From Corynebacterium sp. 122RC1 (lineage in GTDB: Bacteria > Actinomycetota > Actinomycetes > Mycobacteriales > Mycobacteriaceae), in contig NZ_JANIKD010000011.1 in assembly GCF_024580955.1 (NCBI RefSeq), forward strand, positions 1 to 64,000: a stretch of DNA of 64,000 nucleotides, in the 5' to 3' direction. Below, in pieces: positions 1 through 64,000 of this stretch (position 1 is the stretch's first letter; the number at the start of each line of letters is the position of its first letter). Position numbers and translations under genes: made by a program. The notes below the pieces were generated by a model. That model worked only from the letters and a program-made list of their open reading frames with translations, searched no databases and was not told where the DNA came from.

Positions 1-51
1 CCTGTAGACCCCCTCCCCCGCCTGCCCGCGGGGAACGAGGGGGTCTACAGG
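1..51 (-). terminator. Inverted repeat at the end of the BCCT gene, probable terminator
   Basis: A perfect 15-base stem (1-15 with 37-51) encloses a GC-rich 21-base loop. The stem contains the TAG stop codon of the BCCT gene on the minus strand. A stable hairpin at the 3' end suits an intrinsic terminator, but the expected U-tract would lie beyond base 1 and cannot be seen. Confidence 0.55.
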
Positions 52-1958
52 TCCTCGCGGGATTTCGGCGAGGACTGCTCCACGATCTTCACCTGTCCTT
101 GGCTGAGGCCTCCGAGGTCTACCTCTTCTGGATCCACCACGTCGCCGGCAACGCCGAGGTCGCCTTCGATCACCACGTTGCCGGGGATCACGATGTTGCC
201 ATCTTCGTCCTGTTCGAGGGCAACCACTGGGAGCTCATTGCCTTCTTCGTCATACCCCGGCGCAGGAAGCGCCTCATGGGCTTCCAGCTTTTCTGCGGTG
301 TCCGTTTTCTCCCAACGGCGAGTTTCCACGCGGCGCTGCGCCGCGGAGTCGTCGGTCATGCCTTTCACAAGGGAATACATCATGACGAGTTGGGTGAGGA
401 AGAACGGGAAGGCAACAATGATCACCACTTCCTGCAACGTGGCAATTCCCGTTTCAGGGCTGAGCACCAGCAGCGAACCGGCCACGGCGCCGATGGCCAC
501 GGTCCACAGGATGCGGTACCAGGTAGGGGTGAGTTCCTCCTCGCCGGTGGCGAACATGTCCGTGACCATGCCAGCGGAGTCCATGGACGTCACAAAGAAC
601 ACCACCACCACGATCAGCGCCAGGATGGACATTGGCATCGTGAAGGGGTACTCCTCAAAGAAGCCAAACAGTGCGAAGGGGACGTCGCCCTGCTCAACCA
701 CCGGAATGGAAAGGCGCCCTGGGTTTTCCAGCTCAATTTCCAAGCCTGCGCGGCCGAAGATCGCGAACCACACCACGGTGAAAATCGTGGGCAGCGCCAA
801 CACGCCACCGATGTATTCGCGAACTGTGCGCCCTCGGGAAATGCGGGCCACGAACATGCCAACATATGGCGACCAGCAGATGGACCACGCCCAGTAGAAC
901 ACGGTCCACTTGCCCTGCCAGCCAGGGTTGTTGCCAAAGGAATCAGTCCAGAACATGATCTCCGGCAGACGCTCAGCGTAAAGCCCAAAGGATTCCGCCA
1001 CGAAGCGCAGCAAGGTCAGCGTAGGTCCGGCGATCACCACGAACAGCATCACCAACACGGCTAAGGCGATGTTGATGTTGGAAAGAATCTTGATGCCACG
1101 GTCCAAACCGGATGCCACGGAGAACCCCGCGATCACGGTAATGACCAGGAGAATCACCAACTGTGCCCAACTCACCTCAGGCACGCCGAAGAGGCGGTTC
1201 AGACCAGCGTTGATCTGCAGCACGCCCAGGCCCACGGACACGGCGATGCCGAACACGGTGCCGATGATGGAGAGGACGTCGATCAACTTGCCAGGGGTGG
1301 AGTACACCTTCGAGCCGAGCACAGGGGCAAACACCGAGCTCACACGCGGCGGCAACTTGCGCTTGTAAATGAAGTAGCCGAGCGCCAGACCGGGCAGGGA
1401 CATGATTGCCCACATGTGGATGCCAAAGTGGTAGAAGGTGAACGCGAAGGCCTCGCGCATCGCCTCCTGGCTCATCGGCTCGGTGTCTTGCATCGGCGGG
1501 TTCACCGCATGGTTCAGCGGCTCCGCCACACCCCAGAACATGAGCACCGCACCGATGCCGCCGGCGAACAGCATGCAGAACCAGGCGATGAGGGAGTGCT
1601 CGGGGTCATCGTCGTCATCACCCAAGCGCAGCCGGCCGTACCGAGACACGAATATGGCCAGCAAGAAAATGAAGGTCACCGAAACGCCGGCGATGTAGAG
1701 CCAACCTGTGTAGCGCAGCAAACCGCCGGCAATGCTGGTGAAGGCATCACGCGCCGTCGATCCCAAAATCGACGTAATCACCACGAAAGCCACGATGAAC
1801 CCCAGCGAGGCCAAGAATATAAAGGGGTCCGACTGAATCCCGAACAGCGCCTTCTTGCGCCCTTGAGGTTCCTCTTCGATCAGCACCCTCCCGCCCGCGG
1901 GGCTGCTGGTTTCCGAATTCTTTTCGCTTTGTTGATCCGAGCTACTCGGGGAAGACAT
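45..1958 (-). CDS. BCCT-family betaine/carnitine/choline-type transporter
   Basis: This is a secondary carrier of the BCCT family, which imports betaine, ectoine, carnitine or proline, usually with Na+, for osmoprotection. The protein has 637 residues and about twelve membrane segments. The family signature is visible as WTVFYWAWSICWSPYVG, with the glycine-rich stretch SVGLGVLQINAGLNRLFG and the GVAEPL motif before it. Hydrophilic N- and C-terminal tails (the C-tail of about 100 residues is rich in Asp and Glu) resemble the osmosensing tails of BetP, LcoP and EctP. The ATG at 1958 is preferred over an upstream TTG at 1991 because it opens with a typical hydrophilic MSSPSSSD tail. The substrate cannot be assigned from sequence. 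It is transcribed alone, toward the window edge. Confidence 0.93.
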   Translation of the reverse strand: MSSPSSSDQQSEKNSETSSPAGGRVLIEEEPQGRKKALFGIQSDPFIFLASLGFIVAFVVITSILGSTARDAFTSIAGGLLRYTGWLYIAGVSVTFIFLLAIFVSRYGRLRLGDDDDDPEHSLIAWFCMLFAGGIGAVLMFWGVAEPLNHAVNPPMQDTEPMSQEAMREAFAFTFYHFGIHMWAIMSLPGLALGYFIYKRKLPPRVSSVFAPVLGSKVYSTPGKLIDVLSIIGTVFGIAVSVGLGVLQINAGLNRLFGVPEVSWAQLVILLVITVIAGFSVASGLDRGIKILSNINIALAVLVMLFVVIAGPTLTLLRFVAESFGLYAERLPEIMFWTDSFGNNPGWQGKWTVFYWAWSICWSPYVGMFVARISRGRTVREYIGGVLALPTIFTVVWFAIFGRAGLEIELENPGRLSIPVVEQGDVPFALFGFFEEYPFTMPMSILALIVVVVFFVTSMDSAGMVTDMFATGEEELTPTWYRILWTVAIGAVAGSLLVLSPETGIATLQEVVIIVAFPFFLTQLVMMYSLVKGMTDDSAAQRRVETRRWEKTDTAEKLEAHEALPAPGYDEEGNELPVVALEQDEDGNIVIPGNVVIEGDLGVAGDVVDPEEVDLGGLSQGQVKIVEQSSPKSREDL

Positions 1959-2050
1959 AAATCCAATTCCAGATAGGGAACAAAAACCCAAAGAATTTTA
2001 GCGGAGTCAACCTAAAAGTGCCCACTTCTGGAACACTCAGCACTCAGTTC

Positions 2051-2554
2051 CTAGGCTTTGGTGATCCCAATCTTGTCCACCCTGATCCCGGGATGCTTGA
2101 CGACGAGCGCCTGCGCCACCTCATAGGGACGCGGCACTGCGCCCTGCGGAAACTCCACGGTGTACGGGGCAAGGCCCGTGCGCTCCCCCAACGCATGCTC
2201 GGGCAACAGGCGCATGTACGAGCGGCCGTGCTCCGAATATAGGTGAAGCTCCCGCAGTTGCTCAGTGGGAAAGCGCACGCCAGAGTGCAGGATGCGCACG
2301 TGTTCATCGATCTTCAGCACCGGCTTACGGCGTTTGATAGTCAGCACTATCCATGAGATCACCGCAATGGCAATGCCAACCAAAGGGAGCACACCTGCAA
2401 AGGTAAACAAGGTGTCCAGCACGCCGCCGTTGCCGCTTCGCGCGGCAAGAAACATCCATGCGAGCGGCGCCATGACAACAATAAATGCGATGCACAAAAC
2501 AGTGGCTTTGGACCGCGCAATTGCTGCCGGCGAGGTGCGAACTTCAATGCTCAT
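2051..2554 (-). CDS. Conserved hypothetical membrane protein with two TM segments
   Basis: A 167-residue protein. Two hydrophobic segments lie near the N-terminus (about residues 20-40 and 50-75), followed by a basic KRRKP turn and a soluble C-terminal half. This is the layout of the small actinobacterial membrane proteins that carry a PH-like cytosolic domain, but no catalytic motif is seen. The ATG at 2554 is chosen because AAGGTG lies directly upstream; an in-frame start at 2581 is possible. It stands alone, divergent from the ABC importer. Function unknown. Confidence 0.7.
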   Translation of the reverse strand: MSIEVRTSPAAIARSKATVLCIAFIVVMAPLAWMFLAARSGNGGVLDTLFTFAGVLPLVGIAIAVISWIVLTIKRRKPVLKIDEHVRILHSGVRFPTEQLRELHLYSEHGRSYMRLLPEHALGERTGLAPYTVEFPQGAVPRPYEVAQALVVKHPGIRVDKIGITKA

Positions 2555-2641
2555 AACACCTTGGGATCCTACCTCACCCAAAGTGCACGATAAGCATTAG
2601 CCTGCGGTTGTGGAAGGGTTGGCATCCCGGGGCAAAACAAC

Positions 2642-2653
2642 TACATTGTGTGC
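2642..2653 (+). promoter_or_regulatory. -10 element of a leaderless promoter for the ABC importer
   Basis: TACATT at 2642-2647 ends six bases before the ATG at 2654. That spacing would place the transcription start at or next to the A of the ATG, as in leaderless actinobacterial mRNAs. No good Shine-Dalgarno precedes the ATG. Inference from spacing only. Confidence 0.4.
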
Positions 2654-4201
2654 ATGTTGCATTCAAAACGGCTTGCCACCAAGGTTGCTTTGGCGGCGTC
2701 GATGGCCGGAACCCTGACCGCCTGCCAGGCGGGCTACACGGCCTCCCAGACCGTTGATACTGTAGCTGCCGCGGACGTGATCACCCTGGGATTGTCCGCC
2801 GCCCCCGCCTCCCTGGACTTCACCACCACGTCCGGCGCCGCGATTCCTCAGGCCCTCATGGGCAATGTGTACGAGGGGTTGGTGCGCATTGATCAAGACG
2901 GCGAAATCCAGCCGCTCCTTGCCACAAGCTGGGACATCTCCCCAGACGGCAGGAGATACACCTTCCACCTGCGCCAGGGCGTGACCTTCTCCAACGGTGA
3001 TGCTTTCAACGCGGACACCGCGAAGTTCTCCATCGAGCGGGTGCTGAGCGACGCGTGGACCAACGGCCTGAAGAAGGGCATGGCCAACGTGGTTGCTGTG
3101 GAAGCGGTGGATACCTACACCCTGCAGGTGGACTTAGCAGAACGATCGAACTCTTGGCTGTGGCGCATGGGCACGCTTATAGGTGCAATGATGACCCCAA
3201 ACGGGGTAGACAACCTGGCCACCACCCCCGTGGGCACTGGCCCCTACGAGGTGGACGCCTGGGCCGTGGGCACTTCCCTCTCCCTCAACGCGAGGGAGGA
3301 CTATTGGGGTGAAGCACCAGCCAACCAACGCGCAGTCCTGCGCTACTTTGGCGACCAAGTTGCCCTGGCCAATGCGGTGCGCGTGGGTGACATTGACGCC
3401 GCCATCGACGTACAGGCCCCCGAGCTCCTGGACGGCCTGAGCCAAGTGGACACCCTCGAGGTGGCCGTTGGCACCACCAACGGCGAGGTGATCTTGTCCA
3501 TGAACAACACCCGCGCCCCATTCAATGACCTCCGGGTGCGCCAGGCTGTGATGTACGGCGTGGACCGCCAAGCAATCATGGCTACCACCTGGGAAGGCTA
3601 CGGGACTGACACCGGCGGCGCACCAGTCTCCCCAACCGACCCCTGGTTTGATCCCCAAGTGGCACAGAACGCCGAGTACCCCTTTGACCCGGCGCGCGCC
3701 CGCGCCCTCATGGAGGAAGCCGGCGCGGTGGGCACCCCGATCACCATCTCCGTGCCTTCACGTACCTATGCAACCACTGCGTCTGAGTTGTTGTACTCCC
3801 AATTGCGCGACATCGGTTTTGAAGTCCAACTGGAAACAGTGGAGTTCCCCGCGGTGTGGATTGCCAAGGTGCTGACGCAAAAGGACTATGACATGTCCAT
3901 CGTGGCCCATGTGGAGGCGCGGGACGTCGGCACGCTTTTTGGCACCCCGGATTATTACCTCGGTTTCCAGGACGCCACCGCCCAAGAACTGTTGGCACAG
4001 GCAGATTCGGTTGCGCCGGAGCAATATGTGCCCACCATGCAGCAGGCGGTAGGCCGGATTGTGGAGCAGGCGGGTGCGAACACGTTGTACAACCTGCCAA
4101 ACGTGGTAATCGTGCACAAGGGAGTTCGCGGGGTGCCCACCAATTTAGTGGCCGACGGCATGCGACTCGCGGAGATCACCAAGCGGGAGGTAAACCCCTA
4201 A
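2654..4201 (+). CDS. ABC transporter substrate-binding lipoprotein (SBP_bac_5 family)
   Basis: The extracytoplasmic binding protein of an oligopeptide/dipeptide/nickel-type importer, 515 residues. The N-terminus is a lipoprotein signal: basic MLHSKR, a hydrophobic core, then the lipobox LTAC with the lipidated Cys at residue 24. Family 5 features follow, such as the early segment on placing substrate (YEGLVRIDQDGEIQPLLA), WDISPDGRRYTFHLRQGVTF, and RVRQAVMYGVDR in the C-terminal lobe. The start at 2654 is chosen over the GTG at 2648 because it gives the clean signal peptide and matches a -10 element placed for leaderless expression. The stop overlaps the next gene's ATG by one base (TAATG). 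The substrate (peptide, nickel or other) cannot be told. Confidence 0.92.
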   Translation: MLHSKRLATKVALAASMAGTLTACQAGYTASQTVDTVAAADVITLGLSAAPASLDFTTTSGAAIPQALMGNVYEGLVRIDQDGEIQPLLATSWDISPDGRRYTFHLRQGVTFSNGDAFNADTAKFSIERVLSDAWTNGLKKGMANVVAVEAVDTYTLQVDLAERSNSWLWRMGTLIGAMMTPNGVDNLATTPVGTGPYEVDAWAVGTSLSLNAREDYWGEAPANQRAVLRYFGDQVALANAVRVGDIDAAIDVQAPELLDGLSQVDTLEVAVGTTNGEVILSMNNTRAPFNDLRVRQAVMYGVDRQAIMATTWEGYGTDTGGAPVSPTDPWFDPQVAQNAEYPFDPARARALMEEAGAVGTPITISVPSRTYATTASELLYSQLRDIGFEVQLETVEFPAVWIAKVLTQKDYDMSIVAHVEARDVGTLFGTPDYYLGFQDATAQELLAQADSVAPEQYVPTMQQAVGRIVEQAGANTLYNLPNVVIVHKGVRGVPTNLVADGMRLAEITKREVNP

Positions 4202-5247
4202 TGGCGAGCAGGATCATACAAATTGTGGCGAAGTACGCCCTCACGCTGCTCGTTGCGAGCATCGCGGTGTTCGTGCTGCTGCGCATCGCTCCTGGCAACC
4301 CGGCGGAGATCGCTTTGGGCGTAAGCGCCACCCCTGAGGGTGTTGCTGAACTCAGCGCGCAGATGGGCCTAGACCGGCCGCTGTGGGAGCAGTACTTCAC
4401 CTGGATTGGAGGGCTGCTCACGGGTAACTTTGGGGTGTCCATTACCTCTGGCACCGATATTTCGCCGATCGTGTGGGACCGGCTGCAGGTAAGCCTCATC
4501 CTTGTGAGCAGTTCGATCCTGTTTGCTCTGCTCCTGGCGGTGCCGCTGGGGCTGTGGGCTGCGAAGCGCGGATCGGCGTGGATTATGGCGCTCAGCCAAG
4601 TGGGCATCGCGGTGCCCAGCTTCCTTGCCGCCATTTTGCTGGTGGCGGTGTTCGCGGTGCGCCTCGGGTGGCTGCCGCCGAACGGGTGGGCGGTGCCCAC
4701 ACAGGACTTCAGTGGGTTTCTCGCGCGCCTGATCCTGCCGGTGGTGAGCCTCGGCATCGTGCAGGCGGCGATCATGACCCGCTACGTTGCCTCCGCCATC
4801 CAGGATGTGCTGCATCAAGACTTCATGCGCACCGCCCGCGCGATGGGGCAAACAAGCTGGGGAGCAATTTTGAGCCATGGGCTGCGAAACGCCGCCCTGC
4901 CAGTGCTCACAGTGACTGGGCTGCAGTTGACCTCGCTGCTCATTGGCGCCGTGGTGATAGAGCGAGTGTTTGTACTACCTGGGCTGGGCACCATGCTGCT
5001 CAATGCGGTTTCCGCGCGCGACCTGCCCACCGTGCAGACCATCACCATGGTGTTGGTGGGGTTCACCATCCTCATGAACGCATTGGTGGACTTTGCCTAC
5101 CTGGTGGTAGACCCGCGCACGCGTGCGCAGGCAGCAGGCTCGCGGGCTGGCTCGCGGCCAGGTTCGCGGGCTGCAGAAGGGGCAGCACCCAAGGCTGCTG
5201 CCGGTGAAAGTGAAGCACCGGGCTCACAGGTGGAGGCACGCGCATGA
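4201..5247 (+). CDS. ABC importer permease, OppB/DppB type
   Basis: First inner-membrane permease of the importer, 348 residues with about six TM segments. The conserved EAA loop is visible around MRTARAMGQTSWGAILSHGLRNAALPVL, which contacts the ATPase. The last ~45 residues form an unusual low-complexity Ala/Gly/Ser/Arg tail built on repeated GSR units. That tail is absent from typical OppB proteins and probably lies free in the cytoplasm. The start overlaps the lipoprotein stop and the stop overlaps the next start (ATGA), so the permeases are translationally coupled. Confidence 0.92.
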   Translation: MASRIIQIVAKYALTLLVASIAVFVLLRIAPGNPAEIALGVSATPEGVAELSAQMGLDRPLWEQYFTWIGGLLTGNFGVSITSGTDISPIVWDRLQVSLILVSSSILFALLLAVPLGLWAAKRGSAWIMALSQVGIAVPSFLAAILLVAVFAVRLGWLPPNGWAVPTQDFSGFLARLILPVVSLGIVQAAIMTRYVASAIQDVLHQDFMRTARAMGQTSWGAILSHGLRNAALPVLTVTGLQLTSLLIGAVVIERVFVLPGLGTMLLNAVSARDLPTVQTITMVLVGFTILMNALVDFAYLVVDPRTRAQAAGSRAGSRPGSRAAEGAAPKAAAGESEAPGSQVEARA

Positions 5248-6101
5248 AGCACACACGAACACAACTGAAGGCACTCGGCGCAGGAGGAATGATCGGCCTG
5301 GCCATTATCGTGCTGGTGATCGCCACGGCGCTCATCTCCCTGGTCTGGACTCCTTTTGATCCGCTGCACGCCATCCCTACCGAACGCCTCCAGGGCCCGA
5401 GCGTTGCACACTGGCTGGGTACGGACCGCTTTGGACGCGACGTGGCCTCGCAAATCATGGTGGGTTCCCGCATCTCCCTGCTGGTGGGCGTGGTCGCGGT
5501 GGCGGTGGCTGCCCTCGTCGGCGTGCCCCTTGGCATCGCGGCGGGAATGCGCCGCGGCGTCTTGGAGACCGTCATCATGCGAGGCGCGGACATCCTCCTT
5601 GCGTTCCCCGCACTCCTGCTGGCCATTGTGGCAACAGCGGCTTTCGGCGCCACCACCACTACAGCGATGGTGGCAATCGGCGTGGCCAACATTCCCAGCT
5701 TCGCGCGCGTTGCCAGGGCCTCCACCTTGCAAATCATGAGCCAAGATTTCATCGCCGCTGCCCGCGATGCCGGGCACTCGAGCTGGCACATCGCCTGGCA
5801 CCACGTGCTGCCCAACTGCCGCAACTTCATCATTGTGCAAGCCTCCGTGGCCTTTGCCCTGGCCATACTCGCTGAAGCAGCCCTGAGCTTCCTCGGCCTA
5901 GGCACCCCACCACCAGACCCTTCCTGGGGCAGGATGCTGCAATCCGCGCAGGCCTCGCTGGCAAGCGCACCGGGGCTCGCACTGTGGCCGGGCTTGGCAA
6001 TTGCGCTGACGGTGCTGGGCTTCAACCTCTTTGGCGATGCCCTGCGCAAAGTCAGCGATCCACAGACCGCCAAGCAGACTCCAGAGAGGACGCCCAAATG
6101 A
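5244..6101 (+). CDS. ABC importer permease, OppC/DppC type
   Basis: Second permease, 285 residues. The N-terminal segment has one TM helix and the DPLHAIPTERLQGPSVAHWLGTDRFGRD stretch typical of OppC/DppC. The EAA loop follows as FIAAARDAGHSSWHIAWHHVLPN, then ALSFLGLGTPPPDPSWGRML near the C-terminus, a strong family mark. It overlaps both neighbours by 4 bases (ATGA), so all four importer genes form one tightly coupled operon. Confidence 0.93.
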   Translation: MKHTRTQLKALGAGGMIGLAIIVLVIATALISLVWTPFDPLHAIPTERLQGPSVAHWLGTDRFGRDVASQIMVGSRISLLVGVVAVAVAALVGVPLGIAAGMRRGVLETVIMRGADILLAFPALLLAIVATAAFGATTTTAMVAIGVANIPSFARVARASTLQIMSQDFIAAARDAGHSSWHIAWHHVLPNCRNFIIVQASVAFALAILAEAALSFLGLGTPPPDPSWGRMLQSAQASLASAPGLALWPGLAIALTVLGFNLFGDALRKVSDPQTAKQTPERTPK

Positions 6102-7585
6102 CCAGCAGCACACTTCGCGTAGAACATTTGCGCATCCCCGACATTCTGGATGACGTCTCACTCCACATCAACGCTGGCGAGCGGGTGGGTCTGATCGGCG
6201 AGTCCGGCTCTGGCAAAACCATGACCGCGCTGTCCATTCTGCGCCTGGTGGATTCTACAGGCGAGATCCGCCTACATGAACAGGATTTGCGCGCGCTCAG
6301 TGAACGCGGCATGTGTGAGGTACGCGGCAAGAAGATCGCGATGGTCTTCCAGGAGCCGATGAGCGCCCTCGATCCTCTCATGAGGGTGGAGCGGCAGATC
6401 GCCAAAGCGCTCACGGTCCATGGTGTGCCGCGCAATGCAGCAAAGGCCCGCGTTCCAGAAATGCTCGAGCAGGTGGGGCTCACCCCGGCGCACGGTAGGC
6501 GCTTTCCCCATGAGCTCTCCGGTGGACAGCGGCAACGGGTACTCATTGCGATGGCCCTTGCCCACGAACCCGACCTGTTGATCTGCGACGAACCCACCAC
6601 CGCCCTGGACGTCACCAGCCAGCGCGCCATCGTGGAACTCATTTTGGCCCAGGTTCAATCCCGCGCCACTGCCTTGCTATTCATCACGCATGACCTCGGA
6701 CTCGTGGCGCACACGTGCCAGCGCATTGTGGTGCTGCAAGAAGGCAAGATTGTGGAATCCGGTGACACCACGAGCATCCTTGCCGCTCCTGCTCACCCGT
6801 ACACGCAGCGCCTGCTAGAGGCGTCGGAACTGCCGCATGCCCGCCTGCACACCCCGAGCCCTGAGGTGCTGGTGGAGGTGGACGCTGTATCCAAGGTGTA
6901 TCCGCATCGTTTCCGCGCCCCCACCCGCGCCGTGGATTCGCTGAGTCTGAAGGTGACGCGCGGCGAGCGTCTGGGCATCGTGGGTGGGTCCGGCAGCGGC
7001 AAAACCACGCTGCTCAAGATGATCGCTGGGCTGGAAACGCCCACTTCAGGGCGCGTTTCTGTAGCCGCCACCACGCGCATGGTGTTCCAAGACCCCAGGG
7101 GCTCACTGGATCCACGTATGAACGTGCGCTCTATCCTCCAAGAAGGCGCGGGGCCGAAGGCGGGGCAGCTTAGCGACGCGCGCCTGGCGCAGGCACTGCA
7201 CGAGGTGGGGCTGGCGGAAGACATGCTCGAACGCTTCCCACACGAGTTTTCCGGTGGTCAGCGCCAGCGCATTTCCATCGCGCGCGCATTGCTGGGAAAC
7301 CCCGACGTGCTACTGGCCGATGAGCCGGTAAGTGCGCTGGATGTGTCCGTGCGCAAGAAGGTGCTTTCCCTCATGGACAAACTCGTGGCGGAACATGGGC
7401 TGACCATGATTTTTGTGTCCCATGATCTGCATGTGGTGCGTTCGGTGTGCAGCACCGTGGCCGTGATGAACCAGGGTCAAATAGTGGAATACGGGCCCTG
7501 CGAGGAGATTTTCACCAACCCGCAAAGCCCGTACACCCGCAGCCTGATTGAGGCCGTGCCGAGGGTTCCTGAAGTCAGGCGTTAA
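6098..7585 (+). CDS. ABC importer ATPase with two fused nucleotide-binding domains (DppD-DppF type)
   Basis: Energises the importer. One 495-residue polypeptide holds both ATPase domains that are separate proteins (OppD and OppF) in many bacteria. Domain 1 has Walker A GESGSGKT at about residues 34-41, signature LSGGQRQR and Walker B LLICDEPTTALD. Domain 2 has Walker A GGSGSGKT, signature FSGGQRQR and Walker B VLLADEPVSALD. Each half ends with the oligopeptide-type C-terminal segment (AHPYTQRLLEA; QSPYTRSLIEA). The ATG at 6098 overlaps the permease stop by 4 bases. The 3' end overlaps the convergent BASS gene by 4 bases. Confidence 0.94.
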   Translation: MTSSTLRVEHLRIPDILDDVSLHINAGERVGLIGESGSGKTMTALSILRLVDSTGEIRLHEQDLRALSERGMCEVRGKKIAMVFQEPMSALDPLMRVERQIAKALTVHGVPRNAAKARVPEMLEQVGLTPAHGRRFPHELSGGQRQRVLIAMALAHEPDLLICDEPTTALDVTSQRAIVELILAQVQSRATALLFITHDLGLVAHTCQRIVVLQEGKIVESGDTTSILAAPAHPYTQRLLEASELPHARLHTPSPEVLVEVDAVSKVYPHRFRAPTRAVDSLSLKVTRGERLGIVGGSGSGKTTLLKMIAGLETPTSGRVSVAATTRMVFQDPRGSLDPRMNVRSILQEGAGPKAGQLSDARLAQALHEVGLAEDMLERFPHEFSGGQRQRISIARALLGNPDVLLADEPVSALDVSVRKKVLSLMDKLVAEHGLTMIFVSHDLHVVRSVCSTVAVMNQGQIVEYGPCEEIFTNPQSPYTRSLIEAVPRVPEVRR

Positions 7586-8652
7586 GCCGTGTGTGCGGCC
7601 TTCTCCCCCACCGCCACCTGCGGTGCTGCTGTCAGACGAGGGCCGCGCTCATCCATCTTGCGGCAAATGGCAACGTAAACCGCACCTGAAATATTGTGAA
7701 TCACCGCTGCCACCGCACCTGGCAGGGCGGCTTCAGGGCTGAAGAACTTGGCCGCCATGCCGGAGGAAAGGCCTGCCGACTGCGTGCCCACCTCCACCGC
7801 AAGAGTGCGCTTTGCGGCGGTGGACTGACCGGTGAGCTTGCCTGTGAGATAGCCCAGGGCGTATCCGCCCACGTTGTGCAGGATCACGGCAACGAACACG
7901 ATCATTCCCACGGTAGCCAGGCGCTCTGCGTTGTTGGCAACCGCACCGAACACCACGCCGCCAATGCCCAAGATGGAAATCCATGGCAGCACGGGCAGGA
8001 TGCGCTCGATGAAGCTGTTGGCGATGAAGCGAATTGCCAAGCCGCCGATCACGGGCAGCAGCACGGTTTGGCACAGCGTCCAGGCCATACCCCAACCATT
8101 GACCTCAGTGCGGGTGTCAGCCAGTGCCAGCATGAGCAGCGGAGTCATGATCGGGGAGATGAGGGTGGAGACAGAAGTCATGGCAACAGAAAGAGCAACA
8201 TCACCACGGCACAGGAAGGCAATCACGTTTGAGGAGGTGCCGCCAGGCACAGAACCGAGCATCAGCAGACCCACCGCCAACGCGGGGTTGAGCCCCAGCA
8301 GTTTGGCCACAACCACGGCGAGCAGCGGCATGATCACGAACTGCGCCACCACACCGATGAGGATTGGGATTGGGCGCTTTGCAACCGCCTTAAAGTCCGG
8401 GATGGTCAAGGTCAGGCCCATGCCGAACATGATGATCATCAGGAAGTACGTGATGTACTGGCTCAACGGCTGGAACGGCGCTGGGAACATGAACGCAATT
8501 GCGGAGCCGATAATGATGAACGCTGGGAAACCCAGCACTTCAAAAAGACTGTTCTTCGTGCTGGCTTGCTGGTGCTCTTGCCCTGTTCCGGTGCCTGTTC
8601 CGGTCCCTGCTGATTGTGGGGGAAGGCCACTTCCCGCGGTGTGCTGAGACAC
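7582..8652 (-). CDS. Bile acid:sodium symporter (BASS) family transporter
   Basis: A Na+-coupled secondary carrier, 356 residues with about nine or ten TM segments. The family signature PGGTSSNVIAFLCRGDVALSV is visible mid-protein, together with paired helices containing polar residues such as NVGGYALGYLTG. Bacterial members move organic anions such as pantoate or keto acids; the substrate here is unknown. The GTG start at 8652 is preceded by GAAAGGG. The first ~30 residues include a short Thr/Gly repeat encoded by a tandem GTTCCGGT-rich stretch at 8584-8610. It converges with the ABC operon. Confidence 0.88.
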   Translation of the reverse strand: MSQHTAGSGLPPQSAGTGTGTGTGQEHQQASTKNSLFEVLGFPAFIIIGSAIAFMFPAPFQPLSQYITYFLMIIMFGMGLTLTIPDFKAVAKRPIPILIGVVAQFVIMPLLAVVVAKLLGLNPALAVGLLMLGSVPGGTSSNVIAFLCRGDVALSVAMTSVSTLISPIMTPLLMLALADTRTEVNGWGMAWTLCQTVLLPVIGGLAIRFIANSFIERILPVLPWISILGIGGVVFGAVANNAERLATVGMIVFVAVILHNVGGYALGYLTGKLTGQSTAAKRTLAVEVGTQSAGLSSGMAAKFFSPEAALPGAVAAVIHNISGAVYVAICRKMDERGPRLTAAPQVAVGEKAAHTA

Positions 8653-8824
8653 GTCTTGGGTGCCCTTTCGTGATTAGATTTCCTCTCCAACGGGGCGCCC
8701 TTGCAATGCTGGTGTGGGTGGCCAGGTATGCAAGGCGGATGGCGTTGGTGAGGTCTACATCTCAACCGCGCGGATTGTGCGCTGCAGCACACCATCCAAC
8801 ACGGCTCGCCCCACCTCGGTCAAA

Positions 8825-10150
8825 TCAGTGATCCTCAATGAGGGTATGCAGCTCAGTGAAGATCCCGGCGCCGTCATGCCGGATGCCATCGTGTTGGAAC
8901 TTGTTAGTCACATGTGGGCGCAGGTCAAGGTAGGTTTGGGCGGTCTGCATGGAGTACTCGAAGGGCACAAAGATGTCATCCAAATACACCGCCGCGGCGG
9001 CAGTCACGGGGGCAGACGCCAAGGTTTCCGTGTGGTACGGAGACTGCTCCCACTCGCGGTGCGCGAGCTGTTCGGCGGCATCCGCAAACACCTGCAATGC
9101 GGGGTCTTCTTCGAATTGCCATGGGAAGATGTGCTCACCGGTAAAGAAGAAGGGCTCCGCCGTGCGCGGATCAAGTTGCTCCTCGAATCCGGGGATTTCC
9201 TCGCGGATGCGCTGCGCCGCCCACTCAGTGGCGGCCTGGCCAGCTACACCGCCATAAATCGACTCATGAATCACTGCATACAGCGGCCCGCCAGCGAAAC
9301 TGAGTTCCGCGCTGACTTGACTAAGGAAGTCACCCTTGAGGCGCTTTTCGCCCGCGACGGTATGGAATGGCTCCTCCAACAGGTAAGCCAGGTGCGCAAA
9401 TCCCTCACCTCGGCCAAGACCGATCCCCAGGGTGCGCAAGCGGCGCGCGCTCAGCCGCTCCCCGCTGGCCAGGCGCTCGTCGGAAAGCTCCAGGTGATGG
9501 CAGATCTCACGCAGGCGCTCCTGCGCCCAGGGGAACTGCTGATAGAAGTCCAGGTTGCGTTTGCGCAGCTTGGCAAAGGTGGTGCGGTACACCTCGTCTA
9601 CCGACGCTTCCAGCGCCGGCAGTCCCCCAGTGAGGTAGGCGCGCTCCACGGATTCAGGGTGCCGAGAAAGGTAGGAGGTGATGCAGAAGCCGCCGAAAGA
9701 CTGACCCAGCAGACTCCACTTTTCCAGGCCTAAGGCCTTACGAAGAGCTTCGGCGTCCTCCACAATGTGCTCCTGACGCAGGAGGTGCAGGTGCTGGAAG
9801 TGGGCGGAGGCGTTGGTGGCGTCGATGCGGTTGGAGCGGCCGGTGCCTCGCTGGTCCAGCAAAATCACCCTGTAATGCTGCAGCGCCGCGCCGATAATGC
9901 CGCTTGCCCCGAAGGGCCGCGGCGCGGGGAACCCGGGGCCGCCTTGGAGGTACACAACCGCGGGAAGATCCTCGCCCCCCTTGGGAACGAGCTCACGGGC
10001 GTAGAGCGTAAACGTGTCTTGCGCTGCGGGCTCGTTGGAGTTGGGGGTGTTGGGTGTGCTGAAGTGATCCCAGGGGACCTCCAGGAAATGCTCGCGGATG
10101 GTCATGCCGAACTGGCGTGAAGTTTCAGTGCGAAGTCGGGTGGCGTTCAT
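8825..10150 (-). CDS. Proline iminopeptidase-type alpha/beta hydrolase (S33)
   Basis: Cytoplasmic serine peptidase releasing N-terminal proline, or a related S33 hydrolase; 441 residues. The oxyanion-hole motif QGGPGFP lies at about residues 69-75, DQRGTGRS at 99-106, and the nucleophile elbow GQSFGG places Ser151 as catalytic. A His near the C-terminus (HDGIRHDG) probably completes the triad. The ATG at 10148-10150 is taken because the reading frame upstream of it is low-complexity and covers an intergenic repeat. The gene stands alone, divergent from the ATPase gene. Confidence 0.88.
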   Translation of the reverse strand: MNATRLRTETSRQFGMTIREHFLEVPWDHFSTPNTPNSNEPAAQDTFTLYARELVPKGGEDLPAVVYLQGGPGFPAPRPFGASGIIGAALQHYRVILLDQRGTGRSNRIDATNASAHFQHLHLLRQEHIVEDAEALRKALGLEKWSLLGQSFGGFCITSYLSRHPESVERAYLTGGLPALEASVDEVYRTTFAKLRKRNLDFYQQFPWAQERLREICHHLELSDERLASGERLSARRLRTLGIGLGRGEGFAHLAYLLEEPFHTVAGEKRLKGDFLSQVSAELSFAGGPLYAVIHESIYGGVAGQAATEWAAQRIREEIPGFEEQLDPRTAEPFFFTGEHIFPWQFEEDPALQVFADAAEQLAHREWEQSPYHTETLASAPVTAAAAVYLDDIFVPFEYSMQTAQTYLDLRPHVTNKFQHDGIRHDGAGIFTELHTLIEDH

Positions 10151-10269
10151 AGCGAACAGTGTAGTCAGTGGGTGTGACGTGGACACCTTAGCCACCGTAG
10201 CCACCGCGGCCAGGGTGGGCACCGTGGTCAGCGTGGGCGTGGAAGTTGGGGTTCTAAAGATTCTCGGCG

Positions 10270-10303
10270 TTCTCAAAAATCTCAAAAATCTCGAAAGTCT
10301 CGA
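10270..10303. repeat. Direct repeat copy A upstream of the ATPase gene
   Basis: Tandem units of the type TCTCAAAAA and TCTCGAAAG. The first 27 bases (10270-10296) recur exactly at 11551-11577, so copies flank the ATPase gene 1.28 kb apart. Confidence 0.85.
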
Positions 10304-10309
10304 GCAGGC

Positions 10310-10321
10310 TACACTGAGTCT
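10310..10321 (+). promoter_or_regulatory. -10 element of a leaderless promoter for the ATPase gene
   Basis: TACACT at 10310-10315 lies six bases before the ATG at 10322 and no ribosome-binding site fits between them. This would give a transcript starting at the ATG. Confidence 0.5.
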
Positions 10322-11452
10322 ATGACTGTGCAATTGAGGAATCCTTTCCGCCCAACCTTTGGCATCGCTCCCCTGTACTGGGTGGGCCGCGCTGATGTAC
10401 TGGAGAATTTCCGGACTGCGCTTGAAATTGGACCAGGTGCTTTTGGGCGAAGCATGCTCATCAGTGGCAACCGCGGTATTGGAAAAACTGCGCTCCTGAA
10501 CGAGCTAGAGGATATTGCTGAGCAGCAGGGATGGGTAGTACTGCGGACGTCGGGAAGAAATAGTTTCATCAAGGAACTTGTAGAAACCACGATCCCCAAG
10601 ACGATCGCCGACCTTGATCCACCGAAGCAGCGCCGTCTTTCCAGCGTGGGACTGAGCTCTGTGGGATCTGTTGGTTTCGATGTCTCCCAGGCGGAAACGT
10701 ACAAACCCAGCCTTAATACCCGATTGCGCGACCTGCTGGCGCTGCTTACTGAAGCAGGTGTGCTCATCACCGTCGACGAGGTGCAAGACGCCAACCCTAC
10801 AGAACTCACCGAGCTCGCGGTGGCATTCCAGGACTTGCTGCGCGACGAGCAGGAAATCGCCCTGGTAATGACGGGCCTTCCACAAGGAATTGAAAAGCTC
10901 TTGCAACTGCCAGGAACCACGTTCATGAGGCGTGCGCAGCGTTTTAGCCTAGGTGAATTTTCGCCCAAAAATGCAGCAGAAGGGTTCCGGGCCACTGCGT
11001 TTGACTCGGGGATAACATTCAGCCCAGAGGCTGTGGACATGGGAGTGCGAATTTCTAAGGGATATCCATTCCTGGTGCAGCTTGTTGGGGCACTGGCCTG
11101 GAATCAAGCACACAGAAGAGGAGCAGTTGAGGTATCCGCAGCCGACGTTGCAGCAGTGGAACGCACCACCGTGAGCAATATGGGTACGCAAGTCCACGGC
11201 CCGGCCCTAAGAAACATTTCACCAGCACAGCGCCAATTCCTGGACGCGATGGCCAAACATGACCACGATGCCGTTCCAATTTCCACAATCGCGGCAACTG
11301 TAGGCAAACGCCCGCAGGGAGTTTCGGACACCAGGGAAAAACTCATTGCCGCTGATCTCATTGAAAGTGCCGGCACCGGACTGGTCAGGTTCACCCTCCC
11401 CTACCTGAGGGAATATCTCAACAACACAGACACCCTGGGGAGGGTTGACTAG
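10322..11452 (+). CDS. Solitary AAA/P-loop ATPase, function unknown
   Basis: A 376-residue ATP-binding protein of the ORC/AAA_16-like type. It opens with a short NPFRPTFG tract, then Walker A SGNRGIGKT (about residues 48-56), Walker B GVLITVDEVQD (about 146-156) and a C-terminal region resembling a winged helix (ISTIAATVGKRPQGVSDTREKLIAADLI) suited to DNA or protein binding. No toxin, nuclease or transposition partner lies next to it. It sits between two copies of a direct repeat and is apparently transcribed as a leaderless monocistron. Such ATPases occur in defence and mobile contexts but also as orphans, so the role is not assigned. Confidence 0.8.
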   Translation: MTVQLRNPFRPTFGIAPLYWVGRADVLENFRTALEIGPGAFGRSMLISGNRGIGKTALLNELEDIAEQQGWVVLRTSGRNSFIKELVETTIPKTIADLDPPKQRRLSSVGLSSVGSVGFDVSQAETYKPSLNTRLRDLLALLTEAGVLITVDEVQDANPTELTELAVAFQDLLRDEQEIALVMTGLPQGIEKLLQLPGTTFMRRAQRFSLGEFSPKNAAEGFRATAFDSGITFSPEAVDMGVRISKGYPFLVQLVGALAWNQAHRRGAVEVSAADVAAVERTTVSNMGTQVHGPALRNISPAQRQFLDAMAKHDHDAVPISTIAATVGKRPQGVSDTREKLIAADLIESAGTGLVRFTLPYLREYLNNTDTLGRVD

Positions 11453-11509
11453 CTTCGCCTGGAATACCGGCATGCACGGTGCGCTTGAGCCGCTTACTGC
11501 ATGGGGAGC

Positions 11510-11548
11510 TTGGGGCTAAGGGCTTGGGTTTAGGGGCTTGGGTTCTTG
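11510..11548. repeat. GGGCTTGGG-type interspersed repeat, copy 1
   Basis: Three imperfect 14-base units beginning TTGGG (11510, 11524, 11538) in the gap after the ATPase gene. The same GGGCTTGGG core recurs on the minus strand at 45706-45744 and in weaker form at 40793-40851. Confidence 0.5.
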
Positions 11549-11550
11549 TT

Positions 11551-11591
11551 TTCTCAAAAATCTCAAAAATCTCGAAATTCTCGAAAGTCTC
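11551..11591. repeat. Direct repeat copy B downstream of the ATPase gene
   Basis: Shares 27 identical bases with 10270-10296 and has one additional TTCTCGAAA unit. It lies about 90 bases upstream of the YggS-type gene. Confidence 0.85.
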
Positions 11592-11668
11592 AACCGCCCT
11601 GGCTACCCCAACCATCCCGACCGCCCCGGCTGCCCCGATGCCCAGACCGTGCTCGCTTTGCGGAGCGG

Positions 11669-11681
11669 TAGAATGTCCACC
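11669..11681 (+). promoter_or_regulatory. -10 element of a leaderless promoter for the YggS-type gene
   Basis: TAGAAT at 11669-11674 followed by seven bases and ATG at 11682. An alternative ATG at 11673 lies inside this hexamer and is therefore less likely if the element is real. Confidence 0.45.
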
Positions 11682-12404
11682 ATGTTGGCTGAAGAACTCA
11701 CCCGTACATACGCACAGAACTACCAGGCCGTGTTGGAGCATATCGCCGAAGCCGCCGAACGGGCGGGGCGTGATCCCCAAGAAGTGCGCCTGATTGCGGT
11801 GAGTAAAACGCACCCCATTGAGCAGGTCCGAGCAGCCGTGGCGGCGGGGATCACCATCTTGGGTGAGAACAAACCCCAAGAGCTCGCGGAAAAAGCCCAA
11901 GCCATCCGCGATGCGCAGGTGCACTGGTGCGCCATCGGACATCTGCAGCGCAACAAAGCCCGCGAAATTGCGCAGTATGCACACGAGTTCCACGCCCTCG
12001 ATTCCCTCAAGGTTGCCGAAGCCCTCCAACGCCGCCTCGACGGCTTTGACCGCACCTTGGATGTATTCATTCAGGTAAACACCTCACTTGAGGAGCAAAA
12101 GGGTGGGATCGCCGCAGGTGAGCTCGGGCAATTTTTGGAAGCCCTCGCGCCCTTCGACCGCCTCAACGTGCGTGGCCTGATGACCATGGCCGCCGCATCT
12201 ACGGACCCTGCTGTAGTCCGCCCTGCCTTCCAAGCCCTGCGTGAACTGCGTGATTCCACCCTGCCCGGCGCGGAACTCTCCATGGGGATGTCCGGTGATT
12301 ACCAATGGGCTGTTGAGGAAGGAGCCACAAGCGTGCGCGTCGGCTCCGCAATCTTTGGAGCGCGCAACTACCCAAACTCACCTTCCGCACACGAACCTAA
12401 GTAG
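11682..12404 (+). CDS. YggS/PLPBP-family pyridoxal phosphate homeostasis protein
   Basis: A single-domain PLP-binding protein, 240 residues, folding like alanine racemase domain 1 and buffering free PLP in the cytosol. The PLP lysine is in the AVSKTHP motif. GENKPQE, HWCAIGHLQRNK and the phosphate-binding MGMSGDY near the C-terminus are all present. The start at 11682 fits a leaderless promoter; 11673 (three residues longer, preceded by GGAGCGGT) is the alternative. In actinobacteria the usual yggS lies in the ftsZ-sepF cluster, which is not in this window, so this may be a second or relocated copy. It is followed closely by the AEC carrier gene (9 bases). Confidence 0.9.
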   Translation: MLAEELTRTYAQNYQAVLEHIAEAAERAGRDPQEVRLIAVSKTHPIEQVRAAVAAGITILGENKPQELAEKAQAIRDAQVHWCAIGHLQRNKAREIAQYAHEFHALDSLKVAEALQRRLDGFDRTLDVFIQVNTSLEEQKGGIAAGELGQFLEALAPFDRLNVRGLMTMAAASTDPAVVRPAFQALRELRDSTLPGAELSMGMSGDYQWAVEEGATSVRVGSAIFGARNYPNSPSAHEPK

Positions 12405-12413
12405 GCTGCCCCT

Positions 12414-13352
12414 GTGATCGGTGTCCTTCACGGCTTTGCCATCATTTTCTTCATCATTGCGGTGGGCTACGCACTGGCGCGCACGCAGGTGATTAAGGCG
12501 AGTGAGCGCCTGGTCCTCAACCGCGTGTCCTTTTACGCAGCAACACCGGCACTCGTGTTTACGGTAGTTGCGCAATCTCGCCCTGAGGAGCTATTTTCCC
12601 CGGTCATCGCGGTGACCACCCTTGCCTCCCTGGTGACGGTGGTCATTTTCGTAGCCGCTTCCCGAGCGTGGTTTCCCGCCGACCGCGCCTCAACCGTCTT
12701 CGGTGCAGCCGCCTCCAGCTATGTGAACTCCAACAACATTGGGCTTCCCGTGGGAATCTATGTACTAGGCTCCGCGGCCTATGTTGCCCCGCTGCTCGTG
12801 GTGCAAATGGTGGTGCTCACCCCGCTCATCCTGGCACTCAGCCAAGAGCCCGCACAGTCCAAAGCCGGGCGTTCCCAAGCGCTACAAATGCTCGCCACCA
12901 TCGGCAAGTCAATCGTGAACCCAATCGTGCTGGGTTCCTTCGCGGGCTTTGCCGTGTGCATCACCCAGGCGCAGGTGCCGAGCATCATCATGGAACCAAT
13001 TACATTGCTGGGCGGCGCCTCGATCCCTGTGATTCTGATGTCCTTCGGTGCTTCATTGCACGCAGCGTCGCCGCTTTCCGACGCAGCCCAGCGCACCGCA
13101 GCACTCACCGCTACCTGGCTGAAAACGGCAGGCATGCCGCTGGTTGCGTTCCTCATTGGCTGGCTGTTTGAGCTCTCCGGCGCAGAGTTGTATGCAGCAG
13201 TAATCCTCTCTGCGCTGCCCACGGCACAAAACATCTACAACTATGCTGCCACCTATCAGCGCGGCGAGGTGGTTGCCCGCGACTCCATCCTGCTGACCAC
13301 CTTCCTCGCGCTGCCCGCCATGCTGGTGATCGCTTTGGTGTTTGGGGCGTAG
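12414..13352 (+). CDS. AEC-family (auxin efflux carrier type) transporter
   Basis: Membrane protein of 312 residues with about ten TM helices in two inverted halves. The first half carries the family feature ASSYVNSNNIGLPVGIYVLG with its discontinuous-helix NxxNxG-type residues, and the second half YNYATYQRG-like residues near LPTAQNIYNYAATYQRGE. Bacterial AEC proteins export or exchange small organic acids such as malate; the substrate is unknown here. The GTG at 12414 is nine bases after the YggS stop, suggesting one transcript. Confidence 0.87.
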   Translation: MIGVLHGFAIIFFIIAVGYALARTQVIKASERLVLNRVSFYAATPALVFTVVAQSRPEELFSPVIAVTTLASLVTVVIFVAASRAWFPADRASTVFGAAASSYVNSNNIGLPVGIYVLGSAAYVAPLLVVQMVVLTPLILALSQEPAQSKAGRSQALQMLATIGKSIVNPIVLGSFAGFAVCITQAQVPSIIMEPITLLGGASIPVILMSFGASLHAASPLSDAAQRTAALTATWLKTAGMPLVAFLIGWLFELSGAELYAAVILSALPTAQNIYNYAATYQRGEVVARDSILLTTFLALPAMLVIALVFGA

Positions 13353-13430
13353 GAAGACACTTTTCCACAGGTCCGAGGAACGTCACGGGTGGGCTGTGGA
13401 AAGAAAAAGGGGCGTGTCCGACCCCCTTGC

Positions 13431-13436
13431 TACACT
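13431..13436 (+). promoter_or_regulatory. Probable extended -10 element upstream of the DUF2786 gene
   Basis: TGCTACACT reads as an extended -10. It would place the transcript start near 13443 and leave a ~44-base leader containing the AGGGGG ribosome-binding site before the ATG at 13487. Confidence 0.35.
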
Positions 13437-13486
13437 GCGGGCTGTGCACAAAAAGTGCACGTCAAAGCCTATACAGGGGGATGAAA

Positions 13487-14218
13487 ATGCATATCGCAGA
13501 CATCAAAGAAAAAGTTGCGAAGCTGCTACGCCAGGCGGCCGACCAGGAGGGGACACCAGAAGGTGCGGTGTTTCAGGAAAAGGCCTTTGAACTCATGGCC
13601 AAATACGGCGTAGAAGTAAGCCAACTAGAGGAAGAACAACCAAGGGGTGCCCAGGCGCACCACCAATATCTGTACGGCGCCTACACAGACTTGCAGTGCC
13701 GGCTGCTCGCGGTGATCGCCATGAGTTTGCACTGCGTGGTGGTGTGCCACACCATGGCTGGAAAGCAACGGATCAACGTGGTGAGCGTGTTCGGACTGCC
13801 GCAGCATCTTTTCCGCGTACAAACACTGTTTGAGCTGCTCAACCCAACCATGCTCACCGGTGCCCAGGAATACCGCAGGCACCGGGACTTCCCGAACGGT
13901 GGCTACACGCGCAGAGCAAAGCGCTCCTGGATGATCGGGTTCACCCACACCATCGGCACCCGGCTACAGGCGATCGAGCACGCCTACACAGAGCACTTTG
14001 CCCGCGGAGGTCGCTCCGGGGAGCTAGTGCTGCAAAGCGATCTTGAGCAGGCCCAACAAGCTGCCCACGAGTGTTTCCCGGAGAGTTACGTTGCCCCAAA
14101 TAAGGGCGTGGACATGGTGGATTCCCACGCCTTCCGGCATGGGAAAGAAACCGGGGACCGTCAAGACCTTGGGCAGCAGCGGGTGCCGCCGCGGCAATTC
14201 GCGCTCGAAGGCCGCTAG
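13487..14218 (+). CDS. DUF2786 domain protein
   Basis: A 243-residue protein with an N-terminal DUF2786 segment (KVAKLLRQAADQEGTPEGAV...KAFELMAKYGVEV). The remainder resembles the DUF7168-type partner domain found after it in many phage and actinobacterial proteins. No catalytic motif is recognised. The ATG at 13487 is preferred to the one at 13481 because AGGGGG ends directly before 13481, giving a normal six-base gap to 13487. The gene converges with lepA. Biochemical role unknown. Confidence 0.75.
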   Translation: MHIADIKEKVAKLLRQAADQEGTPEGAVFQEKAFELMAKYGVEVSQLEEEQPRGAQAHHQYLYGAYTDLQCRLLAVIAMSLHCVVVCHTMAGKQRINVVSVFGLPQHLFRVQTLFELLNPTMLTGAQEYRRHRDFPNGGYTRRAKRSWMIGFTHTIGTRLQAIEHAYTEHFARGGRSGELVLQSDLEQAQQAAHECFPESYVAPNKGVDMVDSHAFRHGKETGDRQDLGQQRVPPRQFALEGR

Positions 14219-14247
14219 AGGCGGAAAGGGGCCGGTGGCGGAAGAGG

Positions 14248-16095
<1,848 letters not shown>

Positions 16096-16302
16096 TGAAC
16101 TTCCTTTACACCTGCTATACGTCTCCCCCACCATATCCCATGCCACATTGCAGAATTGAACCAACGCATCTCCACTGCCCACGCCCAGGGCACGCATTTT
16201 CAATTCATTTTCATTTCCTGAGGCAATTTTTAGGGCTAGAATCGAGGGATATTTCCACAGTTGAAGGTAGATCAGGATCCTCCCCTCCTTTAGGACGAAT
16301 CC

Positions 16303-16887
16303 ATGGGCACACACACCAACCGGTTGCACCTCACTCGCCGCCGCAGCAAAACGGACGCCAGCGGCATGGACAAGCTGCGCAATTTCTTCCGCAAGCACGA
16401 GGAAACCTCCGCCACCATTGGGCTTGATCGCATCAGCGAACGCCTGGGGCTCAGCAACCCCTCCGAAGACGCCGCCCGCGCCCTGGAAAACGCCTGCATC
16501 GTCTGCGATGCCCAAACCCTTTCCCGCGACATCGTCTATGCCCCAGACATGGACGGCAAAGTGGACCCCGGCGAGGTGGTGTGGTTCTGGGCGCCCATCG
16601 ACTCCCGCACGAAGGAACTCACCGAGCGCGCCATGGTAGTGATTGGCCGCACCGGCGAGCACGTATTGGGCCTTGTCACCAGCACCGACCCCGACCACGG
16701 GGAGGAATACAATTGGATCGACATCGGCGCCGGCCCCTGGGACGGGGAGGGTCGCCAGTCCTGGGTTCGCGTGGACCGCGTAGTGCAGGTCCCTGAGTAC
16801 TCCATCCGCCGCGAAGGCGCGGTACTCCCCCAGCACCGCTTCGAGCGAATCGCTAACCGCCTGCGCACAGACTTCGGCTGGCTCTAG
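16303..16887 (+). CDS. PemK/MazF-like domain protein (Rv2405-type)
   Basis: A 194-residue soluble protein. After a variable N-terminal ~60 residues comes a PemK/MazF-like beta-barrel region ([22 protein letters not shown]...[14 protein letters not shown]). Its position divergent from lepA matches the conserved actinobacterial Rv2405 neighbour. No antitoxin gene is adjacent, so activity as a ribonuclease toxin is doubtful; it is more likely a domesticated relative. The ATG at 16303 is preceded by AGGACG; an internal ATG at 16366 is the alternative. Confidence 0.78.
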
Positions 16888-17023
16888 CACCTCCCCAAGC
16901 ACTACCGACGCAGCCAAGGTGCCAGTTGCTCAGGTTACTTCGCGGCTCCACCGCTACTTGGTGTTTCAGGTGCTGCTCTGGTAGTGTTTTCCAAGCAACA
17001 TTTGCAGTTGTTCCAAGCATCAA

Positions 17024-17092
17024 GCGTGTGCAGCCACGCGGGCAGGACCTTGGGCCCGTGGGTGCACGCCTTTTGTTTTGCAAAAGGTGCTT
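17024..17092 (+). promoter_or_regulatory. Structured 5' leader of rpsT
   Basis: Two successive hairpins lie in the 250-base region before rpsT. The first (about 17024-17070) pairs GTGCAGCCACG-type sequence with CCCGTGGGTGCAC. The second (about 17068-17092) pairs CGCCTTTTG with CAAAAGGTG. This could be an autoregulatory S20 leader or attenuator; no known leader family is claimed. Confidence 0.35.
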
Positions 17093-17144
17093 GTTGGGGA
17101 GCCATCCCTGCTGGGCAACACCAATATCACAAGAGGTATTTTTC

Positions 17145-17408
17145 ATGGCAAACATCAAGTCTCAGAAGAAGCGCATTCTCACCAACGAGAAGGCTCGTCA
17201 GCGTAACCAGGCAGTTCGTTCTGCAGTTCGCACCGAGATCCGCAAGTTCCGCGAGGCTGTTGAGGCCGGCGACAAAGCCGCTGCTGAAACCCAGCTCCGC
17301 GTTGCTTCCCGCGCTCTGGACAAGGCTGTGACCAAGGGCGTGTTCCACCGCAACAACGCGGCGAACAAGAAGTCCCGCATGGCAACCGCTTTCAACAAGC
17401 TCGGCTAA
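17145..17408 (+). CDS. rpsT: 30S ribosomal protein S20
   Basis: Primary 16S rRNA-binding protein of the small subunit, 87 residues and highly basic. It opens [21 protein letters not shown] and ends in [17 protein letters not shown], both diagnostic for S20. The ATG at 17145 follows AAGAGG. It is transcribed alone, with a long structured leader upstream and a clear terminator downstream, next to holA as in other actinobacteria. Confidence 0.98.
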
Positions 17409-17426
17409 CACCCACGCTGGTTGCTG

Positions 17427-17474
17427 AAAACTCCACCGGATTCCCCTCATGGGAAACGGTGGAGTTTTTGTTTT
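17427..17474 (+). terminator. Intrinsic terminator of rpsT
   Basis: Stem AAAACTCCACCG (17427-17438) with CGGTGGAGTTTT (17457-17468), followed by TGTTTT. It may also serve the convergent LysE-type gene, since the left arm starts with A residues. Confidence 0.88.
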
Positions 17475-17486
17475 CCCTGATGTGCG

Positions 17487-18137
17487 CTAGTGCAGCTCCG
17501 CGATACCGTTGAGTACCAGCGCCACGCCCGCAATGCAGAAGAACACGCCGGCTATGAGATCCAGCCAAGGGCCAAATGCCATGAACCTGCGGCGCAACAC
17601 ATTTGTACTTATCAGCAGAGCGATGAGCGAGAAGCCTGCGAATGCCGACGCACAAATGGCCGCCACCACCAGCAGCGCCACCGCAATGCTCGGTTCCGGC
17701 GGCATCAAGGGGGCAATGATTGCGGCGAAGTACAGCACCACCTTGGGGTTGGACAAGTTGGTAAACAGCCCCTGGCGGTAGCATGCCCACGCCGTGCCGA
17801 AGATCTCAGAGATCTGCGCCTCGCTGGCAACGGGGATACCCATCGCAAACTGGACCCGCGCGCTGCGCAGCATCCCAATGCCCATCCACACAATCCACGC
17901 GCCACCTACTATTTGCACCCAGCCCAAAATGTCCGGGTATGCAGTCAGCAATGTAGCAGCGCCGAACACGGTGAGTGACACCCAAACCACCAGGCCGGTT
18001 GCAATCCCCGCCGCCGCGGCGAGGCCACGGATCCGGGAGCGGGTAGCCAGACGCGTGATGAGGAAGATATCAGGGCCGGGGGTGAGCATTCCGGCGAGGT
18101 TGAGCAGCAAAATGGTGCCGAGCTGATGCAACCCCAT
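17487..18137 (-). CDS. LysE/RhtB-family amino acid exporter
   Basis: Inner-membrane exporter of 216 residues with about six TM helices. The N-terminal signature MLTPGPDIFLITRLATRSRIRGLAAAAGIATG is characteristic of LysE/RhtB. Members export lysine, arginine, homoserine, threonine or related compounds; the substrate is not predictable. It converges on rpsT and follows the ankyrin gene on the same strand. Confidence 0.88.
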   Translation of the reverse strand: MGLHQLGTILLLNLAGMLTPGPDIFLITRLATRSRIRGLAAAAGIATGLVVWVSLTVFGAATLLTAYPDILGWVQIVGGAWIVWMGIGMLRSARVQFAMGIPVASEAQISEIFGTAWACYRQGLFTNLSNPKVVLYFAAIIAPLMPPEPSIAVALLVVAAICASAFAGFSLIALLISTNVLRRRFMAFGPWLDLIAGVFFCIAGVALVLNGIAELH

Positions 18138-18142
18138 TGCCG

Positions 18143-18529
18143 CTACGCGCTGAGGTCCGAGATGTCTACGCCGAACAACGCCGCAGTGTCCCGCGCGGTT
18201 GGGTGCCCTGCATCCAGGTCCGCACCGGCTTGGACGAGGATACGGGCGATCTCCAATTCTTTCTTAAACAGCACGCCGGCTATTGGGGTTTGACCTCGGT
18301 CGTTGACCCGGTTGACGTCGGCACCGCGCTCGATGAGTGCACGCACAGCGGGCTCGTTGCCGTTGTATGCAGCAAGCATGAGCAAGGTGTTGCCGTCTTG
18401 GTTGGTGAGGTTGACGTCAACGCCGGCGTCGATGTAACTGGCGAGTTCTTCGGCCGCCTGTGGGTCGCGGGACAGCGCGAAAATTTTGGTTACTAAGGCT
18501 TGTACGTCTTCGGGGAGTTCGTTCGTCAC
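18143..18529 (-). CDS. Small ankyrin-repeat protein
   Basis: A 128-residue protein made largely of ankyrin repeats (DGNTLLMLAAYNGNEPAVRALIERGADVN, then DRGQTPIAGVLFKKELEIARILVQAGADLDAG, plus a degenerate first unit). It probably mediates a protein contact in the cytoplasm. The GTG at 18527-18529 starts 10 bases after the holA stop, so it is likely co-transcribed with holA. The frame remains open upstream inside holA, but that part lacks repeat character. Confidence 0.8.
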   Translation of the reverse strand: MTNELPEDVQALVTKIFALSRDPQAAEELASYIDAGVDVNLTNQDGNTLLMLAAYNGNEPAVRALIERGADVNRVNDRGQTPIAGVLFKKELEIARILVQAGADLDAGHPTARDTAALFGVDISDLSA

Positions 18530-18539
18530 CTGAATTATT

Positions 18540-19484
18540 CTAACCAGCAAGTTGGCTAATGCGGGCCACGGCCTGCTCAATGGCGTATTCGGGGTCACCG
18601 CCTTGGCCTTTTACCGTGGCATCGAGGTCCGCCATCACGATCACCGCTTCACTCACAGCACTGCTTGACCAGCGGCGGGCAATTTTAGCGGTCTTTTCCA
18701 CCACGAAGGGCGCCATCCCCAACTGGCCAGCCAGGGCATGAGCATCCACGCGCATGGTGGAATAAAGGCGGGCGATCGCGCTGACTTTCATACTCAACGC
18801 CGCGGCAAGCGCCACCGGGGACGTCCCTAATTGCAGGGCCCTGCGGGTGCTTGCAACGGCCCGCTGGGTTTGGCCGCTGCAGGCGAGGTCCGCGATGTCA
18901 AAGCCGGAAACCTCCGCCACGCCAACGTAGTACTCACGCACGGCTGCTTCCGTAACGTTGCCGGCGTTATCCGCCACCAACTGGCTGATTGCACTGGCAA
19001 GCTCCCGGAGGTCAGAGCCCACACCCTCCAACACCGCTTGCACAACGTCCGGTGTGACGCGCACACCGTGGCGTCGGAACTCATCGGTGACCCACCGTGG
19101 ACGCTCGCTTGGCTTGAGGTTGGCTACCTCATGGACCGTGGCGATCTTGCGCAGCTTGGTTGCCAACTGCTTTTGGCGCCCACCCCCAGAGTGGGAAATG
19201 ATCAGCGTGATCCCAGGCGCGGGGTTCATAGCGGCATCGAGGATGAGCGCTGCCGGTTCTTTGCCAGCATCCTCGGTGTTGGTGAGCACCACCAGGCGGT
19301 CCTCACCAAACAAGGAAGGGCTAAACAAGTCAATGAGCTCGTGCTCAGTGACGTCCCCGGCGCGCAGGGTGGACACAACCACGTCTGGGGACTGCTCAGC
19401 GCGAACCTGCGCCACCACTGCCTCACGCGCGCGTTCGGCGAGGAACTCGTTTTCACCGACGATCAAATGAACCTGCACGCACAC
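18540..19484 (-). CDS. holA: DNA polymerase III delta subunit
   Basis: Clamp-loader delta subunit, 314 residues, which opens the beta sliding clamp. The N-terminal HLIVGENEFLAERA and the region LIDLFSPSLFGEDRLVVLTNTEDAGKE are typical of HolA; the C-terminal collar segment (LGMAPFVVEKTAKIARRWSSSAV) follows. The start is a GTG at 19482-19484 (MCVQVH); a second GTG two codons in is possible. Normally comEC lies directly upstream; here the metal island separates them. The start codon itself is inside the 23-base direct repeat that marks the island boundary. Confidence 0.95.
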   Translation of the reverse strand: MCVQVHLIVGENEFLAERAREAVVAQVRAEQSPDVVVSTLRAGDVTEHELIDLFSPSLFGEDRLVVLTNTEDAGKEPAALILDAAMNPAPGITLIISHSGGGRQKQLATKLRKIATVHEVANLKPSERPRWVTDEFRRHGVRVTPDVVQAVLEGVGSDLRELASAISQLVADNAGNVTEAAVREYYVGVAEVSGFDIADLACSGQTQRAVASTRRALQLGTSPVALAAALSMKVSAIARLYSTMRVDAHALAGQLGMAPFVVEKTAKIARRWSSSAVSEAVIVMADLDATVKGQGGDPEYAIEQAVARISQLAG

Positions 19485-19495
19485 TATCGTGCCAC
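19473..19495. repeat. Island-flanking direct repeat, left copy
   Basis: 23 bases identical to 23208-23230, spanning the holA GTG start. Similarity continues at lower level toward holA and through the comEC relic on the other side. Confidence 0.92.
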
Positions 19496-19547
19496 AAGAA
19501 GCAGCTACTGCGGCCGCCTGCCCCGCGCCGCTCGCCCCATACCGCCG

Positions 19548-19634
19548 CTAGCTCGCGCCCTTGCCGATCCAGAGCATCACAGTTACCAACCAAGCAACAA
19601 ACCACCCCGGGCTTGCGAGCTTGACGCGCGCGAT
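19548..19634 (-). pseudogene. Relic of a comEC 3' end
   Basis: Reading the minus strand upstream of the TAG at 19548-19550 gives ARVKLASPGWF...VMLWIGKGAS. It aligns without gaps to the last 27 residues of the intact ComEC (ARAKLAGLGWF...VMLWIGMGAG) with 18 identities. Homology stops near 19634. It is a diverged tail of a second comEC, left next to holA on the far side of the island. Confidence 0.85.
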
Positions 19635-19733
19635 GTCCACTCCTCAGGCAGCGAGTGCCAAGGGGGCGTGACTGTCGGTTGTGTCGGAGGCTTTTGTTCC
19701 TCCGCCTCCGCGGTCATTGCTCTCCGGGCTTGA

Positions 19734-19746
19734 TAGCATGGGGCTT
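19734..19746 (+). promoter_or_regulatory. -10 element of a leaderless promoter for the Crp/Fnr regulator
   Basis: TAGCAT at 19734-19739, then seven bases to the ATG at 19747. The spacing equals that at 11669-11682 and 56753-56766. Confidence 0.4.
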
Positions 19747-20487
19747 ATGGCCCGCAATCCCGTCCGCCACAACTGCGCCCAACCCCACCAGTGCTCCCTG
19801 GACGTGCGCATGCAGGTCATGGCCCGTTCCCCGCTGACCAAGATGCTGAACCCGCAACAACACAGGGAACTCGACCAGCATCTGACCTCCTGGGCCTGGG
19901 CCGCAGGTGATCCCATCCTCCTAGCCGGCGAGCAGGCCCAGGGCAGCTATATGGTCGCCGCCGGTCGGGCCCGGATCACCCGGGACACCATCGATGGCCG
20001 AGAAATCACCGTCGACATCGCCGCCCCTGGGGATGTCATCGGCCCACTGCACACCCATAGCTCCCCAGCCACCGACTCCGCCTGGGCGATTGAGACCACC
20101 TGCGCGCTCTTCCTGCCCGCCGAGGCCCTGGCCGAGGTCGTGGACGCCTACCCGCAAATGGCGTTGGCGATCATACGGATGCAGCAGGACCAATTGGTCC
20201 GGTCCCGGGAACGCGAGACCGCACAGACCACCTCGACTGTCGAGCAGCGCGTGGCCGCCACCCTCCAACACCTGGACGCCAAGCTCGGGCAAATCCGACA
20301 AGACGGATCCAGCCTGCTGCAGGTCCGCCTACGCCGCGACGACGTGGCCGGCATGGCCGGCACCACCGTCGAGTCAGCCTCCCGGGCAATGGCGCGGATG
20401 AAGAAAACCGGTGTCATTGACTCCGGCCGCGAATGGATCGCCATTACCAACCGCCAGGCCCTGGCCGACCTGGTCGCCGGCCTCTAA
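19747..20487 (+). CDS. Crp/Fnr-family regulator with N-terminal cysteines
   Basis: Cytosolic transcription factor, 246 residues. An N-terminal Cys pair (Cys10 and Cys16 in HNCAQPHQC) and a third Cys in ETTCALF recall cysteine-ligated FNR sensors, though the spacing is not that of E. coli FNR. Residues ~25-140 form the cNMP-binding-type beta roll (AQGSYMVAAGRARITRDTIDGREITVDIAAPGDVIGPL). The C-terminal part is a Crp-type winged helix with recognition segment DDVAGMAGTTVESASRAMARMKKTGVI. First gene of the island and the likely controller of the two effector genes, both preceded by FNR-like boxes. Starts at 19738 or 19681 are possible; 19747 fits a leaderless promoter. Confidence 0.87.
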   Translation: MARNPVRHNCAQPHQCSLDVRMQVMARSPLTKMLNPQQHRELDQHLTSWAWAAGDPILLAGEQAQGSYMVAAGRARITRDTIDGREITVDIAAPGDVIGPLHTHSSPATDSAWAIETTCALFLPAEALAEVVDAYPQMALAIIRMQQDQLVRSRERETAQTTSTVEQRVAATLQHLDAKLGQIRQDGSSLLQVRLRRDDVAGMAGTTVESASRAMARMKKTGVIDSGREWIAITNRQALADLVAGL

Positions 20488-20547
20488 ACGCCCACATCCC
20501 TCTCTCTTTTCCAGGACAATTTCATGGTAGGAGAGATTTTTCGTTGT

Positions 20548-20561
20548 TTGATCCAGGTCAA
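20548..20561 (+). promoter_or_regulatory. FNR-like operator upstream of the HMA gene
   Basis: TTGATCCAGGTCAA, a near-perfect dyad of the FNR type (TTGAT-N4-ATCAA). It is followed 22 bases later by TATCTT (20584-20589), a possible -10. The centre falls about 40 bases before the expected transcription start, the class II activator position. Confidence 0.72.
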
Positions 20562-20642
20562 GGAATTACCCCGGAAAGGACCGTATCTTCAAGGGTGCAA
20601 GCACAGGAACATGACGATAAAAGATGAAAGGAGCTGGTTACG

Positions 20643-20879
20643 ATGACCGCCCCGGCCACACTGAAGAACACCACCTTGCGCTCAGATGAGTTCACCTGTC
20701 CGAGCTGTGTCGCCAAGATCGAAAACAAGCTGAATGGTTTGGAGGGCGTGGAGAATGCGGAGGTGAAGTTCTCCTCCGGACGCATCCTGGTCAGCCACGA
20801 CCCACAGAAGGTCTCCGTACGTGACCTGGTCACCGCGGTAGCCGAGGTCGGTTACACCGCCAAGCCGTCGGCGATCTGA
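20643..20879 (+). CDS. Heavy-metal-associated (CopZ-like) metallochaperone
   Basis: A 78-residue soluble HMA-fold protein that binds a soft metal ion and hands it to a partner ATPase. The metal loop is FTCPSCVAKIE with Cys19 and Cys22, and the fold motif continues with GVENAEVKFSSGRILV. The ATG at 20643 follows AAGGAG. The P-type ATPase of the same island lacks an HMA domain, so this protein probably supplies that function in trans. It has its own FNR-like box. Which metal it carries is not certain. Confidence 0.9.
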   Translation: MTAPATLKNTTLRSDEFTCPSCVAKIENKLNGLEGVENAEVKFSSGRILVSHDPQKVSVRDLVTAVAEVGYTAKPSAI

Positions 20880-20946
20880 CGCACTCCCGACCCCACAAGG
20901 CCGCCACCCGATCCGGGAATGGCTGAGCACTCACACCGGCCCTCTC

Positions 20947-20982
20947 ATGGACGCCGGCTGTACCGCCAAACCCTCGGCCTAC
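20947..20982 (+). pseudogene. Relic tail of a second HMA gene
   Basis: Translation gives DAGCTAKPSA, which matches the C-terminal EVGYTAKPSA of the intact HMA protein 70 bases upstream. The surrounding frame has no metal-binding loop, so only the tail of a duplicated gene remains. Confidence 0.6.
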
Positions 20983-21042
20983 GAAACACCCCCTTATCCG
21001 AGTACCCAGGAAAGGAGCATGATCGGCACCGCGTCATCTCCA

Positions 21043-21088
21043 CGCTAGGAACCCACCAGCACCGTACGGTGCTGGTGGGTTCCTAGCG
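21043..21088. repeat. 46-base perfect palindrome
   Basis: Arms of 23 bases (21043-21065 and 21066-21088) are perfectly complementary with no loop, centred on CCGTACGG. There is no U-tract. It lies in the 359-base gap between the HMA gene and the ATPase gene. It may be a terminator, a recombination or protein-binding site, or an element end. Confidence 0.9.
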
Positions 21089-21149
21089 TCGACAGGCCAA
21101 GTGGCATGTTCTTCTGCTCTACCTCGTCAGGTCGGAGATCTGTGCGTGA

Positions 21150-21163
21150 TTGATCCAGGTCAA
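21150..21163 (+). promoter_or_regulatory. FNR-like operator upstream of the P-type ATPase gene
   Basis: The same TTGATCCAGGTCAA as at 20548, followed by AGGAAG and, 21 bases after the box, TTAACT (21185-21190) as a possible -10. The geometry matches the HMA promoter. Confidence 0.72.
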
Positions 21164-21238
21164 GGAAGTTTCTCCGGAATCGTCTTAACTTCATGAGTGT
21201 CAAAGGAAAAAGAACCTCAAAGGTAAAGGAGACCCATC

Positions 21239-23116
21239 ATGAAGACCTGGAAAACCTGGGGCGTGGTCGCCGTCTCAGGACTGTTGATTATCCTGTCCTG
21301 GCTCACCCCCGTTGGGTGGCTGTCAGACGGATTCATGATCGCCGCCGCGGTGGTCGCCGGCTGGCAGATCGCCGTCTCCGCCGTCCAGGCCCTGCACATT
21401 AGGATGATCTCGATTGACCTGCTGGTCATCGTCGCCGCCATCGGCGCGCTGTTCATCAACAACTACTGGGAATCCGCCGCCGTCACCTTCCTCTTCGCCC
21501 TGGGCAAGACCCTGGAGAAGGCCACGATGAACCGCACCCGCAAGGCACTGTCGGACCTTGTGGACGCTGCCCCCGAGACCGCCACCGTGCTGCGCGACGG
21601 TGAGCCCGAAACCGTTGAGATCTGGGAACTGGCCCCCGGTGACGTCGTGCTCGTGAAGAACGGCGAGCAGATCCCCGTCGATGGACGCGTGCTCTCCGGT
21701 CACGGCGGTGTCGACGAGGCCACTATCACCGGGGAATCCGTACCCGCCGAGAAGGCCGAGGGCTCGGAGGTTTTCGCCGGTACTTGGCTGCGCTCCGGGG
21801 TGCTGCGCATCGAGGCGATTGGCATCGGCTCGGACTCCACACTGGCCAAGATCATCCACCGCGTGGAAGACGCCCAGGACGATAAGGCCAAGACCCAGAC
21901 GTTCCTGGAAAAATTCTCGAAATACTACACCCCCGGTGTGATGGTCGCCGCCCTCGCCGTTGGCCTGATCACCCTCAATGTGGAACTGGCCTTGACCCTG
22001 CTGGTCATCGCCTGCCCCGGGGCACTGGTCATCTCCATCCCGGTCTCGATTGTCGCCGGTATCGGACGCTCCGCTAAGGACGGGGTGCTCATCAAGGGTG
22101 GCGAATACCTGGAGACCTCCGCGAAGGTCGACACCGTGGTCGTCGACAAGACCGGCACCCTGACCAACGGCCGCCCCGAGCTGACCAACGTCGACGTCCT
22201 CGACCCGGCCTACTCGGACGATGAGGTGCTCACCCTGGCCGCCCGTGCCGAAACAGCCTCCGAGCACCCCCTGGCCAATGCGATCATCCGCGGCGCGGAG
22301 AACAAGGGACTGACCATCGAAATGGTCGAGAAGGCCAAACCGGTCACCGGCAAGGGCATCATCGCAAAGGTCGACGACCATACCGTCGCCGTCGGTTCCG
22401 CCGACCTGCTCGACCACGCCCTGGATACCACCCGCATCCTTGAACTCAATGACCAGGGCAAGACCGCCATGTACGTCGGTGTCGACGGACGCGCCATCGG
22501 CATCGTCGCCGTGGCCGACACCATCCGTGACGACGCACCGGCCGCTATCCAATCGCTGCATGACAAGGGTGTGCGCGTGATCATGGCCACCGGTGACGCG
22601 AAGCGGGTGGCCCGCAACGTCGCCGCCGAACTCGGGGTCGACGAGGTCCGGGCCGAACTCATGCCCGAGGACAAGCTCACTATCGTCAAGGACCTGCAGG
22701 CCCAGGGCCGCACCGTGGCCATGATTGGCGACGGTGTCAACGACACCCCGGCACTCGCTCAGGCCGACATCGGCGTGGCGATGGGGGCTGCTGGCTCACC
22801 TGCCGCCATCGAGACAGCCGACATCGCCCTGATGGCCGACAAGCTCCCCCGCCTGCCGTACGCCCTGGGTCTGGCCCAGCGCACGGTACGCACCATGCGG
22901 GTCAATATCGCCATTGCCCTAGCCACCGTGGCGATCCTGTTGGCCGGTGTGCTGCTCGGTGGGGTGACCATGTCGATTGGCATGCTCGTCCACGAAGCTA
23001 GCGTCCTGATCGTCATCGCGATCGCCATGCTGCTGCTGCGCCCCACCCTGAAGGAGGACAAGGACAAGGCAGACGTCAGTACTGCTGACGCCGCGAAGGA
23101 GACGCTGAGCGCCTAA
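21239..23116 (+). CDS. Heavy-metal P1B-type ATPase with a CPG membrane motif
   Basis: ATP-driven metal exporter in the inner membrane, 625 residues. TGES lies at 164-167 (actuator domain), DKTGT at 303-307 (phosphorylated Asp303), SEHP at 341-344, and GDGVND at 497-502. The membrane motif is Cys-Pro-Gly at 259-261 (IACPGALVI) where Cu, Zn and Cd pumps have CPC. The last helices carry HEAS (585-588), reminiscent of the HEGxx motif of P1B-4 pumps. No N-terminal HMA domain is present; the separate HMA protein upstream may replace it. RBS AAAGGAG precedes the ATG at 21239. Substrate uncertain. Confidence 0.93.
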   Translation: MKTWKTWGVVAVSGLLIILSWLTPVGWLSDGFMIAAAVVAGWQIAVSAVQALHIRMISIDLLVIVAAIGALFINNYWESAAVTFLFALGKTLEKATMNRTRKALSDLVDAAPETATVLRDGEPETVEIWELAPGDVVLVKNGEQIPVDGRVLSGHGGVDEATITGESVPAEKAEGSEVFAGTWLRSGVLRIEAIGIGSDSTLAKIIHRVEDAQDDKAKTQTFLEKFSKYYTPGVMVAALAVGLITLNVELALTLLVIACPGALVISIPVSIVAGIGRSAKDGVLIKGGEYLETSAKVDTVVVDKTGTLTNGRPELTNVDVLDPAYSDDEVLTLAARAETASEHPLANAIIRGAENKGLTIEMVEKAKPVTGKGIIAKVDDHTVAVGSADLLDHALDTTRILELNDQGKTAMYVGVDGRAIGIVAVADTIRDDAPAAIQSLHDKGVRVIMATGDAKRVARNVAAELGVDEVRAELMPEDKLTIVKDLQAQGRTVAMIGDGVNDTPALAQADIGVAMGAAGSPAAIETADIALMADKLPRLPYALGLAQRTVRTMRVNIAIALATVAILLAGVLLGGVTMSIGMLVHEASVLIVIAIAMLLLRPTLKEDKDKADVSTADAAKETLSA

Positions 23117-23135
23117 CAACACATTCGCCACAGCC

Positions 23136-23177
23136 AGCCCCGCCGGTTTTCCTCCAGGTCTTCCCGGTGGGGCTTTC
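23136..23177 (+). terminator. Probable terminator of the P-type ATPase gene
   Basis: Stem AGCCCCGCCGG (23136-23146) with CCGGTGGGGCT (23164-23174), followed by a short TT-containing tail. Lies 20 bases after the stop. Confidence 0.65.
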
Positions 23178-23207
23178 GCTGTGCACCAGATCCCCGATCT
23201 CATGTAG

Positions 23208-23230
23208 CTGCACGCACACTATCGTGCCAC
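23208..23230. repeat. Island-flanking direct repeat, right copy
   Basis: Identical to 19473-19495. On the minus strand it reads GTGTGCGTGCAG, the first codons of holA, and similarity to holA continues weakly to about 23192. It is therefore a holA 5' relic beside the intact comEC. Confidence 0.92.
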
Positions 23231-23264
23231 TAGATGGTGCCACCGCGGACGGTGCGCGGCGCTG

Positions 23265-24638
23265 CTACCCCGCGCCCATGCCTATCCAAAGCATCACCAC
23301 TACCAACCCAACACTGAACCAGCCCAGACCCGCCAACTTGGCGCGGGCGAGGAGGTAGAACGTCCAACAACACCCGAGGGCCACCCACGCCACGGGCGCG
23401 GTTTCTGGCACATCAACCACCGCCCCCGGGATCTGCGCCCCGATGCGCGCCACCTGCCCGATCCACCACGCGGCAGGCTGAGCCAATGCCAACGGCACCC
23501 ACTCCAGCCCAAAGGGCAGCACGCCGAGAATCGCAGCCACCAGACCGAGGACGGTAATCAGTGGCACCACCGGCGCGGCCAGGAGGTTTGCCCCTACCGC
23601 CGCGAGGGAGAGTTGCCCCGACATTGCGGCAAGAAGCGGTGCCGTGGAAAGTTGTGCGGCGAGTGTCACCGCAATTGCCCTGCTGCCCACCTCCGGGATC
23701 TTCGGGTGCATGAAAAACCCGGCGAGGATCGGGCTCAATGCCACGATTCCCGCGGTTGCTGCGGCTGAGAGCGCAAAGCCGTAAGACGTTGCCATCTGCG
23801 GTTGCAACACCATCATGGCGATCACCGCGATACACAGCGCATGCATCGGCGGGGTGCGGGTATTCGCGAGCACCGCCACCAATCCCACGCTTCCCATGAT
23901 CCCCGCGCGCAGCACTGAGGGCTCGGGCCCCACTACCAGCACATACATGCCGAGCGTCAGCAGCGCGCACATGGTCTGCCACCGCGGAGGCGCGCGAAGC
24001 AGCGCGGCAAGCACCACCACGCAACCGGCCACAATGGCAACGTTGCCACCGGACACCGCGCTCAAGTGTGCCAGCCCCGTGTCCAGGTACCACTGCTGTT
24101 CCTCGGCGGTTTGAAGGGAAGTATCACCCAAGGTCATCGCCGGTATCAGCCCGCGCGCCGGAGAATCGAGCAGCCCCAGCGCACTGTGGTGGAACTCCGC
24201 GCGGATCTCCGCGGCAAGGGCGTAGGGGGTGTTCCAGATGCTGTGCAACTCAATTGGCTCAATGCGCCGTGCCCGGAACCACTCCAGGGTGCCGCTGCCC
24301 TCAACGCGCAGCATCTGACCGAACTCCACATCCAGTTCCGCCCCTTCGGGGAGTTGCACACGCGCCCCACCAACCTGAATCCACTTCTCCCTGAGTGCAT
24401 ACACCCGGCCCTCCACCACGTCACGCTGCAGCGCCGCCCGCTGCGCGTATAACACCCCTTGTGCTTGAGCACTCAGGCCCCACGCCGCGGTGAAAATGCC
24501 TTGAGCCGGTGACTTCACCGCAAGCACCACCCCCACCGCCGCGCTGAACAGCAACACCCACCACTGCCCCAGGTGCACCGCCAGGAACGTGCCGCACCAA
24601 CAGCACAGCGCCGCGGGGAGCAAACGCAGTTCACTCAC
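23265..24638 (-). CDS. comEC: ComEC/Rec2-type DNA-uptake channel protein
   Basis: Polytopic membrane protein proposed to form the DNA channel in natural transformation; 457 residues. The Competence domain is recognised by GLAHLSAVSGGNVAIVAG (a conserved ComEC motif), PSVLRAGIMGSVGLVAVLANTRT and ATSYGFALSAAATAGIVALSP. There is no C-terminal metallo-beta-lactamase domain, so it is shorter than the full-length type. The GTG at 24636-24638 (MSELRLLP) lies 13 bases past the comEA stop, within a 17-base tandem duplication. holA normally follows directly but is separated here by the island. Confidence 0.9.
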   Translation of the reverse strand: MSELRLLPAALCCWCGTFLAVHLGQWWVLLFSAAVGVVLAVKSPAQGIFTAAWGLSAQAQGVLYAQRAALQRDVVEGRVYALREKWIQVGGARVQLPEGAELDVEFGQMLRVEGSGTLEWFRARRIEPIELHSIWNTPYALAAEIRAEFHHSALGLLDSPARGLIPAMTLGDTSLQTAEEQQWYLDTGLAHLSAVSGGNVAIVAGCVVVLAALLRAPPRWQTMCALLTLGMYVLVVGPEPSVLRAGIMGSVGLVAVLANTRTPPMHALCIAVIAMMVLQPQMATSYGFALSAAATAGIVALSPILAGFFMHPKIPEVGSRAIAVTLAAQLSTAPLLAAMSGQLSLAAVGANLLAAPVVPLITVLGLVAAILGVLPFGLEWVPLALAQPAAWWIGQVARIGAQIPGAVVDVPETAPVAWVALGCCWTFYLLARAKLAGLGWFSVGLVVVMLWIGMGAG

Positions 24639-24667
24639 AACCGCACCTCGCTCACAACCGCACCTCG
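24634..24667. repeat. 17-base tandem duplication at the comEA-comEC junction
   Basis: Bases 24634-24650 repeat exactly at 24651-24667. The unit contains both the comEA stop and the comEC start region. The ancestral arrangement was probably a GTGA overlap of the two genes. Confidence 0.85.
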
Positions 24668-25290
24668 GCGGCGATGGCGGCGAACTTCGCCGGGCCAATC
24701 CCCTTGACTTCCTGGAGCTGCTCTATCGACTGAAACGCCCCAATCTGATCGCGGTAATCCACAATCGCCTGTGCCGTCTTCTGCCCCACCCCAGGCAGGG
24801 TCATCAGCTCCTCCACCGAGGCCTGATTCAATGACACCCCCTCCCCCATCCACGTCCCCGAACTCGAACCCGAACTCGAACTCGGCTCCGCAACGCCACC
24901 GGCGCCCGGGTCGGGAATGATGATCTGGGTGGCGTCGGCAAGCAGTTGCGCATGGTTGAGCCCCATGGTGTCCCCGGTGGGGACAGCGGCACTGAGGGCG
25001 TCTGCAATGCGCGCACCTGGCGCGAAGGTATAGAGCCCGGGCCGCTCCACGGCACCTTGAATGGAAACCACCAGTTCACTGGGTGTTGCGGCTGCCACCG
25101 GTGCGGTGCTGGGTTGGTGGATTGGCGGCGGCGGGTCGGGTTGCTTGAACCACAACAATGCACACACGGCCGCTGCTAAAGCCGCACCGGCAACCCCCTG
25201 ACGTGCGGAAATGCCGAACCTGTGCGTGGGGAGGGCCACCTTGAGTTCGTTGGTGGCAACGGATTCTAAACGTGAAATTGCGTGTCCCAT
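24652..25290 (-). CDS. comEA: ComEA-type DNA-binding protein
   Basis: Membrane-anchored DNA receptor for transformation, 212 residues. One TM segment (AGAALAAAVCALLWF) is followed by a proline-rich linker, an SLBB domain (ELVVSIQGAVERPGLYTFAPGARIADAL), a serine-rich linker and a C-terminal helix-hairpin-helix pair (SVEELMTLPGVGQKTAQAIVDYR...LQEVKGIGPAKFAAIAAEV). The ATG at 25288-25290 is the best candidate though its RBS is weak. First gene of a comEA-comEC pair. Confidence 0.9.
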   Translation of the reverse strand: MGHAISRLESVATNELKVALPTHRFGISARQGVAGAALAAAVCALLWFKQPDPPPPIHQPSTAPVAAATPSELVVSIQGAVERPGLYTFAPGARIADALSAAVPTGDTMGLNHAQLLADATQIIIPDPGAGGVAEPSSSSGSSSGTWMGEGVSLNQASVEELMTLPGVGQKTAQAIVDYRDQIGAFQSIEQLQEVKGIGPAKFAAIAAEVRL

Positions 25291-25391
25291 GCCGCCGATG
25301 CTGCCGCACGCCCACCCCACCAACAAGCACGCCCAACAGCGCTTGTGGAAAACTCACGTTTCGCGGGCTCGGCTGTGGAAAACGCGAAAAA

Positions 25392-26264
25392 CTAGGGCGT
25401 ACCGACGCCCCCAGCGCCGGACGCCTCCCGCGGCTCTGCTTGGGGATCTGCTGCAGGTTGCTCATGGGGGTGGTCACGAAACACTGCGGAAACACCCAGG
25501 GAGCCAGGGCCACAGTGTACGGCGAGGATCTCCGCCATCTCAGTGATCATGATCGTGGAATCCACCGGCAGGGCGGCGCGCAATTGCTCCTCAAGGGTGT
25601 GGGCTGCCTCGAGGGCCTCACACTGCTGGATGGCTACAAAGGCTGGGCTGCCCCCGGCGCGAGTGAGCACCAGGTCCACCAAGCGGGCAAAGGCCTTTGC
25701 CTGGGTTCGAGTACGCGCGGCGAGCTCCAAACGACCCTCGTTGATCCGCATGATTGGCTTGGTGGCCAGCGCTGTGGACACTACCGCGGTGGCGGCGGTG
25801 ATCCGCCCGGAGCGGCGGATTTCATCGATACGGTGCAGGTACAGCCAGGTTTCTGAGCGGGCCAGGGTGTCCCGCGCCATGTCCGCGCACTCCGCCAAGG
25901 AACCGCCCTGGGCGGCGATCCGTGCGCTTGCCATCGCGGCGGCACCAACCGCCATGCCCACATTTTGGGTGTCAATGACCTCCACCGCGTCATCGAACAC
26001 CGCGGAGGCAGTGACCCCCGCATTCCAGGTGGAGGAAAGGAACTTGGAGATGTGCAGGGCAACCACACCCTGGTCCACCCCATCAACCGCGCCGCGTTCC
26101 AATTGGCGCGCATAGCCGGCTGCCAGCTCCAACGCGGACAGCCCAGAGGTGCTCTCCTCCTGGGCATCCCGCATCAGGTGCAGGTCAAGCACCGTGATGT
26201 CTAAGTCCTCAACGATTCGCTGCGGAAGTCCTGCAGAAGAATCAACCACCACCCGAACCGCCAT
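25392..26264 (-). CDS. DegV-family fatty-acid-binding protein
   Basis: A 290-residue DegV fold protein. Members bind long-chain fatty acids and in some bacteria present them to a fatty acid kinase. Family marks are VVVDSSAGLP at the N-terminus, SSTWNAG in the lipid-binding loop and ETWLYLHRIDEIRRSGRI. The ATG at 26264 is two bases after the gpgP stop, so it is the last gene of the proA-nadD-rsfS-gpgP transcription unit. The C-terminal ~30 residues are Pro/Ala/Glu-rich. Confidence 0.9.
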   Translation of the reverse strand: MAVRVVVDSSAGLPQRIVEDLDITVLDLHLMRDAQEESTSGLSALELAAGYARQLERGAVDGVDQGVVALHISKFLSSTWNAGVTASAVFDDAVEVIDTQNVGMAVGAAAMASARIAAQGGSLAECADMARDTLARSETWLYLHRIDEIRRSGRITAATAVVSTALATKPIMRINEGRLELAARTRTQAKAFARLVDLVLTRAGGSPAFVAIQQCEALEAAHTLEEQLRAALPVDSTIMITEMAEILAVHCGPGSLGVSAVFRDHPHEQPAADPQAEPREASGAGGVGTP

Positions 26265-26266
26265 GG

Positions 26267-26938
26267 TTAGAGCACTCCGCGGTTCCAAGCATCCAGGTAC
26301 CACTGCGCAGGCTGCGGATCCTCCGCGGTAAAACGCATCGGTGCGTGTGGGTCTTCTCGGTCAAACACGGGACGCCCGGTGAGTTGGGACCAGCAGGTGT
26401 TCCCCAAACCGGACAGCAGTGGGTATTGGGACACGTCCAAGCCCAACAAATTGGAGGTTAAGGCGGAAATCGTGCCGCCGTGAGCCACTATCAGCAGGGT
26501 TTCATCATCCCAGCTCTCGTAGCTGCGCATTTGCTCATCAATCACAGCCCGAGCACGGCGGGCAACGTCCAGGCGGGACTCCCCCTGCGGTGGCGCCCAG
26601 GAGGCATCATGGCGCCACACAGCACGCGCACCAGGGTGGGCAACATCCACCTCGCCGTGGCTCTTTCCCTGCCAGTCACCCAGGTTGGTTTCCCGCAACC
26701 GGGCATCCGTGGTGATGGGAAGTGCCAACTGTTCGGCAATCACTTCGGCGGTGTCTTTTGCGCGGGTCAGATCCGAACTCACGATCCGCCCCACGCCGAA
26801 GTCAGCCAGGACCTTTGCTACGGCCTTGGCTTGCTGGATGCCTACGTCGGAAAGATGCGTATCCAGATGCCCCTGCATGCGGCCAGTGGCGTTGTACTCG
26901 GTTTGGCCGTGCCGCAAAAGGATGAGTCGCCTCGTCAT
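26267..26938 (-). CDS. gpgP: Histidine phosphatase, probable glucosyl-3-phosphoglycerate phosphatase
   Basis: Phosphatase of the phosphoglycerate-mutase-like family, 223 residues. The catalytic motif LLRHGQT is at the N-terminus; RETNLGDWQG and VAHGGTISAL supply further active-site residues. In Mycobacterium the gene at this place (Rv2419c, beside rsfS and nadD) is GpgP, which dephosphorylates glucosyl-3-phosphoglycerate in methylglucose lipopolysaccharide synthesis. The function is assigned by synteny and family rather than a specific motif. The ATG at 26938 follows GAGGGG. Confidence 0.85.
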   Translation of the reverse strand: MTRRLILLRHGQTEYNATGRMQGHLDTHLSDVGIQQAKAVAKVLADFGVGRIVSSDLTRAKDTAEVIAEQLALPITTDARLRETNLGDWQGKSHGEVDVAHPGARAVWRHDASWAPPQGESRLDVARRARAVIDEQMRSYESWDDETLLIVAHGGTISALTSNLLGLDVSQYPLLSGLGNTCWSQLTGRPVFDREDPHAPMRFTAEDPQPAQWYLDAWNRGVL

Positions 26939-26966
26939 TGCCAGCCCCTCTTTGTGTGACCCGTGG

Positions 26967-27425
26967 TTATTCTTCCGGCTCCTGCTGAGCCAGAGGAATC
27001 TCGTCCAAAGACTCCACCTGGCGCACGTCCACATCCTCAGCCCACGCTGCCGGGCGCTCCTGGGTTTCCACGCCCTCAACCTCGATGAGGGGGCAGTCGC
27101 GGTACAGGCGGTCCAAACCGTAGAAATCACGCTCCACATTGCGCTGAACGTGGATGATCAGCATGCCGTAATCCAGCAGCACCCAGCGGTTTTCGCGGTT
27201 GCCCTCGCGGCGCTTCGGCTCCTGGCCCAGGGCGGTGAGTGCGTCCTCGATCTCTTCAACGATCGCACGCACCTGGCGTTCGTTATCTGCGGAAGCAAGG
27301 ACGAACACCTCGCTGATCGCCATAACATCGGAGACGTCGATCACCGCGATATTGGTAGCCAACTTCTCCTGCGCAGCCAACGCCGCCGCAGATGCAAATT
27401 CAATAGTTTCTTGTGTTGCAGCCAA
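26967..27425 (-). CDS. rsfS: Ribosome silencing factor RsfS
   Basis: Binds L14 of the large subunit and blocks subunit joining when nutrients are short; 152 residues. The RsfS core is visible as VIDVSDVMAISEVFVLASADNERQVRAI and REGNRENRWVLLDYGMLIIHVQ. The start is a TTG at 27423-27425 (MAATQETIEFA), preceded by GAAGAGGA. The C-terminal 35 residues are an acidic extension. It lies between nadD and gpgP as in Mycobacterium. Confidence 0.94.
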   Translation of the reverse strand: MAATQETIEFASAAALAAQEKLATNIAVIDVSDVMAISEVFVLASADNERQVRAIVEEIEDALTALGQEPKRREGNRENRWVLLDYGMLIIHVQRNVERDFYGLDRLYRDCPLIEVEGVETQERPAAWAEDVDVRQVESLDEIPLAQQEPEE

Positions 27426-27657
27426 GACAATCCTCTTCTTTGTTCCGTTTTGCTCCCCCAGCCAGTCCGCTGAGGATCGTGCGCCAGCACATGCGCTTTT
27501 CACCCAAGGCGCACGCCCGCAACCTCAGTGTGGACAAGCCAACATCAGGCGGAAACAGGGTGAAAGCAATCCTTACCCAGTGTTCCACGAAACTGCACGA
27601 CCACCAAACAGGACGGCACGCCGGACGCAGGATGAACTCACTGGAGAACGAACAGTC

Positions 27658-28401
27658 CTACGCGTTGCCAGCCGCGCTAGCCCCTTCAGGCGTTTCAGCT
27701 TCGCCAGGCCCTTGAGCCCCACGAGTGATCGCTGGGGTTGGATCTCTGCGGGCATCTGAACCGCAAGGGCTATACAGGCGGCGCTTGCCGATGTACTGCA
27801 CCACCCCATCCGGCACCAAGTACCACACCGGCAGCCCCTCATGGGCTCGCTGTCTGCAACCAGTGGAACTGATCGCCATCGCCGGGATCTCAATGAGGTG
27901 CACGCGGTCCTGGTATTCCTCCGGGACCACCTTGTCTACCAGTTCATAGCCGGGGCGGGTCACCCCAACGAACTCCGCGAGTTGCAGCGCCTTCTCCCAA
28001 TCCCGCCACGAAAGGATGGACTGCAAAGCATCCGCACCGGTGATAAAAAACAGCTCGGCGTCTGGGAATTGCTGGCGGAGATCACGCAGCGTGTCCACCG
28101 TGTAGGTGGGACCAGGGCGGTCAATGTCCACACGGCTCACGCTGAACCGCGGGTTGGAGGCGGTAGCGATCACGGTCATGAGGTAGCGGTCCTCCGCCTC
28201 CGAGACGACGCGGTCCGCCTTTTGGTAAGGCTGGCCGGTGGGTACGAAGACCACCAGGTCCATGTCAAACTTCGCCGCCACCTCACTCGCGGCAACCAGG
28301 TGGCCATGGTGGATCGGGTCAAAGGTGCCGCCCATAATGCCAATACGCTGGGCGGATTTCTGGGCTGCTGCCCCACCCTCAGTGACGGACTGCGCGGTCA
28401 C
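27658..28401 (-). CDS. nadD: Nicotinate-nucleotide adenylyltransferase
   Basis: Converts nicotinate mononucleotide and ATP to deamido-NAD in the cytosol; 247 residues. The nucleotidyltransferase motif [11 protein letters not shown] lies near residue 24, and the C-terminal ISST motif is present. The GTG at 28399-28401 overlaps the proA stop (GTGA), so it is coupled to proA. The last ~40 residues form a non-conserved Gly/Ala/Glu tail. A gap of 232 bases without a recognised gene separates it from rsfS. Confidence 0.95.
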
Positions 28402-29705
28402 GGACGAACCTGCCCGGTGCCCTGCAAAATCCACTTGGTTGAAGTGAGTTCCGCCAGGGCAAATGGTCCGCGCGCGTGTAGTTTCTGGGTAGATACGCCG
28501 ATCTCTGCGCCCATTCCGTACTGCTCACCGTCGGTAAATGCAGTGGAAGCGTTAATCATCACCGCTGCGGCATCCACTTCATCGGCAAAGCGCTGCGCGG
28601 TCACAATGTTGTTAGTGGCAATCGCCTCAGTGTGGCCGGTGCTGTAGGTGCGGATGTGCTCCAGCGCGGCGTCGATGCCATCCACCTTCACGGCAGCGAT
28701 GTCCAGGGAAAGGTACTCGTTTTCCAGGTCCCACTGCGTGAGCTCAACGACGTCCACATCGCCCAACTGGGCAGCGTCGCCATGGATGGTCACCCCTGCC
28801 TGGCGCAAGGCCGCCAGCACCGCCGCAACGGAAGCAGGCGGCAGGGCGGCGTCGAGAAGCACCGTCTCCGTGGTGTTGCACACCGATGGCCTGCGGGTTT
28901 TGCCGTTAATGAGGATATTGATGGCAAGCTCGAGGTCGGCGTCGCGGTCAATGTAGAGGTGGCAGTTGCCGGTTCCAGTTTCAATGGTGGGTACGGTGGC
29001 GCCGGTGACCACCGCGTTGATGAGCCCCGCGCCGCCGCGAGGGATCACCACATCTACTAGGCCGCGGGCGGTGATGAGGTCCTGCACGGAGTCGTGAGTT
29101 TCGCAGGGCAAGAGCTGCACAGCTTCACGGGGCAGGCCGTGTTCTTGGAGGACTTCTTGGAGAATGTCCACGAGCTTGGCGTTGGAACGCTTCGCTGACT
29201 TGGAACCACGCAGGAGCACCACATTGCCCGACTTCAACGCCAAACCGAAGGCATCCACGGTGACGTTGGGGCGGGCTTCATACACCATGCCAATCACGCC
29301 GAGTGGCACGCGGACCTGGCGCATCTGGATGCCGTTTGGCATCACGTGGCCGGAAACTACCTCGCCAACAGGGTCGGTGAGTGCCGCCACCTGGAACAAA
29401 CCGCCCGCAATGCCGGCCACGCGCTGCTCATCAAGCGCGAGGCGGTCAATCAGGTGTTCCTGAATGCCTGAAGCCTTGGCGGCAGTGAGGTCCTCAGCAT
29501 TGGCTGCCAAAATCTCTGCAGTGCGCTCGATGAGGGTATTTCCGCAGGCAATCAGCACCTCGGCTTTTTGCCCGTCTGGCAGCTTTGCAATCGCTGGGGC
29601 AACGCTCTTGGCTGCCCGGGCGAGGGCAAGCACCTGTTCGCGCTCAGAGGCGGCTACGGCAGAAGCGGCTTCGGTGGACGTAGTGGTGTTGGAATCGGTT
29701 GCCAT
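28398..29705 (-). CDS. proA: Gamma-glutamyl phosphate reductase
   Basis: Second step of proline synthesis: reduces gamma-glutamyl phosphate to glutamate-5-semialdehyde with NADPH. 435 residues. The catalytic Cys is in [44 protein letters not shown] and IPRGGAGLI are strongly conserved. The first 20 residues are a Ser/Thr/Ala-rich extension. It overlaps nadD by 4 bases and follows proB after 169 bases. Confidence 0.97.
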
Positions 29706-29874
29706 GTTGTATCGCAGTTTTCTTCACGGGCTCTCACGCAGCGCGCGCGGAGCGTTAATGGTTGATGTGTTGCTAAACGTTTCTGGCTAGCATAGCCCCT
29801 CGCCCCGACACGCGGACGCAAACGCCAACGCGGGCACAAAGGCCCACGCCAACGCCGCGGCGACTCCCGACAGC

Positions 29875-31110
29875 TCAAGCCCTCGACGCGTAATCAGAGA
29901 GGTAGTCCGCGTGGACCACCGGGCGCTGCATGCCCTCCGGCAGCTCGGAGGTCTGCTTACCGAGCATCCCCACGAGCGTCTCCGAATCATAGGCCACTTC
30001 CCCGCGGCCAATGAGCTCGCCTTCAGGGCCACAGATTTCCACGATTTCCCCTGAGTGGAAGTCGCCAACTACCTCGGTGATACCCACCGCAAGCAGGGAG
30101 TTTCCGCCGGAAGTTACCGCCTGTACCGCACCTTGGTCAATCCGGAGGCGCCCGCCCACGTCGGCGGCATAGAGGACCCAGAACTTCCACGCGGAGAGGC
30201 GGTTTTCCTTCGGGTGGAACACCGTTCCCACCCCTGCGTGGTCCAAGGCCGCGCCGATGTTTTCCGCGCTGGTGAGCAGCACCGGGATACCGCCGCGTGA
30301 AGCCAGGCGCGCCGCTGAGACTTTGGAGGCCATGCCACCAGTACCAACCGCACCGCCTTCACCTGCAACAACACCCTTGAGGTCGTTGCCATCGCGGACT
30401 TCCGGAACGAACTTGGCGTCCGCGGCGTTTGGGTTCTTGTCGTAGAGCCCGTCTACGTCAGACAGCAGGATGAGGGCATCGGCATAGGTGAGGTGGGCTA
30501 CGATCGCCGCGAGCCTGTCGTTATCCCCAAAGTGCATTTCGGAGGTTGCCACCGTGTCATTTTCGTTGACGATGGGCACCGCCCGCAGTTGCCGCAACTT
30601 ATCGATGGTTCGTTGAGCATTGCGTGCACGATCCCGCGCGCCGGCGTCGGAAGCCGTGAGCAGCACCTGGCCGATCACACGCCCGTATCGAGCGAAGCTG
30701 CGGCCCCAGGAATTCGCAAGGTAGACCTGCCCTACCGACGCCGCCGCCTGCTTCGTGGCAAGGTCGGTGGGGCGCTTGCTGAGTCCCAGTGGGGCCATCC
30801 CAGAGGCGACCGCGCCTGAGGAGACCACGATGACGTCGGAGCCACGCGCCATGCGGGCTTGTAGGGCGTCCACGATGTTGTCAATCGCCTCCTGGCTCAC
30901 GGCAAAGTTTTCATCCGTAAGTGAGGAGGAACCGATTTTCACCACTACCCTCTTCGCGCCGGCAATCACCTCGCGGATTGGGGAGGCAAACTGCGGTTCG
31001 CCCTGCGCAAACTCAGGTTGAGGCTGTTGGGCGGCACCGGTGTAGGGCGCCGCCGGCAGAATGCTCGCGGAATCTGAGGCTGCGGGCGAATGCGTGGACT
31101 GGGTTTCCAT
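29875..31110 (-). CDS. proB: Glutamate 5-kinase with PUA domain
   Basis: First, proline-inhibited step of proline synthesis. 411 residues: an N-terminal ~45-residue low-complexity extension, the amino acid kinase domain ([52 protein letters not shown]) and a C-terminal PUA domain ([24 protein letters not shown]). Lies just downstream of obg, the classical actinobacterial order. Confidence 0.96.
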
Positions 31111-31188
31111 AAGGCACCATTGTATTCACCATCCGGGCCAGCGATAAACCGGAAATCACCGCCGCTTCACGGCCTCTCGGAGCTGTGG

Positions 31189-32706
31189 CTAGCCGTTCCA
31201 GCGTTCGCGATCTGCTACTTGGCCATCGCCGTAGTCGTATTCGTCGATCAAACCGCGGCGCACCTGGGAGGCGCGCTTGCGTTCCTCGGCGGACATACGG
31301 CCGGTGTGCTCCAGGCGGATGTCGGTGCCGCGGCCAGTGAGGGTGGGGTCCACGCCTGCGGCGGTGGTGGGCTCCCACTCAAAGGTCACGGGGCCAATGG
31401 TCACGGTACAGCCGGCGCGAGCACCCATCTTGAAAAGTTCTTCCTCCACGCCCATGCGGGCCAGGCGGTCCGCGAGGTAGCCCACGGCTTCGTCATTTTC
31501 AAAGTCCGTCTGGATGATCCAGCGCTCCGGCTTCTCGCCGAGCACCACAAAGCCACCCTCGATCTCAGGATCGGCCTTGATCTCAAAGTCTTTGCGGTTC
31601 TTCTTCGACCTCGCATCTACTGCCTTTGGCCGCACGATCACCCGCTCCTCCACCGCGGCCGCAGGTTGCGCTGCGCGGTGCTCCTGGACCAGTTCCAGAA
31701 GCTTGTAGCGCAGCGGGTCCAGGCCTTTGCGGGCAACCGCTGAGATGATAAACACCGGCCACCCGAATTGCTCCTCCAGGTCAGCTTTCACAAACTCGGC
31801 GAGCTCGAGGGCCTCTGGGACGTCGGCTTTGTTGAGCACGATGATGCGCGGGCGCTTCATGAGGTCACCCAGGCCGGTGTCTTCATCCAGCGCGGATTGG
31901 TACGCGGCGAGCTCGTTTTCCAACGCTTCAATATCACTTGCCGGGTCGCGGCCGGGTTCCAAGGAGGCGGTGTCCACGATGTGCGCCAGCACGGCGGTGC
32001 GCTCAATGTGACGCAGGAAGTCCAGGCCCAGGCCCTTGCCCTCTGAAGCACCGGGGATCAACCCGGGGACGTCTGCGATGGTGAAAGTCTCGTTTCCCAC
32101 TTCCACCACGCCGAGGTTGGGTTGCAGGGTGGTGAATGGGTAGTCGCCGATCTTGGGGCGGGCGGCGCTGAGCACGGAAATCAGCGAGGATTTGCCGGCG
32201 GAGGGGAAGCCAACCAGGCCAACGTCGGCCATGGATTTTAGCTCCAGCACCACATCGTGTTCCTCGCCTGGCTCCCCTTTGAGCGCGAAGCCCGGCGCCT
32301 TGCGTGCCTTGGACGCGAGCGCTGCGTTGCCGAGGCCACCGTAGCCACCTTCGGCGGCGACGAATCGCATGCCGACGCTCGTAAGGTCGGCCAGTGTCTC
32401 ACCGGTCTCGGAGAGGACTACTGTTCCAGGGGGCACCTCGAGCACGAGGTCTTCGCCGCGTGCGCCGTTACGGTGATCACCTGCGCCGTTGGCGCCGCGC
32501 CCGGCTTTGATGTGGGGGCGGTAGTGCAGGTCAAGCAGGGTGTGGACCTGGGAGGAGACTTCGAGGATGATGTCTCCGCCGTGGCCGCCGTTGCCGCCAT
32601 CCGGGCCGCCGAGGGGCTTGAACTTTTCACGGTGGATGGAGGCGCAGCCGTTGCCACCGTCGCCTGCTTTGAGGTGCAAGACCACGCGGTCGATGAAACG
32701 TGCCAT
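31189..32706 (-). CDS. obg: Obg GTPase (ObgE/CgtA)
   Basis: Large-subunit assembly and stringent-response GTPase, 505 residues. The glycine-rich Obg domain covers residues 1-160 ([32 protein letters not shown]). The G domain has [26 protein letters not shown] and NKADV. A C-terminal OCT domain follows ([30 protein letters not shown]). Upstream lies the rplU-rpmA pair after its own terminator, so obg probably has a separate promoter. Confidence 0.97.
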
Positions 32707-32762
32707 TGGTTGTGCCTCCTAGGGCCGAAAATTTTGGAGTGCGATATTGCGCGAAGGCTGAA

Positions 32763-32790
32763 TGTTTTCAGGTGTTTTCAGGTGTTTTCA
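32763..32790. repeat. Three tandem 10-base repeats
   Basis: Three consecutive copies of TGTTTTCAGG (the last ends TGTTTTCAG) between the rpmA terminator and obg. They would lie in the obg promoter or 5' UTR. Confidence 0.85.
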
Positions 32791-32814
32791 GCCTAGTGGA
32801 ATGTGAGTGGAATG

Positions 32815-32858
32815 AAATCGACCCGGCCGTGCGGGTGTGCAACGGCCGGGTCGGTTTT
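32815..32858 (-). terminator. Terminator of the rplU-rpmA operon
   Basis: Stem CGACCCGGCCG (32819-32829) with CGGCCGGGTCG (32843-32853), flanked by A and T runs on both sides. It lies 13 bases past the rpmA stop. Confidence 0.85.
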
Positions 32859-32871
32859 CAAGTTGTGCAGC

Positions 32872-33144
32872 TTATGCGCTTGCGGTCTCCACAACGTTTT
32901 CCACGATGTTGACCGTGCGGCGGTTGCGCTTGGTGGTGAACTCCACAGCGCCTGCCTTGAGGGCGAACAGAGTGTCGTCGCCACCGCGACCGACGTTCTC
33001 GCCTGGGTGGAACTTGGTGCCACGCTGGCGAACGAGGATCTCGCCGGCGTTGACCTTCTGGCCACCGAATCGCTTCACGCCAAGGCGCTTTGCCTCGGAA
33101 TCGCGACCGTTGTTGGAGCTAGATGCACCCTTCTTGTGTGCCAT
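32872..33144 (-). CDS. rpmA: 50S ribosomal protein L27
   Basis: Large-subunit protein near the peptidyl transferase centre, 90 residues. It opens [29 protein letters not shown] with the conserved basic N-terminal tail reaching the tRNA acceptor ends, and contains [23 protein letters not shown]. Follows rplU after 42 bases in one operon. Confidence 0.98.
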
Positions 33145-33186
33145 TTCGGTTTCCCTCCTTACAGGAAAATTGCGGCCCGGTGAGCC

Positions 33187-33492
33187 TTACTTGATGCCGG
33201 TGACCTTGACCACGGTCAGCTTCTGACGGTGACCCTGGCGCTTCTTGTAGCCGGTCTTGTTCTTGTACTTCAGGATCTTGATCTTCGGGCCCTTGGTGTG
33301 CTCGACGATCTCGGCTGCAACGCTCACCTTAGCGAGCTCTTCAGCCTTGGAAGTTACGTTTGCGCCATCCACGAGCAGAACCGGGGTGAGAGCCACGGAC
33401 GAACCTGGCTCACCCTCGATCTTCTCGACCTTGACGAGGTCACCTTCGGCAACCTTGTACTGCTTGCCGCCGGTCTTGACGATCGCGTACAT
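33187..33492 (-). CDS. rplU: 50S ribosomal protein L21
   Basis: Large-subunit rRNA-binding protein, 101 residues ([18 protein letters not shown]...[14 protein letters not shown]). RBS AAGGGG lies upstream of the ATG. First gene of rplU-rpmA, following the RNase E/G gene on the same strand after 277 bases that contain a strong hairpin. Confidence 0.98.
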
Positions 33493-33663
33493 ACGAGGGC
33501 TACCCCTTATCTGTTACTCGGCTCAGGTCCGGCAACAACGCACCGTTTACCTGAAACATTTGATTGATGATTACTGAAAAGAAAAAGTTTGGCGTTCTCA
33601 CTCGCAGCGCCTTCCGCACATGGCGGGGCACACGCAGGTGAAAACAGCGACTTTCAAAGACTA

Positions 33664-33701
33664 CCCCGTAAGGTTGGAAAAGACAAACCAGCCCTACGGG
33701 G
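33664..33701 (-). terminator. Hairpin downstream of the RNase E/G gene
   Basis: CCCCGTAAGGTTGG (33664-33677) pairs with CCAGCCCTACGGGG (33688-33701) with one mismatch and one GU. On the minus strand it is followed by GTAGTCTTTG rather than a strong U-tract. It may be a weak terminator or part of the rplU leader. Confidence 0.5.
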
Positions 33702-33769
33702 CAAAACTTTGCCAGCGGCCCTCACGCGCAGCTCCCGCGCAAGGATCCGACTGCAGGCTACTCACGGCA

Positions 33770-36700
33770 TTAGCTGCGCCGCACTGCCCGCCGACGACCC
33801 CCTGCCGCACGCGATCCCCGAGCGCTCCCCGTGGCGCGGGGCGCTGTGGCTTCCTTCGCTTTGCGGTCCGCGGGAGCGGCCCCATCATCAGTGGCGGTGG
33901 CGGCAGTGCTGTCTGCAGTGCCCTGTTTCAGGCTTGAGCCCTGGCTGCTGCGGCTTGTCTTGCGGACGGCGCGGCGTCGGCCTCGTTCGCGCCCCGAGCT
34001 CGCGGGAGCGCTTTGGGGTGCTGCCAGGTTGTCGTCGGTAGCGTCCTGGGCCGCAAGCTCAGACCCAACCTCAACCTTTGGCTTCTTCGCAGCGGTGCTC
34101 ACGCGGCGGCGTCGGCGGCCCTTACCTGCGGCGGGCTCGCGTTCGGCCACCTCTGCCGAAAGCTGCTCGCCCACCGTTTCGGAAGCTGGTTCGGAAGCTG
34201 GTTTCTGGAAGTCCTCCGGCTTTGGCTCCACGTCGGACACCGAGTTTCCGCGCACCTTGCGGCGCCGGCGCGGCGAGGAGTCGAAAGCGGCTTTGGCCTC
34301 CTCATAGGTGGTGGGCTGTAGGTTCTTGTCCGCGGCCCCAATCGGCAGGTGGTCGCGCCCGGATGGCTCGTCCGGTTCTTCCTCCTCCGCACGCTCCAAG
34401 GCGGCATCCACGATGTCCAGCACGTCTGCGGCCTGCGGGGTCTGCTCGCGGGTGCTTCGGCGGGAGCGACGTCGCCTGGTCCTCCGCACACCGGATTCAG
34501 ACTCGTCACTCTCAGGCTGAGTGGCCTGGGCAGCCTCAACCTGCCGCTCTTCCAAGTCCTGCGGCTCTTCCTCCGTGAACAACTCGCTGCCCAACACGGC
34601 CTCGGCGAGCTCCTCATCGCTCGTGCGTTTGCTCGTCTGCTGGTGCTGCTGGTGCTCATGCATGGCCACAGCGGCAGGGTGTTGCGCGGGGTCATGCGCT
34701 GGAGCTGGACGTCGTTTATGCTCCCTGACCTTGGCTTCTGGGTCGCGATGCTCCACCGGATCGTCGTGGATAATCACGCCGCGGCCCTGGCAGTGCTCAC
34801 ACTCGGTGGCAAAGGTTTCCAAAAGGCCGGTGCCCAGGCGCTTACGGGTCATCTGCACCAGGCCCAGGGAGGTAACCTCGGAGATCTGGTGGCGGGTTCG
34901 GTCGCGGCCCAACGCCTCGGTGAGGCGGCGCAGCACGAGGTCCTGGTTTTCAGGCAGCACCATGTCAATGAAGTCCACCACAATCATGCCGCCCAGGTCA
35001 CGCAGGCGCATCTGGCGCACGATTTCCTCAGCGGCCTCCAGGTTGTTGCGGGTCACCGTTTCTTCCAGGTTGCCGCCGGCACCGGTGAACTTGCCGGTAT
35101 TGACGTCAATGACGGTCATGGCCTCGGTGCGGTCGATCACCAGCGTGCCGCCGGAGGGTAGCCACACCTTGCGGGAAAGCGCCTTCTTGAGCTGCTCTTC
35201 CACGCGGTATTCCTCGAAGGCATCCACGCCGTCGTGCTCATCGCGGTCGTAGCGCACCAGGCGATCCACCAGCTCAGGGGCCACGGAGGAGACGTAGGCG
35301 TGCACGGTGTTCCAGGCGCGGCGACCATCGATCACCAAGGTGGTGAAATCTTCATTGAAGATGTCCCGAACCACCTTCACCAGCATGTTTGGCTCTTCGT
35401 ACAGCGTTTGCGGCTTGGCTGACTTAGCCTCTTTTTGCTCCTTGGTACGCTCTTGGATCTGCTCCCACTGGGTATGCAGGCGCTGCACGTCCGCGGCAAT
35501 CGCTTCAGCGGGCACGCCTTCCGCAGCGGTGCGGATGATCACGCCACCGTCCTGCGGCACCACCTCTTTGAGGATGCTCTTTAGGCGGTTGCGTTCCGGC
35601 GCCGGCAGTTTGCGGGAAATACCCGCGGTGCGCCCGCCCGGCACATACACCAGGTAGCGCCCGGCCAGGGAAATCTGGGTGGTCAGGCGCGCGCCCTTGT
35701 GGCCAATGGGGTCTTTGCTCACCTGCACCAGGACGGCGTCCCCGGGCTTGAGGGCCTGTTCAATCTTGCGGTTGCGCCCACCAAGGCCCTTGGCGCGCCA
35801 GTCCACTTCACCGGCATAAAGCACGCCGTTGCGGCCCTTGCCGATGTCAATAAACGCCGCCTCCATGCTTGGCAGCACGTTTTGCACACGTCCGAGGTAG
35901 ATGTTGCCCACCATGGACGCCTGCGTGTCCGAGGTGACAAAGTGCTCCACCAGCATGTCATCTTCCAGCACACCAACCTGCGTGACGGATCCCGGCGCAT
36001 CCAGGCGTTCGCGCTCCCGCACCACCATCGTGCGGGTCACGGACTCGCGGCGCGCCAAGAACTCGGCCTCGGAAACGATGTGGCGCTTCTTGCGTTGCTC
36101 TTCACGCATTTCCGCCCGGCGCCGACGCTGTGCCTCCAAGCGAGTCGATCCGCGGATTGCCTTCGGCTCGGAGATCAGGGAATCCTCGTCTTCGGCATCT
36201 TCTTCATCGGAGGTGACTTCTGAATCCGAGCGATCGCGGCCGCGGCCCCTTCCCCTACCGGTGCCACGCTTGCCCCGACGCCGCCCCCGCGTTGCCTTTT
36301 CCTCAGTATCTTCGGTGTCCTCAGCGTCCCCAGCGCCACCGGCAAACTCAGCGTCCTCGGTGTCTTCGCCCTCCCAGTTCTCGGCGATCGCCTCCAGATC
36401 AGGCGCTACAAACAGCGGGGTGGCAAACACCGGCTGCGCAACTTGCTCCGCTACCGGCGCAAGAGTGATCTCTGGAGTGACGTCCTCAAGCGGCTCCGCG
36501 TCCAGCTCTTCCTCGACCGCCAGCGCAAAAGGCTCCCCCGCAGCTTCCTGGCTGCCCGCACGCTCGGCAAGCTCGCGCTCGACCTTCTCCTCAATCTGGT
36601 GGATCTCATTTTCCACGTTCTTTTCCACCCGATGCCGCAGTTGCGCCTCCTCCTCAGAAGCAATGCGTTCCGACGAGGCCACCACCTCCACTGCACTCGT

Positions 36701-37435
36701 CTCCACGGCGTCTGCGCTTTCGGCACTTTCAGTGCTTTCGGTGCTTTCGGTGCTTTCGGTGCGCTGGGCGAGCTCGCGCTCAACCTTCTGCTCGATCTGG
36801 CTGATCTCGTTTTCTACATTCTTTTCCACCCGATGCCGCAGTTGGGCGTCCTCATCTGCGGCGCTGGCGGCGTCGGAACCCGTTTCAGCAGCGGGAGCTT
36901 TTGCGGCACGCTTGGCGGCCTTCTTCTTGGTCTTGGCCTTGGGCGCCTCGGGTGCCTCGGGTGATTCGGATGATTTGGGGGTTGCGGTTGCTTCGGCGGC
37001 TTCAGGAGCCTCTGTGCTTGTTGTAGGTTTGCCGGATTCGAGGAAGTCGATGAGGCGGTGGACCTCGGCGAGGTCGAGTGAGGAGGTAGCCGCCTTGGTG
37101 ATGCCAAGCTCGGCGAGTGTGGCCAGGAGTTCCTTGGAGCTCAAATTGAGCATTTTCGCAGCTTGGTAGACGCGGGTCTTGGTGCCAAACTCGCCGCGGT
37201 CAATGGATATGGCTGATGTAGCGGCGCTGGGTTTCGCTGCTTTCGTTGCCTTCTTTGCTGCGGTCTTTTTCGCGGCGGACTTTTTTGCAGCGGTCTTCTT
37301 CGCAGCGGTCTTCTTGGCGGGGGCGTCTGCTGGGACAGCGGCGACTTCAGCAGTCCCAGTTTCAGGGGTTTGGGTTTCAGGGGTTTGGGGCCCCTTCCGC
37401 ACGGCACGACGACGTGTATTGGTTGATGCAGCCAC
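33770..37435 (-). CDS. rne: Ribonuclease E/G family endoribonuclease with long N- and C-terminal extensions
   Basis: Central enzyme of mRNA decay and rRNA processing, 1221 residues. Residues 40-68 are AAKK-type repeats. Residues ~82-132 form a small helical domain like the IF2 N-terminal domain (TRVYQAAKMLNLSSKELLATL). Two 30-residue repeats lie at 196-225 and 263-292. The catalytic core runs from about 540 with the S1 domain (VGNIYLGRVQNVLPSMEAAFIDIGKGRNG), DFIDM metal site and the zinc-link CEHCQGRG. The C-terminal ~250 residues are Arg/Glu-rich and disordered. The GTG at 37433-37435 follows AAAGGAGAG. Confidence 0.95.
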   Translation of the reverse strand: MAASTNTRRRAVRKGPQTPETQTPETGTAEVAAVPADAPAKKTAAKKTAAKKSAAKKTAAKKATKAAKPSAATSAISIDRGEFGTKTRVYQAAKMLNLSSKELLATLAELGITKAATSSLDLAEVHRLIDFLESGKPTTSTEAPEAAEATATPKSSESPEAPEAPKAKTKKKAAKRAAKAPAAETGSDAASAADEDAQLRHRVEKNVENEISQIEQKVERELAQRTESTESTESTESAESADAVETSAVEVVASSERIASEEEAQLRHRVEKNVENEIHQIEEKVERELAERAGSQEAAGEPFALAVEEELDAEPLEDVTPEITLAPVAEQVAQPVFATPLFVAPDLEAIAENWEGEDTEDAEFAGGAGDAEDTEDTEEKATRGRRRGKRGTGRGRGRGRDRSDSEVTSDEEDAEDEDSLISEPKAIRGSTRLEAQRRRRAEMREEQRKKRHIVSEAEFLARRESVTRTMVVRERERLDAPGSVTQVGVLEDDMLVEHFVTSDTQASMVGNIYLGRVQNVLPSMEAAFIDIGKGRNGVLYAGEVDWRAKGLGGRNRKIEQALKPGDAVLVQVSKDPIGHKGARLTTQISLAGRYLVYVPGGRTAGISRKLPAPERNRLKSILKEVVPQDGGVIIRTAAEGVPAEAIAADVQRLHTQWEQIQERTKEQKEAKSAKPQTLYEEPNMLVKVVRDIFNEDFTTLVIDGRRAWNTVHAYVSSVAPELVDRLVRYDRDEHDGVDAFEEYRVEEQLKKALSRKVWLPSGGTLVIDRTEAMTVIDVNTGKFTGAGGNLEETVTRNNLEAAEEIVRQMRLRDLGGMIVVDFIDMVLPENQDLVLRRLTEALGRDRTRHQISEVTSLGLVQMTRKRLGTGLLETFATECEHCQGRGVIIHDDPVEHRDPEAKVREHKRRPAPAHDPAQHPAAVAMHEHQQHQQTSKRTSDEELAEAVLGSELFTEEEPQDLEERQVEAAQATQPESDESESGVRRTRRRRSRRSTREQTPQAADVLDIVDAALERAEEEEPDEPSGRDHLPIGAADKNLQPTTYEEAKAAFDSSPRRRRKVRGNSVSDVEPKPEDFQKPASEPASETVGEQLSAEVAEREPAAGKGRRRRRVSTAAKKPKVEVGSELAAQDATDDNLAAPQSAPASSGRERGRRRAVRKTSRSSQGSSLKQGTADSTAATATDDGAAPADRKAKEATAPRATGSARGSRAAGGRRRAVRRS

Positions 37436-37761
37436 TGCATCTCTCCTTTGAAGTTTCTGCCTCGCAAACTTGCTTACACCCGGGCGCTGGCTGCCAAAAA
37501 TTGGGGCTCTCAACGAGCGTGCTTGAAATGCAAGCATTGGTCACCGCCGCCACACAGGCGCGTTTGTGCAGGTTATTGAGTTGTTCTGGTTAAGTCTGTT
37601 CGCGTGTCCGCAGCCTGAGGCGCGCACGCTGCCTTCTATTGTGGCACAAACAACCGCCCATGAGCCCCTGCACCTGAGGTAATTGCGCATTCTCTTAGGG
37701 AAAATTTTTAAACGGGCCAGTTGTGGGGCACAACGCAGGGCACAGCAAAGGGCACAGACGC
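37436..37761. other. Intergenic region upstream of the RNase E/G gene
   Basis: This gap should hold the RNase E/G promoter and leader (minus strand). No gene is seen. Three copies of a GGGCACA-centred repeat lie at about 37725-37757, next to the ndk terminator. Confidence 0.6.
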
Positions 37762-37800
37762 CAAAAACCTCCCGAGCCGCAATAATGCAAGCTCAGGAGG
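37762..37800 (-). terminator. Intrinsic terminator of ndk
   Basis: Stem CCTCCCGAGC (37768-37777) with GCTCAGGAGG (37791-37800), one mismatch, followed on the minus strand by TTTTTGG. Confidence 0.88.
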
Positions 37801-37842
37801 CTGAAACACTACCGTGGTGGTGCACCACCAGCGATTACGTTC

Positions 37843-38253
37843 TTAGAGGTTAGGGAACCAGATAGAGATCTCGCGCTCAGCGGACTCTGGGGAGTCAGAA
37901 CCGTGAACCACGTTTTCTGCTACCTCGAGTGCAAAGTCACCACGGATGGTGCCTGGGGTCGCCTTGGAGACAGGGTCGGTGCCGCCGGCGAGCTGGCGCC
38001 ATGCCTCGATTGCGCGTGGCCCCTCAACAACGCCAGCGATCAGTGGTGCGGAGGTGATGAACTCAACCAGCTCGCCGAAGAATGGCTTGTCAGCGTGCTC
38101 GGCGTAGTGCTTCTCAGCGGTCTCGCGGTCGGTGAGGCGCAGGTCAAGGGCGGCAAACTTCAGGCCCTTGCGTTCAATCCGGGCGATGATTTCACCGATG
38201 AGGCCGCGCTCAACACCGTCTGGCTTAATGAGAATGAGTGTGCGTTCAGTCAT
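37843..38253 (-). CDS. ndk: Nucleoside diphosphate kinase
   Basis: Balances NTP and dNTP pools by phosphate transfer through a phospho-histidine; 136 residues, the standard length. [18 protein letters not shown] opens the protein and the catalytic His lies in [17 protein letters not shown]. Monocistronic by the terminator just downstream. In related genomes it follows folC and DUF4233; here three genes intervene. Confidence 0.98.
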
Positions 38254-38338
38254 AGTTTCTTACTCTAACGCATCCCACTTCCCGCACCCCTCCCCCAAAC
38301 CCCGTATATCCCCCGCCGCACCCCCGAAGCACTGGCGC

Positions 38339-38500
38339 CTAGCGCATGCGTCGGATGAGAAATGCCCACACCGCACACCCGATCGCGGAGGAAAGAAACA
38401 ACCCAATCCACCACAGTGGCCTGCCGGTGAGCACGGTAGCCACGCTCAACACCAAAAAGAGCACGGCAAAACCAGCGTAGAGCATCCAAAGTTTGTTCAC
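38339..38500 (-). CDS. Small membrane protein with two TM helices
   Basis: A 53-residue protein: MNKLWMLYAGFAVLFLVLSV, then TGRPLWWIGLFLSSAIGCAVWAFLIRRMR. Two hydrophobic helices are joined by a short TGRP turn and it ends in a basic stop-transfer tail. The GTG at 38498-38500 follows GGAGGAG. No family is recognised. Divergent from the pirin gene. Confidence 0.65.
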   Translation of the reverse strand: MNKLWMLYAGFAVLFLVLSVATVLTGRPLWWIGLFLSSAIGCAVWAFLIRRMR

Positions 38501-38593
38501 GGCTCCTCCAATCACGCGCACGAAGCAATCCCAGCAACGCCAAGCAAACACCCCCACCCCAACACCTCCGCCACAACATTCCGAGCTTGGTGG

Positions 38594-38606
38594 AACAATG
38601 GTGGGT
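38594..38606 (+). promoter_or_regulatory. -10 element of a leaderless promoter for the pirin gene
   Basis: AACAAT at 38594-38599 then seven bases to the ATG at 38607. The spacing matches the other leaderless candidates; the hexamer is a weaker match. Confidence 0.35.
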
Positions 38607-39530
38607 ATGACTGCAGTGGAGATTATCAGCCCGCGCACCGTTCCTTTGGGTGGCCAGCGAGCAATGGATGTGCAGCGCACGTTGCCTCACCGCGACCGCG
38701 CAACGATCGGCGCTTGGTGTTTTGCGGACCATTATGGCCCGGAGGAGACCAAGATGGACGTCCCACCACACCCCCACACGGGGCTACAAACCGTGAGTTG
38801 GTTGCTGGAGGGTTCCATCAAGCATGACGATTCCGGTGATCGCCATGAAATGGTCCGCCCCGGCGACCTCGTCATCATGACCGCCGGCTCCGGCATCTGC
38901 CACTCCGAAGTATCCCAGTCCGAGCGCCTCCACGGAGTACAGCTTTGGGTGGTACTGCCGGAACACGCACGCCACATGGAACGCCGCCTCGATGTGTTCC
39001 ATACGCCAACCACCGAGGTTGAAGGCGGCGAGGCCCTGGTGTTCCTGGGCTCCATGCTGGGTGTCACTTCCCCGGTGGAAACCCACACCCCGCTGCTGGG
39101 CGCGGAGGTTCGCATCGATCCGGGTGCCTCGATCACCCTGGACCTGGACCCCACCTATGAGCACGGCATTTTGGTGGATGCCGGCCCGGTGCTGGTGGAC
39201 GGCCAAGGTGGCACCGAGCTCAACCGCCACGACCTCGGCTACATCGCCCCCGGCCCCACCGAGGTTGTGCTGGAGAATCCCGGCCCGGACCGCGCCCGCG
39301 TTGTGGTGCTCGGCGGCACTCCGTTTGAGGAAGAGTTCATCATGTGGTGGAACTTCATTGGGCGCACGCATGAGGAAATCGAACTGTACCGCGAAGAGTG
39401 GATGGCGCACGGGGATCGCTTTGGCACCACACACGGTTACGTCGGCGGTGGTCCTGATCCCCTGCCCGCACCCGTGATGCCGAACGCCCGCCTCAAGCTG
39501 CGCGGCGGCAAGTTCAATCGCAAGCGCTAA
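38607..39530 (+). CDS. Pirin-family cupin protein
   Basis: A 307-residue bicupin. The N-terminal metal cupin is marked by ADHYGPEETKMDVPPHPHTGLQTVSWLLEGSIKHDDS, with the His residues and Glu that bind iron in pirins; the family C-terminal region contains FIMWWNFIGRTHEEIE. Some pirins have quercetinase activity and others regulate partner enzymes; which applies here is unknown. An ATG three codons upstream (38598) is possible. Confidence 0.9.
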   Translation: MTAVEIISPRTVPLGGQRAMDVQRTLPHRDRATIGAWCFADHYGPEETKMDVPPHPHTGLQTVSWLLEGSIKHDDSGDRHEMVRPGDLVIMTAGSGICHSEVSQSERLHGVQLWVVLPEHARHMERRLDVFHTPTTEVEGGEALVFLGSMLGVTSPVETHTPLLGAEVRIDPGASITLDLDPTYEHGILVDAGPVLVDGQGGTELNRHDLGYIAPGPTEVVLENPGPDRARVVVLGGTPFEEEFIMWWNFIGRTHEEIELYREEWMAHGDRFGTTHGYVGGGPDPLPAPVMPNARLKLRGGKFNRKR

Positions 39531-39600
39531 AGCAGGGATTTCCAGTGATTTCCGACGCCCCCAAGGCCCCACCCAGCACCGTGGCTTTGGGGGTTTCGCG

Positions 39601-40758
39601 CTACTTTCGGCGGCGAAGCACCGGGTTGCAGGCTTCCAAGGCGCCCGCGACCAGCACACAAACCGCGGGAATACTGAACGCCAGGTGTGATTGGTCCCCG
39701 CCGGAAAGATAGAGCGGGAGCAACACCAACGGCGCCGCCGCTGAGGAGAAGAAGCGGAAGGCCTGTACGGTAGCGTTGAGCGATTTGCCGCCAGGCGCAC
39801 CAAGGACCGTGATGATCACCGCCAGCATGGCTGCCTGCGCAGAGACGAGCGCGATGGCCCACATGGCTACGAGAACCCAGACGTTCGGAGCGTGGTCGAT
39901 TCCCCAGATGCCTACTGAGGAGCCCACCGCACTCACAATCAGCGTGCTCCTCGCCCCGAGCCGGTTGATGAGTACACCGTTGGGCCGGCCCAGGATGAAG
40001 GTGGCTAGCCCGCCGGACATCACCACTGCGCCTGTTGCCCCGGTGTCCAGGTTGAAGCGCGTCGCGGCGTTCAGCCCCACCAGAGCACCGATGCCGAGGG
40101 TACAAAAGCCCCAAATCGAGGTAGCCAGGATATGGATGATCGTGCCCAGTACGGGGACCTTTGACTCGGGTTCAGGCAATCCGTGCTCACCCGATGGAGT
40201 TGCCGGGCCCACCTTGGGTAGGCCCTTGAACAGGATAAACAGCACGGCGGCGATCACCACCAGGTAGGTGAGTTGCCAATTCACTTTGGCGGCAAAGCCG
40301 GCGAGCAGCGGCGAGGTGAACATGCCAAAAGCCTGGGCGGCCGCATAGGTGCCCAGGCTGGGTGCGAGCTGGTGGGGTGGCACCATTGCCTGCAGGATGT
40401 TTTGCAGCAATGGCATGGTGAATGCGTTTGCCGTTCCCATAATCGCCAGGCCCACCAGGAACATGGGCCACCAGGGGCTCAACAGCGCGATGAGCGCGCC
40501 GAGGAACGTCACCACATACGCAAGGTTTACCACGTTTCGGGGCTCGAACCCGCGCACGATCCTTGCGCTAATAAGCATGAGGACCGCGAAAGGCACCAAG
40601 TAGACAGTGATTGCCAGGCCCGCCTGATGCACGCCAATGCCAAACGTGGTAGCCACCGTGGGCAGAATTGCAGAGGTTGCTTGCGCTGAAAACGGCCCCA
40701 CGAACCCGCCCACATACACGGGGAGCAAGGCTGCAGATTGAGGCGAGCGATCCCGCAC
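39601..40758 (-). CDS. MFS transporter
   Basis: A 385-residue major facilitator with about twelve TM helices. The N-terminal half shows GGFVGPFSAQATSAILPTVATTF and a MISARIVRGFEPR-type loop 2-3; the second half begins after the cytosolic loop rich in Pro/Glu. Likely a drug or metabolite exporter, substrate unknown. The GTG at 40756-40758 follows GGAAGGAG; the frame upstream runs through intergenic repeats and is not MFS-like. Confidence 0.87.
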   Translation of the reverse strand: MRDRSPQSAALLPVYVGGFVGPFSAQATSAILPTVATTFGIGVHQAGLAITVYLVPFAVLMLISARIVRGFEPRNVVNLAYVVTFLGALIALLSPWWPMFLVGLAIMGTANAFTMPLLQNILQAMVPPHQLAPSLGTYAAAQAFGMFTSPLLAGFAAKVNWQLTYLVVIAAVLFILFKGLPKVGPATPSGEHGLPEPESKVPVLGTIIHILATSIWGFCTLGIGALVGLNAATRFNLDTGATGAVVMSGGLATFILGRPNGVLINRLGARSTLIVSAVGSSVGIWGIDHAPNVWVLVAMWAIALVSAQAAMLAVIITVLGAPGGKSLNATVQAFRFFSSAAAPLVLLPLYLSGGDQSHLAFSIPAVCVLVAGALEACNPVLRRRK

Positions 40759-40792
40759 AGGCAAACTCCTTCCCTCATGGCAACACCGGTCC

Positions 40793-40851
40793 CCCAATAT
40801 CCACGGCCCAAGATCCAAGACCCAATATCCAGGCCCCAGGGCCCAAGACCC
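40793..40851. repeat. Imperfect 28-base tandem repeat (GGGCTTGGG-related), copy 2
   Basis: Two units each beginning CCCAATATCCA and containing CCCAAGA. The minus-strand reading contains GGGTCTTGG and GGGCC motifs related to the repeats at 11.5 and 45.7 kb. It lies upstream of the MFS gene. Confidence 0.55.
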
Positions 40852-41011
40852 ACCGCGCAGACCAACGTGCAGCGCTGCCCGGGAGCCCATGTATTGAGGG
40901 ATTGTTCCACTATCGCGCACCGGACGTGACTTAGAGCACGTTTCAGTGCAATCATGCGCAAAGGACTCGGGATTGTTACCGTGTGCGCAAGAAAGCCTGC
41001 CTCGAATTGGC

Positions 41012-41446
41012 CTACATGTGCTGGGTGGTAAGCAGCCCTCGCTTCATACGCTCGATAAGGTTGCGGCGCAGGTAGAACAGGTACACCCACACCACGATGA
41101 ACAGGATTGCCATGACGGCCATTGACGAGTGGATGAACACCCCGCCAAGAGCGAACACCTGTAGGGCGATGTTCACTGGGATTGCCCAGGGCTTGCGCTG
41201 CAGGAAGCTCATCACCAGCATCACGGTGGCCAGCACGGTGACGTAACCCCAGTTCAGTGGAGTCCACAGCGCGCCGTTTTCCACCCGCAGGATCACCGTG
41301 AGCACCAGATAGAAGGTGATCGCCTCCATCATCATGGTGGCACTCATCACGCCAACGAGGCCCTTCATTGGGTCTTTGACGGGAGCGTGGCCCGGGCCGA
41401 GTGGACCGTATTCCACTTCGTCGCGGGCACTATTTCCATGGCTCAT
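41012..41446 (-). CDS. DUF4233 membrane protein
   Basis: A 144-residue protein with four TM helices, found next to folC throughout Corynebacterium and Mycobacterium. The conserved segment KGLVGVMSATMMMEAITFYLVLTVI opens the membrane part. The ATG overlaps the folC stop (ATGA), so it is translated with folC. Function unknown. Confidence 0.9.
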   Translation of the reverse strand: MSHGNSARDEVEYGPLGPGHAPVKDPMKGLVGVMSATMMMEAITFYLVLTVILRVENGALWTPLNWGYVTVLATVMLVMSFLQRKPWAIPVNIALQVFALGGVFIHSSMAVMAILFIVVWVYLFYLRRNLIERMKRGLLTTQHM

Positions 41447-42918
41447 GCGGGTTCCTTTCCAAATAGGGTGCGGGCCTCGCCCGCTGTCACCACAGAGCCG
41501 GTGATGACAACGCCGGCGCCGGATTGAACATCTGTGTCTTCGGCCAACTCCACAGCCAGCTCCACGGCGGAAGGCAGGTAGGGCTCCACGTGGACGCGCT
41601 CCTCACCAAAGATGTCACGGGCGTATTCCGCCAGCGCTTCCGCCTCCAGGGCGCGCGGGGAGGAGGTTTGGGTGCACACGATGTCCGCAAGGTGCGGCTC
41701 AAGCGCGTTCAGGATGCCTTGGGCATCTTTGTCCCCAAGTACCCCAACCACGCCGATAAGCTTGGTGAACTCAAAGTCGCGCTCCAGGGCCTCACCCAAG
41801 GCCTTCGCGCCGTGGGGGTTATGGGCGGCATCAATGAACACCGTGGGTGCGGTGCGCACGCGCTCCAGGCGGCCCGGCGAGCTCACCTGTGCAAAGCCCG
41901 CACGGACGGTGTCTTGGTCCAACTGGCGGCCGGCACCGGCGCCAAAAAACGCCTCCACTGCGGCAAGCGCCACCGCGGCATTCGCAGCCTGGTGCGCGCC
42001 GGAAAGCGGGAGGAAGATGTCAGTGTACTCACCACCCAAACCGCGAAGCGTCAGCTGCTGACCCCCCACGGCCACGGTGGCCTCTACCACGCCGAACTCC
42101 TGGCCCGCTCGGGCCACGGATGCATCCACCGCGATGGCCTGCTCGAGGACCACACGCATAGCCTCGGGGGTTTGCTCAGCGATGATGGCCACGTTGTCCG
42201 GTGGGGTGAGTAGGTCGTCGGCATCCCAGCGCGACTTGATGATGCCCGCCTTTTCCGCGGCGATCTGCTCGATGGTGTCCCCCAGGTAGTCGGTGTGATC
42301 CAGGCCAATTGGGGTAATCACGGAAACATCGGCGTTGATCACATTTGTGGCATCCCACTTGCCACCCATGCCCACCTCAACCACGGCAACGTCCACGGGG
42401 GCGTCGGCAAACGCCGCGTAGGCCATGGCGGTGAGCACCTCGAATTTGCTCATCGCCACGTCGCTGCGGGCGTCCACCATCTCAACGTAGGGCTTGATTT
42501 CCTCCCAGGTACGCACGTAGTCGCGCGGGTGAATGGGCAGGCCATCGATGGCGATGCGCTCCGTGACCAACTGCAGGTGCGGGCTGGTGGTGCGGCCGGT
42601 GCGCCGGTGGAAAGCACGCAGCAGTGCCTCGATCATGCGAACCGTGGACGTCTTGCCGTTTGTCCCCGCCACATGGATCGCGGGGAACGCCCGGTTTGGC
42701 GAGCCCAACAGGTCCATTAGCAGCTCAATCCGCTCTAGCGAAGGGTCGATCTTGGTCTCCGCCCAGCGTTGATCCAGCTCCGCCTCAACCTTGGCGAGCG
42801 CTGCTAAATCCTCCGACGTCACCTCCCGAGACACCGCCTCCTGTGCCGCCTCGGGGGCGTCGGTAGGCATTGCCAGATCCAGGGAGAGGCCTTCTTCACT
42901 CAACCGCACGCGGTCCAC
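41443..42918 (-). CDS. folC: Folylpolyglutamate synthase / dihydrofolate synthase
   Basis: Adds glutamate to dihydropteroate and to folates; 491 residues. The Mur-ligase P-loop HVAGTNGKTSTV lies near residue 85, and PHLQLVTERIAIDG and VGMGGKWDATNV are typical of FolC. The GTG at 42916-42918 directly follows the valS stop (TAA-GTG) and uses an AGGAG inside valS. Part of valS-folC-DUF4233. Confidence 0.95.
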   Translation of the reverse strand: MDRVRLSEEGLSLDLAMPTDAPEAAQEAVSREVTSEDLAALAKVEAELDQRWAETKIDPSLERIELLMDLLGSPNRAFPAIHVAGTNGKTSTVRMIEALLRAFHRRTGRTTSPHLQLVTERIAIDGLPIHPRDYVRTWEEIKPYVEMVDARSDVAMSKFEVLTAMAYAAFADAPVDVAVVEVGMGGKWDATNVINADVSVITPIGLDHTDYLGDTIEQIAAEKAGIIKSRWDADDLLTPPDNVAIIAEQTPEAMRVVLEQAIAVDASVARAGQEFGVVEATVAVGGQQLTLRGLGGEYTDIFLPLSGAHQAANAAVALAAVEAFFGAGAGRQLDQDTVRAGFAQVSSPGRLERVRTAPTVFIDAAHNPHGAKALGEALERDFEFTKLIGVVGVLGDKDAQGILNALEPHLADIVCTQTSSPRALEAEALAEYARDIFGEERVHVEPYLPSAVELAVELAEDTDVQSGAGVVITGSVVTAGEARTLFGKEPA

Positions 42919-45600
42919 TTAGCTCAGCTCCTCAAGGCGAGCGCTGATGCGCGCCACCTCTTCTTGCGCAACCTGCTGGCGCTCGCGGATCTTGGCCACA
43001 ACGGCCTCCGGCGCTTTGGCCAGGAAGGACTCGTTGCCCAGCTTTTTGCCGGTGGTCTCCAGCTCCTTGTTCGCCGCCGCGAGGTCTTTCTCCAGGCGCT
43101 TGCGCTCAGCCTCCTTGTCCACGGTGCCGGAGGTGTCCAGTGCGATGGTCACGGTTGCTTGGCTCAGGCGCACTTCAATGCTTGCCGACGCGGCAAAGTC
43201 CGCACCAGGGGCGTCGATGCGCGCGAGCGAGCGGATGGTCTCCTCCTGCGCGCCCAGATCGCAGGCAATAAAGTCCAAGCTCGCGGGCACTTTTTGGGAG
43301 GGCTTCACGCCTTGGTCCGAGCGGAAGCGGCGAATCTCGGTGACGAGCTTCTCCAGGTCCTCCATGCGGCGCGCGGCAACCTCATCCACTTCGGTGTCTG
43401 CATCACCATTGGCCACGCCTGGCCACTGTGCAAGGTTGAGCGACTCTCCATCGGTGAGCGCCGTCCACAAGACCTCGGTGACGAATGGCATTGAGGGGTG
43501 GAGCAGGCGCAATACCGTGTCCAACACATTGCCCAGCACAATCTGGGTATTCGCACCGGTGGCGCTGTGGCCTTCGCGTGGGATCTGCACCTTGGCGATC
43601 TCCAAGTACCAGTCGCAGAACTCGCCCCAGGTGAAGTGATACAAAGCCTCGTTAGCCTTGGCAAATTGGTAGCGATCCAAGTAGTCATCCACTTGCACGC
43701 GCACCTGCTCCAGACGGTCGAGGATCCACCGGTCGGCGTCGGTAAGCTCCTCCCGCGGCGGCAACTGCCCCGTGTGCGCGCCGTTCATCAGTGCAAACTT
43801 CGTTGCGTTGAACAGCTTGGTGGCAAAGTTACGCGAGCTCTGTGCGGCATCTGGACCCACCGGCAGGTCGACGCCGGGGTTCGCACCGCGGGCCAAGGTG
43901 AAACGCAGGGCGTCGGCGCCATATTCGCGCACCCAGTCCATGGGATCAATGCCATTGCCCAGGGACTTACTCATCTTTCGCCCGTGCTCGTCGCGGACCA
44001 AGCCATGCAGGAAAACGTCGGTAAACGGAATCTGCGGGCGGCCGTCATTGCCCTGCCCCAGCAGCTCAGGGGTCTCCTTTGCCGCGAACGTGCCGAACAT
44101 CATCATGCGGGCAACCCAGAAGAAGAGGATGTCATAGCCCGTCATCAGTACGCTCGTGGGGTAGAACTTCTCCAGCTCAGGGGTGGCATCCGGCCAGCCC
44201 ATGGTGGAAAACGGCCACAACGCAGAGGAGAACCAGGTGTCCAGCACGTCTTCGTCCTGGGTGTAGCCCGCCGGTGGCTGCTCGTCCGGGCCAACGCACA
44301 CCACTTCGCCGTCCGGGCCGTACCAGATTGGGATGCGGTGGCCCCACCACAACTGGCGGGAAATGCACCAGTCATGCATATCGTCCACCCACTCGAAGTA
44401 GCGCGGCTCGGAGGCCTTGGGGTGGATCACCGTGTCGCCCTCGCGGACGGCATCGCCGGACATCTTTGCCAGCTCTTCAACTTTGACCCACCACTGCAGG
44501 GAAAGTCGCGGCTCGATAGGCTCGCCGGAGCGTTCGGAGTGGCCGACGGAGTGCACGTAGGGGCGCTTTTCCGCAACGATGCGGCCCTGCTCTGCCAGCG
44601 CCTCGCGGATCTTCACGCGGGCCTCGAAGCGGTCCATGCCGTCAAACTCGGTGCCGGTGCCTGCAATGCGGCCCTTGGAGTCCATGATGGTTGGCATTTC
44701 CAAGTTGTGACGCAGGCCGAGGGCATAGTCATTGGGGTCATGCGCCGGGGTGATCTTCACGGCGCCCGTGCCGAACTCCGGGTCCACATAATCATCCGCG
44801 ACCACAACCATCTGCCGATCGGGCAGGAACGGGTGCGGCAAGGTGGTGCCCACCAGGTCCTTGTAACGCTCATCCTCAGGGTGCACAGCCACCGCAACGT
44901 CGCCGAGCATTGTCTCCACGCGGGTGGTGGCCACGATGACGTGGGGCTCATCATCGTTGAGGGAGCCGTAACGGATAGAAACCAGCTCACCTTCAACGTC
45001 CTTGTAGACCACCTCAATGTCGGACACCGCGGTCTCCAGGACAGGCGACCAGTTCACCAAGCGATTCGCCTGGTAAATCAACCCACGGTCATAAAGCATC
45101 TTGAAGATGGTCTGCACCGCACGGGAAAGGCCCTCATCCAGGGTGAAGCGCTCGCGCTCCCAATCCACGGAATCACCGATGGCGCGCATCTGGCTGCCGA
45201 TGGTGCCGCCGTACTCCTGCTTCCACTGCCACACCTTGGCAATGAACTCATCACGCTCATAATCCCAACGGCTCTTACCCTCGGTCTCCTTGAGCATCGC
45301 CTCCACCTTGGTTTGGGTGGCAATACCCGCGTGATCCATACCAGGCAACCACAGCACCTCATAGCCCTGCATACGCTTCCGGCGCGCAATCGCATCCATC
45401 AACGTGTGGTCCAAAGCATGGCCCATGTGGAGCTGGCCCGTCACATTCGGCGGAGGGAGCACAATGGAAAAAGCCGGCTTCTCGCTCGTAGGGTCAGCAT
45501 GGAAATAGCCCTTGGCCACCCAGTTTTCATACAAAGTGGACTCGTGGGCCTGAGGGTCCCAACTAGCTGGCAAACGATCCGCACGGTTTTCAACAGTCAT
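42919..45600 (-). CDS. valS: Valyl-tRNA synthetase
   Basis: Class I synthetase charging tRNA-Val, 893 residues. The HIGH motif appears as [14 protein letters not shown] and the KMSKS loop as [11 protein letters not shown]. The editing domain lies between, and the C-terminal tail is the valine-specific coiled coil ([19 protein letters not shown]). The ATG at 45598-45600 is used; an ATG three codons earlier is possible. First gene of the operon with folC. Confidence 0.97.
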
Positions 45601-45705
45601 GCGTCCCATCTTAACCGGCTGGGCAAATCAGGTTCGGGTTCAGGTTCGGTGGGGTCGGGATCGGGCTCAGGATCGAGCTCGGCGGTGATGGGGCGGCCTG
45701 GGGAT

Positions 45706-45744
45706 GGAGCCCAGCACCCAAGCCCAAGCGCCCAAGCCCAGCAC
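45706..45744. repeat. GGGCTTGGG-type interspersed repeat, copy 3
   Basis: The minus strand reads repeated GGGCTTGGGC units, also present at 11510-11548. The adjoining 45630-45690 holds a run of degenerate GGTTCGG/GGATCGG hexamers. Confidence 0.55.
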
Positions 45745-45783
45745 GTCGGCGCCGTTGGGATACGAGGATTTCACAACCGACGC

Positions 45784-45813
45784 AAAAAGGGGGCGCCCCT
45801 CAGGGGACGCCCC
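45784..45813 (-). terminator. Intrinsic terminator of mdh
   Basis: Stem GGGGCG (45790-45795) with CGCCCC (45808-45813), extended inside by CCCCT/AGGGG, and TTTTTG following on the minus strand. Confidence 0.88.
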
Positions 45814-45846
45814 ATTGCTCACAGGCCCAATCACGGCCTGATTGGC

Positions 45847-46866
<1,020 letters not shown>

Positions 46867-46886
46867 CTAGCTGATGTAGTTCCTGC

Positions 46887-46946
46887 TTCACTGTGGCTCA
46901 CCGCAGTCCACCGCAGTCCACCGTGGTCCACCGTAGTTCACTGCGG
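46887..46946. repeat. Six tandem 10-base repeats upstream of mdh
   Basis: Consecutive units TTCACTGTGG, CTCACCGCAG, TCCACCGCAG, TCCACCGTGG, TCCACCGTAG and TTCACTGCGG. They lie 63-122 bases upstream of the mdh start, in its leader or promoter. Confidence 0.85.
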
Positions 46947-47027
46947 CTCCCTGCAAGGTTCACTTCGGGAGCCACCGTGTAGGTATTCACTGCGCGAATT
47001 TTTATGCACTTTTGGGGGAAGTGTGCG

Positions 47028-47043
47028 TGTGGTGTTTTTCACG
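47028..47043 (-). promoter_or_regulatory. Possible GlxR (cAMP-receptor) site upstream of mdh
   Basis: TGTGG-N6-TCACG fits the corynebacterial GlxR consensus TGTGA-N6-TCACA at eight of ten fixed positions. Placed about 200 bases upstream of mdh. Confidence 0.35.
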
Positions 47044-47165
47044 CAAACGCCCGCACAAAGCGCACGCCATGTTGCTGAGTGAGCCGCGTCAAAGCGTTGC
47101 CCCTAGGGTATCGTGCCTCACGTTTCTTTGCCGCACAAGTATGCATTTTTGCAGGTAGAAACGAT

Positions 47166-47186
47166 AAGGAGAAAAATCACATGTGA
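47166..47186 (+). other. Shine-Dalgarno followed by a start-stop codon pair
   Basis: AAGGAG (47166-47171) is followed nine bases later by ATG directly joined to TGA (47181-47186). The overlapping GTG at 47183 opens a 119-codon frame to 47542 that is not recognisable as a protein. In the rest of the 750-base gap between mdh and the TetR gene no convincing gene is seen. Confidence 0.3.
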
Positions 47187-47574
47187 ATCCCCTCTCATTC
47201 GGACACAAAACAAACTTTTCCAAAAGTGTTGTGACTTTTTTACTGAAATTCCATGCCGCTTCACCCCCAAAAGGCGCCAGTGGGGCACGGATAGATGCCC
47301 TTTGTAGGTGCAAGGCAAAAATTCGTCTATGGTTGGCGTTGTGGTTCCTGCGCCTCTTTTTCCAAAGTCAAGGCCATCAAGGTACTGCGCGCTCCACCGA
47401 GCGTGCAGCAAATCCGGGAATGTTCCCATCAAAACTTCACACGGTAGGTCACAAGGGTTTCGCAGTTCACGCTTTTCGCTCAACGCAGCCCTTAAGGTTC
47501 CTACCTCAGCTCCGGCAAGCACACCGCAACAACCAAAGATAGAAAGCTCTTGATTGAAAAGGATTGATTGATCC

Positions 47575-48441
47575 GTGCGCTTTTCAGAACAACGGGTAGA
47601 CCCAAACTCAAACCCCGAGTCCGAATCCGGGACTGGATCCGTGTTCCCCGCTGACTTTGAGGGGCAGGAGAATTCCTCTGCTGCGTTTGGAGCCAAGGGC
47701 AGTGCCCAGACCGGCATGGATGACGCACCCTCTGAGGCAACCCGGGAAGCAGTGTTGGAAACCGCGCTGCAGTCGTTTGCCACCTTGGGGTTTGCAAAGA
47801 CGCGTCTGGAGGAGATCGCGCGGGAATCTGGGATGTCTAAGCGCATGATTCACTACCACTTTGGGGACAAGCGCGGCCTATATAACCAGTGCATCATCCG
47901 TGCTATCCAGCTTCTGCGCCCCACCGCATTGGAGATGCAAATTGACTCCAACGTGCCAGTGGAAGGCATCCGCAAGGTTGTGGAAGCAGTGTTCGGTTGC
48001 TACGTAGATCATCCACAGGCAGCCCGCCTGCTGGCTATCGAAAACATCTACCACCACGGCACGATGAGCGACGCCAACTCGCTCCTCGACCAGTCCCCCA
48101 CGTTCCTCCAGCTCGACAAGCTGCTCATGGTTGGTCAGGACTCAGGCGCCTTCCGCCCAGGTATTGCCGCCCAAGACATTTTCACCCTGATCGCTTCCCT
48201 AGCGCACTTCCGCATCAACGCCCGCTACACCACCATGCACCTCTACGGCATGGACTACATGGATGAGGAAAACACCGAGGGCATGAAGCGCCTGGTGGTG
48301 GACACCGTCCTGGCGTTTCTCACCAGCAACCTGAAGTCCACAGAAAGCGTAAGCTATCTGGTCACCCGCGACGTCACCGAGGATTCGCTATCTCACGACG
48401 GCGACGGCTTCTACGAAATCGGCGCGGACCCATTTGAATAA
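47575..48441 (+). CDS. TetR-family transcriptional regulator
   Basis: One-component regulator of up to 288 residues. The TetR DNA-binding domain is at about residues 57-106 (AVLETALQSFATLGFAKTRLEEIARESGMSKRMIHYHFGDKRGLY); the rest is the ligand-binding helical domain. The first ~47 residues are Ser/Glu/Pro-rich and may not be translated: ATG at 47716 is the alternative to the GTG at 47575. The gene is divergent from mdh, a conserved placement, but its ligand is unknown. Confidence 0.87.
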   Translation: MRFSEQRVDPNSNPESESGTGSVFPADFEGQENSSAAFGAKGSAQTGMDDAPSEATREAVLETALQSFATLGFAKTRLEEIARESGMSKRMIHYHFGDKRGLYNQCIIRAIQLLRPTALEMQIDSNVPVEGIRKVVEAVFGCYVDHPQAARLLAIENIYHHGTMSDANSLLDQSPTFLQLDKLLMVGQDSGAFRPGIAAQDIFTLIASLAHFRINARYTTMHLYGMDYMDEENTEGMKRLVVDTVLAFLTSNLKSTESVSYLVTRDVTEDSLSHDGDGFYEIGADPFE

Positions 48442-48446
48442 ACGTC

Positions 48447-48480
48447 ATCCTCCGGGCGAAAGCCCGGAGGATCTCTTTTT
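48447..48480 (+). terminator. Intrinsic terminator of the TetR gene
   Basis: Perfect 11-bp stem (48447-48457 with 48462-48472) with a GAAA loop, followed by CTCTTTTT. It may also stop clpX transcription from the other side. Confidence 0.92.
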
Positions 48481-48540
48481 CAGCCCCTCCCACCGCGCCC
48501 CATCCTTCACCTGGTGAATTACGGGAGCCTTGGGGCGTGG

Positions 48541-49812
48541 TTACGCGCTCTTTTCTTCAAACTCCACGAGCTGCGGCTCGGCCTCGCCGCGGGCTACGGC
48601 CGCATTGATCACAACCTGGGCGACGTCCTCACGGTCCGGGATGTCATACATCACCGGCAGGAGCAGCTCCTCCACGATGGCGCGAAGACCACGGGCGCCG
48701 GTGCCACGCTCAAGAGCTTGGTCAGCGATTACCTCGAGGGCATCTTGCTCGATGACCAGCTCCACGCCATCCATTTCAAACAGGCGCTGGTACTGGCGCA
48801 CCAGGGAGTTCTTCGGTTCGGTAAGCACCTTCACCAGCGATGCCTGGTCCAGGTTGCTAACGGTGGCAACGATCGGTAGGCGGCCGATGAACTCTGGGAT
48901 CAGGCCGAATTTCACCAGGTCCTCGGGGCGGACTTCCTTGAAGATGTCTACCTCGTCGCGCTCCTGCTTGGTGGTGAGCTCAGCACCGAAGCCGAGGCCT
49001 TTCTTGCCGCGGCGCTCCTCGATCACCTTCTCCAGGCCAGCGAAAGCGCCGGCCACGATGAACAGGATGTTGGAGGTATCCAGCTGGATGAACTCCTGGT
49101 TGGGGTGCTTGCGTCCACCTTGCGGCGGGATAGAAGCCACGGTTCCCTCAAGGATTTTCAGTAGGGCTTGCTGCACGCCTTCGCCGGAAACGTCGCGAGT
49201 GATAGAGGGGTTGTCAGACTTGCGGGAGATCTTGTCTACCTCATCAACGTAGATGATGCCGCGCTGCGCACGAGCAACGTCAAAATCTGCGGCCTGCAGC
49301 AGTTTGAGCAGGATGTTTTCCACGTCCTCACCCACATAGCCCGCTTCGGTGAGGCTGGTTGCGTCAGCAATGGCGAAAGGCACGTCCAGCAGGCGCGCAA
49401 GAGTTTGCGCGAGGTAAGTTTTGCCGGAGCCGGTTGGGCCGAGCAGCAAAATGTTGGACTTCTGCAGCTCCGCCTCATCCTCTTTGGGCTTTCGGCCGGA
49501 CGCCGCGCGGGCCTCCTCAGTGCGCACGCGCTTGTAGTGGTTGTACACCGCAACGGCGAGAGTGCGCTTCGCCGCCTCTTGGCCAATCACATAGGTGTCC
49601 AGGAACGCCGAAATCTCTGAAGGTTTGGGGAGCTTCGTGCCGGTATCTTTGGTCTCTTGCTCCGCCTTGGAGAACTCTTCCTCGATGATCTCGTTGCACA
49701 GCTCAATGCATTCGTCGCAGATGTACACGCCGCCACCGGCGATGAGCTTTTTCACCTGCTTCTGGCTCTTGCCACAAAATGAGCATTTGAGCAGATCAGC
49801 GGTTTCCTGCAT
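48541..49812 (-). CDS. clpX: ATP-dependent unfoldase ClpX
   Basis: AAA+ unfoldase feeding substrates to ClpP1P2, 423 residues. The N-terminal zinc domain has [18 protein letters not shown] and ICDECIELC; Walker A is [14 protein letters not shown] and Walker B YVDEVDKI. The ATG at 49810-49812 is the conserved start. Separated from the clpP genes by the pabABC fusion gene. Confidence 0.97.
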
Positions 49813-50016
49813 GTGTGCTATGCCTATCTTTCTGCCACTGTTGGCGTGTGGTGTGCTGCCATTTCTTGGGCTTATTGGGGCCGCGGTTGCGTTCTGGACG
49901 GCGAAGCTGTGCCACACCGGATACCCATTCCCCAACGCGCTCCATCGCTGCAACGCGTCAAGGCACGATTTGTTCCCGGTGTTATTCGTGATCACCCCAA
50001 AGCAATCATACGTACT

Positions 50017-52464
50017 TTACACGGCTTGCCAACCGGAGTGTTCGAGGCGCCGCCGAAACTGCGCAAGCCGCTGCGCATTCACAGGATTCGGGGTGCCGTC
50101 GGCCCAGCGCGCAGGGGTGATTCCATGCACCGCATTCAGCACCCACACCTCCTTTTGCTGCAACTGTCCAAGGGTCAGCGCCTCCGCACGCACGGGGATT
50201 TCCATCGCCTGCGCGATCTCCCGCACCAGGGCCTCGGTCACCGACGCCAACCGCGGCGCATCCATGACCACCATCCCCTGGGAGTCAAAGGCAACTAGGC
50301 TTCCGGAGGTTGTCTCCGCGGCGATCAGCTCCACCCCTCGACTCTCCAGCCCGGCGCGCCGCCGCAGTAACACTTGCTCGCCTTTCCGACGCAACCTGGT
50401 GAGCAATGCAAACTCCGGCCCCTTCACCTCGGGGTGTGCGATCTCGCACTCCACTGCTCCCAACACAGTTTCCTCGCGCAATTGTGGCACTTCCCGCAGC
50501 GTCACCTGCAATCCGCCAGCGCTCATGGATAGCCGCGGCCACCAGGTGCCTTCGGGAAACCGCAGCGTGCGCAGCGCCTGCTCAGCTTCCTCACCGATGG
50601 GAATGCCCATGAGGGCGCATCCGCGTCGCAGTCGTTGAATGTGCAGGTCCCAGCCCTGCACCGCCCCTTCTCGCACAATGAAGGATTCCACTACCTCCAC
50701 TCCGGGGAAGGGTTGGCCCACGAGTTCGAGCAGCGGGCGGGCCTTGGTGTGCAGCTCTTGGTATTCCTTGGCTGGCTCCGAGAGCGCGATGATCGCCCCA
50801 CCCACTCCGTAGCTCAGGCGCCCATTGTGAATGACGGCGGTGCGAATGGCCATGGCGAGGTCTGCCTCTCCCAACTCACTCACCCAGCCAATGCATCCCG
50901 AATACACACCCCTCGGGCCGGATTCCAATTCGTTGATGATCTCCATGGTGCGCTGTTTCGGCGCGCCGGTCATGGACCCACCGGGAAACGGCACGCGCAC
51001 CGACTGCTGGATGGGCGCCACCAGGTCTGCCTCGATGGTGCTTACCAGCTGGTGCACCCCTGGGAAGGTGCGTACCGCGAAGAGTTCGGGCACGCGCACG
51101 TTGCGGCCCACCTGCGCGAGGTCATGGCGCACCAAGTCCACCACCATCAGGTTCTCCGCCCGATCCTTGGGGTTGCTGCCCAGATCTTCGGCGAGGCGCG
51201 CGTCTTCTCCCGGTGTATTCCCGCGCGGCCGGGTCCCCTTGATGGGCTCGCTGGAAATCACTCGGCCAGTAACGCCACCACCAGCGCCACAACGAATACT
51301 GAGGTAACGCTCGGGTGAAACGCTCGCCACCGCGAAATCACCCAGGCGGAGGAAGCTGCGCATCGGTGCCGGGGTGACGTTTCGCAGTTTCGCGTACACC
51401 GCCAGCGGGTCGCCCTCAACGGTGCAGGATAGTTGCGTAGTCAAGCACACCTCGTAGGTTTCCCCTTGGCGGATTAGCTCCTGGCATTGCTCGATCATCT
51501 CCAGGTAGCGCTCATGCGTGTCCCGCATCTCCAGCGCGCCAAAGCGCAGATGCCCCAACGCCAACTTGGTGCCCGCTACGTGATCGATCATTGCCCAGGC
51601 CTGTGTAAACCAGGGCCCTGCCTGCGTGGCGATCAGCTCCACCTCACTCTCACGGATCACGATCACTTCTGCGGCATAGAAGAAGCGCTCGCTCCCCTCA
51701 TATTCCTTACAGCCAAACCAACCAGGCCCCACTCCTCTCTCCGCCTCGGACCTCGCCGCCCGCACCTGCACTGCGTCCAAGGTGACGCTGGGGGCGTCGG
51801 AAACTGCGATGATCGCCTCTCCCCCGAACTCCAGGAGCACTGCGTTTTCTTTGCCTTCCGACGCCGCCCGGAACACACTCAGCGGGTCCGCGTGGGTGTT
51901 GCGGCGCTCGCGGTGCCAGGTGGGGGTGGCGAGCGCGAGGAAATTGGCAATGAGCTGCTCGCCGAATGTGGAACAGATCGACTCGGGGTGGAATTGCACG
52001 CCCCAATGATTGCCGATCACCCCAGCCATGATGATGCCTTCGCCGTTGGTGGCTAGCACTTCCATGTCTGTGCGGCCCACGACGAGCGAGTGGTAGCGAA
52101 CCACCTCGTAACTCTGCGGGATGCCGGCGAACAGCGGCGAACCCGTGTGCGTGATGGTATCCACAAAGCCATGCACCGGGGTTGGGGCGAGCTCCACCGT
52201 GCCACCATGGAAATGCGCGATCGCTTGAAAGCCCAGGCAGACGCCCAGCACGGGAATCCCGGAGGCGAGGACGGCGGTGCTGATGCCGATATCTTCGGGG
52301 TGCTCCGGGCGGCCGGGCCCCGGTGAGAGGATCGCGGCGGTGTAACGGCTGAGGTCTGGGAGAGGATCGTTGTTGGCAATCACATGTGGCTGCTCGCCCA
52401 GCCCCCGCAGAAGCTCCACCAGGTTAAAGGTAAAAGAATCATGGTTATCAACAACGAGGATCAC
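50017..52464 (-). CDS. Fused PabA-PabB-PabC: aminodeoxychorismate synthase plus 4-amino-4-deoxychorismate lyase-type domain
   Basis: Makes p-aminobenzoate for folate from chorismate and glutamine. The 815 residues hold three domains. Residues ~1-185 are the glutamine amidotransferase (Cys76 in LGVCLGFQA, His159 and Glu161 in FHPES). Residues ~225-600 are the chorismate-binding PabB part (PIKGT motif, GSMTGAPKQRTMEIINELE). Residues ~605-815 are a class IV aminotransferase-like domain resembling PabC (FIVREGAVQGWDLHIQRLRRG, a candidate PLP lysine in HPEVKGPEF, and GSLVAFDSQGMVVMDAP). The GTG at 52464 with AAGGTG upstream is preferred over 52473. It lies between clpX and clpP2. Confidence 0.9.
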   Translation of the reverse strand: MILVVDNHDSFTFNLVELLRGLGEQPHVIANNDPLPDLSRYTAAILSPGPGRPEHPEDIGISTAVLASGIPVLGVCLGFQAIAHFHGGTVELAPTPVHGFVDTITHTGSPLFAGIPQSYEVVRYHSLVVGRTDMEVLATNGEGIIMAGVIGNHWGVQFHPESICSTFGEQLIANFLALATPTWHRERRNTHADPLSVFRAASEGKENAVLLEFGGEAIIAVSDAPSVTLDAVQVRAARSEAERGVGPGWFGCKEYEGSERFFYAAEVIVIRESEVELIATQAGPWFTQAWAMIDHVAGTKLALGHLRFGALEMRDTHERYLEMIEQCQELIRQGETYEVCLTTQLSCTVEGDPLAVYAKLRNVTPAPMRSFLRLGDFAVASVSPERYLSIRCGAGGGVTGRVISSEPIKGTRPRGNTPGEDARLAEDLGSNPKDRAENLMVVDLVRHDLAQVGRNVRVPELFAVRTFPGVHQLVSTIEADLVAPIQQSVRVPFPGGSMTGAPKQRTMEIINELESGPRGVYSGCIGWVSELGEADLAMAIRTAVIHNGRLSYGVGGAIIALSEPAKEYQELHTKARPLLELVGQPFPGVEVVESFIVREGAVQGWDLHIQRLRRGCALMGIPIGEEAEQALRTLRFPEGTWWPRLSMSAGGLQVTLREVPQLREETVLGAVECEIAHPEVKGPEFALLTRLRRKGEQVLLRRRAGLESRGVELIAAETTSGSLVAFDSQGMVVMDAPRLASVTEALVREIAQAMEIPVRAEALTLGQLQQKEVWVLNAVHGITPARWADGTPNPVNAQRLAQFRRRLEHSGWQAV

Positions 52465-52652
52465 ACAAGTCACCTTAGTGGCTGTGGTCTAAAGTGTTCC
52501 CATGCCGAGTAAACCGTCGAGCCATGCCTTGTTGTATGCCGACTGCGCCGAACTTTCCCGCCCGATCCTTCAACAGTCAGGTTTGGTGCGGATCACCACT
52601 ACAACCCCGTACATTTGGCGAAGGTGAAGGGTTGGAATTGGGGTCAGGGGCG

Positions 52653-52754
52653 CGTTGGTAGATAGCTAAAAGTCGATAGGACCCGATTTTCCCCAAAACC
52701 CGCCGCCCTATCGACCAACGCCACGGCCTATCGACTTTGAGCTATCGACCAACG
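52653..52754. repeat. 28-base inverted repeat with internal third copy
   Basis: Arms 52653-52680 and 52727-52754 are complementary at 26 of 28 positions. The 46-base loop holds a third copy of the arm end (CTATCGACCAACG at 52708-52720). It lies between the clpP2 terminator and the pabABC gene. The form is that of a REP/MITE-like intergenic element. Confidence 0.85.
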
Positions 52755-52786
52755 CTTGCACACCCGCCCACCACTGGCCCGGAACC

Positions 52787-52825
52787 CGCAAAGGCGCCTC
52801 GCACAACTCACTGTGCGAGGCGCCT
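52787..52825 (-). terminator. Intrinsic terminator of clpP1-clpP2
   Basis: Perfect 14-bp stem (52792-52805 with 52812-52825) and six-base loop, 17 bases past the clpP2 stop, with TTTGCGG following on the minus strand. Confidence 0.88.
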
Positions 52826-52842
52826 CCAGCTCATCCGAAGTG

Positions 52843-53457
52843 TTAGCCGTTGAGCTTGCGGTAATCAAACACCTGGTCAATGATGCCGTACTCCACTGCC
52901 TCTTCGGCGGTGAGGATCTTGTCACGGTCGGTGTCAATGGCGATCTGCTCGGCGCTGCGGCCGGTGTGGCGGGAAAGCGTTTGCTCCATCAAGGTACGCA
53001 TACGCTGGATTTCGGCCGCCTGAATCTCCAGGTCAGACACCTGGCCTTGAGTGCCCTGGGTGGCAGGCTGGTGGATCAGGACGCGCGCATTTGGCAGGGC
53101 CGCGCGCTTGCCCGGTGCACCTGCGGCAAGCAGCACCGCAGCGGCGGAAGCAGCCTGGCCGAGGCAGACGGTGCGCACGTCGGGACGCACGTACTGCATG
53201 GTGTCATAGATTGCCATGAGCGAGGTGAAGGAGCCACCTGGGGAATTGATGTACATGGTGATGTCGCGGTCTGGGTCGAGGCCCTCGAGTACGAGCAACT
53301 GCGCCATGATGTCGTTTGCCGAGGTGTCATCCACCTGGGTGCCCAGGAAGATGATGCGCTCCTCGAAGAGCTTGGCGTAAGGGTTGGTTTCTTTGGTGCC
53401 GTATGCAGACTGCTCAATGAAGGATGGCAGCACATAGCGTGCGGATGGCATTTGCAT
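52843..53457 (-). CDS. clpP2: ATP-dependent Clp protease proteolytic subunit ClpP2
   Basis: One of two paralogous subunits of the mixed ClpP1P2 barrel, 204 residues. The catalytic Ser is in [14 protein letters not shown], the His in [14 protein letters not shown], and the oxyanion GGS in [11 protein letters not shown]. Lies 31 bases after clpP1 in one operon. Alternative starts MQM/MPSAR differ by two residues. Confidence 0.96.
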
Positions 53458-53488
53458 TGTGGGAGTTCCTCCTGGTTAGGCAGTGTGC

Positions 53489-54085
53489 TTAGTTGGACAG
53501 CGGGCCGCGAGCGGACTCGATAACGTGGTCAACGATGCCATACTCCTTGGCCTGCTGGGCGGTGAACCAGCGGTCACGGTCGGAGTCCTTGGTGATCTGC
53601 TCGAAGGTCTGACCGGTGTGCTCAGCGATCAGCTCAGCCATCTCGCGCTTAGTCTGCGCAAACTGCTCAGCCTGAATGGCGATGTCTGCCGCAGTACCGC
53701 CAACGCCTGCGGAAGGCTGGTGCATCATAATGCGAGCGTGCGGCAGAGCATAGCGTTTGCCTTTGGTGCCGCCGGAGAGCAGGAACTGGCCCATCGACGC
53801 CGCCAAACCCATGCCATAGGTTGCGATGTCACATGGGGAGTAACGCATGGTGTCATAAATAGCCATGCCGGCAGTCACGGAGCCGCCTGGGGAGTTGATG
53901 TAAAGCGAAATGTCACGCGTTGGATCCTCGGCGGAAAGCAGCAGGATCTGCGCGCAGAGCTTATTCGCGATCTCATCATCAACCTGGGTCCCCAGGAAAA
54001 TAATGCGTTCGCGCAACAGGCGCTCATACACGGAGTCGCTCAGGTTCATACCTGAGCCAGCCTGCATCAAGATCTTGTCAGTCAT
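53489..54085 (-). CDS. clpP1: ATP-dependent Clp protease proteolytic subunit ClpP1
   Basis: 198 residues, paralogue of ClpP2. Catalytic Ser in GMGLAASMGQFLLSGG, His in HARIMMHQPSAG, and INSPGGSVTAGMAIYDTM. First gene of clpP1-clpP2, with AGGAGC before the ATG. A strong match to a ClgR operator lies about 160 bases upstream, agreeing with the ClgR-controlled clpP1P2 promoter of C. glutamicum. Confidence 0.96.
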   Translation of the reverse strand: MTDKILMQAGSGMNLSDSVYERLLRERIIFLGTQVDDEIANKLCAQILLLSAEDPTRDISLYINSPGGSVTAGMAIYDTMRYSPCDIATYGMGLAASMGQFLLSGGTKGKRYALPHARIMMHQPSAGVGGTAADIAIQAEQFAQTKREMAELIAEHTGQTFEQITKDSDRDRWFTAQQAKEYGIVDHVIESARGPLSN

Positions 54086-54241
54086 GGTGCTCCTAAATAT
54101 TTGCCGTTGATTTCTATGGCACTGCGGGCAATCGCTGGGGTTGGGGTCCTGGCCTGGTGCCGAAACTCCTCAACAGCATGGTTGCCCGCCTGCCATCAAT
54201 GCAACCCAGATTACCGCCTAGAGCTTCCCGGCTACCGCCCT

Positions 54242-54258
54242 GTTCGCTCTCAGCGTTC
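54242..54258 (-). promoter_or_regulatory. Probable ClgR operator of clpP1-clpP2
   Basis: The minus strand reads GAACGCTGAGAGCGAAC. It fits the published C. glutamicum ClgR consensus (W-N2-W-CGC-Y-N-A-N-R-GCG-WWS) at all fixed positions except the first W. Nothing else gene-like is seen in the 321-base gap 54086-54406. Confidence 0.65.
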
Positions 54259-54365
54259 GCGCTGCCGACGTTCACCCGGTTGGCCCAAAGCCACGCCCAA
54301 CAATCTCGCCCACACAAGCGCCCCGCAGCATGAGCAGCATGGGCACCATAACCAGCGCGAAAAGC

Positions 54366-54395
54366 AAAAAGGAGCCCCGAAGGGCTCCTTTGCGG
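54366..54395 (-). terminator. Intrinsic terminator of tig
   Basis: Stem AAAGGAGCCC (from 54369) with GGGCTCCTTT (to 54392), small loop, and TTTTTGCTTTT following on the minus strand. Confidence 0.93.
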
Positions 54396-54406
54396 AGATC
54401 TGAGGT

Positions 54407-55795
54407 TTAAGACTCCTTGGTCTCAGAAGTTGCCTCAGAAGTGGTCTCAGCGGAATCAGTACCCTCTTCCACTTCTTCCTCACCGAAGTACTCGGCTGGA
54501 TCAACCTTGTTGCCGGCCTCGTCCTTCACGGAGGTGCGGGTGATGGCGATGGCCAGGGCCTTGCCGCGGCGGACGTCGGCGAAGAGCTGAGCGATCTGAC
54601 CGGACTGGGACACCTGCGCGATGAAGGTGTTGGGGTCCATGCCGTAAGACTGGGCGGTGAACAGGATGTGGTCAGTGAGCTCCTGCTGGGAAACCTCGGG
54701 CTCCTCCTGCTCGGCCAGAGCGTCGAGGAAGAGCTGGTTGCGGATGGCCTTCTCGGCGTTCTCGCGGTTCTCTGCCTCAAAATCAGCACGGTTGGTGCCC
54801 TGGGCTGCGAGGAGGGTGTCGATCTGGTCGTCGTTGTGAGCCAGCTCGCCGTAGATCTGGTGGAGCTGTGCGTGAGCTTGCTCGTCCACCAGGCCTTCTG
54901 GGAGTGGGAACTCGGCCTGCTCGAGGGCAGCCTTGAGGACCTCGTCGCGGATGGCGGCAGCTTGGTCAGCCTTTGCCTGCTCCTTGACCTGCTCGGTCAC
55001 GGATTCGCGCAGCTCCTCAACGGTGTCAAACTCGGAGGCTTCCTGCACAAAGTCGTCATCGAGCTCAGGAAGCTTGCGCTCCTTGGTCTGCTCAACGGTC
55101 ACGGTGACGGTTGCCTTCTCGCCGGCGTGCTCGCCGAACTGCAGCTCAGCCTCGAAGTCTGCGGACTCGCCGGTCTTCAGACCGCGAAGGGCGGTGTCCA
55201 GGCCGTCGATGAGGTCACCGGCACCAACCTGGTAGGAAAGGCCCTCGGCCTTGGACTCCTCGATCTCCTTGCCGTCGATTGCAGCGGAGAGGTTGATGAT
55301 GGCGAAGTCGCCAGTCTTGAGCTTGCGCTTGGTGTCCTTCAGTTCGGAGAAGCGCTCGCGGAGGCGGTCGATCTCTGCGTCTACGGCCTCGTCGTCAGCC
55401 TTGAGCTCGGGCACCTCAACTGCGATCTTGGAGAAGTCTGGGATGGTGATCTCTGGGCGAACGTCTACCTCAGCGGTGAATTCAACAAGCTCGTTGTCTT
55501 CCAACTTGGTGACGTCGATCTGCGGCTGGCCGATCACGGCGAGCTTGTTCTCCTCAACGGCTGCCTGGTAGCGCGAAGGGAGGATGTCATTGATGACCTG
55601 ATCCAGTACGGCGCCGCGGCCGAAGCGGGCGTCGATAAGCTGGCGTGGAGCCTTGCCTCGGCGGAATCCTGGGATGGAGACTTGCTGGGCGATGGCCGCG
55701 TACGCATTGTTGATGTCACCCTGCAGCTCATCGAAAGGCACGGTGATGATGAGCTTCACGCGGGTATCGTTCAGCTTCTCGACAGAACTCTTCAC
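54407..55795 (-). CDS. tig: Trigger factor
   Basis: Ribosome-bound chaperone with prolyl isomerase domain, 462 residues. The ribosome-binding loop is [15 protein letters not shown], the PPIase domain begins at [19 protein letters not shown] and a long helical C-terminal domain follows. The tail is acidic and Ser/Thr-rich ([11 protein letters not shown]). The GTG at 55793-55795 follows AGGAG. Lies downstream of tRNA-Pro and upstream of the clpP operon, the common actinobacterial order. Confidence 0.96.
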
Positions 55796-55884
55796 GAGTA
55801 TTTCTCCTGGTCTAATCAATAATTGGCGTAGAAATGACGTATCCCTCCACCTGAAAGAAACTTTCCAAAGTGGAGGGACATTCG

Positions 55885-55958
55885 TCGGGACGACAGGATT
55901 TGAACCTGCGACCCCCTGCTCCCAAAGCAGGTGCGCTACCAAACTGCGCCACGTCCCG
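55885..55958 (-). tRNA. tRNA-Pro (anticodon TGG)
   Basis: A 74-base cloverleaf: acceptor CGGGACG with CGTCCCG, anticodon stem CCTGC/GCAGG around TTTGGGA, and T-arm GCAGGTTCAAATCCTGT. No CCA is encoded. Confidence 0.96.
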
Positions 55959-56410
55959 TTTCCGATCCCTCGTTGGGGCTCGTAAGCAGTTTACATATTG
56001 CCAGCCGTTTTGGAAAAACGCGCTCTGAACAAACCGTAATCACACTGCCGGAAGGGCCTTCGGGACCAGGGCCTTGGCACCTTCCGAGCGATAACTATAC
56101 GGAGACGGCAAAAGAATTCAAAACCCGCAGCACAGTGAGGGTATTCAAGGACAACGCTGCGCGTACCGACGCCCCGGCGTCTGCTTCCGGCTCTCACCTC
56201 TTGTCGGAGTCGGTTGAGAATGGGAGTCAGGATGGTGACACACCCTTTACGGCACGTTTGGACACAGAAGCGCTACCCCCGTTGAAAAAGTTTTTCATAG
56301 CAAAGTTGCAGCTCAAGAGGCTTCACGGGAGATCTGACATGTGGCATATCCACGCAATCGGTGCAAAATCCAACTGATACACAAACAGACGAAATCAATT
56401 CCAAGCAACG
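55959..56410. other. Gap between the two tRNA genes with no recognised gene
   Basis: About 450 bases. Open frames on either strand show no recognisable motif and lack good start signals. A GGAAGGGCC...GGCACCTTCC imperfect inverted repeat lies near 56049-56086. No function can be proposed. Confidence 0.5.
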
Positions 56411-56447
56411 CAAAAGGCCCGCCACGTTTCCACGAGACGAGCCTTTG
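56411..56447 (-). terminator. Terminator after tRNA-Gly
   Basis: AAAGGC (56413-56418) pairs with GCCTTT (56441-56446) and TTTTG follows on the minus strand, six bases after the tRNA. Confidence 0.7.
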
Positions 56448-56452
56448 ACCAG

Positions 56453-56524
56453 AGGGAATGACGGGAATCGAACCCGCGTCTTCAGCTTGGAAGGCTGAGG
56501 TATTAGCCACTATACGACATTCCC
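56453..56524 (-). tRNA. tRNA-Gly (anticodon TCC)
   Basis: A 72-base cloverleaf: acceptor GGGAATG with CATTCCC, anticodon stem TCAGC/GCTGA around CTTCCAA, and T-arm GCGGGTTCGATTCCCGT. No CCA is encoded. Confidence 0.95.
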
Positions 56525-56752
56525 ATGCCCTAATGACGACTTACCAAGTTTAGACAATCTCACCGCTATAAAGCAAATCGGACATTTGCTTCGGCGTTGG
56601 CATGATTGCTTCTTGACACTTACTGAACACCTACTAAATCGGTCCAATTACCCCTAGAAGCAATCAATTGCACACCCACTATCACGGCTTTCCCTACCCC
56701 CGATTCTGGCTTTTCACCTTGCGCAAAGTGTGCTGCACCACCCCCTCACCTT

Positions 56753-56765
56753 TAGAATGAAAGGT
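56753..56765 (+). promoter_or_regulatory. -10 element of a leaderless promoter for the small HTH gene
   Basis: TAGAAT at 56753-56758 followed by seven bases and ATG at 56766. The ATG at 56757 overlaps the hexamer and is unlikely as a start. Confidence 0.5.
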
Positions 56766-56990
56766 ATGACGCCGAAAATCATTGACTCAGAAACTGGGCG
56801 TGAACTCTGGACGGCCGTCGATTGTGCAGCATTCTCTGGCACCGCTCGCGGCACGTTCACCAGTTACGCCGGCCGCGGACGAGCTCCCTCCCCCGTTGGA
56901 AAGTTCCACGGCTTAACGTTGTGGGACTCCGAGGAGGTAAAGCAGTGGGTGGATGCGCGCAGCAATAAGCAGTTCCAACCACAGTCCTAA
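56766..56990 (+). CDS. Small helix-turn-helix (AlpA/excisionase-like) protein
   Basis: A 74-residue protein: TGRELWTAVDCAAFSGTARGTFTSYAGRGRAPSPVGKFHGLTLWDSEEVKQWVDAR. A winged-helix MerR/AlpA-type layout is recognised by the helix-turn-helix, the R-APxPVG wing and the WDSEEVxxW end. It probably binds DNA as a small regulator. It lies 240 bases from tRNA-Gly, but no integrase is near. Start chosen from the leaderless promoter. Confidence 0.75.
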   Translation: MTPKIIDSETGRELWTAVDCAAFSGTARGTFTSYAGRGRAPSPVGKFHGLTLWDSEEVKQWVDARSNKQFQPQS

Positions 56991-57162
56991 AGACACAAGC
57001 GCTCAAACATCAAGCCCTTTATAGGCAGTGGCTAAGAGTTGTTCAGCTCAACTCTTGGCCACTGCACTTTTTCGATGGAACTAATTCTTTCGCCGGCCCG
57101 TTAGGCACTGTGATGGCACAATTTGCCACCCTCCCCAATATCAAGATGAAGGATGAAGCGCC

Positions 57163-57993
57163 ATGGAAGGCTTGCTACTGATCGCCCTCGTAGTTGGCGG
57201 TCTGGTGTTCTTGGTGTCCCGCGCAGGCGGCAATTCCAAGAAACAAGAAACCGCACAACTCGAAGACGCAATCGCAGACGCCCGCCGCTGGATCGACCGC
57301 CTAGGCTCCCAGGTATTGAGCCTGGCTGGTAGTGACGCCGCCTCCACCCAAGCCATCGCCGACGCCTCCGAGCGCTACAACGCAGCGTCCTCGCAAATCT
57401 CCACCGCCCAGACCGTGCGCCAGGCTCAGCTTGCCCGCGAATCGGCACTCGAAGGCCTGCACTACATCAATGCAGCCCGGGAAATCATGGGCATGCCAAT
57501 CGGCCCCGAAATCCCACCTCTTGAGGGCCAGCGCCAAGCCGGCAAAGTGACCGAATCCCGCACCATTGATGTGGAAGGGCGCCAAGTCTCCGCGTCCCCG
57601 CACGCCACCTCACAGACCCCGAACTACTACCCAGGCGGCATGGTGGCGGGGCGCCCCGTCCCTGCAGGCTGGTACTCCGAACCCTGGTGGCAGCAGGCAC
57701 TGCGTACCGGCATGTGGACCGCGGGTTCCGTGTTCCTGTTCTCTGCCCTGTTCAGTGGCATGAGCGGCGTTGGCTACTCCGCGGCGGCCTTCGAACAAGG
57801 CTACGGGGATGGCTACCAAGACGGCCTGGAGGCAGCGGGCACCGACGCCGCAGATTCAGGCGACATGGGAGACATGGGAGACATGGGTGCGGTTGACGCC
57901 GATGCCGGTGGCGAAGGCGGCTTTGACTTCGGCGACTTTGGCGGCGACGGCGGCGGCTTTGACTTCGGCGACTTTGGTGGCTTTGACTTCTAA
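57163..57993 (+). CDS. Membrane-anchored protein with Gly/Asp/Phe-rich tail
   Basis: 276 residues. One N-terminal TM segment (LLLIALVVGGLVFLV), a helical, coiled-coil-like region to about 115, a linker ending in PAGWYSEPWWQQALRTGMWTAGSVFLFSALFSG (a second membrane segment), and a C-terminal low-complexity tail with repeated GDMGDMG and FDFGDFGG units. Actinobacterial proteins of this build exist but their function is not known. RBS AAGGATG lies ahead of the ATG. Confidence 0.75.
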   Translation: MEGLLLIALVVGGLVFLVSRAGGNSKKQETAQLEDAIADARRWIDRLGSQVLSLAGSDAASTQAIADASERYNAASSQISTAQTVRQAQLARESALEGLHYINAAREIMGMPIGPEIPPLEGQRQAGKVTESRTIDVEGRQVSASPHATSQTPNYYPGGMVAGRPVPAGWYSEPWWQQALRTGMWTAGSVFLFSALFSGMSGVGYSAAAFEQGYGDGYQDGLEAAGTDAADSGDMGDMGDMGAVDADAGGEGGFDFGDFGGDGGGFDFGDFGGFDF

Positions 57994-58020
57994 CCCTTAT
58001 TCAGCCCGCACCTGAACAGA

Positions 58021-58080
58021 AAAACCGCTCCCCACTTCCGGCAACTGATTACTCAGTTTCGATTGTGGGGAGCGGCTCTC
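58021..58080. terminator. Bidirectional terminator between the Gly-rich protein gene and rpiB
   Basis: Stem CCGCTCCCCAC (58025-58035) with GTGGGGAGCGG (58065-58075) between convergent genes. On the minus strand it is followed by TTTTTCTGTT (serving rpiB). On the plus strand the tail CTCTCG is weaker. Confidence 0.82.
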
Positions 58081-58111
58081 GTAGTACCGCAACAAATTCG
58101 CTACCAGGGGC

Positions 58112-58585
58112 CTATTCAGCAGGGAGTTCAGGGGCGATGCCGGTGCGCTCGTATTCACTGAGGATGTCAATACGGCGCTGGTGGCGCTCTGCCTTGCTCC
58201 ACTCTTGGCCCAGGAAGGCGTCCACGATCTTCAGCGCTTCCTCTTGAGTGTGCATGCGGCCGCCGATACCGATGAGCTGCGCATTGTTGTGCTCGCGCGC
58301 CAGGCGGGCAGTTTCCTCAGACCACGCCAAGGCGCAGCGCGCGCCCTTGACCTTGTTCGCGGCGATCTGCTCGCCGTTGCCGGAACCGCCGAGGACAATA
58401 CCCAAGGAGCCTGGGTCGTTTACCACACGGCTTGCGGCTTCAATGCAGAAGGCAGGGTAGTCATCTTCGGCATCATAAGTGTGGGCACCGCAGTCAATAA
58501 CCTCGTGGCCCTGAGCTTTGAGGTGTTCAGCAATTGCATTTTTTGTTTCGAACCCAGCATGGTCCGCACCTAGGTAAACACGCAT
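58112..58585 (-). CDS. rpiB: Ribose-5-phosphate isomerase B
   Basis: Interconverts ribose-5-phosphate and ribulose-5-phosphate, 157 residues. GADHAGFETKNAIAEHL opens the protein. LGGSGNGEQIAANKVKGARCAL holds the active-site loop with the Glu used in actinobacterial RpiB. The ATG at 58583-58585 is used. In Mycobacterium rpiB (Rv2465c) precedes the Rv2466c nitroreductase and pepN, as here. Confidence 0.95.
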   Translation of the reverse strand: MRVYLGADHAGFETKNAIAEHLKAQGHEVIDCGAHTYDAEDDYPAFCIEAASRVVNDPGSLGIVLGGSGNGEQIAANKVKGARCALAWSEETARLAREHNNAQLIGIGGRMHTQEEALKIVDAFLGQEWSKAERHQRRIDILSEYERTGIAPELPAE

Positions 58586-58702
58586 ACCCCACACCTTAGC
58601 GGATGCCGGTTAGGGGATGCGGGGTGAGCTGAATCCCCTAGGCACCCCCACAGGGCACACACGAGTACAGATCCAAGCACGAACCCTAAGCCCGCTCCCT
58701 CA

Positions 58703-59326
58703 CTAGGCGTCGAACTGCGGTGATTCCGTGCGGGTGCGCTTGAGCTCAAAGAAGTAGGGGTTTTGTGCAAGGCGCACGGAGGCGTCAAAAAGTTCGCCGG
58801 CGTCCTCGCCGCGTGGGATGCGGGTGATTACGGGGCCAAAGAAGGCGGTGTCTCCGAATTGCACCACGGGTGTGCCTACCTCGTCCCCCACTGCGTCGAT
58901 TGCTCCCTGGTGGAACGTGCGCAGTGCCTTTTCCCAAGCATCTGGATCCCCACCAGCTTCGATGCCGAGTTCGGCCTTGGTAGCGTCGATAAGCGCTGGG
59001 AAATCCTTGTTTCCCTCGTTGTGGATCTTGGTGCCGAGGGCAGTGTAGAAGTCGCCGAGCTTTTCGGGAGCCTCGGTGGCGATTTGCGCCATGACCAGCG
59101 CTGGGAGGCGGGCGGCTTTCATTTTCTCTTTGTAGTCGGTGGGGAGTTCTTCGCGACCTTCGTTGAGCACCCACAGGCTCATGGGCACCCAGGTGACCTT
59201 GATGTTTCGTACCTTTTCCACCTCTTTGATCCAGCGGGAAGTGACCCAGGCGAAGGGGCAGGTGACATCAAAGTAGAAGCGCACTTCCTGCGCGGAATTG
59301 GAGGAATCAGTTGTGTGAGTAGTCAT
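58703..59326 (-). CDS. DsbA-like mycothiol-dependent nitroreductase homologue (Rv2466c type)
   Basis: Cytosolic thioredoxin-fold protein of the DsbA/FrnE group, 207 residues. RFYFDVTCPFAWVTSRW opens the fold and FGDTAFFGPVITRIP carries the cis-proline. Rv2466c uses a CPWC active site with mycothiol; here the motif is CPFA, so the second Cys is absent and a monothiol mechanism is likely. Position between rpiB and pepN confirms orthology by synteny. The ATG at 59324-59326 follows GGTGGGA. Confidence 0.87.
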   Translation of the reverse strand: MTTHTTDSSNSAQEVRFYFDVTCPFAWVTSRWIKEVEKVRNIKVTWVPMSLWVLNEGREELPTDYKEKMKAARLPALVMAQIATEAPEKLGDFYTALGTKIHNEGNKDFPALIDATKAELGIEAGGDPDAWEKALRTFHQGAIDAVGDEVGTPVVQFGDTAFFGPVITRIPRGEDAGELFDASVRLAQNPYFFELKRTRTESPQFDA

Positions 59327-59449
59327 GGGTCCCACCATAGGTGCTTTTGCACGGCCGTGCCGGAGGACGTGTGAGCGTGTTCACCCTCGGGTGTATCGTT
59401 GTGGTATTCGTACCCCCAACTACCCACCAAAACATGAAACGGATGTGAG

Positions 59450-62050
59450 ATGAGTTCCATTAACTTGACCCAGCTCGAAGCCGAGGCACGCGCCAGCCTG
59501 CTCAAGGTGCATCATTATGCCATTGAGCTTGATCTCACGCGCGGGGAATCGGAGTTCGGCTCCACCACTACCATCACGTTTGACGGGTTGGGTCAGGGGG
59601 AAACCTTCATTGACCTGCGGGCACACTCAATTAGCGTAGCGACGCTCGACGGCGTCCCTTTGGAGCTGGGGCAGGCTGCGGAGCTGGAGAAGAGCGGGAT
59701 CCCCCTGACCATCACTGAGGGTCACCACGAGCTGCGTATTGAGGCGCTCTGCTCCTACTCCCGCACCGGCCAGGGCCTGCACCGGTTTGTGGACCCCGCT
59801 GACGGCGAGGTGTACCTCTACAGCCAGTTTGAAACCGCGGACGCCAAGCGCGTATTCGCGTGCTTTGACCAGCCAGATCTGAAAGCCACCTACTCCTTTG
59901 CTATCACCGCACCACAGCAATGGAAGGTGATCACTAACGCAACCATGGAGGTCACGGACACCACCGGTGCAGATGGGAAGGCGGCCAGCTTGCATACGGG
60001 GGCCGTCGATACGCCCCTTTCCACCTACCTTGTGGCCTTCTGCGCGGGTAATTACTTTGAGGTCACCGATACGTACCGCGGCTCCCTCACCCACCATGCG
60101 GAAACCCCGGCTGACCAACCGCATGAGGTGGAGATCCCCATGGCGATCTACTGCCGGCAGTCCCTGGCCAAGCACCTGGATGCAGACACCCTGTTTACCC
60201 AAACCAAGCAGGGCTTTGACTTCTACCACGCCAACTTTGGCTACGCCTACCCCTTTGGCAAATACGACCAGTTGTTTGTGCCCGAGTTCAACATGGGTGC
60301 CATGGAAAACGCTGGTGCGGTGACATTCCGCGACGAGTACGTGTTTTCCTCCAAGGTTACCCGCTACCGCTACGAGCGCAGGTGTGACACCATCCTGCAC
60401 GAGATGGCTCACATGTGGTTCGGCGACCTGGTGACCATGCAGTGGTGGGGCGACCTCTGGCTCAACGAGTCCTTTGCCACCTGGGCCGCCGCTATTTCCC
60501 AGGCCGAGGCAACGGAGTTTGACACGGCTTGGGTGACGTTTGCTTCCGTGGAGAAGTCATGGGCGTACCAGCAAGATCAGCTTCCCTCTACCCACCCAAT
60601 CACGGCGGATGCCACAGATATTGAAACGGTAGAGCAGAACTTTGACGGCATCACCTACGCCAAGGGCGCATCCGTGCTCAAGCAACTCCAGGCCTACGTG
60701 GGCCGCGAAGCTTTCTTTGCCGGGGTACGCAAGCACTTTGCCACCCACGCGTTTGGCAATGCCACCTTTGATGACCTCCTGGCGGCGCTCGCGGAGGCTT
60801 CCGGGCGCGACCTCTCCGGCTGGGCACAGCAGTGGCTCAAGACCACAGGTGTAAACACACTGGCCACCAAGGTGGACAAGGATGGCCGACGCATCACGCG
60901 CCTTGCCATCGAGCAGCGCGGTGCCCAGCCCGGCGCGGGTGAATTGCGCGACCACCGCGTGGCAGTGGGCCTGTACTCCCTAGCACCAGACGTCGTGGTG
61001 CGCCGCACCAACCGGGTGGAGCTGGACGTCACCGGCTCTCTCACAGAGATCCCGGAGTTTGCGGGCCAAGAGGCTGATCTGATTTTGGTCAACGATGAAG
61101 ACCTCACCTATGCCCTGCTCGAGCTGGACCCCGCTTCTTTGGAGTTCGCGCTGGCCAACATTGACCGCATTGAGGACCCGATGGCACGTTCCCTGTGCTG
61201 GTCCGCTGCCTGGGAGATGACTCGCGCCGGCACCATGCGCGCCCGGGACTTCATCGCGCTGGTCGCCCGCGGCGCCAAGCATGAAACGGAGATTGCCGTG
61301 CTGGAGCGCGTGCTGCTCCAGGCCACCTCTGCGAACAGCCGTTTTGTGGACCCGAGCTGGGAGGGCCACAACGTTGCGCTGGCGGAGCTGCTGCTCGCAG
61401 GTGCGAAGGAAACCACCGGCGACATCCAACTGGCCTTCGTCCAGGCCCTTTCGCGCACCCCGCTGGCTGAAAGCCCCGAGGCTCTGGAACTGTTCGCGCA
61501 GATCGCAGCCGGTGAATCCCCATTGCCAGGCCTCGAAGTAGACGAGGACCTGCGCTGGGCCGCACTTACCGCACGCATCGCGGCGGGCAAGCAGGAGGAT
61601 GCAAAGGAGTGTATCGACGCCCTCAGCGCCGAATACCGCACCGCGGCCAGTGGTCTTGCGGCGTTGCGTGCTGAGGCTGCGCTGCCAACCCAGGAAACCA
61701 AAGACGCGGTGTTTGCGGAGATCACCGCGCTGGACAACACCTTGTCCAACCTGCAACTGCGCCACAAACTGGAGGGCCTGCGCGCACCTGGTGCTGGCCC
61801 GCTGTTGCAGGCGCACAACTCCGCGGCCTTTGAGTTGGCGCTGCCCCTGTGGGAAAACCTGAGCAGCGAAGTTGCCCTAGTGACCTTGGGCGGCATCTAC
61901 CCGAGCTGGGACATTTCCCAAGAAGGTGTGGAGCGTGCCGCGGCCTTCCTAGAGCAGGACAACCTGCCGGGCGGCTTGCGCCGCGTGATCCTAGAAGGCA
62001 AAGCCGAGCAGGAGCGTGCGCTGCGCAACCGCGCGTTTGACCGCTCCTAA
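59450..62050 (+). CDS. pepN: Aminopeptidase N (M1 family)
   Basis: Zinc metallopeptidase removing N-terminal residues from peptides; 866 residues. GAMENAGAVTFRDEY is the exopeptidase motif and HEMAHMWFGDLVTMQWWGDLWLNE supplies the zinc ligands (HExxH-x18-E). The C-terminal ERAP1-like helical domain completes the typical length. Divergent from the nitroreductase homologue; the stop is 15 bases from the metB stop. Confidence 0.97.
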   Translation: MSSINLTQLEAEARASLLKVHHYAIELDLTRGESEFGSTTTITFDGLGQGETFIDLRAHSISVATLDGVPLELGQAAELEKSGIPLTITEGHHELRIEALCSYSRTGQGLHRFVDPADGEVYLYSQFETADAKRVFACFDQPDLKATYSFAITAPQQWKVITNATMEVTDTTGADGKAASLHTGAVDTPLSTYLVAFCAGNYFEVTDTYRGSLTHHAETPADQPHEVEIPMAIYCRQSLAKHLDADTLFTQTKQGFDFYHANFGYAYPFGKYDQLFVPEFNMGAMENAGAVTFRDEYVFSSKVTRYRYERRCDTILHEMAHMWFGDLVTMQWWGDLWLNESFATWAAAISQAEATEFDTAWVTFASVEKSWAYQQDQLPSTHPITADATDIETVEQNFDGITYAKGASVLKQLQAYVGREAFFAGVRKHFATHAFGNATFDDLLAALAEASGRDLSGWAQQWLKTTGVNTLATKVDKDGRRITRLAIEQRGAQPGAGELRDHRVAVGLYSLAPDVVVRRTNRVELDVTGSLTEIPEFAGQEADLILVNDEDLTYALLELDPASLEFALANIDRIEDPMARSLCWSAAWEMTRAGTMRARDFIALVARGAKHETEIAVLERVLLQATSANSRFVDPSWEGHNVALAELLLAGAKETTGDIQLAFVQALSRTPLAESPEALELFAQIAAGESPLPGLEVDEDLRWAALTARIAAGKQEDAKECIDALSAEYRTAASGLAALRAEAALPTQETKDAVFAEITALDNTLSNLQLRHKLEGLRAPGAGPLLQAHNSAAFELALPLWENLSSEVALVTLGGIYPSWDISQEGVERAAAFLEQDNLPGGLRRVILEGKAEQERALRNRAFDRS

Positions 62051-62065
62051 ATGGCTAGTTGATGG

Positions 62066-63220
62066 CTAGTTGATGGCGGCGAGGGCTGCATCGACGTCTG
62101 CGATCAAGTCCTCAATGTCTTCAATACCCACGGAGATACGCACGAGGTCGCGTGGCACCTCAAGCACGGAGTCGGTCACTGATTGGTGGGTCATGGAGGC
62201 CGGGTGCTCCACCAAGGACTCCACCCCGCCGAGCGACTCCGCCAGCGCAATCACCTTGGTGTTCAGGCAGAACGCGCGGGCAGCTTCCTCTGAGTGGAAG
62301 CGAACGGAGATCATGGCGCCGAAGCGGCGCATCTGGCGGGCGGCAACCTCGTGGCCTGGGTGGGTTTCCAGGCCTGGGTAGAGCACGGTGGCAACCTTCT
62401 CGCTGGCGTTGAGGTGCTTGGCAATGGCCTCAGCGTTATCGCAGTGGCGGTCCATGCGCACCGCGAGGGTCTTCAGGCCACGCGCGGTGAGGTAAGCATC
62501 AAACACGGATGGGATGGCACCAGTGCCGCCCTGGTAGAACAGCAGGTCCTCGTCCAGCTTGGCGTCATTGGTGACCACGAGACCACCCACAACGTCAGAA
62601 TGCCCACCGATGTACTTCGTGGTGGAGTGCAGCACCGCCGCGGCACCCAGCTTGAGGGGGTTTTGCAGGTATGGGGAGGCAAAGGTGTTGTCCACAACCA
62701 GCGGCGCGCGGCCGGCAACGGCGTCTGCCACGGCCTGGATGTCTGTGATGGAAAGGCCGGGGTTGGAGGGGGTTTCCAACCACACCAGCGCGGTGTTTTC
62801 CTGCACCGCCTGGCCCACGGCCTGAGCATCGGTGGTGTCCACCACGGTGTATTCCACGCCCCACTGAGTAAACACCTGGTCAATGAGGCGGAACGTGCCG
62901 CCGTAGGCGTCGTGGCCGAACACCAAGTGGCTGCCGGGGCGCAGGAAGATGCGCAGGAGCACGTCGGTTGCTGCCATGCCGGAGGAGAACGCGCGGCCAA
63001 ACTCTGCTCCCTCGAGCGCCGCCACGGTCTTTTCTAGAGCGGTGATGGTGGGGTTGCCACAGCGGGTGTATTCATAGCCGCCACGCAGCTCATTCAACCC
63101 ATTTTGCGCGAACGTAGTAGAGGCATAAATTGGGGTGTTGATGGAACCATAGAGGGAATCTGGCTCGTAGCCTGCGTGAATGCTGGCGGTGGAGAATCCT
63201 TGATCTTTTGCAGCGCTCAT
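62066..63220 (-). CDS. metB: Cystathionine gamma-synthase
   Basis: PLP enzyme of the trans-sulfuration branch of methionine synthesis, joining cysteine with an activated homoserine; 384 residues. The PLP lysine lies in LHSTTKYIGGHSD, and YASTTFAQNGLNELRGGYEYTRCGNPT is diagnostic of the Cys/Met family. The ATG at 63220 follows AAAGGAG with a long spacer. The stop codon sits in a duplicated 11-base unit (62051-62072). Closely related lyases exist, so MetB rather than another member is likely but not proven. Confidence 0.9.
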   Translation of the reverse strand: MSAAKDQGFSTASIHAGYEPDSLYGSINTPIYASTTFAQNGLNELRGGYEYTRCGNPTITALEKTVAALEGAEFGRAFSSGMAATDVLLRIFLRPGSHLVFGHDAYGGTFRLIDQVFTQWGVEYTVVDTTDAQAVGQAVQENTALVWLETPSNPGLSITDIQAVADAVAGRAPLVVDNTFASPYLQNPLKLGAAAVLHSTTKYIGGHSDVVGGLVVTNDAKLDEDLLFYQGGTGAIPSVFDAYLTARGLKTLAVRMDRHCDNAEAIAKHLNASEKVATVLYPGLETHPGHEVAARQMRRFGAMISVRFHSEEAARAFCLNTKVIALAESLGGVESLVEHPASMTHQSVTDSVLEVPRDLVRISVGIEDIEDLIADVDAALAAIN

Positions 63221-63289
63221 AGTGGTAGCCGGCTCCTTTGCACGTAGGCGGTTTGAGGGCCCGTGGTCCGCGGGCACAATTAGCACACA

Positions 63290-63335
63290 TAGTAGACCAA
63301 GCTGTTCACTTGGACTAGGCACTATAGCGGGTATT
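63290..63335 (-). promoter_or_regulatory. Putative metB promoter and inverted-repeat operator
   Basis: The minus strand has TATAGT (63326-63331) as a possible -10. It is followed by the imperfect inverted repeat TAGTCCAAG-N7-CTTGGTCTA (about 63292-63316), which would overlap the transcription start. The arms recall the TAGAC...GTCTA form of McbR sites but the spacing differs, so the factor is uncertain. Confidence 0.35.
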
Positions 63336-63518
63336 GAATAAAATTGCTCATGCGGCCGGCGGCGACACCACTGCACACCTCCCCCAGCCTTCCCAGCCAC
63401 CCCATCCGCGCGCGTTAGGCTGTGAAACAGCTCAAGGTTGCCCGCGGACCGTGCCGTGGGCATGGGTAATGGTCAGGCAATGGGCATGGGCAATGCAAAC
63501 CAACGCTAAGGAGTGTGT

Positions 63519-64000
63519 ATGGCCTGGGTACTCATCGGAGTGGTTGCGGGGTTCCTTATCCCCTGGCAAACGGTGGCCAACAACCGCCTGCGTATGTCCA
63601 CGGGCACCCCGTTTTCCGCCTCCATGATTTCCTTCGCAGTGGGCACCCTCGGGCTCCTGCTGGCAACGTTGGCCGCAGGGTCCCTGGGCGCACTGAGCAG
63701 CGCAGTGCAATTGCCAGCATGGATGTGGCTCGGCGGCGCCTTAGGTGTAGTGGCACTGACGGGCAACATCTTGCTGTTTCCCCGGCTCGGAGCAGTGGAA
63801 ACGGTTGTGCTGCCTACGGCTGGCCAAATCCTCATGGGCCTGTTCATCGACCAGTTCGGGTGGTTCCAAGCGCCGGAAAGCCACCTCACTCCCCTGCGCG
63901 CGTTGGGCGCTGCGGTGGTGATGGCTGGGGTGCTGGTGACCGTCGGCAAGCCCCCTGCCCCTTCCGCGTCCACCTCTGCTGGTGGAGAGGCGCTGTGGAA
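63519..64000 (+). CDS. DMT-superfamily transporter, DUF606 (YdcZ) type, 3' truncated by window
   Basis: The first 160 residues are visible: MAWVLIGVVAGFLIPWQTVANNRLRM, then GTPFSASMISFAVGTLGLLLATLAAG and further hydrophobic helices, the pattern of DUF606 small multidrug-like transporters. RBS AAGGAG lies directly upstream. The protein appears to continue past 64000, so C-terminal features cannot be checked. Confidence 0.8.
   Translation, partial: MAWVLIGVVAGFLIPWQTVANNRLRMSTGTPFSASMISFAVGTLGLLLATLAAGSLGALSSAVQLPAWMWLGGALGVVALTGNILLFPRLGAVETVVLPTAGQILMGLFIDQFGWFQAPESHLTPLRALGAAVVMAGVLVTVGKPPAPSASTSAGGEALW

Follow-up and report, generated by a model that had tools for sequence, protein, structure and literature searches.

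P1B ATPases are sorted into subgroups by the motifs of transmembrane helices TM4 and TM6, and the same motifs are used for metal-resistance prediction. The question raised by the pump gene described here is what to make of a TM4 motif that reads Cys-Pro-Gly (CPG) where Cys-Pro-Cys (CPC) is expected. The gene lies in a 64,000-nucleotide stretch of Corynebacterium sp. 122RC1 (hereafter the window; Table 1). A first-pass annotation had read from the DNA that the TM4 motif holds a single Cys, that the late helix carries HEAS and that the catalytic motifs are intact, and all three observations hold: C259 is the sole Cys in the whole protein, HEAS occupies H585–S588 (22991–23002) and is preceded by G581-M582, and TGES (164–167), DKTGT (303–307), SEHP (341–344) and GDGVND (497–502) are unbroken. 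Membership of the P1B family is beyond doubt, the pump combining TGES, DKTGT and GDGxxND with the HP motif (SEHP) and scoring 568 bits against TIGR01525 (cut-off 346). It also scores 496 bits against the NCBIfam cadmium family TIGR01512 (cut-off 313), which favours one explanation, an ordinary Zn/Cd/Pb pump of ZntA/CadA type in which the change from CPC to CPG is a tolerated substitution. The pump has no N-terminal metal-binding domain. Elsewhere in the host genome (2.4 Mb, 85 contigs) there are two further matches to the E1-E2 ATPase family, one of them a CopA-type CPC pump.

Table 1 Features of the pump locus (positions of the window).
Feature	Position	Strand	Basis
Crp/Fnr-family regulator	19747–20487	+	Pfam HTH_Crp_2 and cNMP_binding
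FNR-type palindrome TTGATCCAGGTCAA upstream of HMA gene	20548–20561		Pattern search
Stand-alone HMA metal-binding protein, 78 aa, CPSC	20643–20879	+	Pfam HMA, 1.1e-12
Deletion junction	20886–20905		blastn and junction comparison with near-identical modules
Second, identical TTGATCCAGGTCAA upstream of ATPase	21150–21163		Pattern search
P1B ATPase of CPG group, 625 aa	21239–23116	+	Pfam/NCBIfam, AlphaFold2 model
CPG motif of TM4, C259-P260-G261	22013–22021	+	Codons TGC CCC GGG, within LLVIACPGALVISIPVS
TM6 motif G581-M-L-V-H585-E586-A-S588	22979–23002	+	CPG-group conservation
I595 and L598 (N and R in 90/97 CPG proteins)	23021–23032	+	Alignment

Reviews list subgroups P1B-1 to P1B-7 (PMC7558416), and the suspicion that CPG together with HEAS fits none of the main ones was confirmed by their defining features and by the tree described below; as the first-pass annotation had proposed, substrate or stoichiometry may differ as well. 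The marks of the Cu+/Ag+ pumps of P1B-1 (CPC or CPH in TM4, YN in TM5, MxxSS in TM6, a place in the Cu clade) are all missing. P1B-2 pumps (Zn/Cd/Pb; ZntA, CadA) combine CPC in TM4 with a TM5 Lys and a TM6 Asp; at these positions the window pump has G261, V564 and H585. This holds for the group at large, CPG proteins having Val in TM5 and His in TM6 against Lys and Asp in the P1B-2 rows and YN-type TM5 residues in the Cu row, with no Cu-type M-xx-SS in TM6. CPG pumps share with P1B-2 the first Cys of CPC, the TM4 context CPxALVIS-P and a sister side of the tree, but they lack the second Cys, the TM5 Lys, the TM6 Asp and the N-terminal HMA domain. The TPC motif and C-terminal hemerythrin domain of P1B-5 (Nia, a reference in our tree) are not present either. 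P1B-7 is defined by CSC in TM4, where the window pump has CPG; one Methanoculleus genome (G282, L194) encodes a P1B ATPase that combines a TM4 CSC with an HMA domain at its C terminus and is probably of the poorly known P1B-7 type. P1B-4 (Co/Fe/Zn) depends on SPC in TM4 and on the His in HEGGT(x)5N (PMC10800456); the window pump has no SPC and keeps HE, with V589 in place of the Thr and I595 in place of the Asn. That Asn is common to all reference pumps and kept in most of the CPG group, and its loss belongs to the corynebacterial branch of the window pump, in which two otherwise near-universal TM6 residues are replaced (N595 by I, R598 by L). P1B-6 has a conserved HN motif in TM6 (PMC9374683), and membership of that subgroup is ruled out by the HE or HQ found in 97 of 97 CPG proteins.

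CPG marks out a widespread group and is neither a mutation of a textbook pump nor a peculiarity of the window gene. Species genomes were scanned for the coding pattern CPGALVI-xx-P-[VIM]-[SA], which gave at least 119 stretches from many phyla; the matches listed include Actinomycetota, lactobacilli, bacilli, clostridia, spirochaetes, Chloroflexi, Synergistetes, Bacteroidales, Fusobacteria, Acholeplasma, Methanoculleus, Paracoccaceae and others, and haloarchaeal plasmids also bear CPG pumps. Throughout an alignment of 97 non-redundant CPG proteins, M582, H585 and S588 were invariant (97/97) and position 586 was E in 93 and Q in 4. Because these proteins had been picked by their TM4 motif, we searched independently with the TM6 signature GMxxH[E/Q]xS alone, and all nine matches, from actinobacteria and other phyla, read CPG in TM4: the two motifs go together. 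The recurrence of these TM4 and TM6 motifs in different phyla shows that the CPG reading is not a product of chance or sequencing error.

The first-pass annotation had proposed a P1B tree with CPG members as a check. We built a maximum-likelihood tree from 67 P1B proteins. Its 41 CPG rows all fell into one clade (support 100/99), whose sister group united P1B-2 (ZntA) with P1B-4 (SPC pumps including sCoaT, only four SPC rows being sampled). The Cu pumps (CPC, CPH) stood apart, and Nia (TPC) fell outside the group of CPG, P1B-2 and P1B-4. Because of long branches, the unity of the clade is firmer than its exact sister relation. With a separate and well-supported clade, the different TM5 and TM6 residues, and a partner and regulation of its own (below), an ordinary Zn/Cd/Pb pump with a tolerated substitution seems quite improbable, its cadmium-family score notwithstanding. 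Novelty had been made to depend on whether CPG members belong to a known, characterised clade. A clade they do form, but the searchable open literature yielded no mention of the CPG motif and no characterised member, and we regard the clade as a real, apparently uncharacterised P1B subgroup; it may already bear some label in the primary survey of Smith et al. 2014. Its members carry no annotation beyond 'heavy metal translocating P-type ATPase', and plasmid copies owe names such as zntA to similarity alone.

An AlphaFold2 model of the window pump, built with 62 CPG sequences, reached a mean pLDDT of 90.5 and a pTM of 0.85. Its best solved VIA match was the P1B-4 pump sCoaT (7qbz; Z 39.5, 576 residues aligned, rmsd 11.6, a value that probably reflects domain motion), followed by Cu pumps and ZntA. 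As sCoaT is also the closest solved structure by sequence, the earlier impression of a P1B-4-like TM6 was well founded. Further likenesses to P1B-4 (sCoaT, PfeT, FrvA, CtpD) are the lack of an N-terminal metal-binding domain, a length of about 620–680 aa, HE and S in the last helix and a TM5 without Lys. The likeness in TM6 and the match to sCoaT favour an alternative in which CPG pumps export Fe2+ (or Co2+/Mn2+) in a P1B-4-like manner, as part of a response to the stress that oxygen or NO puts on iron-sulfur clusters. The TM sites themselves speak against it, as P1B-4 keeps a Cys after the Pro where CPG has Gly, and the Thr of HEGGT is V or I. CPG pumps also differ from P1B-4 in an extra invariant Met, a separate clade, an HMA partner and an FNR-type box.

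The pump does not stand alone. Upstream are genes for a small HMA protein and a Crp/Fnr-family regulator, the latter in an open reading frame that opens at GTG 19681; its homologues begin with MARNP, corresponding to 19747, a start also annotated in pCmarinum1 and likely the true one. The regulator has an N-terminal C-x5-C and an FNR-type recognition helix, TTVESASR, and the N-terminal Cys and E-xx-S-R were invariant in five aligned regulator rows. Of the 61 CPG loci with enough flanking DNA, 51 encode on the same strand, no more than 1 kb from the pump, an HMA protein that nearly always has CPSC; a Crp/Fnr regulator lies near the pump in about half of loci. The box TTGAYN4RTCAA, which the FNR-type E-xx-S-R helix fits, occurred upstream of the pump, or of a preceding HMA or RIC-like gene, in 62 of 84 deduplicated loci (shuffled control: mean 0.4, maximum 2 in 100) and upstream of none of 22 non-CPG P1B genes. 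In the 64-kb window TTGA-N6-TCAA occurs at two sites only, before the HMA gene and before the pump, and a pattern search of the whole genome found seven TTGAYN4RTCAA sites and no further copy of the window's box; so few sites suggest a local regulator whose regulon is very small. The motif is shared by a whole group and accompanied by an HMA partner, a Crp/Fnr regulator and an FNR-type box, which the first-pass annotation had missed. A Roseicitreum plasmid copy of the pump has no box. On LZ227p2, a plasmid of L. plantarum, 3.6 kb separates the HMA gene from the CPG gene on the opposite strand, and each has its own box.

Two known systems resemble this module. FlpA and FlpB are FNR-like Crp/Fnr regulators with an N-terminal Cys, a feature shared with the CPG module, and the FLP operons of Lactococcus and Lactobacillus are reportedly linked to zinc (Scott et al. 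2000). In CopZ/CopA copper pairs a small HMA protein gene likewise adjoins a P1B pump gene, but the CPG module differs in its CPSC motif and in a pump that falls outside the Cu clade. A stretch of 9 kb on LZ227p2 holds the CPG pump together with two Crp/Fnr genes (L205:4404-4964, 6126-6791), HMA plus Dps genes, and genes for a thioredoxin and a metal-sensitive repressor; it is a candidate metal/redox island.

In the window the module is an insertion. The genes comEC (23265–24698, minus strand) and holA (18540–19484, minus strand) are adjacent on one strand in ten module-free relatives, and here a block at 19661–23213 sits between them. Its DNA is 94–97% identical to copies on pCmarinum1, a C. 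glutamicum plasmid and several Corynebacterium genomes, which suggests recent transfer, and a close homologue is present in 51 of 242 Corynebacterium genomes. In near-identical modules (compared at L132:7842-8668) the pump is set off from the HMA gene by extra DNA that contains a 105-aa ORF; this segment, bounded by imperfect short repeats, has been lost from the window. The lost ORF contains His and corresponds to WP_011015536 in L133. The missing segment, and the replacement of N595 and R598 in the corynebacterial branch, would fit a degenerate pump with no transport activity in this genome. We consider this very improbable indeed, given the open frame, the intact catalytic motifs, the conserved TM site and the near-identical copies on several replicons.

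Beyond the regulator and HMA protein, the neighbours of CPG pumps single out no one metal. A ~100-aa relative of RIC, a protein of FeS repair, matches the C-terminal half of RIC (TIGR03652, below cut-off) and was found at 23 loci, in clostridia, spirochaetes, Fusobacteria, streptococci, lactobacilli and Methanoculleus, its gene often sitting between the box and the pump (for example L114:4960-5274), and a Dps-like ferritin at 11, mainly in lactic acid bacteria. Both neighbours, with the FNR-type box and the putative oxygen response of one regulator (see below), favour Fe2+ efflux. The RIC and Dps link is, however, missing from actinobacterial loci, and a CxxC HMA partner would be unusual for Fe2+; we regard the iron alternative as doubtful. 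Some actinobacterial loci encode a cupin and an NADPH:quinone reductase-like protein, CopB-type pumps lie near a few CPG loci, and CueP is encoded on pCmarinum1. There was no support for the 105-aa corynebacterial ORF as a RIC-like homologue, and a search against an anti-phage defence library gave no match.

Copper has its own case, in which the HMA protein would act as a chaperone for Cu, like CopZ, and the CPG pump would serve as an additional exporter of Cu+. The HMA protein is most similar to the domains of ATP7B and B. subtilis CopA/CopZ and matches the NCBIfam CopZ models, below cut-off. CopB-like ATPases lie near several loci, the CueP gene shares pCmarinum1 with the module, and a single Cys is enough in CPH-type Cu pumps. 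The genome that we take to be C. glutamicum ATCC 13032, from its cop cluster and argS-lysA context, has two CPG pump copies, one of them about 8 kb from copRS/copO/copB. The CopB gene there, cg3281, is not itself a CPG gene, encoding a His-rich CPH pump on the other strand. Among the C. glutamicum genes induced at least 3-fold at 20 uM Cu, the CPG ATPase and HMA genes are absent while the neighbouring cg3281-cg3289 are present (PMC3140484), a mild argument against copper. It is weakened by the Crp regulator beside the second CPG copy, which is truncated to 157 aa (L163:10997-11467), at a locus with three boxes, for the HMA gene, the 105-aa ORF and the pump. Since the pump also falls outside the Cu clade and lacks the Cu-type TM5 and TM6 residues, we regard copper efflux as unlikely.

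The reading that we prefer, with about an even chance of being correct, is that CPG pumps are a distinct P1B efflux subgroup working in a dedicated regulator–HMA module, with a divalent metal rather than Cu+ as cargo. This reading is favoured by a clade sister to P1B-2 plus P1B-4 and away from the Cu pumps, by the coupling of TM4 and TM6, by V564, by the lack of Cu-type M-xx-SS, by the frequent HMA partner, the group-specific box, the fitting recognition helix and the separately boxed genes of LZ227p2, and by the absence of the C. glutamicum genes from the Cu-induced set. Counting against this explanation are the closeness of the HMA protein to copper-type domains among solved structures, the CopB-type genes near some modules, the missing TM6 Asn of the window pump and the boxless Roseicitreum copy, and the RIC-like and Dps neighbours in anaerobes hint at iron/redox stress instead. 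Under this efflux model, the regulator, which has N-terminal cysteines, would bind the two boxes and turn on both the HMA and ATPase genes. The CPSC HMA protein would bind metal in the cytosol and deliver it to the pump, or buffer it, taking the place of the pump's missing N-terminal metal domain (N-terminal HMA fusions of CPG pumps were looked for and none was found). The pump would then run the usual P-type cycle with phosphorylation of D303, moving the ion by way of a site formed by the lone C259 of TM4 together with H585, E586 and probably S588/M582 of TM6, a ligand set that we infer from conservation. As cargo, a divalent transition metal such as P1B-2 and P1B-4 pumps carry is the most likely, and with low certainty we rank Zn2+ or Cd2+ first, Fe2+ or Co2+ second and copper third. 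A broader role shared by the group in bacteria and haloarchaea, namely to expel metal that damage to iron-sulfur or zinc-thiolate sites releases under oxygen, NO or disulfide stress, is a speculative idea and probably wrong; in it, an FNR-type regulator that senses redox state or metal would switch on the pump, which would work with a carrier of HMA type and, in anaerobes, also with the FeS-repair-like protein.

The natural C-P-G site offers a test of how many thiolates a P1B pump needs, and the two copies in C. glutamicum ATCC 13032, a laboratory strain that is safe to handle, make the substrate question directly testable. At its cg1327-cg1328 locus the same Crp-HMA-CPG module is found, with two boxes and an ATPase 78% identical to that of the window. 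PMC7764795 lists cg1328 as a putative heavy-metal P-type ATPase, and PMC6027265 places cg1327 among putatively oxygen-responsive regulators, its regulon being reported as uncharacterised in 2021 (PMC8303971); an open-literature search for these C. glutamicum pumps found no report of a substrate. The candidate box for the Crp protein cg1327 is TTGATCTAGGTCAA.
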